Below the pieces are notes generated by a model. The model worked only from the letters and a program-made list of their open reading frames with translations, was not told the DNA's origin and did no database searches. 36,095 bases of DNA, from the NCBI GenBank assembly GCA_038843675.1, contig JAWBRV010000012.1:1-36095 (forward strand), given 5' to 3'. This stretch comes from Candidatus Bathyarchaeia archaeon. Its GTDB lineage: Archaea > Thermoproteota > Bathyarchaeia > 40CM-2-53-6 > CALIRQ01. Below are positions 1-36,095 of the stretch, one piece after another. A program made the position numbers and the translations under genes. How positions within the stretch are numbered: position 1 is the stretch's first letter; each line of letters starts with the position of its first letter.

Positions 1-548
1 TGGCCGTCCTGACGAAGGGGAGTAGCGGCGAATGGACCACTAGGAAGGTCTTGGAGGCTTACGGCATTACCTACGAGGATATAATCTCTTGGGGGGGTAG
101 CGTTTCCTTCGGGAGCTTCTCGGCCGCCTTGGAGAAGATGAAGGATGGATCGGCCGATGCATTCGGGCAAATGTGTACCCCTCGCCATCCGACTTGGACG
201 GAGATGGCGAACGCCGTCAACCTGAGGTTCCTGCCTCTAAGGGAGGACATCTTGGATCAGCTCTGTAGCAAATACGGCTATATAAAATCTCGCATACCGA
301 AGGGTGAGTTCAAGGGCATAGAGGAGGACATTCCAGCCTTGGGATTCTACACTATGTTGATAACCACCAAGGACCTGCCCGAATGGGTGGCTTATGCGAT
401 CACGAAGGCCATTTGCGATAACAGGAACGTTTGGGTCGCGGCGTATAAGGCCAGCGAGGTCTTCGATCCGAAGACAGCGTGGAAGACCCCAATACCCCTC
501 CATCCGGGGGCCGAGAGGTATTATAAAGAAATGGGGTATATGAAGTAG
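1..548 (+). CDS. TAXI-family TRAP transporter solute-binding protein, C-terminal part
   Basis: This is the 3' part of a gene running in from the left edge; the frame is open from base 3 and ends at TAG 546-548. The visible 181 residues begin with a GSSGEWTTRKVLEAYGI stretch, which matches the GSGTE...R.VLEAYG ligand-pocket region of TAXI (TRAP-associated extracytoplasmic immunogenic) binding proteins, and continue through the second lobe to a typical short C-terminus. The signal peptide would lie outside the window. These proteins sit outside the membrane and deliver glutamate, dicarboxylates or similar acids to a fused TRAP permease, which is exactly the next gene, 53 bases downstream. The substrate cannot be read from sequence. 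Family call is firm; ligand unknown. Confidence 0.85.
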   Translation, partial: AVLTKGSSGEWTTRKVLEAYGITYEDIISWGGSVSFGSFSAALEKMKDGSADAFGQMCTPRHPTWTEMANAVNLRFLPLREDILDQLCSKYGYIKSRIPKGEFKGIEEDIPALGFYTMLITTKDLPEWVAYAITKAICDNRNVWVAAYKASEVFDPKTAWKTPIPLHPGAERYYKEMGYMK

Positions 549-560
549 CCCGAAATCCCA

Positions 561-574
561 TCCTTTTTTATTTA
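561..574 (+). promoter_or_regulatory. T-rich element: TATA box for TRAP permease or leaky terminator
   Basis: A T-tract followed by an A/T step lies 13 bases after the stop of the binding protein and about 30 bases before the TTG start of the permease. Its distance to the permease start suits an archaeal TATA box; its T-tract after a stop codon also suits an archaeal oligo-T terminator. The sequence does not decide between them. Confidence 0.3.
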
Positions 575-601
575 AGAAAAGGAAATGGGGCTCGATGGCC
601 A

Positions 602-2488
602 TTGGCATCCTCCGGAAGGAGCGCAGCGGTCGCTGCGATCGCGATCGCTTGGTCCCTGATCCAACTGTATTATGGATATACGAGAGCGTTCGATTACCTC
701 CAGATATTGCCAATCCATCTATACTCGGCGATGGCCTTGGCCTTCCTACTAAAGCCTATATCGAAGATCCCGGGCAAATGCGCTTTGATGTTGGACTATT
801 CATTGGCCGCGCTTTCTATGATCTGCGGGGCTTACTTCCTATGGGAGTTCGAAAGGATATCGACGAGGATCCCGTTTTTCTCTCCAGTGGCCCCCTTGGA
901 TTTCGTCTTCGGAGTCATCACGATTGCCCTCCTCCTTGAGGCTGGAAGGCGCGCGCTCGGATCGATCCTCCCGATGCTTGGGATCTTCGCAATCCTCTTT
1001 TCACTATTCGGCCAATATCTCCCAGGCCTCTTGGGCCATAGGGCCCTCTCCTGCGCCGAATTAATAGAGTTCATGTACCTAACGCAGGAGGGGATCTTCG
1101 GGATCCCCCTCAGGGTTTCGGCCACGTTCGTATTCATGTTCATACTTTTCGGTGCATTCCTACAGAAGACCGGACTGGGGGATTTCTACTTCGACCTCGC
1201 GAACGCTGCCGTTGGGAGATTCAGGGGAGGACCTGGCAAGGTCCCGGTCATAGCAAGTTCCCTCTTCGGTACGATAAGCGGGAGCGCCGTCGCAAACGTC
1301 GCCGTCGATGGGCCGATAACGATCAACATGATGAAGAGGAGCGGCTATAGAGCCCATCAGGCGGCCGCCATAGAGGCCTTGGCCTCCACCGGGGGCCAGA
1401 TAATGCCCCCGGTAATGGGGGCGGCGGCCTTCGTCATGGCGCAGATAATGATGGTCAGATATTGGGATGTCGTAGTGGCCGCGATTCTCCCAGCGGTCCT
1501 TTACTATGTGGCGCTTTACATAGTGCTAGATGTTGAAGCGGTGAGGCTTGGCCTCGGGCGATCAAGGATTAAGACCGATTTGAGGTCGTTATTGGCCCGG
1601 AGCTACATGGTTGGCCCCCTTTTCATAATGGTTTATCTCCTTTCCTTGGGATACAGTGAAACCCTATCGGCGTTCATTGGAGTAATCTCAGCAGTCGCCA
1701 TCGCCATTTTGCCCATCTTGGCGAGGAGGAGGATCGGAGATCTTCGAATGATCCCGGAAGCCCTCATCGATGGCGCCAAGGCATCGGTTGAGGTGGCGAT
1801 ACCGTGCGCCATAGCTGGGATCATAGTAGGCGCATTGATATTGACGGGCTTGGGTTTGAAGTTGACGAACATAATGATCGAGGCATCCGGCGGCAATCTC
1901 CCAATCCTACTCGTCCTTGTGATGCTCGTATGCCTGATCTTGGGCATGGGTATGCCGACGACGGCCGCTTACATAACGGTCGCGGCTCTGGCGATCCCAT
2001 CCCTGATCCGCATGGGGGTTATTCCCATGGCCGCACATATGTTCGGGTTCTTCTTCGCGGTCCTATCTATGGTAACGCCACCTGTGGCCTTGGCCGCCTA
2101 TACGGCGGCTGGCATAGCCGGATGCAAGTCCAACGAGGTCGGTTGGCAAGCGTTCAAATATGCCATACCCATGTTCGTAATTCCGTTCTATTTCGTTCAA
2201 CATCCTCAATTGCTGATGATAGGCTCCCCATCGGAGATCGCCTTCTACTTCATAAAGGCCATCATAATCATTACCTCAGTTTCGATCGCGCTCATGGGCC
2301 ACGCCTTCACCGAGATCCAGAAGCCAGCGAGGCTCGCGTTCTTGGCCTCGGCTGCCATGGCATTCGTCCCGGATCCGATCACGGACTCCCTAAGCGCGGT
2401 CCTATTCGCGCTCCTGCTGGCCCTAGATTGGGGGCGCCGCAAGCGGGCGAAGGTCGCGCGAAGCCCGAGGCCCTCGCCAGCCCTTTGA
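602..2488 (+). CDS. TRAP transporter fused permease (4TM/12TM DctQM fusion)
   Basis: This encodes a 628-residue, highly hydrophobic membrane protein of the TRAP transporter 4TM/12TM fusion family, in which the small DctQ-like and large DctM-like subunits are one chain. The glycine- and proline-rich DctM signature regions are visible: a GSAVANVAVDGPITI segment and a TGGQIMPPVMGAAAF segment near residues 220-275, and a GMGMPTTAAYITVAALA segment near residue 450. The C-terminus is basic (GRRKRAK) and cytoplasmic-looking. It would import an organic acid by sodium symport together with the upstream TAXI binding protein. The start is a TTG; the ATG at 595 is in another frame. The length is usual for the fusion type. 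Substrate unknown. Confidence 0.9.
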   Translation: MASSGRSAAVAAIAIAWSLIQLYYGYTRAFDYLQILPIHLYSAMALAFLLKPISKIPGKCALMLDYSLAALSMICGAYFLWEFERISTRIPFFSPVAPLDFVFGVITIALLLEAGRRALGSILPMLGIFAILFSLFGQYLPGLLGHRALSCAELIEFMYLTQEGIFGIPLRVSATFVFMFILFGAFLQKTGLGDFYFDLANAAVGRFRGGPGKVPVIASSLFGTISGSAVANVAVDGPITINMMKRSGYRAHQAAAIEALASTGGQIMPPVMGAAAFVMAQIMMVRYWDVVVAAILPAVLYYVALYIVLDVEAVRLGLGRSRIKTDLRSLLARSYMVGPLFIMVYLLSLGYSETLSAFIGVISAVAIAILPILARRRIGDLRMIPEALIDGAKASVEVAIPCAIAGIIVGALILTGLGLKLTNIMIEASGGNLPILLVLVMLVCLILGMGMPTTAAYITVAALAIPSLIRMGVIPMAAHMFGFFFAVLSMVTPPVALAAYTAAGIAGCKSNEVGWQAFKYAIPMFVIPFYFVQHPQLLMIGSPSEIAFYFIKAIIIITSVSIALMGHAFTEIQKPARLAFLASAAMAFVPDPITDSLSAVLFALLLALDWGRRKRAKVARSPRPSPAL

Positions 2489-2535
2489 GCGCCTTCGCAT
2501 GCCTTTGGAGGGAGTAAAACATTTGGAGTAGAAAG

Positions 2536-2546
2536 CGATAAATATC
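2536..2546 (+). promoter_or_regulatory. Putative TATA box for the PreA-like gene
   Basis: The AT-rich stretch gataaatat lies about 38 bases before the ATG at 2579, inside the 90-base gap after the TRAP permease. Position and composition suit an archaeal TATA box with transcription starting near 2566. A purine-rich AAGGGTG stretch at 2565-2571 may act as a ribosome binding site. Confidence 0.4.
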
Positions 2547-2578
2547 GCTAATCCCCCTTTCCCCAAGGGTGTATTGAA

Positions 2579-3883
2579 ATGCTCTTCACGAAAAAGGGGC
2601 CGGAGCCCAAATCCGTTGATATCTCGGCCGATATCTGCGGCGTCCATTTCCCGAACCCATTCGTCCTCTCCTCGGCGACTCCGACGATGCACGCGGAGAA
2701 CGTCAAGGTCGGGATAGAGGCGGGCTGGGGGGGAGCTGTCCTAAAGACGCTCTTCCCGGCCGAGCACAGCAGGGTTTATGCGCGCCCTAGGTTCAAGATC
2801 TTCTGGCTAAAGGATCAGCCCGGATATCCGCAACATATACCCCGCAGCTATACGATAACCTGCATCGAGGACGCATCGGACCTCAGCCCCGAGGACTATG
2901 AGAAGGATGTGAACGAAGCGAAGAGGCTGGTCGGAGAGAAGGGGGTCGTTATCGCCAGCATAATGGCGAGCGATATGGAGACTTGGGAGAAATATATGGA
3001 CCTGATAAATGGGACGAAGGCGGACATGGTCGAGCTCAACTTCGGCTGCCCATACGCGGGCGAACCGGGGACGAAGGAGGAGGGCCCGATGCTCGGCTGG
3101 AGGCTTATGCAGATGGGCGAGGAGGTCGTGAGGCTTGCGAAGAGAAAGCTCGCGATACCGTTCTCCCCGAAGATTTCCTCCCAAGTCGGCGAGGTGGATG
3201 TATGGGCCGATAGGTTCGAGAAAGCCGGCGCCCCGTGCCTGACGCTCTCCCATAGGATCTCCGGGATCTGGATAGATATAGAGAAGGCGAGGCCATATCC
3301 GTTCGGATCGATAACAGGCTTCGGCGGCCCATACCTCATAGGCTTCTCGCTAAAGTGGGTCGCCAAGAGCAGGCGGAAGGTCCAAGTCCCGATAATGGGG
3401 AACATGGGGGTTTACGATTGGCAGGACGTTGTGAGGTTCATAATGGTTGGCGCCGACGTGGTCCAAAGCTGCTCGGCCGTGATGATACAGGGGTATGACA
3501 TAGTGAAGGCTTGGAGGGCTATGTTGGTCAAGTTCATGGAGGAGCATGGCTATTCCAGCCTTAAGGATATGAAGGGCATAGCCCTTCCCTATATAGTCGC
3601 CGCCGATAAGGTTGAGAGGGGGGCCCCTGGCATCTACGCGGTTGTCAACGAGGAGAAATGCACGGGCTGCGGCATATGCAAGCGCACATGCTTCCATTTC
3701 GCGATGGATTTGGTTCCGCCAAATAATAAAGCTAGGGTGAACCTGAGGAAGTGCGCCGGATGCGGGCTCTGTGCCGAGCTCTGCCCCGTCGATGCCATAT
3801 CGATGCAGAAGCTGGCCAACTTAGATCTATATCCAAGGTCCAAGCCCTACCATAAGTACTTCCCATACGCGGGCCCGCCGTAG
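2579..3883 (+). CDS. preA: PreA-like dihydropyrimidine/dihydroorotate dehydrogenase with 2x[4Fe-4S]
   Basis: The 434-residue protein has an N-terminal FMN-binding TIM barrel of the dihydroorotate dehydrogenase family (about residues 14-330), followed by a ferredoxin domain with two 4Fe-4S motifs: CTGCGICKRTC near residue 361 and CAGCGLCAELCP near residue 391. This order is that of NAD-dependent dihydropyrimidine dehydrogenase subunit PreA, which reduces uracil or thymine with electrons from the flavoprotein PreT. No PreT is seen here, so the electron partner is unknown; the convergent FAD enzyme at 3946 is of another family. The first cluster has Phe where the usual Pro follows the last Cys. 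The neighbouring TRAP transporter and amino-acid enzymes suggest catabolism, but pyrimidine specificity is not proven. Confidence 0.8.
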   Translation: MLFTKKGPEPKSVDISADICGVHFPNPFVLSSATPTMHAENVKVGIEAGWGGAVLKTLFPAEHSRVYARPRFKIFWLKDQPGYPQHIPRSYTITCIEDASDLSPEDYEKDVNEAKRLVGEKGVVIASIMASDMETWEKYMDLINGTKADMVELNFGCPYAGEPGTKEEGPMLGWRLMQMGEEVVRLAKRKLAIPFSPKISSQVGEVDVWADRFEKAGAPCLTLSHRISGIWIDIEKARPYPFGSITGFGGPYLIGFSLKWVAKSRRKVQVPIMGNMGVYDWQDVVRFIMVGADVVQSCSAVMIQGYDIVKAWRAMLVKFMEEHGYSSLKDMKGIALPYIVAADKVERGAPGIYAVVNEEKCTGCGICKRTCFHFAMDLVPPNNKARVNLRKCAGCGLCAELCPVDAISMQKLANLDLYPRSKPYHKYFPYAGPP

Positions 3884-3894
3884 GTATCCGAAGT

Positions 3895-3914
3895 CCCCCC
3901 CATTTTTATTTTTG
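3895..3914 (+). terminator. Oligo-T terminator after the PreA-like gene
   Basis: A C-run followed by two T-tracts separated by a single A lies 12 to 31 bases past the TAG of the PreA-like gene, in the gap between two convergent genes. Archaeal RNA polymerase stops at such T-tracts without needing a stem-loop. Confidence 0.5.
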
Positions 3915-3945
3915 AAAATCGACTATATCATCAACCCCTTCATTA

Positions 3946-5523
3946 TCAAAAGCCCAGCACATCCCTCCTAATGAGAATATGCCTAAGCCAATCGTTCCTT
4001 GGAGAAGGATAATCCCTTCGGAAATGCGAACCCCGGCTCTCCTCCCTTTGGAGCGCAGCCCACAGTATCATCCCGGAGACTAAGAGCATGTTGGCCGCCT
4101 CTTGGGCCTGATAGGGCTTGGAGGCGGAATCGAAGTTAAGGGATTTCAATAATTCTCTCACGAGCATTAATCCCTCACCGAGGCTCACCCCATCCCTGAT
4201 TACCGAGGCTTTGGCCTGCATGGCTTCCTTGATGAGCTTCTTGACCTCCAAGGGATCCATGCCCTTTTCCTCAAACTTCGCCCTAGAGCCACCCTCGAGA
4301 ATCCCGGCCCCTCTCACGCCTGATCCCTTGGCCCATTTCGCCGCCTCCTCCCCCGCCCTAGCGCCAAACACAGCTATGTCTATGGAGTTCCCGGCTATTC
4401 TGTTTGCGCCATGAATCCCCCCCGCCACCTCGCCGGCCGCGTAGAGCCCGGGGATCGAGGTTCGGCAATCGGCATCGATCCTGACGCCCCCCATCATATA
4501 ATGGGCGGCTGGGGCTATCTCCACCAAATCCCCGCATAAGTCTACGCCGCAGCTCCTTAGGGCTCCCCATATGCGCGGGAAACCTCTCTTTACGACTTCC
4601 TCGGGTAGCCCGGTGGCATCGAAGAAAACGGTCCCGCGATCGCTGCCCCGCCCCTCCAATATTCTGGCATGGATCTCCCGAGCCAACTCGCTCTTCGGCA
4701 ACCTATAGGAGCGAAGGAACTCCGTCCCATCGCCATCCCTGATCTTAGCGCCCTTAAGCAGGAGGGCCGTGGGTATGAGTAAGCCCCTACATTCGGGCGG
4801 ATGGGCCACTATGGTCGGCTCGAATTGGACGAACTCCATATCCACAAGCTCCGCCCCCGCCTCATAGGCCATCGCGTATCCATCCCCGGTCATGCATTCC
4901 GCATTGGTTGTGAATTGATATATCTGCCCGGCGCCCCCGCTCGCTAGGACGGTGGCCCTTGCCACAAAGGCCACCTCTTCCCCCTTCTCCATATCGATCG
5001 CCACCGCCCCGGCCGCCCGCCCCTCCTCAATGAGGAGCCGGGCCCCCATAAGGCCCTCGTGGATCTTCACACCCCGCTCCCTCGCCCCCCTCAACAACTT
5101 ATCCATCAATTCGATCCCTAGGCTATCGTCAAAGAATAGAGACCTTGGGTATGTGGAATCGGAAACCAATCGCTGCGCGTAGAGATCCCCCCTTTTATTG
5201 AACCTCACGCCCAAAGCCTCGAGCCTCTCCAAAGCCGGTTTAGCTCCGAGGACCAACGCCCTCACCAAGCCCTCGTCATTAATGAAGCAGCCCCCTCGCA
5301 TCGTATCCTCGTAATGGGCCTCCGGACCATCCCTAGGGTCCTCATGCCCGAGGGGGACATTGAGCGCCGATATCTCCCTCGTGGAGCATTCGCCCTTCGA
5401 AATCAGGTCCACCTCGGCGCCCCTTTCGGCAGCTGCTATAGCGGCCATGAGACCCGCCCCTCCCCCCCCTATGATCAAGACATCCGTTTCTATCCTCTCC
5501 AACTTACCGCAAATCCCCTCCAT
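3946..5523 (-). CDS. FAD-dependent fumarate reductase/succinate dehydrogenase/NadB-like flavoprotein
   Basis: A 525-527-residue flavoprotein of the FAD-binding_2 family. The N-terminus has the dinucleotide motif VLIIGGGGAGLMAA (about residues 17-30); further on come an ASGGAGQIY stretch, HYMMGGVRID and GIHGANRIAGNS, the last two matching the His and Arg regions of the FrdA/SdhA/NadB catalytic site. The usual EFVQ(F/Y)HPT motif, however, reads EFVQFEPT, so the first catalytic His is Glu, and the Thr-Glu pair after it is also not seen. It is therefore probably not a standard fumarate reductase. No twin-arginine signal or iron-sulfur partner is present, so it should be cytoplasmic. An ATG at 5523 and a GTG at 5529 are both possible; a TATA-like element about 27 bases upstream suggests a leaderless message. 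Confidence 0.75.
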   Translation of the reverse strand: MEGICGKLERIETDVLIIGGGGAGLMAAIAAAERGAEVDLISKGECSTREISALNVPLGHEDPRDGPEAHYEDTMRGGCFINDEGLVRALVLGAKPALERLEALGVRFNKRGDLYAQRLVSDSTYPRSLFFDDSLGIELMDKLLRGARERGVKIHEGLMGARLLIEEGRAAGAVAIDMEKGEEVAFVARATVLASGGAGQIYQFTTNAECMTGDGYAMAYEAGAELVDMEFVQFEPTIVAHPPECRGLLIPTALLLKGAKIRDGDGTEFLRSYRLPKSELAREIHARILEGRGSDRGTVFFDATGLPEEVVKRGFPRIWGALRSCGVDLCGDLVEIAPAAHYMMGGVRIDADCRTSIPGLYAAGEVAGGIHGANRIAGNSIDIAVFGARAGEEAAKWAKGSGVRGAGILEGGSRAKFEEKGMDPLEVKKLIKEAMQAKASVIRDGVSLGEGLMLVRELLKSLNFDSASKPYQAQEAANMLLVSGMILWAALQREESRGSHFRRDYPSPRNDWLRHILIRRDVLGF

Positions 5524-5550
5524 TCCCACGATCGGCCTTCATCAAGGTGA

Positions 5551-5560
5551 TTTTTTATAG
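5551..5560. promoter_or_regulatory. Shared bidirectional TATA element
   Basis: One A/T block reads as a TATA box on both strands (ttttttatag on plus, ctataaaaaa on minus). Its centre is about 27 bases from the GTG/ATG of the minus-strand flavoprotein and 28 bases from the ATG of the plus-strand hexapeptide protein, the spacing expected for two leaderless transcripts from one element. Confidence 0.5.
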
Positions 5561-5583
5561 ATGTCTCATAAAATGGTCTTGCG

Positions 5584-6144
5584 ATGGGCGATAACCTGAT
5601 ACCATTTAAGGGGAAGGCCCCAAGGCCTCATGAATCCTCCTACGTAGACCCGGCCGCGAGGGTAATTGGGGATGTTGAGATCTCGGAGGGGGCGAGCGTT
5701 TGGCCGGGGGCCGTGATAAGGGGCGATGATTCCCAAATCCTCATAGGCAGGATGGCGGTTGTGCTCGAGAATTGCATCGTGGAGGCCCCGAGCGGCCTGC
5801 CGGTCCGCGTGGGAGAGCGGGCGCTCATATCCCACGGGGCCATCCTGCACGGTTGCTTAATCGGCGATGGCGCATTGGTCGGCATAGGCGCGATCGTATT
5901 GGATGGGGCCAAGGTAGGGGACCGGGCCATCGTGGCGGCCGGGGCCCTCGTGCCGCCGAACGGGATCGTTGAGGACGGTAAGCTCGCGATGGGGATCCCG
6001 GCCAAGCCCGTCAGGGACGTGACGGCGACCGAGATGGAGGCCATATCGAAGGAGGTGGAACGCCTTCATTGGAAAGCCATGGAATATAAGCGGATATTGG
6101 AGCGCCCCCGCCCTACAAATAGCCCCCATCACGCCCTTACATGA
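5584..6144 (+). CDS. Gamma-carbonic-anhydrase-like left-handed beta-helix protein
   Basis: The 186-residue protein has the hexapeptide-repeat left-handed beta-helix of the gamma carbonic anhydrase/YrdA/PaaY family (about residues 15-145) and a short C-terminal helix. Visible family motifs are SVWPGAVIRGDDSQILIG and ISHGAILHGCLIGDGALVGIGA, which supply two of the three metal-binding histidines. The first zinc histidine, normally in a QDNSVIH-type segment, is replaced: the aligned stretch reads LENCIVEAP, with Glu at that place. Activity as a carbonic anhydrase is thus uncertain; many members of this group have no measured activity. It starts at an ATG, very probably leaderless, divergent from the flavoprotein, and its 3' end overlaps the convergent ornithine cyclodeaminase gene by 8 bases. 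Confidence 0.85.
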   Translation: MGDNLIPFKGKAPRPHESSYVDPAARVIGDVEISEGASVWPGAVIRGDDSQILIGRMAVVLENCIVEAPSGLPVRVGERALISHGAILHGCLIGDGALVGIGAIVLDGAKVGDRAIVAAGALVPPNGIVEDGKLAMGIPAKPVRDVTATEMEAISKEVERLHWKAMEYKRILERPRPTNSPHHALT

Positions 6145-7117
6145 GCCTTATCTTGGTCCCAAGCCCCGTGGCCCTTTCGAGGACGGCTTGGGCGATGGCG
6201 ACGTCTTGGATTGCCAGCCCACTCGAGATGAAAACCGTGAGCTCATCTTGGGAGGCCCTGCCGGGTTTCTCCCCAGCCACTATCTCCCCCAATTCCGCAT
6301 ATATATCCCCCTTGGAGAGTTCACCCGAGGAGATGGGCTTAGCTATCCCGCCCAGCGTAGAGGCATTCTCAAAATCATCTACCACAAGCTTTGACCTCTT
6401 GAGTATTTCAGTATCTATCTCCTGCTCCCCCCTCGACGCCCCTCCCACCGAGTTTATGTGAAGGCCCGGATTGACCCATTTGTTGAATACGACGGGGGTC
6501 ATGGAGGGCGTAGCCGTCGCTAGGACATCGGCCCTCCTAACGACCTCCTCCGCGGAGCTTGAGCCCAAGACCTCAAGGCCCGTTTCCCTGCCCATCCGCT
6601 CGGCGAACCTATCCATCCGACCTTTATCCACATCGTATACGTAGACCCTCTCCAGATCGAGGACCTCCTTCAGGCCCAGCAATTGCCCCTTGCCCTGTTC
6701 ACCAGCCCCGATTATCCCAGCCGTCTTGGAATCCCTTCGAGCCAAGTATTCGGTCGCTAGGGCTGATATCGCCCCCGTCCTCATCATTGTTATATAAGTG
6801 CCGTCCATTATCACGCGAGGCAAGCCCGTATCGATGTCACAGAGGATTATGAGCGCCGATATGGCCGGCAAATTATACTTGGCTGGGTTTTCATGGAACG
6901 TATTAACTACCTTGACCCCCGCACTGCCTATGGATTCGATATACGCCGCCATACATCCTATCCTGCCCTTGTCAAGGAAGAGATATCTCCTCTTGACCAT
7001 CTGGGTCCTCTTCCTATGATGATCCACGATCGCGATCCTCGTCGCCTCTATCGCATCCCTCATCGTCAGAGTCGATTGAACGTCCTCTCGGGAGAGGAGG
7101 GTTATCTCATTCGCCAT
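6137..7117 (-). CDS. Ornithine cyclodeaminase/mu-crystallin family protein
   Basis: A 326-residue NAD(P)-dependent enzyme of the ornithine cyclodeaminase/mu-crystallin family, which includes ornithine cyclodeaminase, archaeal alanine dehydrogenase and imine reductases. Seen are the substrate Lys region (SAGVKVVNTF), the MRTGAISALA segment before the Rossmann fold, the nucleotide loop IIGAGEQGKGQL (about residues 130-141), and LVVDDFENA with the catalytic Asp. Specificity cannot be assigned by eye. The ATG at 7117 lies 11 bases inside the end of the upstream URO-D gene, so the two are probably cotranslated; an ATG at 7141 would add eight Gly/Ala-rich residues and a longer overlap. The context with PreA- and Frd-like enzymes suggests amino-acid or N-heterocycle catabolism. 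Confidence 0.88.
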   Translation of the reverse strand: MANEITLLSREDVQSTLTMRDAIEATRIAIVDHHRKRTQMVKRRYLFLDKGRIGCMAAYIESIGSAGVKVVNTFHENPAKYNLPAISALIILCDIDTGLPRVIMDGTYITMMRTGAISALATEYLARRDSKTAGIIGAGEQGKGQLLGLKEVLDLERVYVYDVDKGRMDRFAERMGRETGLEVLGSSSAEEVVRRADVLATATPSMTPVVFNKWVNPGLHINSVGGASRGEQEIDTEILKRSKLVVDDFENASTLGGIAKPISSGELSKGDIYAELGEIVAGEKPGRASQDELTVFISSGLAIQDVAIAQAVLERATGLGTKIRLM

Positions 7118-8156
7118 CCCTAGGGCCCCCGCTCCCGCCATATTTCCTGGCGGCGGCTATTGCCGCGAGCATGTTTTCCCTCGGAGTCCTTGGGCTGAGG
7201 GTGCACCCTGGGCCTAGTATGAAGCCCTCGCCGCCGACAATCCTTATGGCATCCTTGATCTCGCCCTCCACATCTAATGGGGTCTTCATCATCGTCCCCT
7301 TATGATCTATCCCCCCGGCCAAGCAGAATTTGTCCGATAGCTCGGCCCTCGCCCTCTTCAAGCTCAGGGTCGTCCCCTTGTCCCACCAATGGAGCGAATT
7401 GGCCCCGTAATCCAAAACTTCATCGATCAGGAGATCGTCCCCCCGCTCATCGTTATGGGCATGGATCATCACGACATCGGCATCCCTCATGGAGCCCATT
7501 ATCTTCAAATCGTAGGGCTTGTTGAACTCCTCGAACTCCGCCCGCGTTATGGATTTGGCCGATAGGGTCTTTATGGAATAGAATATCCCAATCGCCCCTA
7601 TCTCTAGGGCCTCCCTTATGAAATCCATCGTCGTCTCCGTTATCGCCTCCAAGCCCTTCTTAAGGGCCCTTGGGTTCTCCCTCATGTCCTTGCGCACGCG
7701 CCCCTCGCCCGCTATCTTTATGGCGGTCGTGAAGGGATTGAAGACCGTTTCCAAGAATGGGAAATCCTTCAGCCTCTCGGCGATGATCTCGAGCGACCTC
7801 AATTGCTCGGAATGGAGCTTGGCCCTCCTTGGATCCAGGGCCTCCAGCCTCTCCCAATCCTCCGCTGATTTGACTGCGTACTCGGCCGCCTTTGGCATGG
7901 AGGCCCCCTCGTCGTATTCCAACCTCCCGCCCCAATCCTCGAGGAAGAACAGCCCATCCGGCGTCACCTTCAGGAAATCGACATCGAACTCCTTCAGGAA
8001 CGCGAGATGCCCCATCGCGTTCTTCTTCCCATCCCTGGCGAATTCCCTGAAGCCAATCCCCGCGTTTAGGTTATAGGCATGCCACCATAGGCTTATCGGG
8101 ATCCTATCAGGCCCCTCCCGCTTGATTGCCGAGAGGAACCTCTCCCTCGGCTTCAT
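7107..8156 (-). CDS. Uroporphyrinogen decarboxylase (URO-D) family protein, methyltransferase-like
   Basis: The 349-residue protein starts with MKPRERFLSAIKREGPDRIP, the classic opening of URO-D superfamily proteins, and ends with GGIDHKGTMMKTPLDVEGEI and the FILGPGCTLSPRTPRENM segment. This superfamily holds true URO-D of heme synthesis and the MtaA/MtbA/CmuA methyltransferases that use a His-x-Cys...Cys zinc site. Here the first pair reads HAH in place of HxC, while the later Cys in GPGC is kept, so a zinc site of the form H-x-H...C is possible. No corrinoid protein or other heme gene is nearby, so a heme role is unlikely. ATG 8156 is chosen from the family start; a GTG at 8174 adds six residues. 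It overlaps the downstream cyclodeaminase gene. Confidence 0.8.
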   Translation of the reverse strand: MKPRERFLSAIKREGPDRIPISLWWHAYNLNAGIGFREFARDGKKNAMGHLAFLKEFDVDFLKVTPDGLFFLEDWGGRLEYDEGASMPKAAEYAVKSAEDWERLEALDPRRAKLHSEQLRSLEIIAERLKDFPFLETVFNPFTTAIKIAGEGRVRKDMRENPRALKKGLEAITETTMDFIREALEIGAIGIFYSIKTLSAKSITRAEFEEFNKPYDLKIMGSMRDADVVMIHAHNDERGDDLLIDEVLDYGANSLHWWDKGTTLSLKRARAELSDKFCLAGGIDHKGTMMKTPLDVEGEIKDAIRIVGGEGFILGPGCTLSPRTPRENMLAAIAAARKYGGSGGPRDGE

Positions 8157-8197
8157 CCCAGCCAATTCTAACACGCCAACTTATCGAGCTCAACATC

Positions 8198-8212
8198 CGA
8201 ATTAAACCTTTA
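8198..8212 (-). promoter_or_regulatory. Putative TATA region for the URO-D-family gene
   Basis: An A/T-rich stretch in the 66-base gap between aIF6 and the URO-D-family gene lies 25-30 bases before the GTG at 8174 and about 45 before the ATG at 8156. It would give the accessory gene pair its own transcript, separate from aIF6. Confidence 0.35.
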
Positions 8213-8240
8213 AGCTCTGCCCCATTGGCCCCTCCGGGCC

Positions 8241-8906
8241 TCACCCTATCCCGAGGGCCCTTGAGATGCCCATCAGCTCCGGCCCGGTGGTCGCGGAGCC
8301 AACGACGGCGCCCTTTGTGTTCGCCAATAGCCCGGCCTTCACGAAGGGGATCCCGAAGTTCACGGTCCCCGTCCCAACCGGGACCTTGAGGGCATCCTCC
8401 AAGAGCCTCCTCTCCTCATCGCTTATGGAGGGATGCGCTAGTACCCCGGAGTTAGTCGCGACCGCGAGGGCCCCGACGTAGGGGAGGCCGGATATCCTCC
8501 CCCTCCTGACCTCGACCCCGAAGAGCTTGGAAAGGGTCCTCAAAAGCCCGCTAGGGAGCCGGGGGTCAGCCATCCCGCCCTCATCGTTCACCAATATGAG
8601 ATTGCCCAAGGCCGTCCTCTTCGATCGGATCACCTCAACCCTTGGGAAATGCGCCCTCAAGATCCGGAGTTCTTCCTCCCCAATCGTATGGGGAACGGCT
8701 ATGCCATTCGAGTTCGCGGCAACCAAAACCCCGTTCAGTCTGGAGCCGCAGATGTTGACCGAGCACACCTTGACGCCGAGGGCTCCGCTCAAGATCCTCC
8801 TCTTCCCCTCCGGGACGCCCATCGGGATCAGGGCGACCTCCTCGTTGGAGAAGCAGTATACGCCTATGTTGGCGTTGCCGAATATGTCCATGCGCTCTAT
8901 AGGCAA
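8241..8906 (-). CDS. eif6: Translation initiation factor aIF6
   Basis: A 221-residue protein, the usual length for archaeal aIF6, the ribosome anti-association factor that binds the large subunit and blocks 50S-30S joining. Family stretches include MDIFGNANIGVYC at the N-terminus, LVAANSNGIAVPH, NDEGGMADPRL, and VATNSGVLAHPSISDEE, which mark the five-fold pentein repeats. The TTG at 8906 is chosen over the ATG at 8891 because family members begin with a few residues, including Arg, before the L/M-DIFG motif. In many archaea this gene follows L39e and L31e directly; here cofE, on the other strand, sits between them. Confidence 0.95.
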   Translation of the reverse strand: MPIERMDIFGNANIGVYCFSNEEVALIPMGVPEGKRRILSGALGVKVCSVNICGSRLNGVLVAANSNGIAVPHTIGEEELRILRAHFPRVEVIRSKRTALGNLILVNDEGGMADPRLPSGLLRTLSKLFGVEVRRGRISGLPYVGALAVATNSGVLAHPSISDEERRLLEDALKVPVGTGTVNFGIPFVKAGLLANTKGAVVGSATTGPELMGISRALGIG

Positions 8907-8957
8907 ATCCCCATCCCCCTTAATCGCGGCCCCCCTTGATCCAATCGGGGCGGCCTC

Positions 8958-8970
8958 AAAAGCTTTTTGA
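8958..8970. promoter_or_regulatory. AT-rich near-palindrome between aIF6 and cofE
   Basis: The tract caaaagctttttga is the only A/T-rich stretch between the divergent aIF6 and cofE genes. It lies about 39 bases before the cofE ATG and about 58 before the aIF6 TTG, and could serve as TATA box in both directions. Confidence 0.35.
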
Positions 8971-9002
8971 CGCGCTGGGGGATATGGGATGAGGGGCGAT
9001 GG

Positions 9003-9791
9003 ATGATCGAAATATACGCCATCGAAACTGGCCTTATCAGACCGGGCGACGACGTCCTCGGGATCGTATTAGATGCCGCGCGGGAGAGCGGCCTAGAAAT
9101 CCGCGATGGCGACGTTCTCGCGGTGGCTACTAAGGCGATCTCGACGGCCATGGGGGCGATCGTCGATCTAAGCGGGGTGGAGCCATCCAAGAGGGCTAGG
9201 GATTTGGCTGAGGCCACATCGCTGGAGCCGGAGTTCGTGGAGCTGGTCCTGAGGGAGGCGGATGAGATATACGGCGGGGTGGAGGGGGCCTTGTTGACGA
9301 TGAAATCGGGCATAATGGCAATCAACGCCGGCGTCGATCATAAAAACGTTGGCATCGGGAGGGCCGCCCTTTGGCCACCCGATCCCCAAGCAGTGGTGGA
9401 TGATCTCAGGAGGAGGGTGCTCGAGAGGACCGGCAAAAGGATAGGAGTTATCCTCGTCGATAGTAGAATAACACCGTTGAGGAGGGGGACGATAGGGTTG
9501 GCGGTGGCCGCCTCTGGGTTCGAGCCGGTTGAGGATTGCAGGGGGCGGCGGGATATATACGGTAGGCCTCTGAGGATAACTTGGATGGCCGTAGCGGACG
9601 ACCTCGCTTGCGCGGCGCATTTGGCGATGGGTGAGACGGATCGATTGACGCCAGCCGTGCTGATAAGGGGGGCGCCGATCCGCTTGAGCGAATCGACAGA
9701 TGGGGAATCGATCAAGATAGGGCCGAGGGATTGCGTATTCATGAGGGCCCTTTTGGGGCATGGCCAAAGGCCTAGGCCGGATAGACTATGA
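9003..9791 (+). CDS. cofE: Coenzyme F420-0:L-glutamate ligase
   Basis: The 262-residue protein is CofE, which adds gamma-linked glutamate to F420-0 with GTP to give F420-1 and F420-2. Family features are the N-terminal IRPGDDVLGIV and GDVLAVATKAIS segments, the GIMAINAGVDHKNVG loop, and the RITPLRRGTIGLAVAASGFEPV stretch split between residues of the substrate site, then DIYGRPLRIT and DDLACAAHLAMGE. ATG 9003 is chosen because the family begins a few residues before the Gly-Ile-Pro-type segment, and a GATGAGGGG purine run lies just upstream. A longer reading from 8967 has no family support. Presence of CofE implies deazaflavin F420 use. The 3' end overlaps convergent L31e by 20 bases. Confidence 0.93.
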   Translation: MIEIYAIETGLIRPGDDVLGIVLDAARESGLEIRDGDVLAVATKAISTAMGAIVDLSGVEPSKRARDLAEATSLEPEFVELVLREADEIYGGVEGALLTMKSGIMAINAGVDHKNVGIGRAALWPPDPQAVVDDLRRRVLERTGKRIGVILVDSRITPLRRGTIGLAVAASGFEPVEDCRGRRDIYGRPLRITWMAVADDLACAAHLAMGETDRLTPAVLIRGAPIRLSESTDGESIKIGPRDCVFMRALLGHGQRPRPDRL

Positions 9792-10062
9792 CCTTGCCCT
9801 CCTTATCCTTAACCAGCCTCACCCTCATCTTCCTAGGCGGATTCCCCGAGCCCTTGGACCATATGGCCTCATTCACCTCGCCGCTTATCAACACCTCTTC
9901 CGCCTTCATTATCCTCTTCGCATAATCCCTGAGCATCCTCGAAACCCTCGGGGCCCTCCTCCACATGGGGGCTATCCAGGCCCTCCTGAAGGATATGGTG
10001 CATACCTTCTCCTCCGCGACCTCGATCTCCCCCTCAGCCGGGCCGGATTTCCTTTCGCTCAT
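9772..10062 (-). CDS. rpl31e: Large-subunit ribosomal protein L31e
   Basis: A 96-residue protein matching L31e: a short acidic N-terminal tail, then FRRAWIAPMWRRAPRVSRMLRDYAKR cut into the known basic helix region, and the IWSKGSGNPPRKMRVRLVKDKEG core strand-turn-strand. L31e sits at the peptide exit tunnel rim of the large subunit. It starts with ATG, 30 bases after the L39e stop, in the minus-strand ribosomal operon rnp4/S19e-PDCD5-L39e-L31e, of which it is the last member before the strand switch at cofE. Confidence 0.94.
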   Translation of the reverse strand: MSERKSGPAEGEIEVAEEKVCTISFRRAWIAPMWRRAPRVSRMLRDYAKRIMKAEEVLISGEVNEAIWSKGSGNPPRKMRVRLVKDKEGKVIVYPA

Positions 10063-10091
10063 GATGCCAAGCCTCCTCAGGCATCAAAACC

Positions 10092-10247
10092 TTAAACCTT
10101 CAGCCTATCCCTCCTCCAATTCCTCCTCTTGGGATTGGTCCGAACCCTGCCCAATGTCCGTGCGACCACCCATGCGGGCACGGCCCTATTCTCCTTCAAG
10201 GCCCTAGCGAGCCTTCGCTTCCTAGCGGTGGGCTTGTTCCTAGCCAA
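10092..10247 (-). CDS. rpl39e: Large-subunit ribosomal protein L39e
   Basis: A 51-residue, very basic protein: it opens [20 protein letters not shown] and ends with a [15 protein letters not shown] tail, diagnostic of L39e, which lines the peptide exit tunnel. Its length is exactly usual for the family. It starts with TTG at 10247, three bases after the stop of the PDCD5-like gene, and a strong GGAGG ribosome binding site at the end of that gene sits nine bases ahead. It stops with TAA, 30 bases before L31e. Easily missed because of its size and start codon. Confidence 0.95.
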
Positions 10248-10250
10248 TTC

Positions 10251-10580
10251 CTAAATCCTCCTTATCCTTATGTCCCTCTTAAGAGATTGCAAACTCTTTA
10301 GAGCCTCCTTCAATTGTTGATCCGTTATCGGGATCTTCACCCTGCCCGATTGGGCGAGCTGTATGAGCTGGAGCTCCAGCTGGGCGGCGAACTCGGGCCT
10401 AACCATCTTTATGTTCGTTAGCCTCTGCCTAGCCTCCGGGGATAATATTTGGAAGAGCAGGGCTTGCTTCTCCTCCTCCAGCCTCCTCCTCAGCTGGGCC
10501 CTCCTGCGCTCCTCCTCCGCCGCCTCTTGGAGCTCGGCCATCCTCCTCCTGCGCAGCTCCTCCAGCTCCTCGTCGCTCAA
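10251..10580 (-). CDS. PDCD5/TFAR19-type DNA-binding protein
   Basis: The 109-residue protein is the archaeal PDCD5 (TFAR19-related) family: an acidic then Arg-rich coiled N-terminal helix (residues 1-40), then the helical core LSPEARQRLTNIKMVRPEFA and the conserved ITDQQLKEALKSLQ segment, with a basic end. Members bind double-stranded DNA in vitro; the cellular role is unclear. Its place between S19e and L39e is the conserved archaeal order. The TTG start overlaps the S19e stop as TTGA, so translation is coupled. A second, diverged relative is encoded at 13610. Confidence 0.92.
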   Translation of the reverse strand: MSDEELEELRRRRMAELQEAAEEERRRAQLRRRLEEEKQALLFQILSPEARQRLTNIKMVRPEFAAQLELQLIQLAQSGRVKIPITDQQLKEALKSLQSLKRDIRIRRI

Positions 10581-11020
10581 CCCTCGCTCCCCTTCTTCAG
10601 ATCCTTCAGGATCTGGGCCGCCATCCTATCCAATAGGCTCCTCCCCTCGCTGGTTAGCCCCCTGCCCTTTTTCCCAACCTTCTCAACCAAGCCCGCGGCC
10701 TCGAGCTGTTGGAGGGGCTCCCTTATGGAGGATCCGCCCCCCTTCAAGACCCTTTCCGCCCTCCTTCCGCTCCTCTTCCTCCCCCCATACTCGGACCTTA
10801 GCCTCGAAACCCCTATGGGGCCCTTTATGTAGAGCTTCCTTAAGAGGGAGGCGCATCTTATATACCACCAATCCGGATCCTTCGGGGGATGCTCCGCATG
10901 GGCCCCGGTCTTCGCCGTGAGGGCCCAGTGGGGAGGGGATACCTCGCTGACCTCCTCCTTTATGTACTTGGCTAGCCTTTCGATGAGCAGGTTGGCCGGC
11001 ACTTCGAACGGCGTAGGCAA
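10577..11020 (-). CDS. rps19e: Small-subunit ribosomal protein S19e
   Basis: A 147-residue S19e, needed for maturation of the small-subunit head. Conserved features: the opening PTPFEVPANLLIERLA, the DPDWWYIRCASLLRKLYIKG segment, GVSRLRSEYGGRKRSGRRAE, and a C-terminal winged-helix part (REPLQQLEAAGLVEK). The start is TTG 11020, giving the family-typical MPT opening. It has its own TATA-like element about 65 bases upstream and lies 176 bases after rnp4. The stop overlaps the next start as TTGA. Confidence 0.95.
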   Translation of the reverse strand: MPTPFEVPANLLIERLAKYIKEEVSEVSPPHWALTAKTGAHAEHPPKDPDWWYIRCASLLRKLYIKGPIGVSRLRSEYGGRKRSGRRAERVLKGGGSSIREPLQQLEAAGLVEKVGKKGRGLTSEGRSLLDRMAAQILKDLKKGSEG

Positions 11021-11080
11021 ACCCGATCACTTTGCTGGCAGATCGCCCTATCCCTTTTCCTCTAGAGCTCGAGATCCCAC

Positions 11081-11090
11081 ATATATATTA
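11081..11090 (-). promoter_or_regulatory. TATA box of the S19e-PDCD5-L39e-L31e operon
   Basis: On the minus strand the sequence taatatatat stands out in a GC-rich gap, 61-70 bases before the S19e TTG; transcription would begin near 11058 with a leader of some 38 bases. Three copies of GGGGCTC lie just upstream (11098-11104, 11112-11118, 11144-11150). Confidence 0.5.
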
Positions 11091-11196
11091 TTCCTCCGAG
11101 CCCCAGATGTCGAGCCCCGCCTTGACCATGAATCGGGTCGAAAGAGCCCCACGGGCCTAGCGAAGGGCCGCCGATCGAAGATGGATTCCGCGGGCC

Positions 11197-11517
11197 TCAT
11201 CGCCCCTTGCTACCCATCGGGAACCTTTTGATGCTCCCGCAATCCAAACATGTTAGGACGATCCGAGGATTTCCCCCGGATCTAATCCTGACCCTGCAAT
11301 TCTTTGGGGGGATGAGAAGGGCCCCGCATCCTTTACAAACGAACCATTTCAGCTCCCTCGGAATCCGCACCCTAGCCCTCATACCTATCCGCTTCGCCAA
11401 TGCTATGTAACGCCTTGAAAGCTCCCTATCCTCCCCGAAGGACTCCTTTGCCAATCGGAATAGGATCTCGATCCTCTCCCTCGCGATCTCCCTCTCCGCC
11501 CCCCTTTGTCGCCTCAT
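11197..11517 (-). CDS. rnp4: RNase P protein component 4 (Rpr2/Rpp21)
   Basis: A 106-residue protein of the Rpr2/Rpp21/SNM1 family, a zinc-ribbon subunit of archaeal RNase P, which matures tRNA 5' ends. The N-terminal half is helical (REIARERIEILFRLAKES), with a YIALAKRIGMRARVRIP linker; the ribbon has CKGC and CLDC pairs, an extra Cys in KNC, and a basic strand RVRIRSGG. ATG 11517 is taken; a TTG at 11532 would add five residues. It is divergent from gar1. Neighbours S19e and Gar1 are usual company for this gene in archaea. Confidence 0.92.
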   Translation of the reverse strand: MRRQRGAEREIARERIEILFRLAKESFGEDRELSRRYIALAKRIGMRARVRIPRELKWFVCKGCGALLIPPKNCRVRIRSGGNPRIVLTCLDCGSIKRFPMGSKGR

Positions 11518-11541
11518 TTGAACCGATTTCAAGGATCTTCC

Positions 11542-11555
11542 GGGATTTGAATCCC
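11542..11555. repeat. Palindrome GGGATT-TG-AATCCC between rnp4 and gar1
   Basis: A perfect 6-base inverted repeat with a 2-base centre lies in the divergent rnp4/gar1 intergenic region, 25-38 bases before the rnp4 ATG and upstream of the gar1 TATA box. It could be an operator or an mRNA hairpin; nothing in sequence decides. Confidence 0.4.
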
Positions 11556-11577
11556 TTGCTGAAATCGATCCAAGATA

Positions 11578-11588
11578 GGTTTATATTG
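11578..11588 (+). promoter_or_regulatory. TATA box of the gar1-tfb operon
   Basis: The tract ggtttatattg lies 43-53 bases before the gar1 TTG. It fits an archaeal TATA box with transcription starting near 11610 and a 20-base leader that includes a GGGGATC purine run. Confidence 0.45.
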
Positions 11589-11630
11589 TCCAAAGCCCAT
11601 TCGCCCTGATATCCGAAGGGGATCTAGGAC

Positions 11631-11876
11631 TTGAAAAGGTTAGGCCATGTCTTGCATCAGTCGAATAACCGGAACCTCATCCTTAGATCTAAATCGGGCC
11701 CTCCTCCAGAACTCGGAGCCAAGGTCTATGATGCCAAGCGAAGGCCATTGGGCATCGTTGTGGATGTCTTCGGGCCTGTTAAGTCCCCCTACATCGAGGT
11801 CAAGCCCCTCCTGATCAATGCGGAGGGATTGATCGGGAGATCCGTTTACATAAGATCTGAAAGGGAACGGGCGTGA
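11631..11876 (+). CDS. gar1: H/ACA ribonucleoprotein subunit Gar1
   Basis: An 81-residue Gar1-like beta-barrel protein, part of the H/ACA guide RNP that makes pseudouridine in rRNA. The family pattern is clear: opening KRLGHVLHQS, then PPELGAKVYDAKRRPLGIVVDVFGPVKSPYIEVKP, read as the barrel strands and the V-x-D-x-x-G-P-V-x-x-P-Y signature. Start is TTG 11631; length is usual for the short archaeal form without Gly-Arg tails. The gene lies seven bases before tfb, an arrangement conserved in many archaea. Confidence 0.93.
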   Translation: MKRLGHVLHQSNNRNLILRSKSGPPPELGAKVYDAKRRPLGIVVDVFGPVKSPYIEVKPLLINAEGLIGRSVYIRSERERA

Positions 11877-11883
11877 ATCCGCC

Positions 11884-12834
11884 TTGGACGAAGAGGGAGA
11901 TTCCGATACCATAATCGAGGTTGGGCAAAGGGCCAAGGCCTGCCCGGAATGCGGCAGCACCCATATAATAGTTGATTACGAATCGGCCGAGGTCGTATGC
12001 AGGAGCTGCGGCTTCGTCGTGGATGAGAAGATAGCCGATACGAGGCCGGAATGGAGGGCCTTCGATGAGGAGCAAAGGGAGAAGAGGGCTAGGGTGGGAG
12101 CCCCGATGACCTATGCCCTCCACGACAAGGGCCTCTCCACGATGATAGATTGGCAGGACAATAAGGTCTTGGGGAAGAGGGATAATCCAGCGAAGCAGAT
12201 GGAGCTCTACAAGCTTAGGAAATGGCAGAGGAGGATAAGGGTTTCGGATTCAATCGAGAGGAATTTGGCCGCGGCTCTCGCGGAGATGACCAAGATGGCT
12301 GAGGCGCTGAACCTGCCGAAGAACATCGTGGAAACTTCCTCGATCCTTTATCGGAGGGCCATAAAGAAGAGGTTGATAAGGGGTAGGTCCATACACACAA
12401 TGAGTGCCGCGGTCATATATTTGAGCTGCAGGCAATGTGGGATCCCGAGGACGCTCGACGAGATAGCGGCGGCATCCAACGTGAGCAAAAAGGAAATAGG
12501 CAGATCCTATCGCCTCATATTGAAGGAGCTAAGCACTCCCGTTCCGCCATCCATGGGCGGGAATTATGCGGCTAGGTTCTCGAACAAGCTGGCGATCTCC
12601 GGGATGGCCGAGGCGATAGCTATAAAGATACTGGAGGCGGCGAGGACCATAAGGCTAACCAGCGGGAGGGGGCCGACCGGGATAGCGGCCGCGGCCACAT
12701 ATATAGCAACGGTCCTGACGAACGAAAGGAGGACCCAAAGGGAGGTTGCTGAGGTGGCGAACGTAACCGAAGTGACCATAAGGAACAGATATAAGGAATT
12801 ACTGGAGAGGATATGCATAGAAGTGTATGTATAA
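11884..12834 (+). CDS. tfb: Transcription initiation factor TFB
   Basis: The 316-residue TFIIB homologue binds the TBP-TATA complex and the BRE and positions RNA polymerase. An N-terminal zinc ribbon has CPEC and CRSC pairs (about residues 21-45); a B-reader/linker region follows with EWRAFDEEQREKRARVG; then two cyclin repeats, about residues 120-215 and 220-316, with the RSIHTMSAAVIYLSCRQCG and GRGPTGIAAAATYIA helices. The TTG at 11884 is just before the ribbon and seven bases after gar1. Standard length. No second TFB is in the window. Confidence 0.96.
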   Translation: MDEEGDSDTIIEVGQRAKACPECGSTHIIVDYESAEVVCRSCGFVVDEKIADTRPEWRAFDEEQREKRARVGAPMTYALHDKGLSTMIDWQDNKVLGKRDNPAKQMELYKLRKWQRRIRVSDSIERNLAAALAEMTKMAEALNLPKNIVETSSILYRRAIKKRLIRGRSIHTMSAAVIYLSCRQCGIPRTLDEIAAASNVSKKEIGRSYRLILKELSTPVPPSMGGNYAARFSNKLAISGMAEAIAIKILEAARTIRLTSGRGPTGIAAAATYIATVLTNERRTQREVAEVANVTEVTIRNRYKELLERICIEVYV

Positions 12835-12849
12835 GCGGGTGAGGCCCGC
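12835..12849 (+). other. Small GC hairpin after tfb
   Basis: A perfect GCGGG/CCCGC stem with a 5-base loop follows the tfb stop directly and lies about 20 bases before nep1. No T-run follows, so it does not look like a terminator; it may shape the leader of nep1. Confidence 0.3.
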
Positions 12850-12869
12850 CGTCCATCGCCGCTTTGGAC

Positions 12870-13583
12870 ATGAAGCTCCTTTTGATATTGGCCGAATCCT
12901 CCCTCGAGCCAATACCGGATGAGATAAGGGATCATCCGGCGGTTCGGAAGAGCGCTAGGAGGAGGGGGAAGGATCCGAGCGAGTTGATATTGGACAGGAG
13001 CCTCCACCATTTCGCCATGAGGGGCCTCCCCAACTCGGAGAAGAGGGGGAGGCCGGATATAGTCCACATGGCGCTCCTAGAGGCCTTGGGAAGCCCCCTG
13101 AATAAGGAAGGGATGCTCTCCCTCCATGTACACACGATAGGGGATATGATAATCGAGGTGAACCCGAGCGTTAGGTTGCCTAGGAATTATAACAGGTTCT
13201 TGGGCCTCATGGAGCAATTGTTCGCTAAGGGCTCGATAGTCTCCCCCTCCGGGGAGGAGTTGTTGAGGATACGCCCCGGCCGGATGCGGGATCTCCTCGA
13301 GGCCCTGAACCCCTCGACGACCTTGGCCTTCACGAGGGCCGGTCCCCCGAGGACGATGAAAGATTGCATCAGGGAGCTCATGGCCCGCGATAGGCCGGCC
13401 GCCATAATTGGCGGATTCCCTCGCGGGGGATTCTCGGAGGAGACCTTGGGGCTTGCGGACGCGATGGCCCGAATCGATCGCGAATCCCTCGATGCCTCCA
13501 TCGTCGCCTCGAGACTGATATGTGGGTTTGAGGAAGCCCTCGGCCTGCCCGAGAAGCGGATAAGGGATCCGGATCAAACTTAA
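12870..13583 (+). CDS. nep1: rRNA small-subunit pseudouridine N1-methyltransferase Nep1
   Basis: A 237-residue SPOUT-class enzyme of the Nep1/Emg1 family, which methylates a pseudouridine in 16S rRNA and helps small-subunit assembly. Seen: LLLILAESSLEPIP start, RRGKDPSELILDRSLHH, the GRPDIVHMALLEALGSPLN segment, IEVNPSVRLPRNYNRFLGLMEQL broken into the conserved Arg-rich patch, and the AIIGGFPRGGFS knot region with the SAM-binding glycines. ATG 12870 or TTG 12864 may be used. It lies 35 bases after tfb, and a TATA-like ATGTATAAG overlapping the tfb stop could serve it. Confidence 0.92.
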   Translation: MKLLLILAESSLEPIPDEIRDHPAVRKSARRRGKDPSELILDRSLHHFAMRGLPNSEKRGRPDIVHMALLEALGSPLNKEGMLSLHVHTIGDMIIEVNPSVRLPRNYNRFLGLMEQLFAKGSIVSPSGEELLRIRPGRMRDLLEALNPSTTLAFTRAGPPRTMKDCIRELMARDRPAAIIGGFPRGGFSEETLGLADAMARIDRESLDASIVASRLICGFEEALGLPEKRIRDPDQT

Positions 13584-13609
13584 TAAAAGCGCTCCATATC
13601 GGAGCACGG

Positions 13610-13996
13610 GTGCCCTGCTTGGCGGAGGACGAGGAACTCGAGCTCCTGAAGAGGAAGAAGCTCCAAGAGATCCAAAGGAGGCTCGCGATGAAGCGGGATT
13701 CCGTTGAAAAGCCCGAGGGCGAGGATCGGGGGGAGGCGTTGAGGAAGGCCCTCGTCGGAAGGGCTTGGGAGGTGCTGATGGCTGCCAAGAGGCAGTATCC
13801 GAGGGCCGCGGAGAGGGTGGAGGCGGCTTTGGCGAGGGCCATCTCCGAGGGGAAGATCAAGGGCCCAATAACGGGGGAGCAGCTACTATGGCTATTCAGG
13901 TACCTGGGGCTTAACGTTAGGTTGGAAACAAGGATCAGGATTTACGAGCACGGGGAACTCAAATCTATAGCGGAGAAGCTGAGGGGAGAGGATTGA
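13610..13996 (+). CDS. Second PDCD5-like protein, diverged
   Basis: The 128-residue protein parallels the PDCD5-type protein at 10251: both open with DEELE(E/L)L(R/K)R(R/K) and an xxEIQ/ELQ helix, and both carry the IT(D/G)(Q/E)QL segment after an (A/S)xG(R/K)(V/I)K stretch, with IRI near the end. This copy lacks the long Arg/Glu coil, has GRAWEVLMAAKRQYPRAAE in place of the SPEARQRL helix, and has about 20 more residues at the C-terminus. It is probably a DNA- or RNA-associated paralogue of unknown role. The GTG at 13610 has GGAG five bases ahead, and a TATA-like taataaaag lies 25 bases before it, overlapping the nep1 stop. A TTG at 13619 is the alternative. Confidence 0.7.
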   Translation: MPCLAEDEELELLKRKKLQEIQRRLAMKRDSVEKPEGEDRGEALRKALVGRAWEVLMAAKRQYPRAAERVEAALARAISEGKIKGPITGEQLLWLFRYLGLNVRLETRIRIYEHGELKSIAEKLRGED

Positions 13997-14025
13997 GCTC
14001 AGGAGCACCAGCGGGCGGATCCGCC

Positions 14026-15459
14026 CTATCCGGCCCCGCGGCGATATCTCCTCAGTATCCCCTCCAGTTGGGATAGGAGGTTCAGGCAACGATCCCGGCA
14101 ATCGCCCACGTGGCTCCTCACATCGAGGAGCTCATCGACCTCCTCGGGGCTTAGCCTTTTGGATATCTCCTCGTCGCCCTTCAGAAGATCCGGCAATGGA
14201 TTCCCGAGCCCCTCCATCACGGCCCTCCATGCCCTTTGGGAATGAACCCTCAGCCTCTCATGGGCATCCTGCCGATTCATCCCCCTTTCCACGAGCCTCA
14301 TCAAAACCCTCTCCAAGCCGGCCCATGGGCCGAACCTCCTCAAGTTCTCCCCTATGGCTCTCTCGTTGACAGCTAGGCCATCGAGTATCTTCGAGTAAAG
14401 CCTCAAGCATTCATCTATCGCCAAGAAGGCCTCTGGCAGGATCACCCTCCTGTTCGCGGAATCGTCCAAGGTCCTCTCGAATATCGTACAAGCTGCATTG
14501 TCCCAAGCGATCTTAGGGAGGGCGCTGACGTATCTGGCCAAGGAACACATCCTCTCCGATTGGATCGGGTTCCTCTTGAACGGCATGGCCGAGGATCCCA
14601 CCTGCCTCTCGTGGAACGGCTCTTGGAGCTCCCCGAGGGTCGGGGATTGGAAATGCCTCAAATCCATCCCGAACTTATGAGCGCTTTGGGCTATGGAGGA
14701 TAAAGCTGATAGGACTAGGAAATCCACCTTCCTCGGGTACGTTTGGCTCGAAACCGGAAAGGCCTCAATCCCAAGCCTCTCCATGGCCCTCCTCTCCATA
14801 TCGCTCGGCTTGCCCTTGCCCGATAATATGGCCGCGAAGCTGGCCGCTGAGCCGACGGCGCCCTTTATCCCCTTGCCCTTTAGGACCTCGACCATTAGGT
14901 ATTCAATGAGCCCCAGATCCAAGATCAAATCTTGGGCATAGTTGGCGAACCTATAGCCCAAGGTCATGGGCTCGGCGGGTTGGAGATGCGTCCATCCCAA
15001 GCATGGGAGATCCTTATATCGCGATATCAGACCCGAGAGGGCCTCCAAACAATCCAATAATCTTTCGATCACGATCCCCATGGCCTCCCTGATCCTTATG
15101 ATATCAGCGTTATCCTCTATGTCCGCAGACGTCGCTCCCCAATGGAGCTTCCCTCCGCCGATCGGACATTGCTCGGAGTAGGATTTCAGCTCGGCCATGA
15201 GGTCGTGCTTTATCTCCCGCTCTATCTCCAATGCCCTTTCCACGTCGATGTTTTCCTCCCCCATCTTGGATTTGATGTCCTCCAACTCCTCCGGGGATAT
15301 CAGGCCGTATTCCGCTTGAGCCTCGGCCAGCGCGACCCAGATCCGCCTCCATAGGGCCCTGTAATGGATTTCCGAGAAGATCCTCCTCATCTCATCGCTC
15401 CCGTAGCGCCAACTGAATGGGGATTTGAAGGAATCGTAGCCCTTATTCGATTGCTTCAT
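14026..15459 (-). CDS. purB: Adenylosuccinate lyase
   Basis: A 477-residue member of the aspartase/fumarase superfamily that cleaves SAICAR and adenylosuccinate, releasing fumarate. The signature SSAMPFKRNPIQSE with the mobile catalytic-Ser loop is near residue 283, GWTHLQPAEPMTLGYR carries the conserved His, and HWGATSADIEDNAD lines the substrate site. Length is usual. ATG 15459 is taken (weak GAAGGG site ahead); ATG 15474 adds five residues. It is transcribed away from the purS operon, across a 285-base AT-rich gap. It ends 30 bases from convergent gene 13610. Confidence 0.94.
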   Translation of the reverse strand: MKQSNKGYDSFKSPFSWRYGSDEMRRIFSEIHYRALWRRIWVALAEAQAEYGLISPEELEDIKSKMGEENIDVERALEIEREIKHDLMAELKSYSEQCPIGGGKLHWGATSADIEDNADIIRIREAMGIVIERLLDCLEALSGLISRYKDLPCLGWTHLQPAEPMTLGYRFANYAQDLILDLGLIEYLMVEVLKGKGIKGAVGSAASFAAILSGKGKPSDMERRAMERLGIEAFPVSSQTYPRKVDFLVLSALSSIAQSAHKFGMDLRHFQSPTLGELQEPFHERQVGSSAMPFKRNPIQSERMCSLARYVSALPKIAWDNAACTIFERTLDDSANRRVILPEAFLAIDECLRLYSKILDGLAVNERAIGENLRRFGPWAGLERVLMRLVERGMNRQDAHERLRVHSQRAWRAVMEGLGNPLPDLLKGDEEISKRLSPEEVDELLDVRSHVGDCRDRCLNLLSQLEGILRRYRRGAG

Positions 15460-15474
15460 TCGCCCTTCGCCCAT

Positions 15475-15652
15475 CCCAGCGAATTTTCGCGCTCCTCCAT
15501 AAGTCCCCGGCCTAACTTGTTTAATATCTTATTTTAAAAATCCATGGGGGAGCAGCGCCTTTGGATAATCAAGCTCATTATTTACAAAAACATGTTAAAT
15601 TTTAAGTTTTTAAATCCCCCTATATGCAGCATTGATTGGGGTTGGGGGCGGG
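15475..15652. promoter_or_regulatory. Divergent purB/purS control region
   Basis: This AT-rich gap separates purB from the purine operon. It has an AT-rich tract at 15519-15540 that could hold the minus-strand TATA box for purB, and a strong plus-strand candidate, agtttttaaat, at 15605-15615. A tract aaaacatgttaaattttaag at 15594-15605 and the inverted ggattttt/aaaaatcc-like ends around 15534-15543 could bind a regulator. From the TATA at 15605 the purS start lies about 120 bases past the likely transcript start, so the leader is long for this genome. Confidence 0.4.
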
Positions 15653-15751
15653 ATGATAATGGGCGCTTCGATGGCCGGGAACTTCCGAGCGCGGGGTATG
15701 GAGTTGAAGGCCCTCACTAGATTTGGCGATATGGCTGGGGATGAGCCCTGA
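15653..15751 (+). other. Candidate 32-codon leader ORF before purS
   Basis: An open frame with ATG 15653 and TGA 15749-15751 sits in the purine operon leader and ends within the GAGGG ribosome binding site of purS. Its product (opening MIMGASMAGNFRARG) resembles no family I know. Its codons (gcc, cgg, ggg, agg-poor) do not clearly resemble the neighbours. It may be a translated leader, or chance. Confidence 0.2.
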
Positions 15752-15759
15752 GGGAATAC

Positions 15760-16029
15760 TTGGTCGAGGTAATCATACAAAATAAGGAGATGGCGAAGGA
15801 TCCGGAGGGTGAGACGATAGAGAGGGACCTCATCCATAGGGGAGGATACGATTCTATAAGGGCCGTGAGATCCGGCAAGTATCTTCGGATGCTCGTCAAG
15901 GCGGATGGCCCTCGGATGGCGAGGGAGATCGTGGTCAAGATGTGCAATGAGCTGAGGTTGTTCAACCCCGTCGTCCATTCCTGCTCCGTAAAGGTCAGGG
16001 CGAGCGGGGGGAAAGGTGGCAAGGATTGA
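15760..16029 (+). CDS. purS: Phosphoribosylformylglycinamidine synthase subunit PurS
   Basis: An 89-residue PurS, the small subunit that bridges PurQ and PurL and helps form the ammonia channel of FGAM synthase. Visible signature: DPEGETIERDL near residue 14 followed by GYDSIRAVRSGKYLRM. The TTG at 15760 is supported by a GAGGG site five bases ahead; a stop codon at 15742 prevents a longer form with a standard start. First gene of the plus-strand purine operon; its TGA overlaps the purQ start as TTGA. Confidence 0.93.
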   Translation: MVEVIIQNKEMAKDPEGETIERDLIHRGGYDSIRAVRSGKYLRMLVKADGPRMAREIVVKMCNELRLFNPVVHSCSVKVRASGGKGGKD

Positions 16030-16751
16030 GGATCGCGGTCCTCAACTTCCCCGGATCGAATTGCGAGTTGGATACGGTCTACGTCCTCCGCCGGCTCTTG
16101 AACTTAGATGCCGAGCTCGTATGGCATGAGGCCTTCGATCGATCCGGGTATGATGCGGTCATATTGCCGGGCGGCTTCTCCTATGGGGATTACCTCAGGG
16201 CCGGGGCGATAGCTGCCCATAGCCCGGCCATGAGGCACGTGAAGGCCATGGCGGATGATGGGAAGCCCGTGATCGGAATATGCAATGGGTTCCAAATATT
16301 AACGGAGGCCGGATTGCTCCCCGGGGCTCTCCTAAGGAACGAGGGGTTGAACTTCATTTGCCGATGGGTTTCGCTGAGGGTGGAATCTAACAAGAGCGCA
16401 TTGACTTGGCTGATGCCGAGGGGCGCAATCATAAGGTTGCCGATCGCCCATGCCGAGGGGCGATATGTTAACGAGAGGCGCGCGATCAAGGAGCTTTGGA
16501 GGAACGGGCAAGTGATCTTGACCTACGTCGATGAGCTGGGGAACCCGACCCCCGATGCCAACCCGAACGGCTCCATGGACAACATAGCCGGGATATGCAA
16601 TGAATGGGGGAACGTCGTTGGGCTGATGCCCCATCCGGAGAGGGGATCGGAGAGGGTGCTGAGCCCCTTCGGTAGCGAGGATGGCCTCATGTTATTCGAA
16701 TCGCTGCTCTGCTTCATGGAGGGGAGGGATGGACCCTGCGAAGCGAATTGA
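16026..16751 (+). CDS. purQ: Phosphoribosylformylglycinamidine synthase subunit PurQ
   Basis: A 241-residue class I glutamine amidotransferase that supplies ammonia to PurL. The nucleophile elbow GICNGFQ places the catalytic Cys at about residue 86; the oxyanion region is LPGGFSYGDYLRAG, and the His-Glu of the triad lie in LMPHPER near residue 212. Opening RIAVLNFPGSNCELD is typical. Start TTG 16026 overlaps the purS stop, and its own stop overlaps purL in the same TTGA way, so subunits S, Q and L are made in a coupled series. Confidence 0.95.
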   Translation: MRIAVLNFPGSNCELDTVYVLRRLLNLDAELVWHEAFDRSGYDAVILPGGFSYGDYLRAGAIAAHSPAMRHVKAMADDGKPVIGICNGFQILTEAGLLPGALLRNEGLNFICRWVSLRVESNKSALTWLMPRGAIIRLPIAHAEGRYVNERRAIKELWRNGQVILTYVDELGNPTPDANPNGSMDNIAGICNEWGNVVGLMPHPERGSERVLSPFGSEDGLMLFESLLCFMEGRDGPCEAN

Positions 16752-18955
16752 GGGTTGGGACGTCCCTGAAGCCGGAGGAGATGGATTACATAATCGGCCA
16801 GCTGTGCAGGGAGCCAAACCGCGTCGAGCTCGGCATGCTCGAGCTGATGTATTCGGAGCATTGCTCCTATAAGAGCAGCAGGCCGATCCTGAGGATTCTC
16901 CCGAAGGAGGGGCCGAGGGTCCTCGTAGGGCCGGGCTATGATGCTGGGATAGTGGATATAGGCAATGGCTACGTCGTCGCCTTTAAGATTGAGAGCCACA
17001 ATCACCCCTCCGCCATAGATCCCTATAACGGCGCTGCCACAGGGATCGGCGGGATCGTTCGCGATATCCTCTGCACCAATTGCAGGCCCGTGGCCCTCTT
17101 GGATTCCCTGAGGTTCGGCCCGCCGAGGAAGGGGAGAACCAAGTGGTTGTTGAAATACGTTGTGAAGGGGATATCAGATTACGGCAATAGGATCGGCGTC
17201 CCCACTATCGCCGGCGAGGTGGAGTTCGATGAGAGCTTCGAAACCAATTGCTTGGTCAACGTGGCCTGCGTCGGCATAGGGAGGAGGGATTCCATAGTGC
17301 TGGCGAAGATGGAGAGGCCCGGGGATTACATAGTCCTGATGGGCAGCTCCACTGGGAGGGATGGAATACATGGCGTCACCTTCGCCTCGAAGACCATAAC
17401 CGCGGAATCCGAGGAGGAGAGGCCATCCGTACAGATCGGAGACCCCTTCATGAAGAAGATGATAATCGAGGCCACCTTGGAGGCGGTAGCAACGGGCTTT
17501 ATAACGGGCTTGAAGGACTTGGGGGGCGCGGGCTTGACGTGCGCGCTATCGGAGATGTCCTTCAAGGGCGGTACTGGGGTGGAGGTGGACTTGGAGAAGG
17601 TTCACCTGCGGGAGGAGGGGATGACGCCATATGAGATAATGCTATCAGAATCCCAAGAGAGGATGCTCTTCGTCGTGAAACCCGAAGGCCTAGAAAAGGT
17701 CCTTGAGGTCTTCAGGAAGTGGGGCTTGCCCTATTCTGTGATCGGGAAGGTCACCGATACGGGGGAAGTCTTGGTTAGGCATCGGGGGGAGGTGGTCGCT
17801 AGGCTTCCCTCAAAGCTCTTGGCGGAAACCCCGATCCTGAGGAGGAGGGCCAAGAGGCCGAAGGATCTCCCCAAAATGCTCAAGGTCCCTAAGCCCAGGG
17901 AGCCGAGGGATCTCGGGAGGGTGTTGGTCAAGATGCTCTCTTCCCCAAACATAGCGAGCAAGGAACCCATCTATTCTCAATATGATTACGAGGTCGGCGT
18001 CAGGACGATCGTGAAGCCGGGCGATGGGGACGCGGCTGTCCTGAGGCTTCTTGAGGAGCCCAGGGCCATAGCCGTCAAGGCCGATTGCAATAGCCGGCAT
18101 TGTCGCCTCGATCCCTTCAACGGCCATGCCGGCGCCGTCGCGGAATCCGCTAGGAATGTTGTGGCGGTTGGCGCCGAGCCGATCGCCGCTGTCGATTGTT
18201 GCAACTTTGGAAACCCGGAGAGGCCCGAGGTATTTTGGCAATTCGTTGAGGGGATCAGGGGCCTCTCCTATATGCTCGAGGGGCTCGGGATCCCATGCGT
18301 CGGCGGAAACGTGAGCTTTTACAACGAGGACGAGAGGACCGGGAGGGCCGTGAACCCCACGACCGTTGTGGTGACCTTGGGTCTCGTGGAGGAATTGGAT
18401 TGGGTGACGACGATGGCCTTCAAGGAGCACGGCGATGAGATATTCGTCGTTGGAAGGACTTATGCGGAGATGGGGGGATCCGAATATTATCATTGGATCC
18501 ATGGCATAAGCGGCGGAAAACCCCCGCGCGCATCCCCGGAAAGGGAGAGGGCATCCATGGCGGTCGTCAAGGATGCCATCAGGGGCGGCTTGATCGATGC
18601 CGCCCACGATTGCTCAAAGGGCGGTATCGCGGTGGCGTTGGCCGTAATGGCCATGAAGGGCGGGTTGGGGGCCGATGTGGACTTGGGGCGCATACCTCGC
18701 TCTGGGGTGGAGCGGTTGGACGAGCTGTTGTTCTCGGAGTCCTACGCGAGGTTCATAATCTCTGCCCAACCCGGCGCCGCGCGCGAGCTCAGGGCCATAG
18801 CCGAAAGGCATGGATGCGCGCTCTCGAGGCTGGGGAGGGTGATCGATTCCCCCGAGCTCTCCATGAGGCATGGGGAGAGGGAGATCCGATGCGGGCTCGG
18901 GGAATTGATGGAGGCATGGAAGGGATCCATGAGGAGGTACTTGGGGGAGCTTTGA
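16748..18955 (+). CDS. purL: Phosphoribosylformylglycinamidine synthase subunit PurL
   Basis: A 735-residue small-type PurL, which converts FGAR to FGAM with ATP and ammonia from PurQ. Family features in order: EPNRVELGMLELMYSEHCSYKSS near residue 20 (broken by the usual Ser-Glu-His-Cys core), FKIESHNHPSAIDPYNGAATG near residue 80, a GGAGLTCALSEM segment near 258, then a second AIRS-like half with DPFNGHAGAVAESARN and the GGNVSFYNE and HDCSKGGIAVALA segments. Length is usual for the three-subunit enzyme. TTG start by TTGA overlap with purQ; its own TGA overlaps purF likewise. Confidence 0.96.
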   Translation: MRVGTSLKPEEMDYIIGQLCREPNRVELGMLELMYSEHCSYKSSRPILRILPKEGPRVLVGPGYDAGIVDIGNGYVVAFKIESHNHPSAIDPYNGAATGIGGIVRDILCTNCRPVALLDSLRFGPPRKGRTKWLLKYVVKGISDYGNRIGVPTIAGEVEFDESFETNCLVNVACVGIGRRDSIVLAKMERPGDYIVLMGSSTGRDGIHGVTFASKTITAESEEERPSVQIGDPFMKKMIIEATLEAVATGFITGLKDLGGAGLTCALSEMSFKGGTGVEVDLEKVHLREEGMTPYEIMLSESQERMLFVVKPEGLEKVLEVFRKWGLPYSVIGKVTDTGEVLVRHRGEVVARLPSKLLAETPILRRRAKRPKDLPKMLKVPKPREPRDLGRVLVKMLSSPNIASKEPIYSQYDYEVGVRTIVKPGDGDAAVLRLLEEPRAIAVKADCNSRHCRLDPFNGHAGAVAESARNVVAVGAEPIAAVDCCNFGNPERPEVFWQFVEGIRGLSYMLEGLGIPCVGGNVSFYNEDERTGRAVNPTTVVVTLGLVEELDWVTTMAFKEHGDEIFVVGRTYAEMGGSEYYHWIHGISGGKPPRASPERERASMAVVKDAIRGGLIDAAHDCSKGGIAVALAVMAMKGGLGADVDLGRIPRSGVERLDELLFSESYARFIISAQPGAARELRAIAERHGCALSRLGRVIDSPELSMRHGEREIRCGLGELMEAWKGSMRRYLGEL

Positions 18956-20397
18956 AGCCCGAGGGGCGCGAGGCCTGCGGCGTGATGGGGATTTCCTTGG
19001 AGCGCGGGAACGTATCCCCGATCATATACTATGGCCTGATGGCCCTCCAGCATAGGGGCCAAGAATCCTGCGGGATCTCCGTATACGACGGGAGTGCTCT
19101 GAGGACCGTGCGAAGATATGGCCTCGTTGGCGAGGAGCTCAAGCGCGTGGCGAGAACCTTGGGGGGAAGGGCGGGCATAGGCCACGTGAGATATTCCACC
19201 CTTGGGGAATCTTCGTTGATCAACGCGCAACCCATTCCCATAAAGATGGGCGGGGAGACGTTCTCAATAGCCCATAATGGCACAATAGTCAACTATGGAC
19301 AGCTAAGGGAGCGCCTCAGGAAGAGGGGGATCATGCTGAAGACCGAATCCGATTCGGAGGTAATATTGAGGATCTTCCTCGACTCCTACAAGAGGGGTTG
19401 CGATATATTCGGGAGCTTGGAATCATGCTCCGAGAGGATCGAAGGCGGCTATTCCATAGTCATTGTGAACTCCAAGGGGGAGCTCATAGCTGCCCGGGAC
19501 CCGCTTGGCCTAAGGCCGCTTTGCATGGGGAATTCGGGGAACTCGGTCGCCATAGCATCGGAGAGCGTTGCCTTGGATATAAACTCCTTATCCCTCATCG
19601 GGGATATCGAACCCGGGACCGCCGTATTGGTTGGGGAGGAGGGGGTTGATGTGGAAAGGTTCGCTAGTTGTCCGCGGAGGGCCTATTGCATGTTCGAATA
19701 TGTATACTTCAGCAGGCCCGATTCTATCTTGGAGGGGAGGAGCGTATATGATGTGAGGTTGCGCCTTGGGAGGAACCTAGCGGATACGATCGATGGCGAT
19801 ATAGACAGCATAGTCCCGGTCCCCGATACATCTAGGACGGCGGCCGAGGGGCTATCGAGGATGACGGGGATCCCGGTGGCGGAGGGCTTGATAAAGAACA
19901 GATACGTCCATAGGACCTTCATAATGCCGACCCAAGAGGCTAGGGAGGGGGCCGTCAGGATGAAGCTGAATCCGCTCAAATCGGTAATAAAGGGGAAAAG
20001 GATAGTCTTGGTGGATGATAGCATAGTGAGGGGCACGACGCTGAAGAACATAGTGGCCATGCTCAAATCCTCGGGGGCCAAGGAAGTCCACGTGAGGATC
20101 ACTTGCCCGCCGATAATATCCCCATGCTTCTATGGGATAGACATATCGAGCCGATCCGAGCTCATAGCAGCCAATAACTCCGTTGAGGAGATCGAGAGGA
20201 TCTTGGGCGCCGATAGCTTGGTATATCAAAGCCTCGAGGGCCTGATAGAGGCCATAGGGCTGCCTAGGGAGGACCTCTGCAACGCCTGCCTGACGGGCGA
20301 GTATCCAACCCCCATGGCCCAGGAGAGGGCTGAGGAGGACGCCCGGAGGCCCCGGCGGCCGATCGCGAGGGGGATCGAGGGCATATGGCGGGCATAA
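18952..20397 (+). CDS. purF: Amidophosphoribosyltransferase (catalytic copy)
   Basis: A 481-residue PurF, first enzyme of purine synthesis: PRPP plus glutamine to phosphoribosylamine. TTG 18952, in the TTGA overlap with purL, gives a short propeptide of eight residues before the ACGVMGI segment whose Cys becomes the N-terminal nucleophile. Glutamine-site parts are intact: HVRYSTLG, AHNGTIVNYGQL, TESDSEVIL. The PRPP part has the flexible loop IKNRYVHRTFI and the loop LVDDSIVRGTT. Four Cys suited to a 4Fe-4S cluster, as in the B. subtilis type, appear in AYCMFEY, SPCFYG and CNAC. The open frame extends upstream inside purL, but that part has no family match. Confidence 0.95.
   Translation: MKPEGREACGVMGISLERGNVSPIIYYGLMALQHRGQESCGISVYDGSALRTVRRYGLVGEELKRVARTLGGRAGIGHVRYSTLGESSLINAQPIPIKMGGETFSIAHNGTIVNYGQLRERLRKRGIMLKTESDSEVILRIFLDSYKRGCDIFGSLESCSERIEGGYSIVIVNSKGELIAARDPLGLRPLCMGNSGNSVAIASESVALDINSLSLIGDIEPGTAVLVGEEGVDVERFASCPRRAYCMFEYVYFSRPDSILEGRSVYDVRLRLGRNLADTIDGDIDSIVPVPDTSRTAAEGLSRMTGIPVAEGLIKNRYVHRTFIMPTQEAREGAVRMKLNPLKSVIKGKRIVLVDDSIVRGTTLKNIVAMLKSSGAKEVHVRITCPPIISPCFYGIDISSRSELIAANNSVEEIERILGADSLVYQSLEGLIEAIGLPREDLCNACLTGEYPTPMAQERAEEDARRPRRPIARGIEGIWRA
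19022..19091 (+). repeat. 70-base exact direct repeat, copy 1 (in purF)
   Basis: Identical base for base to 20440-20509 in the following paralogue. It encodes the YYGLMALQHRGQESCGISVYDG part of the glutaminase domain. Flanking coding sequence of the two genes differs strongly, including at synonymous sites, so the identity suggests a recent local gene conversion. Confidence 0.95.
20239..20261 (+). repeat. 23-base exact repeat near the 3' end of purF, copy 1
   Basis: Identical to 21630-21652 in the paralogue; encodes the GLIEAIGL segment close to the C-terminal CxxC. A second, shorter patch of perfect identity between the two genes. Confidence 0.85.
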
Positions 20398-21719
20398 TAG
20401 GGCTATACGGCTACGATCCCGCTTGGAAGATGGCTAGGTTCATATACTATGGCCTGATGGCCCTCCAGCATAGGGGCCAAGAATCCTGCGGGATCTCCGT
20501 ATACGACGGAGAGCGCATCCTTTGCGATGGCCGCGCCGGAATGGTCGATCAGGCCTTCGGGGAGGCGGAGCTCGAGGCGCTAAGGGGGTGGATCGGTATA
20601 GGTCAAGTCGATCCAGGGCCGCCAAATTCCCCCAAGCCCTCATTCGCCAAATGCCCAATCGGGCTATCATTGGTTTGCGATGGCTCGGCGGCTGGCGCGG
20701 TCAAGGCCGCGAAGGAGCGCGGCTTGGCGGTGGAGGATCCGCAAAGCGCATTGGCAGCCCTCCTCTCCAAGGAGCTAGCCGACGGGGATCCCTTCGGCGC
20801 CATCGAGAGGGTCGCGGGGATTCTTGGGGGCGCTTGCAACTTCATAGCCCTCACCGAGCGCGGGGAGATGATCGCCTATAGGGGGGAGCTGGGCATAAAG
20901 CCCATGGTCGTCGGGAACTTCGGATTCGATTATGGGGCGGTCGCCTCGGAGAGCTGCGCCCTAGACGTCATAGGCGCTGAGCTGAAGGCGGATATATCGC
21001 CCGGGGAGGCATATCTCTTCACGCCTTGGAGCATAGAGAGGAGGACGATCGGGGAGGCTGATCCGAAGTATTGCGCCTTCGAATACGTCTACTTGGCTAG
21101 GCCCGATTCAATAATGAACGGGAGGAGCGTTTACGAGGTCAGGATGAGGATCGGGGAGAGGTTAGCGCTCGAGAGCGACGTCCGGGACGCGGATTCCGTC
21201 CTAGCGGTGCCCGAAACTGCCATCCCATTCGCCATGTCATTCTCGAACGCGACCAAGAAGCCGATCGGGATGGGGTTCGTCCAAACCGGGAGGAGGGTCA
21301 GGAGCGCCATAAGGCCGACCCAATTCGAGAGGCTCGTGGGCGTGCAGCTCAAATTAAACCCAATAAGGGCGGCGATGGCCGGGAAGAGGATAATCCTCAT
21401 AGATGATAGCGTCGTTAGGGGCACGACGACCAAGAACACCGTGAAGGTCATGAGGAACAGGATGGGGGCTAAGGAGGTTCACGTGAGGATAGGCAGCCCG
21501 AGGATAATCTCCCAATGCCCCTTCGGGATAGAGGTCCCGGATAAGGACGAGCTAATAGCCGCCCATTTGAACGAGGAGGAGGTTGGGAAGGTCGTTGAAG
21601 CGGATACGTTCCATTGGCTCAGCTTGGAAGGCCTGATAGAGGCCATAGGGCTACCGAGGGGGAGCCTATGCCTCGGCTGCTTCACCGGGGAATACCCGAG
21701 GCATGGTGATCGGAGTTGA
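20385..21719 (+). CDS. PurF-like protein with degenerate glutaminase site
   Basis: A 444-residue paralogue of PurF, starting at ATG 20385, 13 bases before the purF stop. Aligned with its neighbour, the catalytic Cys is replaced by Ala (MAGIIGL against ACGVMGI), RYSTLG by VDPGPP, the AHNGT loop by CDGSA, and the TESDSE segment by VEDPQS: every glutamine-site motif is gone. The PRPP loop LIDDSVVRGTT is intact, but the flexible-loop segment KNRYVHRTF is replaced by QTGRRVRSA. The four cluster-type Cys (KYCAFEY, SQCPFG, CLGC) are kept. It is thus not a stand-alone glutamine-using PurF; it may be a regulatory or structural partner of the true PurF, an ammonia-using enzyme, or a PRPP/nucleotide sensor. 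The frame is intact and coupled to purD, so it is a working gene. Confidence 0.85.
   Translation: MAGIIGLYGYDPAWKMARFIYYGLMALQHRGQESCGISVYDGERILCDGRAGMVDQAFGEAELEALRGWIGIGQVDPGPPNSPKPSFAKCPIGLSLVCDGSAAGAVKAAKERGLAVEDPQSALAALLSKELADGDPFGAIERVAGILGGACNFIALTERGEMIAYRGELGIKPMVVGNFGFDYGAVASESCALDVIGAELKADISPGEAYLFTPWSIERRTIGEADPKYCAFEYVYLARPDSIMNGRSVYEVRMRIGERLALESDVRDADSVLAVPETAIPFAMSFSNATKKPIGMGFVQTGRRVRSAIRPTQFERLVGVQLKLNPIRAAMAGKRIILIDDSVVRGTTTKNTVKVMRNRMGAKEVHVRIGSPRIISQCPFGIEVPDKDELIAAHLNEEEVGKVVEADTFHWLSLEGLIEAIGLPRGSLCLGCFTGEYPRHGDRS
20440..20509 (+). repeat. 70-base exact direct repeat, copy 2 (in purF paralogue)
   Basis: Second copy of the repeat at 19022-19091, at the same reading phase and the same place in the protein fold. 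The bases immediately before and after differ. Confidence 0.95.
21630..21652 (+). repeat. 23-base exact repeat, copy 2 (in purF paralogue)
   Basis: Second copy of 20239-20261, in the same frame near the C-terminus of the paralogue. Confidence 0.85.
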
Positions 21720-23197
21720 AGGTGCTTCTGGTCGGAGAGGGGGCTAGGGAGCACGCGATAGCCAGCGCCATATGCAGGAGCCCGCAGGGCCCCAAGCTAT
21801 ACGCGGCGATGAGGCTTATGAACCCCGGGATCCGGGAGCTCTGCCTCAGGAGCGGCGGGGACGTGGTCCTCGGCGATTCCATGGACCCGGGTTTCATCTC
21901 CAAGGCGGCCGATAGGTTCTCGGTCGATTTCGTCTTCATCGGCCCGGAGGAGCCCCTCTTCAGGGGGGCCGCCAATGCGGTCGAAGGGATGGGGATAGCG
22001 TGCATAGGGGCGAGGCGCGAGGCCGCTGAAATAGAGATGTCCAAGGCCTTCATGAGGAGGCTGATGTGGAAGCATAAGATACCGGGAAGGCTTAGATTCC
22101 AAGCCTTCAGGAACCTCGAGGATGCGATCGCCTATATAGAGGAATACGCTGAAAGCGTGGCGATAAAGCCCGCTAGGCAGGCTGGGGGAAAGGGCGTCAA
22201 GGTGATAGCGGATTTCCAAGCCTATCTTAGCAAGGAGAAGGGCCATGTGAAAGCGGAGCATGCGAAGGCCATAGAAACCAAGTATATGAAGGGATATTCC
22301 GATATAGAGGACAGGATATTGATCGAGGAACGAGTCGAAGGCCCGGAGTATACGGTGCAGATGTTCACGGACGGCGACTCGGTAGCACCTTTTCCCTTGG
22401 TCCAAGACAATAAGAACGCATACGATATGGATATAGGGCCCGAAACGGGAGGGATGGGCTCCATATCAGGCAAGGGCATGCTCCTGCCCTTCATAACGCG
22501 GGAGGAGTACGATGCCTCGATCGATATCGTGAGGAGGTGCGTGAAGGCCCTCGAGGCCGAGCTCGGCGTGAAATATAAGGGGATCATATCGGGGCAGATG
22601 ATGCTCACCCCGTTATGGGGGCCAACGATAATAGAGTTCTACAGCCGATTCGGGGATCCCGAGGGCGTCAATGTGCTCCCGCTCTTGAGGACCGATATGG
22701 TGGAGATAATGGAGGCGATCGCCTCCGGCAAGTTGCATAAGGTGAGGATGGAGTTCGAGGATGCGGCGACCGTCGTGAAATGCTTCGCCCCGAGGGGATA
22801 TCCGGAGCGCAGGGATCTGGCGGCCGGCCATCCAGTCCGGATCGATGTGGAGGCCATAAGGGCCATGGGGTGCGAGGTATTCTACGGCTCGGTGGATTTG
22901 GCGCCCGATGGGGGACTCGTCACTGGGGGATCGCGGATCTGCGAAGTATTCGCGAAGGGCGAAGAGCTCCCGGAGATCAGCGAAAGAATAGAGCGCTGCT
23001 CGCCCTTCATATATTGTTTGGATGGATGGGGAGTATTTCACAGGAGCGATATAGGATCGGCGACACTCCTTAAGAGGAGGATCGAGCAATCCGAGCTGAT
23101 AAGGGACGTATATAGATATAGGATGGAGAAGGGGTTGATCGGAATGGATATTGATTGGATCCCCGGGAAGGGGAAGATAATCCATTCGGCGTGGTGA
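21716..23197 (+). CDS. purD: Phosphoribosylamine-glycine ligase
   Basis: A 493-residue ATP-grasp enzyme that joins glycine to phosphoribosylamine to give GAR. It opens with KVLLVGEGAREHAIA, then FIGPEEPL near residue 80, the ATP-grasp KPARQAGGKGVKV near 147, DIGPETGGMGSIS near 240, and EFYSRFGDPEG near 305, where many bacterial PurD have EFNxRFGDPE. It is longer than the bacterial form, with an insert around residues 160-200 and a longer C-terminal part. TTG 21716 overlaps the stop of the purF paralogue as TTGA. Confidence 0.94.
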   Translation: MKVLLVGEGAREHAIASAICRSPQGPKLYAAMRLMNPGIRELCLRSGGDVVLGDSMDPGFISKAADRFSVDFVFIGPEEPLFRGAANAVEGMGIACIGARREAAEIEMSKAFMRRLMWKHKIPGRLRFQAFRNLEDAIAYIEEYAESVAIKPARQAGGKGVKVIADFQAYLSKEKGHVKAEHAKAIETKYMKGYSDIEDRILIEERVEGPEYTVQMFTDGDSVAPFPLVQDNKNAYDMDIGPETGGMGSISGKGMLLPFITREEYDASIDIVRRCVKALEAELGVKYKGIISGQMMLTPLWGPTIIEFYSRFGDPEGVNVLPLLRTDMVEIMEAIASGKLHKVRMEFEDAATVVKCFAPRGYPERRDLAAGHPVRIDVEAIRAMGCEVFYGSVDLAPDGGLVTGGSRICEVFAKGEELPEISERIERCSPFIYCLDGWGVFHRSDIGSATLLKRRIEQSELIRDVYRYRMEKGLIGMDIDWIPGKGKIIHSAW

Positions 23198-23203
23198 TCC
23201 ACG

Positions 23204-24607
23204 ATGGCCTTGTTGATGCCCTTCAGGGATTCCATTGGGACGCCCCTTTACGAGGGTTGCACCAAGGTCCTGCTCTTGGGGGCTGGGGAATTGGGAAAGG
23301 AGATAGCCATCGAGGCCCAGAGGCTTGGCGTCGAAACGGTGACTGTGGACAGATACGATAACCCGCCCGCCGCTCAAGTCGCCCATAGGCATTATACGAT
23401 CGATATGAGGGACGGGGCGGCCCTTAAGGCCATCGCCCGCAGGGAGCGGCCCGATGCCATAATCCCGGAGGTGGAGGCAATAAACACCGATGCCCTCCTC
23501 GAGCTCGAGGAGGAAGGAATCTTCGTGGTCCCGAGGGCGAGGGCAACGAAGATAACGATGGATAGGATCGCGTTGAGAAAGCTGGCCGCCGAGGAAGCCG
23601 GCGTGCCCACGACCCCCTATAGATTCGCGGGCAACCCGGAGGAACTGGAGGAGGCTTGCGAGGAGATGGGGTTCCCGTGCATAGTGAAGGCTAGGATGAG
23701 CTCCGGCGGGCTTGGCTCCAGCGTGGTCTTCCGGAGGGAACAAGCCCGAGAGGCCTATGAAGTGGCCAAGAGGAAGGCTAGGGGCTACGGCGGGGAGGTC
23801 ATAGTGGAAGGCCTTTGCCGATTCGATTTCGAGATAACGGAGCTGGCCCTAGCGCATTACGATCCAAATGGCAGGGTTAGGATATCGTTCCCGAAGCCCG
23901 TTGGGCACTTGAGGTCGGGTAGCCATTATCACGTAAGCTGGCAACCATTCATCCTGATCGATGAAGAAACGGGCGTGAGCAAATCCCCGCTCCAAGTCTT
24001 CGGTGGCCCGCTACATATGTCCGAGGATTGCACCGCCCGTGAGCTCCTTTGGAGATCGGAACATGATGGCGAAGCGCTCTCGGCCGAGGCCGCAAGGGAG
24101 ATAGAGGAGCAATGCTACGAGATAGCGGGAAAGGTCGTGGGGAAGCTGATAGGCGAGGGGGGGGCTATAGAGGGCCTCGGTATATTTGGTTGCGAGCTCT
24201 TCGTCAAAATCGATGAGGGCGGCAAGCCCAAGGTATATTTCAACGAGATATCCCCTAGGCCGCATGATACCGGGATGGTGACCATAGCGACCCAAGACCT
24301 CTCCGAGGCGGCCCTCCATATAAGGGCCGTTTTGGGCCTCCCGATATCCGGGATCAAGGTCCTGACGCCCGGGGCAGCGCACGTGATCCTATCCAGCGAG
24401 GATTCCAAATGGGCCCCCGGCTATGGTAACCTGAGCAGGGCGCTCGGGATACCGGGCATTAGGGTCCTGCTCTTCGGGAAACCCTCCACCTACAAGGAGA
24501 GGAGGCTGGGCTTGGCCTTGGCGATCTCCGATGATATCCTCGACGCGAGGCTGAAGGCCATGGAGGCCGCCCATTTGATTGAGAGGGGAATAAGGTATGG
24601 CCCATGA
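23204..24607 (+). CDS. purT: Formate-dependent GAR transformylase PurT, with insertion
   Basis: A 467-residue ATP-grasp enzyme that makes FGAR from GAR, formate and ATP, so the pathway needs no formyl-folate at this step. Features: [22 protein letters not shown] split by the family start near residue 21, [17 protein letters not shown] near 87, [13 protein letters not shown] near 161, [10 protein letters not shown] near 207, [15 protein letters not shown] near 234, and [15 protein letters not shown] near 346. It is about 70 residues longer than E. coli PurT, mainly from an insert of some 40-45 residues after SWQP (about residues 250-293) plus a short one before the GIFGCELFV strand. ATG 23204 has GGTGAT ahead and lies seven bases after purD. 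Confidence 0.93.
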
Positions 24608-25007
24608 GGCGCCGATGGTGGAAGTGATCCTCGGCAGCGAGAACGATAGGCCCGTTGGGGATAGGGTGGTGAAGGAGCTGGAGAGGCTCGGGATAACCTA
24701 CGCCCTATCGATCCTATCGGCCCATAGGGACCCCGATGCCCTAGAGGAGCGCATCCGCAATTCCAAGGCCAAGGTATTCATAGCCGTCGCGGGCCTCTCC
24801 GCGCATCTCCCGGGCTTCATCGCCTCTAGGACCCGGAGGCCCGTCATCGGGGTCCCGGTCAGCGCCAAGCTCGGGGGATTGGATGCTCTTTTATCCATAG
24901 TCCAAATGCCCAAGGGCGTCCCCGTCGCTTGCGTTGGCATCGACAACGGGGAGAACGCGGCGCTATTGGCGGCTAGGATCCTCGAGATCCAAGGGCGGGA
25001 TGAATGA
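24597..25007 (+). CDS. purE: N5-carboxyaminoimidazole ribonucleotide mutase / AIR carboxylase PurE
   Basis: A 136-residue PurE. Visible parts: [13 protein letters not shown] (phosphate loop), [12 protein letters not shown] with the catalytic His, [13 protein letters not shown], and [27 protein letters not shown] split by the usual substrate loop. It either converts N5-CAIR to CAIR after PurK or carboxylates AIR directly; no purK is in the window, so the class is open. ATG 24597 (GAGGGG ahead, 11-base overlap with purT) or ATG 24615 (GAGG five bases ahead) may be used; the shorter form fits the family better at its start. Stop overlaps the next gene as ATGA. Confidence 0.92.
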
Positions 25008-25756
25008 AGCTCGCCGGGAAGGTCGCGATAATAACCGGCGCGAGCTCCGGGATAGGGGCCGCGGCCGCGAGGCTATTCGCATCCGAGGGCGCGAGGGTCG
25101 TCGTTAACTATTCAAAGTCCGAGGCCAAGGCCCTCGAGGTTGTTAGGGCCATAAGGGGATCGGGCGGAGAGGCGATCGCGGTCAGGGCCGATGTTTCCAA
25201 GCCCAATGAGGTGGATTCGATGATTCGATTCTGCATTGATCATTTCTCCGGGATCGATATATTGGTCAACAACGCCGGCCGCATCGTGAGGATCCCAGAT
25301 CCCTTGGGCTTGGATGATGAGGTATGGGGATCGATGCTCGATATAAACCTCAAGGGCGCCTTCCTATGCTCCAAGGCGGCGGCCCCGATAATGCTCGAGC
25401 GCGGCGGCGGCAGCATAATCAACGTCTCCTCCATCAACAACGTCATGGGCACGGGTAGCAATATGGCGTATGGTTGCGCAAAGGCCGGCCAGATAGTATT
25501 GACGAGATGGCTGGCTAGGAGGCTTGCCCCGAAGATCAGGGTGAATTGCATAGCCTTGGGCATAATAGAAACGCCCATGATAGCCGATATGCCCGATGCC
25601 AAGAAGGTCGAGCGAATGCGATCCATATTGCTCGGTAGGTTCGGGAGGCCCGAGGAGGTGGCCAAGGTGATGCTTTTCTTGGCATCGGACGATTCCAGTT
25701 TCATAACGGGCCAAACGATAATCGTGGATGGCGGCCAATTCTTGGGACCGCTATGA
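25004..25756 (+). CDS. Short-chain dehydrogenase/reductase, FabG-like
   Basis: A 250-residue classical SDR with a [15 protein letters not shown] cofactor loop (residues 11-25), [13 protein letters not shown] near residue 91, the catalytic Ser in INVSSINN, and the Tyr-Lys pair in AYGCAKAG; the end [12 protein letters not shown] is typical. The basic-looking SKSEAK stretch after the second strand suggests NADP(H). Substrate unknown: members include ketoacyl-ACP reductases and sugar dehydrogenases. ATGA overlap with purE makes it the last gene of the purine operon, though no step of the pathway calls for an SDR; it may simply ride along. Confidence 0.88.
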
Positions 25757-25775
25757 AGCTACATTTGGTTGAAGC

Positions 25776-26168
25776 TCAATCCCCCTGCTCCTCCCCGAAC
25801 TCCCTCCGCAGTTCCATGTCCAATTTCTCCTTTAGGGAAAAATACCTCCTGAACCTTTGATCCCATTTCCTGAAGAACTTGAACTCCCTTATCCCCACCG
25901 CGAGCCATAGGGATGCGACAACTAGGTTGACGATCACATAGATCAACATCAGCATCCCGAAGGATGGGCCCGCGAACCTCCCGAACCCGAGCACTATGAA
26001 CAATAGCTTGGGGTGGAGGAGGAAGAAAAGGGTGATCAGGAGCGATACCGGGGCCATCGCCAATGAAACTATCAGGATTATCTGGAACCAAATCCTTTCC
26101 GAGTTTATGCGATAGATCAGATCGTCTATCATCTTGAGCAGGGAGACGTCCTCCTCATCCGAGCCCAA
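25776..26168 (-). CDS. Small membrane protein, uncharacterised
   Basis: A 130-residue protein with an acidic N-terminal tail, two or three hydrophobic segments (about residues 27-50, 52-63 and 69-92), and a charged C-terminal helix rich in Lys, Arg and Glu ending in EEQGD. I do not recognise the family. It is transcribed after the winged-helix gene with a 54-base gap, so it may be controlled by or work with that regulator. Start is TTG 26168; no clear better start. It faces the SDR end-on. Confidence 0.65.
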   Translation of the reverse strand: MGSDEEDVSLLKMIDDLIYRINSERIWFQIILIVSLAMAPVSLLITLFFLLHPKLLFIVLGFGRFAGPSFGMLMLIYVIVNLVVASLWLAVGIREFKFFRKWDQRFRRYFSLKEKLDMELRREFGEEQGD

Positions 26169-26222
26169 TGCGGATCACCGAATCGATCTCCATCGCGAAT
26201 ATAAATCGATTCCTCAACAAAG

Positions 26223-26519
26223 TTAACCGCTCCCCCTCCTCGGGAACATGGCCTCATATGGCTCCAATATCCTCTTCAGGAAATCCTGCCCCTTGGGGGT
26301 TATGGAGTATAGGGTTACCCTCCTCTTCCCGCGCATTCCCTCTTTCCTCTCTATCAAGCCCTTCTCCTCCATTTCATCCAAAATGAACTTATGCTTCTGT
26401 AGGTTTAAGCCGCAATAACTGAGGAGGGCCGTTTGGTTGAGCTCTCCGTGCTGGACCAGCTTGAGCAATATGTCCTTCCTCATATAGATCCTGTCCCTAT
26501 ACTCCTTAGCGGCCGACAT
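26223..26519 (-). CDS. Winged-helix regulator, HTH_45/ArnR1-like
   Basis: A 98-residue protein with one winged helix: KEYRDRIYMRKDILLKLVQH (helix 1), LNQTALLSYCGLNLQKHKFILDEMEEKGLIER (helix-turn-helix), a wing with basic GKRRVTLYSITPKG, and a last helix. This layout matches the archaeal HTH_45/ArnR1-like regulators. ATG 26519 is chosen because a TATA-like tract at 26573-26587 would start transcripts near 26552, downstream of the TTG at 26558. Target unknown; the next gene and the divergent nuclease-like gene are candidates. Confidence 0.78.
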   Translation of the reverse strand: MSAAKEYRDRIYMRKDILLKLVQHGELNQTALLSYCGLNLQKHKFILDEMEEKGLIERKEGMRGKRRVTLYSITPKGQDFLKRILEPYEAMFPRRGSG

Positions 26520-26571
26520 GGCTGGATGCCCGACGTCCTTGAGAGGCCCCCGGCCCAATAGGGGCTCGCAA

Positions 26572-26588
26572 TCATTTTAAATTTTGAC
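26572..26588. promoter_or_regulatory. Symmetric AT-rich promoter element between divergent genes
   Basis: A tcattttaaattttga tract, nearly symmetric, is the only A/T-rich block between the winged-helix gene (minus) and the nuclease-like gene (plus). It lies about 52 bases before one ATG and about 61 before the other, and could act as TATA box both ways and as regulator target. Confidence 0.4.
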
Positions 26589-26631
26589 CCGAATATCAAG
26601 CGACCCATCGAGCGATATTCGGCGGAGCGCC

Positions 26632-27387
26632 ATGGCGCCGGAATATTCCATGCTCATCCTCTATAGCGAGAGGGCCCCCTATCGGGATCTGCTCAATGCC
26701 TTGAGGGAGGCCTCCAAAATGATAAGGGCTAGGTGGGGGATGGAGATCGAGGAGGTGGAGTCATCGAGGATCGGGCCGGATGAAGCCGAAAGGATAAAAT
26801 CCGATATGCGCTCTATCCCGCCGCATATTAGGGGGAGGATCACCAGCTCGGGTGGGCGACCGCTGCCACTATCCGGGAGGAAGAATTTGAACTTAGGGAA
26901 TACCCCGATCCTGCTCCTCTATCGGGGTAGGGAGCCGATCGATGTCTATCCCCACCTCCTCGGCGCGAGCTATTTCGGCGTACTCGAGGCCATATATAGG
27001 ATCTTGGAGTTGGGCCCTAGGTTTTACGCGGAATCGAGGGGGATCTTGGAGGATCCGATTTCGAGGATCGTGAGGGATCGCCCGGAGATAATAGAGGAGG
27101 GCCTGAAGTTCAAGGGTTCGAACGTGGACGTTGGAACGGGAACGGCGGATTTGATAATGGAGGATCGCGATGGGAACCCGCTCGTGATGGAGATCGAAAC
27201 GATCGCTGGAGAGGGGGCGGTCGCCCAAGTCTCAAGATTGGCCTTGGGCTATGCCCAACGCTTCGGGGTTTCCAAAGATACCGTGAGGATGGGCATAATA
27301 TGCGCGGGCTTCGATGCCAAGGCCCTAAGGGCCTGCGAGTCCTTGGGGATCGAGCTATATCAAATAATCGCGAAGAGGATAGTTTGA
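26632..27387 (+). CDS. Predicted RecB/NucS-like nuclease-fold protein
   Basis: A 251-residue protein. The C-terminal 110 residues look like the PD-(D/E)xK fold of RecB/NucS-type nucleases: DVGTGTADLIMEDRDGNPLVMEIET, split here as GTGTADLIME with the acidic Asp and VMEIET with the next acidic residue, then GAVAQVSRLALGYAQRFG resembling the QLLRY helix, and GIICAGFDAKAL. Where nucleases have E-x-K, this has E-I-E, so activity is doubtful. The N-terminal 130 residues (YSERAPYRDLLNALREASKMI and a later LLYRGREPIDVYPHLLG) match no domain I know. ATG 26632 has GGCGGAG ahead. Divergent from a winged-helix gene. Confidence 0.6.
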   Translation: MAPEYSMLILYSERAPYRDLLNALREASKMIRARWGMEIEEVESSRIGPDEAERIKSDMRSIPPHIRGRITSSGGRPLPLSGRKNLNLGNTPILLLYRGREPIDVYPHLLGASYFGVLEAIYRILELGPRFYAESRGILEDPISRIVRDRPEIIEEGLKFKGSNVDVGTGTADLIMEDRDGNPLVMEIETIAGEGAVAQVSRLALGYAQRFGVSKDTVRMGIICAGFDAKALRACESLGIELYQIIAKRIV

Positions 27388-27469
27388 TCATGGGTCGGTT
27401 TTGGCGATTGCGATTGCGAAATGCAGCCCCTTCATCCAACCCTCGAGGAGGAATTGAAACGAGGCTATT

Positions 27470-27967
27470 TCAATACCTCCCCAACTTGGCCTTGGCGCTC
27501 CTCAAAAGGGCGACTTGATCGACGGGCTTTATGTTCCTGGATACTATGGATGTGGATAAGCCGGCCGTCAAGGGCTCCAGCTGGGAACCGATGCTCTCCC
27601 TTAGATCTTGGGGATCGGCAGCGACTGCTTGGATGACGTACTCATACGCCCCAATCGTTGAATCGGCGCAAAGAATCCTCGGCTCCTCCTGAAAGAACTT
27701 CAAGAGCTTATTCTTCACATCGGGGACAACGCCGGTCCTAGTGCATATGTAGGCCATCGTGTTCAATCCCAACTTGCTCCAATCTATCTCAGCCGCGAAC
27801 TTCTTTATCACCCCGATCCTAACGAGCCTATCAACCCTTCTCGAGACCTTCCTTTCATCCACTCGTAATGCCTTGGCGATCTCCTTAAATTTGGCCCTCC
27901 CGTTGCGCACCAATGCCTCCAAGATCTCAAAGTCCAGCTCATCCAATTCCCCCTTAGCGATCGCCAA
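27470..27967 (-). CDS. Lrp/AsnC-family transcription regulator
   Basis: A 165-residue regulator with an N-terminal helix-turn-helix (ELDELDFEILEALVRNGRAK, then FKEIAKALRVDERKVSRRVDRL) and a C-terminal RAM-like ligand/dimer domain from about residue 68 (MAYICTRTGV, STIGAYEYVIQAV). Archaeal Lrp proteins often sense amino acids and control their own gene. TTG 27967 is the only start before the helix-turn-helix. The AT-rich region ahead of it has repeated ATGACAAT-type half-sites (27990, 28041, 28419) and a CAAATATTTG palindrome, reasonable places for its binding. Confidence 0.88.
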   Translation of the reverse strand: MAIAKGELDELDFEILEALVRNGRAKFKEIAKALRVDERKVSRRVDRLVRIGVIKKFAAEIDWSKLGLNTMAYICTRTGVVPDVKNKLLKFFQEEPRILCADSTIGAYEYVIQAVAADPQDLRESIGSQLEPLTAGLSTSIVSRNIKPVDQVALLRSAKAKLGRY

Positions 27968-27984
27968 TTTCGATCACTAATGGA

Positions 27985-28050
27985 TTTTAATGACACAATA
28001 TCCAATATTTATGTCTTTTAAATCAAATATTTGTTCTAGAATTGTCATAA
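27985..28050. promoter_or_regulatory. AT-rich Lrp upstream region with inverted half-sites
   Basis: Within an A/T-rich block lie ATGACACAAT (27990-27999), the palindrome CAAATATTTG (28024-28033) and ATTGTCAT (28041-28048), the outer two forming an inverted pair about 50 bases apart. Minus-strand TATA-like sequences for the Lrp gene and the plus-strand promoter of the next small gene flank it. Binding by the Lrp protein is inference. Confidence 0.4.
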
Positions 28051-28058
28051 AGGGGAGA

Positions 28059-28069
28059 AACTTTATATG
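28059..28069 (+). promoter_or_regulatory. Putative TATA box for the 40-aa membrane protein gene
   Basis: The sequence aactttatatg follows a purine-rich AGGGGAG and lies 34-44 bases before ATG 28103. It fits the archaeal CTTTATAT-type box closely. Confidence 0.45.
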
Positions 28070-28102
28070 TGGTGGCACATTCATCGGCCCGGTGCCAAAC
28101 GG

Positions 28103-28225
28103 ATGGCGAGCGCTGAAAAGGCCGAAGGATCCGCAAAGGGGTTCTTCCGCTGGGTCATAATAGCCATGGCCATAATAGCGATCCTGATGTTGCTCGACGC
28201 GGTCTACTTCAAGATCGGACGATGA
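28103..28225 (+). CDS. 40-residue single-span membrane protein
   Basis: A short gene from ATG 28103 to TGA 28223-28225. The product has a 13-residue Ala/Glu/Lys-rich head (MASAEKAEGSAKG), one hydrophobic span (about residues 14-33, rich in Ile, Ala, Met and Leu), and a short FKIGR tail. Codon use (ata, gcc, aag) is like the neighbours. An ATG at 28067 in the same frame would add 12 residues and has AGGGGAG ahead, but overlaps the TATA-like box. No family recognised. Lies between the Lrp gene and unknown gene 28528. Confidence 0.55.
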   Translation: MASAEKAEGSAKGFFRWVIIAMAIIAILMLLDAVYFKIGR

Positions 28226-28527
28226 GGTCAAAGCCCGGCGGGACGACTCCTCCCCCCCATTTTATAAGATCCTGTGAAAATCAAAATCTTTTGAATCCCA
28301 ACGTGCCTAAAAGCCTTGGGATCCGGATCCCCGGCGTAGATTCGATCCAACCCTTGATCACGCCTCCATGCATGCCTTCGAACCCTTCCTACAGACTCCG
28401 GGAAATCTTCTGATTTTTATGACAATTTTTTTAATCAAAAAGTCATTTTATTGCATTAAGATCATCAAATTTGGACATTCTATGAAAAATTTTAAATGGG
28501 GAAAGCCCTCAAAAACGCCGAGGAGCA
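28226..28527. other. 302-base non-coding stretch
   Basis: No convincing gene or RNA is seen. It begins with a C-run followed by ATTTTATAAG, which could end transcription of the 40-aa gene. The last 130 bases are much more A/T-rich than the rest of the window and hold an inverted repeat (ATGAC...GTCAT with T5/A5 inside, 28419-28446) and a TATA-like gaaaaattttaaatg at 28484-28498 ahead of the gene at 28528. Confidence 0.5.
28419..28446. repeat. AT-rich inverted repeat, operator-like
   Basis: ATGAC and GTCAT arms enclose T-tract and A-tract arms, giving about ten pairs with a small bulge. The left arm continues as ATGACAAT, the same octamer whose complement lies at 28041-28048 next to the Lrp gene. 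May be a regulator site or a weak hairpin with a T-tract. Confidence 0.45.
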
Positions 28528-28845
28528 ATGCCCGAAGAAATCGAGGTAGAGCTCACTTATTATGCGGGCGACGTGAAGCGCCAAAAAGGGGTGGAGATAA
28601 GCGAGAATGAGATCAGGAGGGTTTGTAGCGAAAAAGGCGCTACACTCAAGGCGTTTAACGTGACCACCCAATTCACGATAAAGAAGATATCCCTACTGAT
28701 CTCGGGCGAGGAGGATAAGTTCCGCGAGGCCGTTAAGTCCATCGTGGAGCTTTACGGCAAGCCGGGCCTCCCCGCTTTGGCCTTCGGGAAGATGAAGAGG
28801 GGCAAGCAGATAACGGAGTCGATCTTGAAGGAACTCGGGGCCTGA
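28528..28845 (+). CDS. Uncharacterised 105-aa protein
   Basis: A soluble, charged 105-residue protein of mixed beta/alpha pattern: an acidic strand IEVELTYYAGDV, helix ENEIRRVCSEKGA, paired strands TLKAFNVTTQFTI and KKISLLISG, helix EEDKFREAVKSIVELYG, and a basic C-terminal helix (KMKRGKQITESILKELGA). No catalytic motif, signal or membrane segment is visible, and I do not recognise the family. ATG 28528 is preceded by GAGGAG (SD-like) and by a TATA-like tract some 30-44 bases upstream. It is followed after 83 bases by the DUF3311-symporter pair with its own promoter. Confidence 0.7.
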   Translation: MPEEIEVELTYYAGDVKRQKGVEISENEIRRVCSEKGATLKAFNVTTQFTIKKISLLISGEEDKFREAVKSIVELYGKPGLPALAFGKMKRGKQITESILKELGA

Positions 28846-28890
28846 ACTGGATCGGATGGCCTCGCCCCTATGGGCGCTAGCATAGGGGGG

Positions 28891-28905
28891 AAGCTTTTTA
28901 AAAGC
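28891..28905 (+). promoter_or_regulatory. TATA box of the DUF3311-symporter pair
   Basis: The tract aagctttttaaaagc lies 24-38 bases before ATG 28929, so transcripts would begin at or just before the start codon (leaderless or nearly so). Confidence 0.45.
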
Positions 28906-28928
28906 CTTGGGAATCCTTTCAAAAAGCC

Positions 28929-29108
28929 ATGCGGTTAAGGAGCTGGATATCGTTCCTGTTCTTCGTTTCAATAATAGCGAATTACGCCATTCCATATTTG
29001 GTTCTCCCATACATGAGGAGGTTCTCCGGGACCTTCCTCTTCTGGATATCGATATCCCTCTTCGTGATCGCCTTGGTCATAACGGCCTCATGGGGATGGA
29101 GGGAATGA
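28929..29108 (+). CDS. DUF3311-like small membrane protein, symporter partner
   Basis: A 59-residue protein with two hydrophobic spans: about residues 7-27 (FLFFVSIIANYAIPYLVLPY) and 36-54 (FLFWISISLFVIALVITA), separated by a short basic MRRFSG loop. Its size, two-span layout and place four bases before a sodium:solute symporter gene match DUF3311-type proteins that are encoded with SSS transporters and are thought to be accessory subunits. ATG 28929, TGA 29106-29108. Family assignment rests mainly on layout and context. Confidence 0.65.
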   Translation: MRLRSWISFLFFVSIIANYAIPYLVLPYMRRFSGTFLFWISISLFVIALVITASWGWRE

Positions 29109-29112
29109 GCCC

Positions 29113-30597
29113 ATGATAAGCCCGGCTCATATGTATCTCGGGGTGGCCCTCTATTTCGCGGCGATGTTCGCGGTCGCCCATTACGGTAGGAGGAGGACCG
29201 GCGTCGGGATCGAAGAATATTATCTGGCCGGAAGAAGGATGGGAGGATTAGTGGCCGCGCTAACGTATAGCGCCACTACCTATAGCGCGTTCATGATGGT
29301 TGGACTCGTGGGCTATGTTTGGGCTGGGGGCGTTGGGGCGATGGGCTTTGAATTGACCTACCTCATCGGGACGGGCATATTGCTCCTGATATTCGCTCCT
29401 AGGATGTTGCTAGCTGGGAGGATCTGGGGCATCGTGAGTCCCTCCGAGCTCCTCGCCAAGAGGTATGGAAGCGCGGCGGTCGGGGCCCTCGCCTCCCTCA
29501 TATGCCTCCTCTTCTTGATCCCATACACCTCGGTCCAAGCCCAAGGCTCCGCGTACCTCCTCAACAGGCTCACCGGCGGAGGGATATCCTACGAAGCTGG
29601 GTTGGCGTTCATGATAACCATCATAGCGGTCTTGGCTTGGTGGGGGGGTATGAGGGGCGTGGCTTGGTCCGATGCCATACAAGCGCTCGTCATGATGATC
29701 ACGGCCGTAGCATTGCTCGCCTTCCTAGTCCAATCCGTATTCGGGGGGCTCGGCGCCTTCGCCTCCAGGATCGAGGCGGAGGCCCCCGAGCTCCTGAGCG
29801 TTCCGGGGCCCAACGCCTTCTTCAACTTCCCCAAGTTCTTGGGCCTAACGATCCCTTGGTTCTTCTTCGCCATCACGAACCCTCAAGTCTCGCAAAGGCT
29901 CCTCGTGCCTAGGTCCATGTACTCGCTCAAATGGATGCTGAGGGGGTTCTTGATCTTCGGCCTCCTTTACACAGTGATATGCACCCTATTTGGGCTCTCA
30001 TCCCGATTGATATACCCATCCCTCCCATCGCCGGATCTAGCGATGCCGAAGCTCCTTTCGGAGAAGGTACCCCCGCCCATCTCCATAGCGACTTTGATCG
30101 GGATACTCTCGGCCGCCGTGACCACCGCGGATTCGATCCTGCTCTCCTTGGGCTCGATGGTGGGTAGGGATATATACAGGGCCATTAAGCCCGGGGCCAC
30201 CGAGGCGGGGGAGTTGAGGATCGGTAAGGCCGTCATAGTCCTAATGGCCTTGGCCCTGTTAGCCTTCTCTTGGAGCCCCCAAGGCCTAATAGTGGAGCTA
30301 TCGGTCCTCTCCTCCGCGGGCCTCTTGGCGCTCGTGCCACCGTTCGTTGGGGCCTTCTTTTGGCGGAGGGGGACCGCATTCGGCGCCATTATCGGAATGG
30401 CGGTCGGCGCATCGACGGCTGGGTCCCTCCACTTCCTCAGGGCCTATCCGCTGGGGCAATGGCCGGGGATCTGGGCCCTCTTGGCGTCAACGATGGCCTT
30501 CTTGATCGCGAGCGCGTTGAGCGATCCGCCGGGGGGAGTGGAGGAGTTCTTTGGGGCCTTGAAGGAGGCATTGGCGAGAAAGAACGTGGCCATCTAA
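29113..30597 (+). CDS. Sodium:solute symporter (SSS) family transporter
   Basis: A 494-residue membrane protein of the SSS/PanF-like family, which imports organic solutes with sodium. It opens in the usual way with a first span, then the EEYYLAGRRMGGLVAALTYSATTYSAFM motif (kept here in parts: EEYYLAGR and YSATTYSAF), a GRIWGIVSPSELLAKRYGS stretch, QVSQRLLVPRSM near residue 257, and LSAAVTTADSILLSLGSMVGRD near 336, the sodium-site region with Thr/Ser. About 13 spans are likely. Substrate unknown. Coupled with the DUF3311-like gene, four bases upstream. Confidence 0.92.
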   Translation: MISPAHMYLGVALYFAAMFAVAHYGRRRTGVGIEEYYLAGRRMGGLVAALTYSATTYSAFMMVGLVGYVWAGGVGAMGFELTYLIGTGILLLIFAPRMLLAGRIWGIVSPSELLAKRYGSAAVGALASLICLLFLIPYTSVQAQGSAYLLNRLTGGGISYEAGLAFMITIIAVLAWWGGMRGVAWSDAIQALVMMITAVALLAFLVQSVFGGLGAFASRIEAEAPELLSVPGPNAFFNFPKFLGLTIPWFFFAITNPQVSQRLLVPRSMYSLKWMLRGFLIFGLLYTVICTLFGLSSRLIYPSLPSPDLAMPKLLSEKVPPPISIATLIGILSAAVTTADSILLSLGSMVGRDIYRAIKPGATEAGELRIGKAVIVLMALALLAFSWSPQGLIVELSVLSSAGLLALVPPFVGAFFWRRGTAFGAIIGMAVGASTAGSLHFLRAYPLGQWPGIWALLASTMAFLIASALSDPPGGVEEFFGALKEALARKNVAI

Positions 30598-30683
30598 GCC
30601 CATTAGTTGGGGTTTGGGGAACACCATCCGATGCCCAACAGCGGATTCGGCTGAAGTGGCCGATCGAGGGTTTTGCGGGACCC

Positions 30684-30902
30684 TCATTGGGGCCTTCCGC
30701 AAATTATGCAGAACCTAGCGACGCCAGGGATCTTCGCGCCGCAATGGATGCAGAACTTCCCATCGCCTACCGATTTGGGCCTCCTCGCCCCCCTATGCTT
30801 TGCCGCCCCGCTCTCTCTCGCCCGCTCGACCATCGCCGCGCCGGCCCCCGCCCCCAGCTCTTCCCCGTGGCCCTTCGATTGAGCCTCCTCATCGGATCGC
30901 AT
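30684..30902 (-). CDS. Small zinc-ribbon protein
   Basis: A 72-residue protein with a flexible, charged, Ala/Gly-rich first 45 residues and a C-terminal zinc ribbon: CIHCGAKIPGVARFCIICG, the common double-CxxC form found as an appendage on many archaeal proteins. No other domain is visible. ATG 30902 is followed upstream by a TATA-like tract at 30933-30945. It ends 86 bases from the convergent symporter gene. Confidence 0.65.
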   Translation of the reverse strand: MRSDEEAQSKGHGEELGAGAGAAMVERARESGAAKHRGARRPKSVGDGKFCIHCGAKIPGVARFCIICGRPQ

Positions 30903-30971
30903 CCTGATCCCACACCGTTTTGGGTGGATCCGGATAAAAATATGTCCCTACTCCCTCCCCCTAAATTCCCA

Positions 30972-30984
30972 TAAGTTTATATTC
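30972..30984 (+). promoter_or_regulatory. TATA box of the CxxC-x17-CxxC gene
   Basis: The tract taagtttatattc lies about 27 bases before the left arm of the leader hairpin, so the transcript should begin at or near the hairpin's base. Confidence 0.5.
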
Positions 30985-31007
30985 ATGAAGCCATCATCAA
31001 AGCTTGG

Positions 31008-31043
31008 TATACGGGATTTCTGCGAGCAGCGAAATCGCGTATA
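31008..31043 (+). other. Strong 5'-leader hairpin
   Basis: TATACG-G-GATTTC pairs with GAAATC-G-CGTATA: twelve base pairs, one G-G mismatch and a 10-base loop in which TGC and GCA may pair again. It lies between the TATA box and a GGTGAG ribosome binding site of the gene at 31069, and would form the very 5' end of that mRNA. It may protect or regulate the message; as DNA it is also operator-like. Confidence 0.7.
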
Positions 31044-31068
31044 ACCAATCAAGAAGGTGAGAAAAGGA

Positions 31069-31218
31069 ATGGGTTACGAAAGGCGTGGATTCGGCCCTAG
31101 GACTATGTACAAGATAAAGTGCTCGGACTGCGGCGCCGAAGCCGAAGTTCCATTCAAGCCAACAGAGGGAAGGCCGGTCTACTGCAAGGAATGTTATCAA
31201 AATCATAGGAAGCGTTGA
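31069..31218 (+). CDS. CxxC-x17-CxxC zinc-binding protein
   Basis: A 49-residue protein with a basic, Gly/Arg-rich head (MGYERRGFGPRTMYKIK), then CSDC, exactly 17 residues, CKEC and a basic tail YQNHRKR. This is the archaeal CxxC-x17-CxxC domain, taken to bind zinc and probably nucleic acid; its function is not known. ATG 31069 has an AAGGTGAGAAAAGGA ribosome binding region ahead. The gene is single, with a 64-base leader and T-tract terminator, which suggests a small, well-expressed protein. Confidence 0.85.
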   Translation: MGYERRGFGPRTMYKIKCSDCGAEAEVPFKPTEGRPVYCKECYQNHRKR

Positions 31219-31244
31219 TACTTCCCAATTGGCGATTATTCTAT

Positions 31245-31260
31245 TCCATTTTTTATCCTT
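31245..31260 (+). terminator. T-tract terminator after the CxxC gene
   Basis: A run of six Ts within tccattttttatcctt lies 27-42 bases past the stop, in the short gap before the convergent aldolase gene. Confidence 0.5.
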
Positions 31261-31853
31261 TAATATCCAAACGGTTTAGCTGCGAATTGACTCAGGAGGG
31301 CTATCTTGGCGCTCTCCTCCAATAGCTCGGCCAAATCCTCAGCGCTCCGGAGGCTCGATCCGGCGGCTATGATCCCATGGCCGGATAATATGGCCGCGCA
31401 AACCCCCGGATCGGAGAAAGCCTCCTTGACCAATCTTGCCATTGCATCGCTTCCATCCTCCGCCGGCGGTATGACTGGGACCATCTTGAGGATCCTCTTC
31501 GAATGGACCGTTTTAAGCGGTATCATCTCGCCCTTGACGGCATAGGCAGTGGCGAAGGGGGAATGGTAATGGACGATCCCACCGACATCCTTCCGAACCT
31601 CGTATATCTCCAAATGTGCCCTCAAATCCCTTGTGGGCCTGCCGCTTCCCTCAACCAAATTCCCGTGACCATCAACGACTAAGAGGTCATCCCCCCTCAA
31701 CTCGAAGAGGGACATCCCGCTCGGCTTCACCAAGAAGAGCCCGCCCCCCAGCCTCATGCTGATGTTCCCGCCGGAGGAGACTTGCATGCCTGCCAAGAAC
31801 GCCCTTCGACAAATCCTTACGAACTCCCTTCGCTCGTTGGCCCAAGTCGCCAT
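31260..31853 (-). CDS. Class II aldolase/adducin-family protein
   Basis: A 197-residue enzyme of the class II aldolase (L-fuculose-phosphate aldolase/RhaD/AraD) family. Zinc ligands are visible: HYHSPFATAYAV (His-x-His) and the later SGHGIIAAG His; the phosphate-loop stretch SSGGNISMRLGGG is near residue 26 and KPSGMS near 44. The general acid/base Glu and Tyr are less clear. Substrates could be phosphorylated or free sugars, or it could be a decarboxylase or 5-deoxyribulose-type aldolase. A GAGGGG site six bases before ATG 31853 favours that start over ATG 31859. Downstream of the MBL-fold gene by 18 bases, so the two form an operon. Confidence 0.88.
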   Translation of the reverse strand: MATWANERREFVRICRRAFLAGMQVSSGGNISMRLGGGLFLVKPSGMSLFELRGDDLLVVDGHGNLVEGSGRPTRDLRAHLEIYEVRKDVGGIVHYHSPFATAYAVKGEMIPLKTVHSKRILKMVPVIPPAEDGSDAMARLVKEAFSDPGVCAAILSGHGIIAAGSSLRSAEDLAELLEESAKIALLSQFAAKPFGY

Positions 31854-31871
31854 CGCCATCCCCTCGCCCCG

Positions 31872-32630
31872 CTAGGGATAGACCGGCCTTCGGCCAATGT
31901 TCCTCCCATGGCCTGGGAATATCCGATCCGGGCCAGTCCTTCGGAATATGCGCTCCATGCTATCGAACATGTCGAATACGTCGACATATCGCCCCATGGG
32001 GGTGAACGGCAGGCCCCTATGCCCATCCGGCTCGAGGTTCTCATCCGAGAAGACGGCATCCCCCGCGATAACGTAAACCCCATCATCCGTTTCCACGGCG
32101 ACCGATTGATGGCCCGGGGAATGGCCGGGCGTTGGGAAGATCGTTATATATGGGCGGAGCCGATATTCGCCGGAGATTACCTTGAAATTAACCCCGTCAA
32201 ATGGGGGCGTAACGCCCAGCCTTTTGGACTCATAGGATTTGAGGTAGAGGGGATGGGGGTCTAGGGCGAATTGAAGCTCCCTTCGGTGGACGTAGAACTT
32301 TGCATTCCTGAAGAGCTTCATATTTGAGCAATGATCCCAATGGAGATGGGTGAAGACAACGGCATCTATGTCCTCCGGCTCGATGCCCAGCTCCCTCAAT
32401 CGCTCATCGATCCGATATCCCTCGGGCTGGCGGGAGCCCGGATGATGCCAATCGGCCCTCTCGGTTTCGCACATCCCGGTATCGATCAGGATCCTCTCTT
32501 TTCCATCCGTCACCAAGAAGGCCCAATCCGGGACATCGATCTCCTCGCCATATCCCCTTCCCATGGTTATATAAGCGCCCTTATCGACCCTTATGAACCC
32601 AGTATTCATTGGATAGATCTTAACGCCCAT
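31872..32630 (-). CDS. MBL-fold metallohydrolase, AHL-lactonase-like
   Basis: A 252-residue metallo-beta-lactamase-fold protein. Metal motif THLHWDH is near residue 94; later ligands lie in PGHSPGHQ, AGDAVF and the C-terminal FPGHG. The layout is that of the N-acyl-homoserine-lactonase/lactonase branch, whose members hydrolyse lactones and other small esters. Start ATG 32630 is chosen because a TATA-like ggttttaaatgc tract at 32670-32681 would begin transcripts near 32652; an ATG at 32672 would lie within that element. Upstream of the aldolase gene in one transcript, so a role in carbohydrate acid or lactone metabolism is possible. Confidence 0.85.
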   Translation of the reverse strand: MGVKIYPMNTGFIRVDKGAYITMGRGYGEEIDVPDWAFLVTDGKERILIDTGMCETERADWHHPGSRQPEGYRIDERLRELGIEPEDIDAVVFTHLHWDHCSNMKLFRNAKFYVHRRELQFALDPHPLYLKSYESKRLGVTPPFDGVNFKVISGEYRLRPYITIFPTPGHSPGHQSVAVETDDGVYVIAGDAVFSDENLEPDGHRGLPFTPMGRYVDVFDMFDSMERIFRRTGPDRIFPGHGRNIGRRPVYP

Positions 32631-32668
32631 GCACTTTATCGCCTCGTTATGGGCTTTCGGGAGCCTTT

Positions 32669-32682
32669 GCATTTAAAACCTT
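32669..32682 (-). promoter_or_regulatory. TATA box of the MBL-aldolase pair
   Basis: On the minus strand, aggttttaaatgca lies 39-52 bases before ATG 32630 and fits an archaeal TATA box with a 20-base leader; it overlaps and disfavours the ATG at 32672. Confidence 0.4.
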
Positions 32683-32700
32683 CGCACATGGATCCGGCCA

Positions 32701-33552
32701 TCATTCCCAAAGCCTCCGCCCGATGCGCTCCTCGAATAGCCCCATGACCTCCCTTGTTACGGGCCCGGGCTTCCCATCGCCTATCCTGACGCCATCGATG
32801 GCCACTATCGGCATGACCCCGTGGCCCGAGGAGGTCAAGAAGGCCTCCTCCAAATGCTGTATTTCCGAAGTCTTGACGAATCTATATTCGACCGGTATCT
32901 TCCCGCGGACAAGCTCCAGGACCGTCCTCCGCGTTATCCCGTCTAAGACATCGCTGCCAGCGGTTATTATCTTCCCATCCCTGACGGCGAAGAAGCTGCA
33001 AACCATACATTCGTAGAGGAGGCCCCCATATGAGTAAATGGCTTCATGGGCCCCTTGGAGCCTAGCCCTCCTCAGGGCCCTGACGGCGATGGCGTAGTTC
33101 AGGGTCTTCGCCTCCGGGAGATCCCTCTTAGCCGGATACGTGATGGCCTTGACGCCCTCCGTGAAGAACTCCCTCGGATAGGCATCGATCGGCTTAACTA
33201 TTACTATGAGGCTGGGCCGTTCAGATGGGGAGAGCGAATCGGGACTATCGCCGCCGGTGGCCACGATCCTTATGCCCATCTCGCCTCCTGGATTCCTGCC
33301 CAACGCCTCATGGACGATCCCCTCGAGCTCTCCCAAGCTCCAAGGCAGCTCCAGCTCTATGAGCCTCGCCGATTTCAGTAACCTCTCCAAATGATCCCTA
33401 AGCCTGAACGGCTCCCGGCCGTAGGTCCTCGTGAAATCGAAGACGCCATAGCCCCGGAGGAGGCCCAAATCCGAAACGGCCACTTTCGCTTGGCTTTGGG
33501 GGAGGAACTCGCCGTTCACGTAGAAGATGGGCTCCTTCGCCCCATGGCCCAA
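32701..33552 (-). CDS. Class IV aminotransferase (IlvE/D-amino acid/ADC lyase-like)
   Basis: A 283-residue fold-type IV PLP enzyme. It opens with PIFYVNGEFLPQSQAKVAVSD and LLRGYGVFDFTRTYGREPFRL, as in branched-chain aminotransferases. The catalytic Lys is in PEAKTLNYAIAVRA near residue 146. The following E-G-x-x-S-N-x-F motif reads ECMVCSFFAV, so the Asn is Ser and the Gly is Cys; the phosphate loop TSSGHGVMP replaces the usual TSTTxxVxP. These changes leave the choice open between branched-chain, D-amino acid, amine-type transaminase and aminodeoxychorismate lyase. TTG 33552 is the start by family alignment. A minus-strand TATA-like AAGCTTATCT is about 35 bases upstream. Confidence 0.82.
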   Translation of the reverse strand: MGHGAKEPIFYVNGEFLPQSQAKVAVSDLGLLRGYGVFDFTRTYGREPFRLRDHLERLLKSARLIELELPWSLGELEGIVHEALGRNPGGEMGIRIVATGGDSPDSLSPSERPSLIVIVKPIDAYPREFFTEGVKAITYPAKRDLPEAKTLNYAIAVRALRRARLQGAHEAIYSYGGLLYECMVCSFFAVRDGKIITAGSDVLDGITRRTVLELVRGKIPVEYRFVKTSEIQHLEEAFLTSSGHGVMPIVAIDGVRIGDGKPGPVTREVMGLFEERIGRRLWE

Positions 33553-33640
33553 GCCCGATCGGATCCAAATCCACGGCCCGAAAGATAAGCTTGTGGGATC
33601 CGAGCCTTGCGAGCCATGCGATCCTTCGGATTTGAAGGTT

Positions 33641-33656
33641 GGAAAATTTTATCTTC
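33641..33656 (+). promoter_or_regulatory. TATA box of the KaiC-like gene
   Basis: The tract ggaaaattttatcttc lies about 35-50 bases before the TTG at 33691 and fits a TATA box with a short leader. It would place the TTG at 33607 and ATG at 33616 upstream of the transcript. Confidence 0.4.
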
Positions 33657-33690
33657 CAAAGGGGCGCAAAAGGATGGGGGAAAAGGGATT

Positions 33691-35121
33691 TTGATCGAGA
33701 GGGTGAAGACGGGAGTCGACGGCTTGGACGAGGTCATTGGGGGAGGCTTCCCTAGGGGTAGCCTGATCCTCTTGGCCGGGGAACCGGGCACAGGCAAGAC
33801 CGCCTTCTCGGTCAATTTCATAGCCAAGGGCGCCGTATCGGGCGAGCCTGGCGTTTACGCGGGATTCGCCGAGGAAAAGGAGGCCCTGATGGAATGCCTA
33901 GGCGGGCACTTGGCGGCGGACCTCAGGGGGCTCGAGGCCGAGGGTAAAGCGAAGTTCCTAGATTTCACCGCCATGAGGGAGGAGGGCACGTCGGCGATCT
34001 TGGAAAGGATCTTGGATGAGGTCGAGAGGATAGGGGCCAAGAGGCTCGCAATAGATTCCTTCTCGGCGATGGCTCAAGCCTTCAGGGATCGGATGGAGGT
34101 GAGGATGGTCGCCCAAACGGTCTTGGGGAGGATCGTTAGGCGGATGGGTTGCACGACCATAATGGTAGAGGAGGTCCCCATCGGCGAATCCGGGGTGGGC
34201 TTCGGCGTGGAGGAGTTCGTGGCAGACGGAATCATGAGACTCAGGGCGGGCGAAGTGGACGGACGCCTCCTAAGGGACTTGGAATTGGTGAAGCTGAGGG
34301 GCACGGAGCTCATCGAGCGCAGGCTGGCCTTCACGCTCAAGGGGGGATTCAGGGCCTTCGTTCCCTTCAAGCCCAAGCCCATCGAGGAGCGGAGGCGCTT
34401 CGAGCCCATCCCGGATCCGCCCGGCCGCTTCTCCACGGGCTCGAGGGATTTGGATCTGGTCCTGAGAGGAGGCGTGCCGAGGGGCTCCATCGCGCTCCTA
34501 GAGATCGATGAGAGGATTTCGACGCTTGAATATCACCTCCTCATAGGCCCGATGGCCCCGGAGTTCGCATTCCAAGGGAGGGGGGTAGTGGTCGTCCCAA
34601 GCATTGGGATCGACGCCGAGATCCTAAGGGGCGTTGGGAGGGACTATGGCGCAACCGAGGATGAGTTCGACCGCCTCATAAGGATCGTGTATTTGGGCAT
34701 TCCGGAAACGGAGGAGGCATCTCCGAGCATAGTGGCCTTTAAGGGGAGGGATTGGGAGGAGGATTTAAAGGGGGTCGTTAAGGTGGCTGATGAGCTCAGG
34801 GCCAAGACGGGGCAACCGAATCTATGGATCGTGGGCTTGGATGCGCTGGTGGATTGTTATGGGGAGGATATATGCGAGAGGATCATGAACTATGCGGCCA
34901 TCGTTATTCGAAGAAGGAAGTCGATGCTCGTTGCCTTATTGAAGGCTGGCCTAAAGCGATTGGCCACAAGGCTCAGCCCGATCGCCGATGTTTACCTCCG
35001 CCTCATCAGGCGGCATGGCTGCCCATTGCTTTATGGAATCAAGCCTAGGACGGGCCTATACGCGGTTGAGATGGACGTGGGGAAGGGCTATCCATTGCCC
35101 AAGCTAACGCCGATAGTATGA
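33691..35121 (+). CDS. KaiC-like RecA-superfamily ATPase, second domain degenerate
   Basis: A 476-residue, two-domain protein of the archaeal KaiC-like (RecA superfamily) group. Domain 1 (about residues 1-235) begins VKTGVDGLDEVIGGGFPRGS, with Walker A GEPGTGKT at 30-37 and Walker B RLAIDSFSAM near 124. Domain 2 (about 245-476) repeats the entry pattern FSTGSRDLDLVLRGGVPRGS but has LLEIDERIST where Walker A should be, so it should not hydrolyse ATP. No kinase-type double Ser/Thr site is seen. TTG 33691 has AAAGGGATTT ahead. Archaeal KaiC-like proteins act in signalling; the ATGA-coupled NitrOD5-like gene after it supports this. Confidence 0.85.
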   Translation: MIERVKTGVDGLDEVIGGGFPRGSLILLAGEPGTGKTAFSVNFIAKGAVSGEPGVYAGFAEEKEALMECLGGHLAADLRGLEAEGKAKFLDFTAMREEGTSAILERILDEVERIGAKRLAIDSFSAMAQAFRDRMEVRMVAQTVLGRIVRRMGCTTIMVEEVPIGESGVGFGVEEFVADGIMRLRAGEVDGRLLRDLELVKLRGTELIERRLAFTLKGGFRAFVPFKPKPIEERRRFEPIPDPPGRFSTGSRDLDLVLRGGVPRGSIALLEIDERISTLEYHLLIGPMAPEFAFQGRGVVVVPSIGIDAEILRGVGRDYGATEDEFDRLIRIVYLGIPETEEASPSIVAFKGRDWEEDLKGVVKVADELRAKTGQPNLWIVGLDALVDCYGEDICERIMNYAAIVIRRRKSMLVALLKAGLKRLATRLSPIADVYLRLIRRHGCPLLYGIKPRTGLYAVEMDVGKGYPLPKLTPIV

Positions 35122-35456
35122 CGGAGGCGGGGGGCGTGGACGATTTTGAGAGGGCCTTGGCGGAGGCGGTCGATGAAACCCTCCTATATATGGGCGATAG
35201 GGTTAGGCTAGCCCTTTATTCCTTTTTGAGGAAGCATTACGGCATCGAGGAGGATCGCATCCCGTCCAAGCTCGATGCGTTCGAAGGGGGCCTGAGGAGC
35301 GTCTTCGGAGATGGGGCGGATATACTCTTCAGGATGATCGCCCGTAGGCTTTACGGGAAGCTCGGCATACCATTCGAGGAGGGGGCCAGCTGGGGCTTGC
35401 GGGATTACGTGGAGCGGGCTAGGGCTGCGATGGCGAACCGGGGCCTAGCCCCATGA
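35118..35456 (+). CDS. NitrOD5-like protein coupled to the KaiC-like ATPase
   Basis: A 112-residue all-helical protein: ALAEAVDETLLYMGDRVRLALYSFLRKHYG broken over two helices, a link IEEDRIPSKLDAFEGGLRSVFGDGA, and a final helix DILFRMIARRLYGKLG. This pattern (W/A...VDE.L..LG...R..LY..L...G followed by IP.....F...L...FG.GA) matches the NitrOD5 (Nitrosopumilus output domain 5) proteins of archaea. It is presumed an output or partner domain in signalling. ATGA overlap with the KaiC-like gene strongly suggests they work together. Confidence 0.7.
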   Translation: MTEAGGVDDFERALAEAVDETLLYMGDRVRLALYSFLRKHYGIEEDRIPSKLDAFEGGLRSVFGDGADILFRMIARRLYGKLGIPFEEGASWGLRDYVERARAAMANRGLAP

Positions 35457-35524
35457 GCCGCGCATAACCCGAACGGCATTGAAGCGACGATCGGGCCCAT
35501 CGCCCATTTCGGAACCCGGGCTCG

Positions 35525-35539
35525 CATCGCCAAGCGATG
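35525..35539. other. Short perfect hairpin after the NitrOD5-like gene
   Basis: CATCGC and GCGATG arms with a 3-base loop lie between two convergent genes. No T-tract follows on either strand, so a terminator role is uncertain. Confidence 0.25.
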
Positions 35540-35552
35540 GGGGCGCCTTCCG

Positions 35553-35813
35553 CTACGCCCCGCCCCCTATGATGACCTCCCTGCCCTCGATTATGGCCCT
35601 CGCCAGCTTCTTCCTAGCCCCGTCGACCAGCCTCCAAACGGTGTTTCTAGAAACTCCCATCCTTTCCCCGGCCGCCTCGAACGAAAGCCCCTCCAAATCG
35701 ATCAGCCTCAGGGCCTCGACCTCAGCCGGCTCCAAATGGATCGGCTCTGCATCCCCCATCGGGATGGGCATCAGCCTATTGGCAGCCGGGCTCAACGCCA
35801 TCCTTACTCCCAT
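35553..35813 (-). CDS. DUF134/UPF0251-family DNA-binding protein
   Basis: An 86-residue helix-turn-helix protein of the DUF134 (UPF0251) family: LEPAEVEALRLIDLEGLSFEAAGERMGVSRNTVWRLVDGARKKLARAI is split into the EALRL.DLEGL and sigma-like helix-turn-helix parts, and it ends with EGREVIIGGG, as the family does. ATG 35813 is chosen: the distance of about 31 residues to the core is the family norm, and a TATA-like GCTTATAAAACC at 35844-35855 lies just upstream. ATG 35858 would start upstream of that element. Likely regulates a nearby gene, perhaps the divergent glycosyltransferase. Confidence 0.85.
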   Translation of the reverse strand: MGVRMALSPAANRLMPIPMGDAEPIHLEPAEVEALRLIDLEGLSFEAAGERMGVSRNTVWRLVDGARKKLARAIIEGREVIIGGGA

Positions 35814-35843
35814 AGAATGGGCCTGCCCAATCCGGGGCGATCG

Positions 35844-35855
35844 GGTTTTATAAGC
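35844..35855. promoter_or_regulatory. Shared TATA element between DUF134 and PIG-V-like genes
   Basis: ggttttataagc reads as a TATA box on either strand, with about 37 bases to the minus-strand ATG 35813 and 35 to the plus-strand ATG 35885. Confidence 0.45.
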
Positions 35856-35884
35856 CATCCCGCCCCATGGGATGGCCGATCGCG

Positions 35885-36095
35885 ATGTTGGCATCGAAGG
35901 ATCCCTTGGGGGGCAAAATCAGGTTCCTGATACCGCTCGCGATCCTCGCATCGGCCAAGGCGTTGGCGATCCTTTGGATCCATTCCCTCTTGGGGGACAA
36001 GGGATGGGTCTGGGCCAGGACTTGGGGGAGGCTCGGCCCCCCCGAGGGGAGCCCGGCCTACCTCTTCTGCGGCTTCGATAGCGGATGGTACGTCG
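35885..36095 (+). CDS. PIG-V-like membrane mannosyltransferase, N-terminal part
   Basis: The first 70 codons of a gene cut by the right edge. After a short MLASKDPLGGK head comes a first hydrophobic span (IRFLIPLAILASAKALAILW) and then an extracytoplasmic-looking loop ending in LFCGFDSGWYV, which matches the conserved (F/W)DSxWYxxIA motif of PIG-V and related GT-C glycosyltransferases that use dolichol- or polyprenyl-linked sugars. ATG 35885 is about 35 bases past the shared TATA element; ATG 35867 in the same frame would add six residues. The call rests on this motif alone. Confidence 0.6.
   Translation, partial: MLASKDPLGGKIRFLIPLAILASAKALAILWIHSLLGDKGWVWARTWGRLGPPEGSPAYLFCGFDSGWYV

Follow-up and report, generated by a model that had tools for sequence, protein, structure and literature searches.

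The Escherichia coli ompA mRNA carries a stabilising stem-loop at its 5' terminus, and the coat-protein operator of phages R17/MS2 is a short hairpin with an unpaired A that lies near the start codon. In bacteria, small stress proteins such as cspA have structured leaders that switch folds (PMC5378194). Few cis-regulatory RNAs are known in archaea, as noted in PMC7247131, where leaders of ribosomal proteins figure as candidates for autogenous control. Here we describe a hairpin that lies directly before the gene of a 49-residue CxxC-x17-CxxC protein in a Bathyarchaeia genome of 1.36 Mb, of which the window analysed (36,095 nucleotides) is a single contig, and compare it with these systems.

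Results

A bulged hairpin upstream of a small zinc protein gene

The first-pass annotation of the window described a 12-base-pair stem with one mismatch at 31008-31043, a description that is exact, with 11 of the 12 pairs being Watson-Crick. That stem is real, but its extent was underestimated; five pairs further out (UUGGU/ACCAA) had been overlooked, as had the fact that A31043 is unpaired, and the full hairpin, which spans 31004-31048, also includes a G-G mismatch (31014/31037) and a small loop (Table 1). None of 200 dinucleotide shuffles of the hairpin sequence was equally stable. Within the contig such stability is not exceptional: 239 of its 24,034 46-nucleotide segments are as stable, i.e. 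about the 1% level, so that the window sequence alone does not exclude chance, and five distinct inverted repeats of like quality occur in the 36 kb. The significance of the hairpin comes from its conservation, not from its stability.

Table 1. Features of the hairpin locus in the window
Feature	Position	Strand	Basis or remarks
TATA-like promoter box TTTATATT	30976..30983	+	sequence; matching spacing in relatives
RNA hairpin, predicted to be 5'-terminal	31004..31048	+	RNAfold -21.6 kcal/mol, z -6.1; covariance model R1 E 1.4e-4
Conserved basal stem, 5' arm	31006..31012	+	consensus AGUAUAC; GGUAUAC in the window
Variable middle and apical stem	31015..31036	+	RNAfold; relatives pair with different sequence
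Basal stem, 3' arm including the invariant unpaired A	31039..31046	+	consensus GUAUAACU; GUAUAACC in the window, A31043 unpaired
Ribosome-binding site AGGTGA, unpaired	31055..31060	+	sequence; fold of 31004-31110
Gene of the 49-aa CxxC-x17-CxxC protein	31069..31218	+	TIGR04272 and PF23477 (zf_Tbcl_2) profile matches

The clear ribosome site that had been claimed downstream of the stem is indeed present (AGGTGA, 31055-31060, with ATG at 31069). When the next 61 bases are added (fold of 31004-31110 at 37 C), the hairpin persists and the ribosome site is open; in 35 of 36 relatives, those in which such a site was recognised, it lies 7-12 nt beyond the hairpin. An intrinsic terminator or attenuator is not supported: the stem is followed by UCAAGAAGGUG, in which no U run was found.

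A leader that senses temperature, zinc or a metabolite through a switch of fold, thereby exposing or hiding the ribosome site, would have precedents in bacterial stress-protein leaders such as that of cspA (PMC5378194). The site is unpaired, however, no alternative conserved pairing was seen, and we found neither a conserved pocket beyond the stem nor a matching Rfam family; such a sensor is improbable. The first-pass suggestion of temperature sensing finds no support in this lineage as regards masking of the ribosome site, and a masking RNA thermometer was rejected here on the basis of the unpaired site in the 37 C fold.

The encoded protein is assigned to the CxxC-x17-CxxC/zf_Tbcl_2 family by both profiles, TIGR04272 (E 2.8e-21; 74.9 bits against a curated cut-off of 36) and PF23477 (E 1.3e-20; 73.2 bits against 27), and the family is present in 44 of 61 genomes, the host genome counted. 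A fold search returned no match under E 1 and was uninformative, and a PDB sequence search gave weak matches only, with LIM domains at the top. RGG repeats, which as RGG-rich tails are typical of RNA-binding proteins, are absent from the window protein; RGG-rich homologues occur in Methanosarcina and also behind hairpins of Woesearchaeota/Nanoarchaeota (L184 and L106/L180), where the tails stand before or after the zinc domain. Divergent to the 49-aa gene, a 72-aa open reading frame on the minus strand (window positions 30684-30902) has two CxxC-type pairs at its C terminus (FCIHCG...FCIICG) and is possibly a second small zinc-ribbon protein.

Conservation and covariation of the hairpin

Among the upstream regions of 67 loci, an element of the form AGUAUAC-stem-GUAUAAC(U/C)A recurs a few nucleotides ahead of the ribosome site; in 21 aligned leaders its ends are nearly fixed while the middle is divergent. 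A covariance model, R1, was built from 22 leaders; 85.6% of cells are paired in its named structure versus 31-43% when the structure is slid, and 11 of its 16 pairs have changed on both sides. For 40 model-aligned sites (39 distinct) 87.1% of cells are paired versus 28.7-47.1% when slid, both-side changes again occur in 11 of the 16 pairs, and none of 500 shuffles reached the covariation score, with the proviso that this alignment was fitted to the structure and that the shuffles ignore kinship, so that the pairing figures lean favourable.

The basal stem, AGUAUAC/GUAUA-A-CU, is nearly invariant across sites, and the unpaired A is present in all 40. Double changes within it were observed at pairs 8-94 (U-A to C-G, in one Bathyarchaeia copy and two DPANN copies), 9-93 and 4-99, and the stem is weakened in a few sites (L006, L060, L044 and L004); 13 of 36 motif leaders do not reach z = -2. 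Applied to whole alignments, RNAalifold recovered the basal stem alone, since neither the length nor the location of the middle stem is constant. The middle was therefore also followed by a control that uses no alignment, in which the 5' half of one leader's middle is joined to the 3' half of that of another family. These chimeras fold more weakly than the native sequences (mean -3.2 versus -5.5 kcal/mol; Wilcoxon p 4.6e-6, an optimistic value given that the leaders are related) over 34 of the 36 leaders, L037 and L058 being excluded for their long inserts. In 9 of the 34, no more than 5% of chimeras matched the stability of the native leader, and in several (L060, L069, L184 and L007) the chimeras were equally or more stable.

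The first-pass annotation had pointed to compensatory changes in relatives as a check on the stem. Pairing is kept with changes on both sides, and no loss of pairing was seen; the RNA structure is conserved with covariation, as looked for in an autogenous leader. The hairpin is real, larger than first described, and conserved, and it very probably acts as a cis-element at the RNA level.

The same data bear on a DNA operator, i.e. an inverted repeat at the transcription start on which a protein dimer would sit and repress transcription. Archaeal repressors often bind at the transcription start, and the repeat does coincide with the predicted start and has outer arms conserved in sequence. The spacer between the arms, however, ranges from 23 to 74 nt among motif leaders, leaving no fixed dimer geometry and no fixed half-site spacing, the additional base is invariably confined to the right arm, and pairing of the middle stem persists through changes in its sequence. 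We regard an operator as very improbable.

Position relative to the promoter

In the model the stem begins at 31006, and the first T of TTTATATT precedes that base by 30 nt, which places the predicted start at ~31004-31008. A TATA-like hexamer is found 28-33 nt upstream of the first stem base, mostly 30-31, in 36 of 36 leaders, where letter shuffles lead one to expect ~1.5, a count that omits four later-found sites and uses a hexamer list compiled after the sequences had been viewed. Archaeal TATA boxes lie ~26-27 bases before the start. Given this usual distance and the constancy of the TATA-to-stem spacing, the hairpin probably opens the mRNA, in agreement with the earlier claim that the stem begins at the predicted transcription start.

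Distribution and gene specificity

R1 recovered 40 distinct sites from ~900 archaeal genomes, distributed over the Bathyarchaeia, a single Brockarchaeota genome and a scatter of Woesearchaeota/Nanoarchaeota. Each of the 40 immediately precedes a CxxC-x17-CxxC gene (TIGR04272/PF23477), the product of which is the putative regulator, and no site was found before any other gene in the genomes scanned. The individual scans covered 61 genomes (27 sites in 15 genomes), 256 Bathyarchaeia genomes under stricter settings (24 sites in 12 genomes, none new), 13 genomes of named loci (7 sites in 6), 281 genomes from the class to which a Woesearchaeota genome belongs (3 sites, two new), 398 genomes of the phylum (3 sites, none new as far as coordinates show), 12 genomes around the Brockarchaeota genome (1 site) and 36 genomes of one DPANN family (8 sites, four new); these sets overlap, and ~900 is the number of distinct genomes. 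In the largest scans, 14-23 candidates were scored per genome and weak sites were missed, so that the negatives give upper bounds on absence, not proof; two same-genus sites from the 61-genome scan drop out of the stricter 256-genome scan.

Genomes with several gene copies repeat the hairpin before several of them, with 6 sites in G007, 4 in G021 and 3 in G019. One homologue (L069, G021:C151:344-485) appears as two overlapping half matches in different frames and looks frameshifted, with its leader kept. In the host genome no second site was found even at E 10, rRNA included where assembled. With this single site, and with no sites before other genes in the other scans, neither a look-alike in ribosomal RNA nor a wider regulon was found.

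A search of window positions 30900-31300 against Rfam 15 (4227 covariance models) gave one chance-level lncRNA match on the opposite strand, and the leaders of seven relatives gave no match up to E 1. In the open-access literature we found no paper under the names of the protein family (CxxC-x17-CxxC etc.), and among the matches listed there for archaeal leaders and structured RNAs were ribosomal leaders (PMC7247131) but nothing on this gene; an earlier description may exist in subscription journals or preprints.

Homologues lacking the motif and other leader hairpins

Many homologues have no such hairpin, among them those behind 21 f3-family leaders and several of the G019 paralogues. No conserved fold was found in the f3 leaders (RNAalifold 0.0 on the 21), and the motif seems to have been lost in this family, two copies of which (in G036) retain it. 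Within the same order, most genomes of one family lack the hairpin, which is therefore not indispensable. Most of the f3 leaders L012-L021 and L024-L031 share GGAGGTGTACTAGGCCG before the start, and a conserved TCTATAA or TTATTAA stretch in this set may be promoter.

Structure is stronger in R1-motif leaders (median z -2.08, n=32) than in the leaders of other genes from the same loci (-0.18, n=108; p 6e-7), and homologue leaders without the motif exceed those genes only slightly (n=102, p 0.07; n=81, p 0.009 when the f3 group is omitted). A hairpin at the predicted first base was found in 15/29 R1 leaders, 11/17 of other Bathyarchaeia, 19/41 of other archaea, 1/3 of the f3 group and 5/26 control genes, these denominators being the leaders with a well-placed TATA-like box, out of 31, 25, 56, 21 and 107, respectively; the test is a rough one in that start codons were guessed and several folds extend into coding sequence. 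The counts suggest that 5' hairpins of other sequence recur before the CxxC-x17-CxxC family.

Two other leader hairpins were noticed. Methanosarcina homologue leaders (L092, L094, L097, L100, L107 and L123) have a different short hairpin, CCGC-loop-GCGG, the 3' arm of which runs into the ribosome site and could mask it. The Hadesarchaea leaders L129, L131 and L135 seemingly have a long hairpin with AGAUACG/CGUAUCU as its closing stem, both strands of which have changed in L135 (GGAUACG/UGUAUCC).

The counts of first-base hairpins are relevant to 5'-end protection, the main rival to autogenous control, according to which paired first bases would block 5' processing and 5'-to-3' decay, so that the message of an abundant small protein lasts longer with no specific ligand. 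Such a role would fit a stem that starts at the first base predicted from the TATA spacing in 36 of 36 sites checked, and the first-base hairpins of unrelated sequence in homologues without the motif (30 of the 58 that have a well-placed TATA box, f3 omitted, versus the 5 of 26 control genes). Protection does, however, leave unexplained why the basal-stem sequence is fixed, why the unpaired A is always present (40/40) and why the motif is restricted to a single gene family in the scanned genomes, and we consider it rather unlikely.

Discussion

The best overall explanation of these results, to which we give about an even chance, is a cis-acting RNA element with a specific partner, likeliest the encoded zinc protein. 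Recognition is favoured because the seven basal pairs and the unpaired A are nearly fixed, whereas protection alone need not keep letters, and control by or for the gene's own product is favoured by the exclusive association of the motif with one gene family. Together with the RGG-rich tails in some relatives, these properties make autogenous control the leading mechanism for an element acting at the RNA level, a proposal that in our estimation falls just short of an even call. The hairpin would open the mRNA of the small zinc protein and act in cis, its basal stem and unpaired A being recognised by a protein, most likely the encoded one. Excess protein would bind the leader of its own mRNA, 7-12 nt upstream of the ribosome site, and there impede the small ribosomal subunit or make the message shorter-lived; with the protein engaged elsewhere, the leader would be free and translation could proceed.

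Several points weigh against autogenous control. The 5' arm could be conserved because transcription starts there, and the 3' arm merely because it pairs with the 5' arm; further, many homologues are without the hairpin, the window protein has no RGG repeats and gave no informative fold match, some basal stems are weakened, and 13 of 36 leaders fall short of z = -2.

More broadly, and tentatively, the hairpin may represent an undescribed class of archaeal cis-regulatory RNA, defined by a first-base hairpin with an invariant unpaired A that is recognised by the encoded zinc protein (in some lineages an RGG-zinc protein). On this possible view the autogenous circuit would be common to Bathyarchaeia, a Brockarchaeota genome and DPANN, and lineage-specific hairpins elsewhere would do the same job for a pan-archaeal family. 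The hairpin has a simple form, accompanies a single gene family and occurs in widely separated archaeal lineages. It offers a testable handle on that family; if the protein binds it, both a target and an RNA-binding role become open to experiment. It is a good candidate for an undescribed self-control switch in uncultured archaea.

The element can be compared with several known systems. Like the autogenous ribosomal-protein leaders, among them the archaeal S15, eL15 and L4 candidates (PMC7247131), it was found by comparative genomics as a structured RNA that precedes, and is restricted to, the gene of a small protein associated with RNA, which for the zinc protein is putative. It differs from them in that the gene is non-ribosomal, the structure is a simple bulged hairpin predicted at the very 5' end, and no second site was found in the host genome with the model. 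With cspA-type cold-shock leaders and RNA thermometers it shares its position in the leader of a small, often multi-copy and possibly RNA-binding protein, although here the leader is short and the ribosome site unmasked. The R17/MS2 operator, too, is a short hairpin close to a start codon and has an unpaired A; unlike that operator, the archaeal hairpin does not overlap the ribosome site, and its partner is putative. The E. coli ompA stem-loop also occupies the first bases of its mRNA, a position predicted for the hairpin described here, which, in contrast with ompA, has a fixed basal-stem sequence with an unpaired A and is limited to one archaeal gene family.
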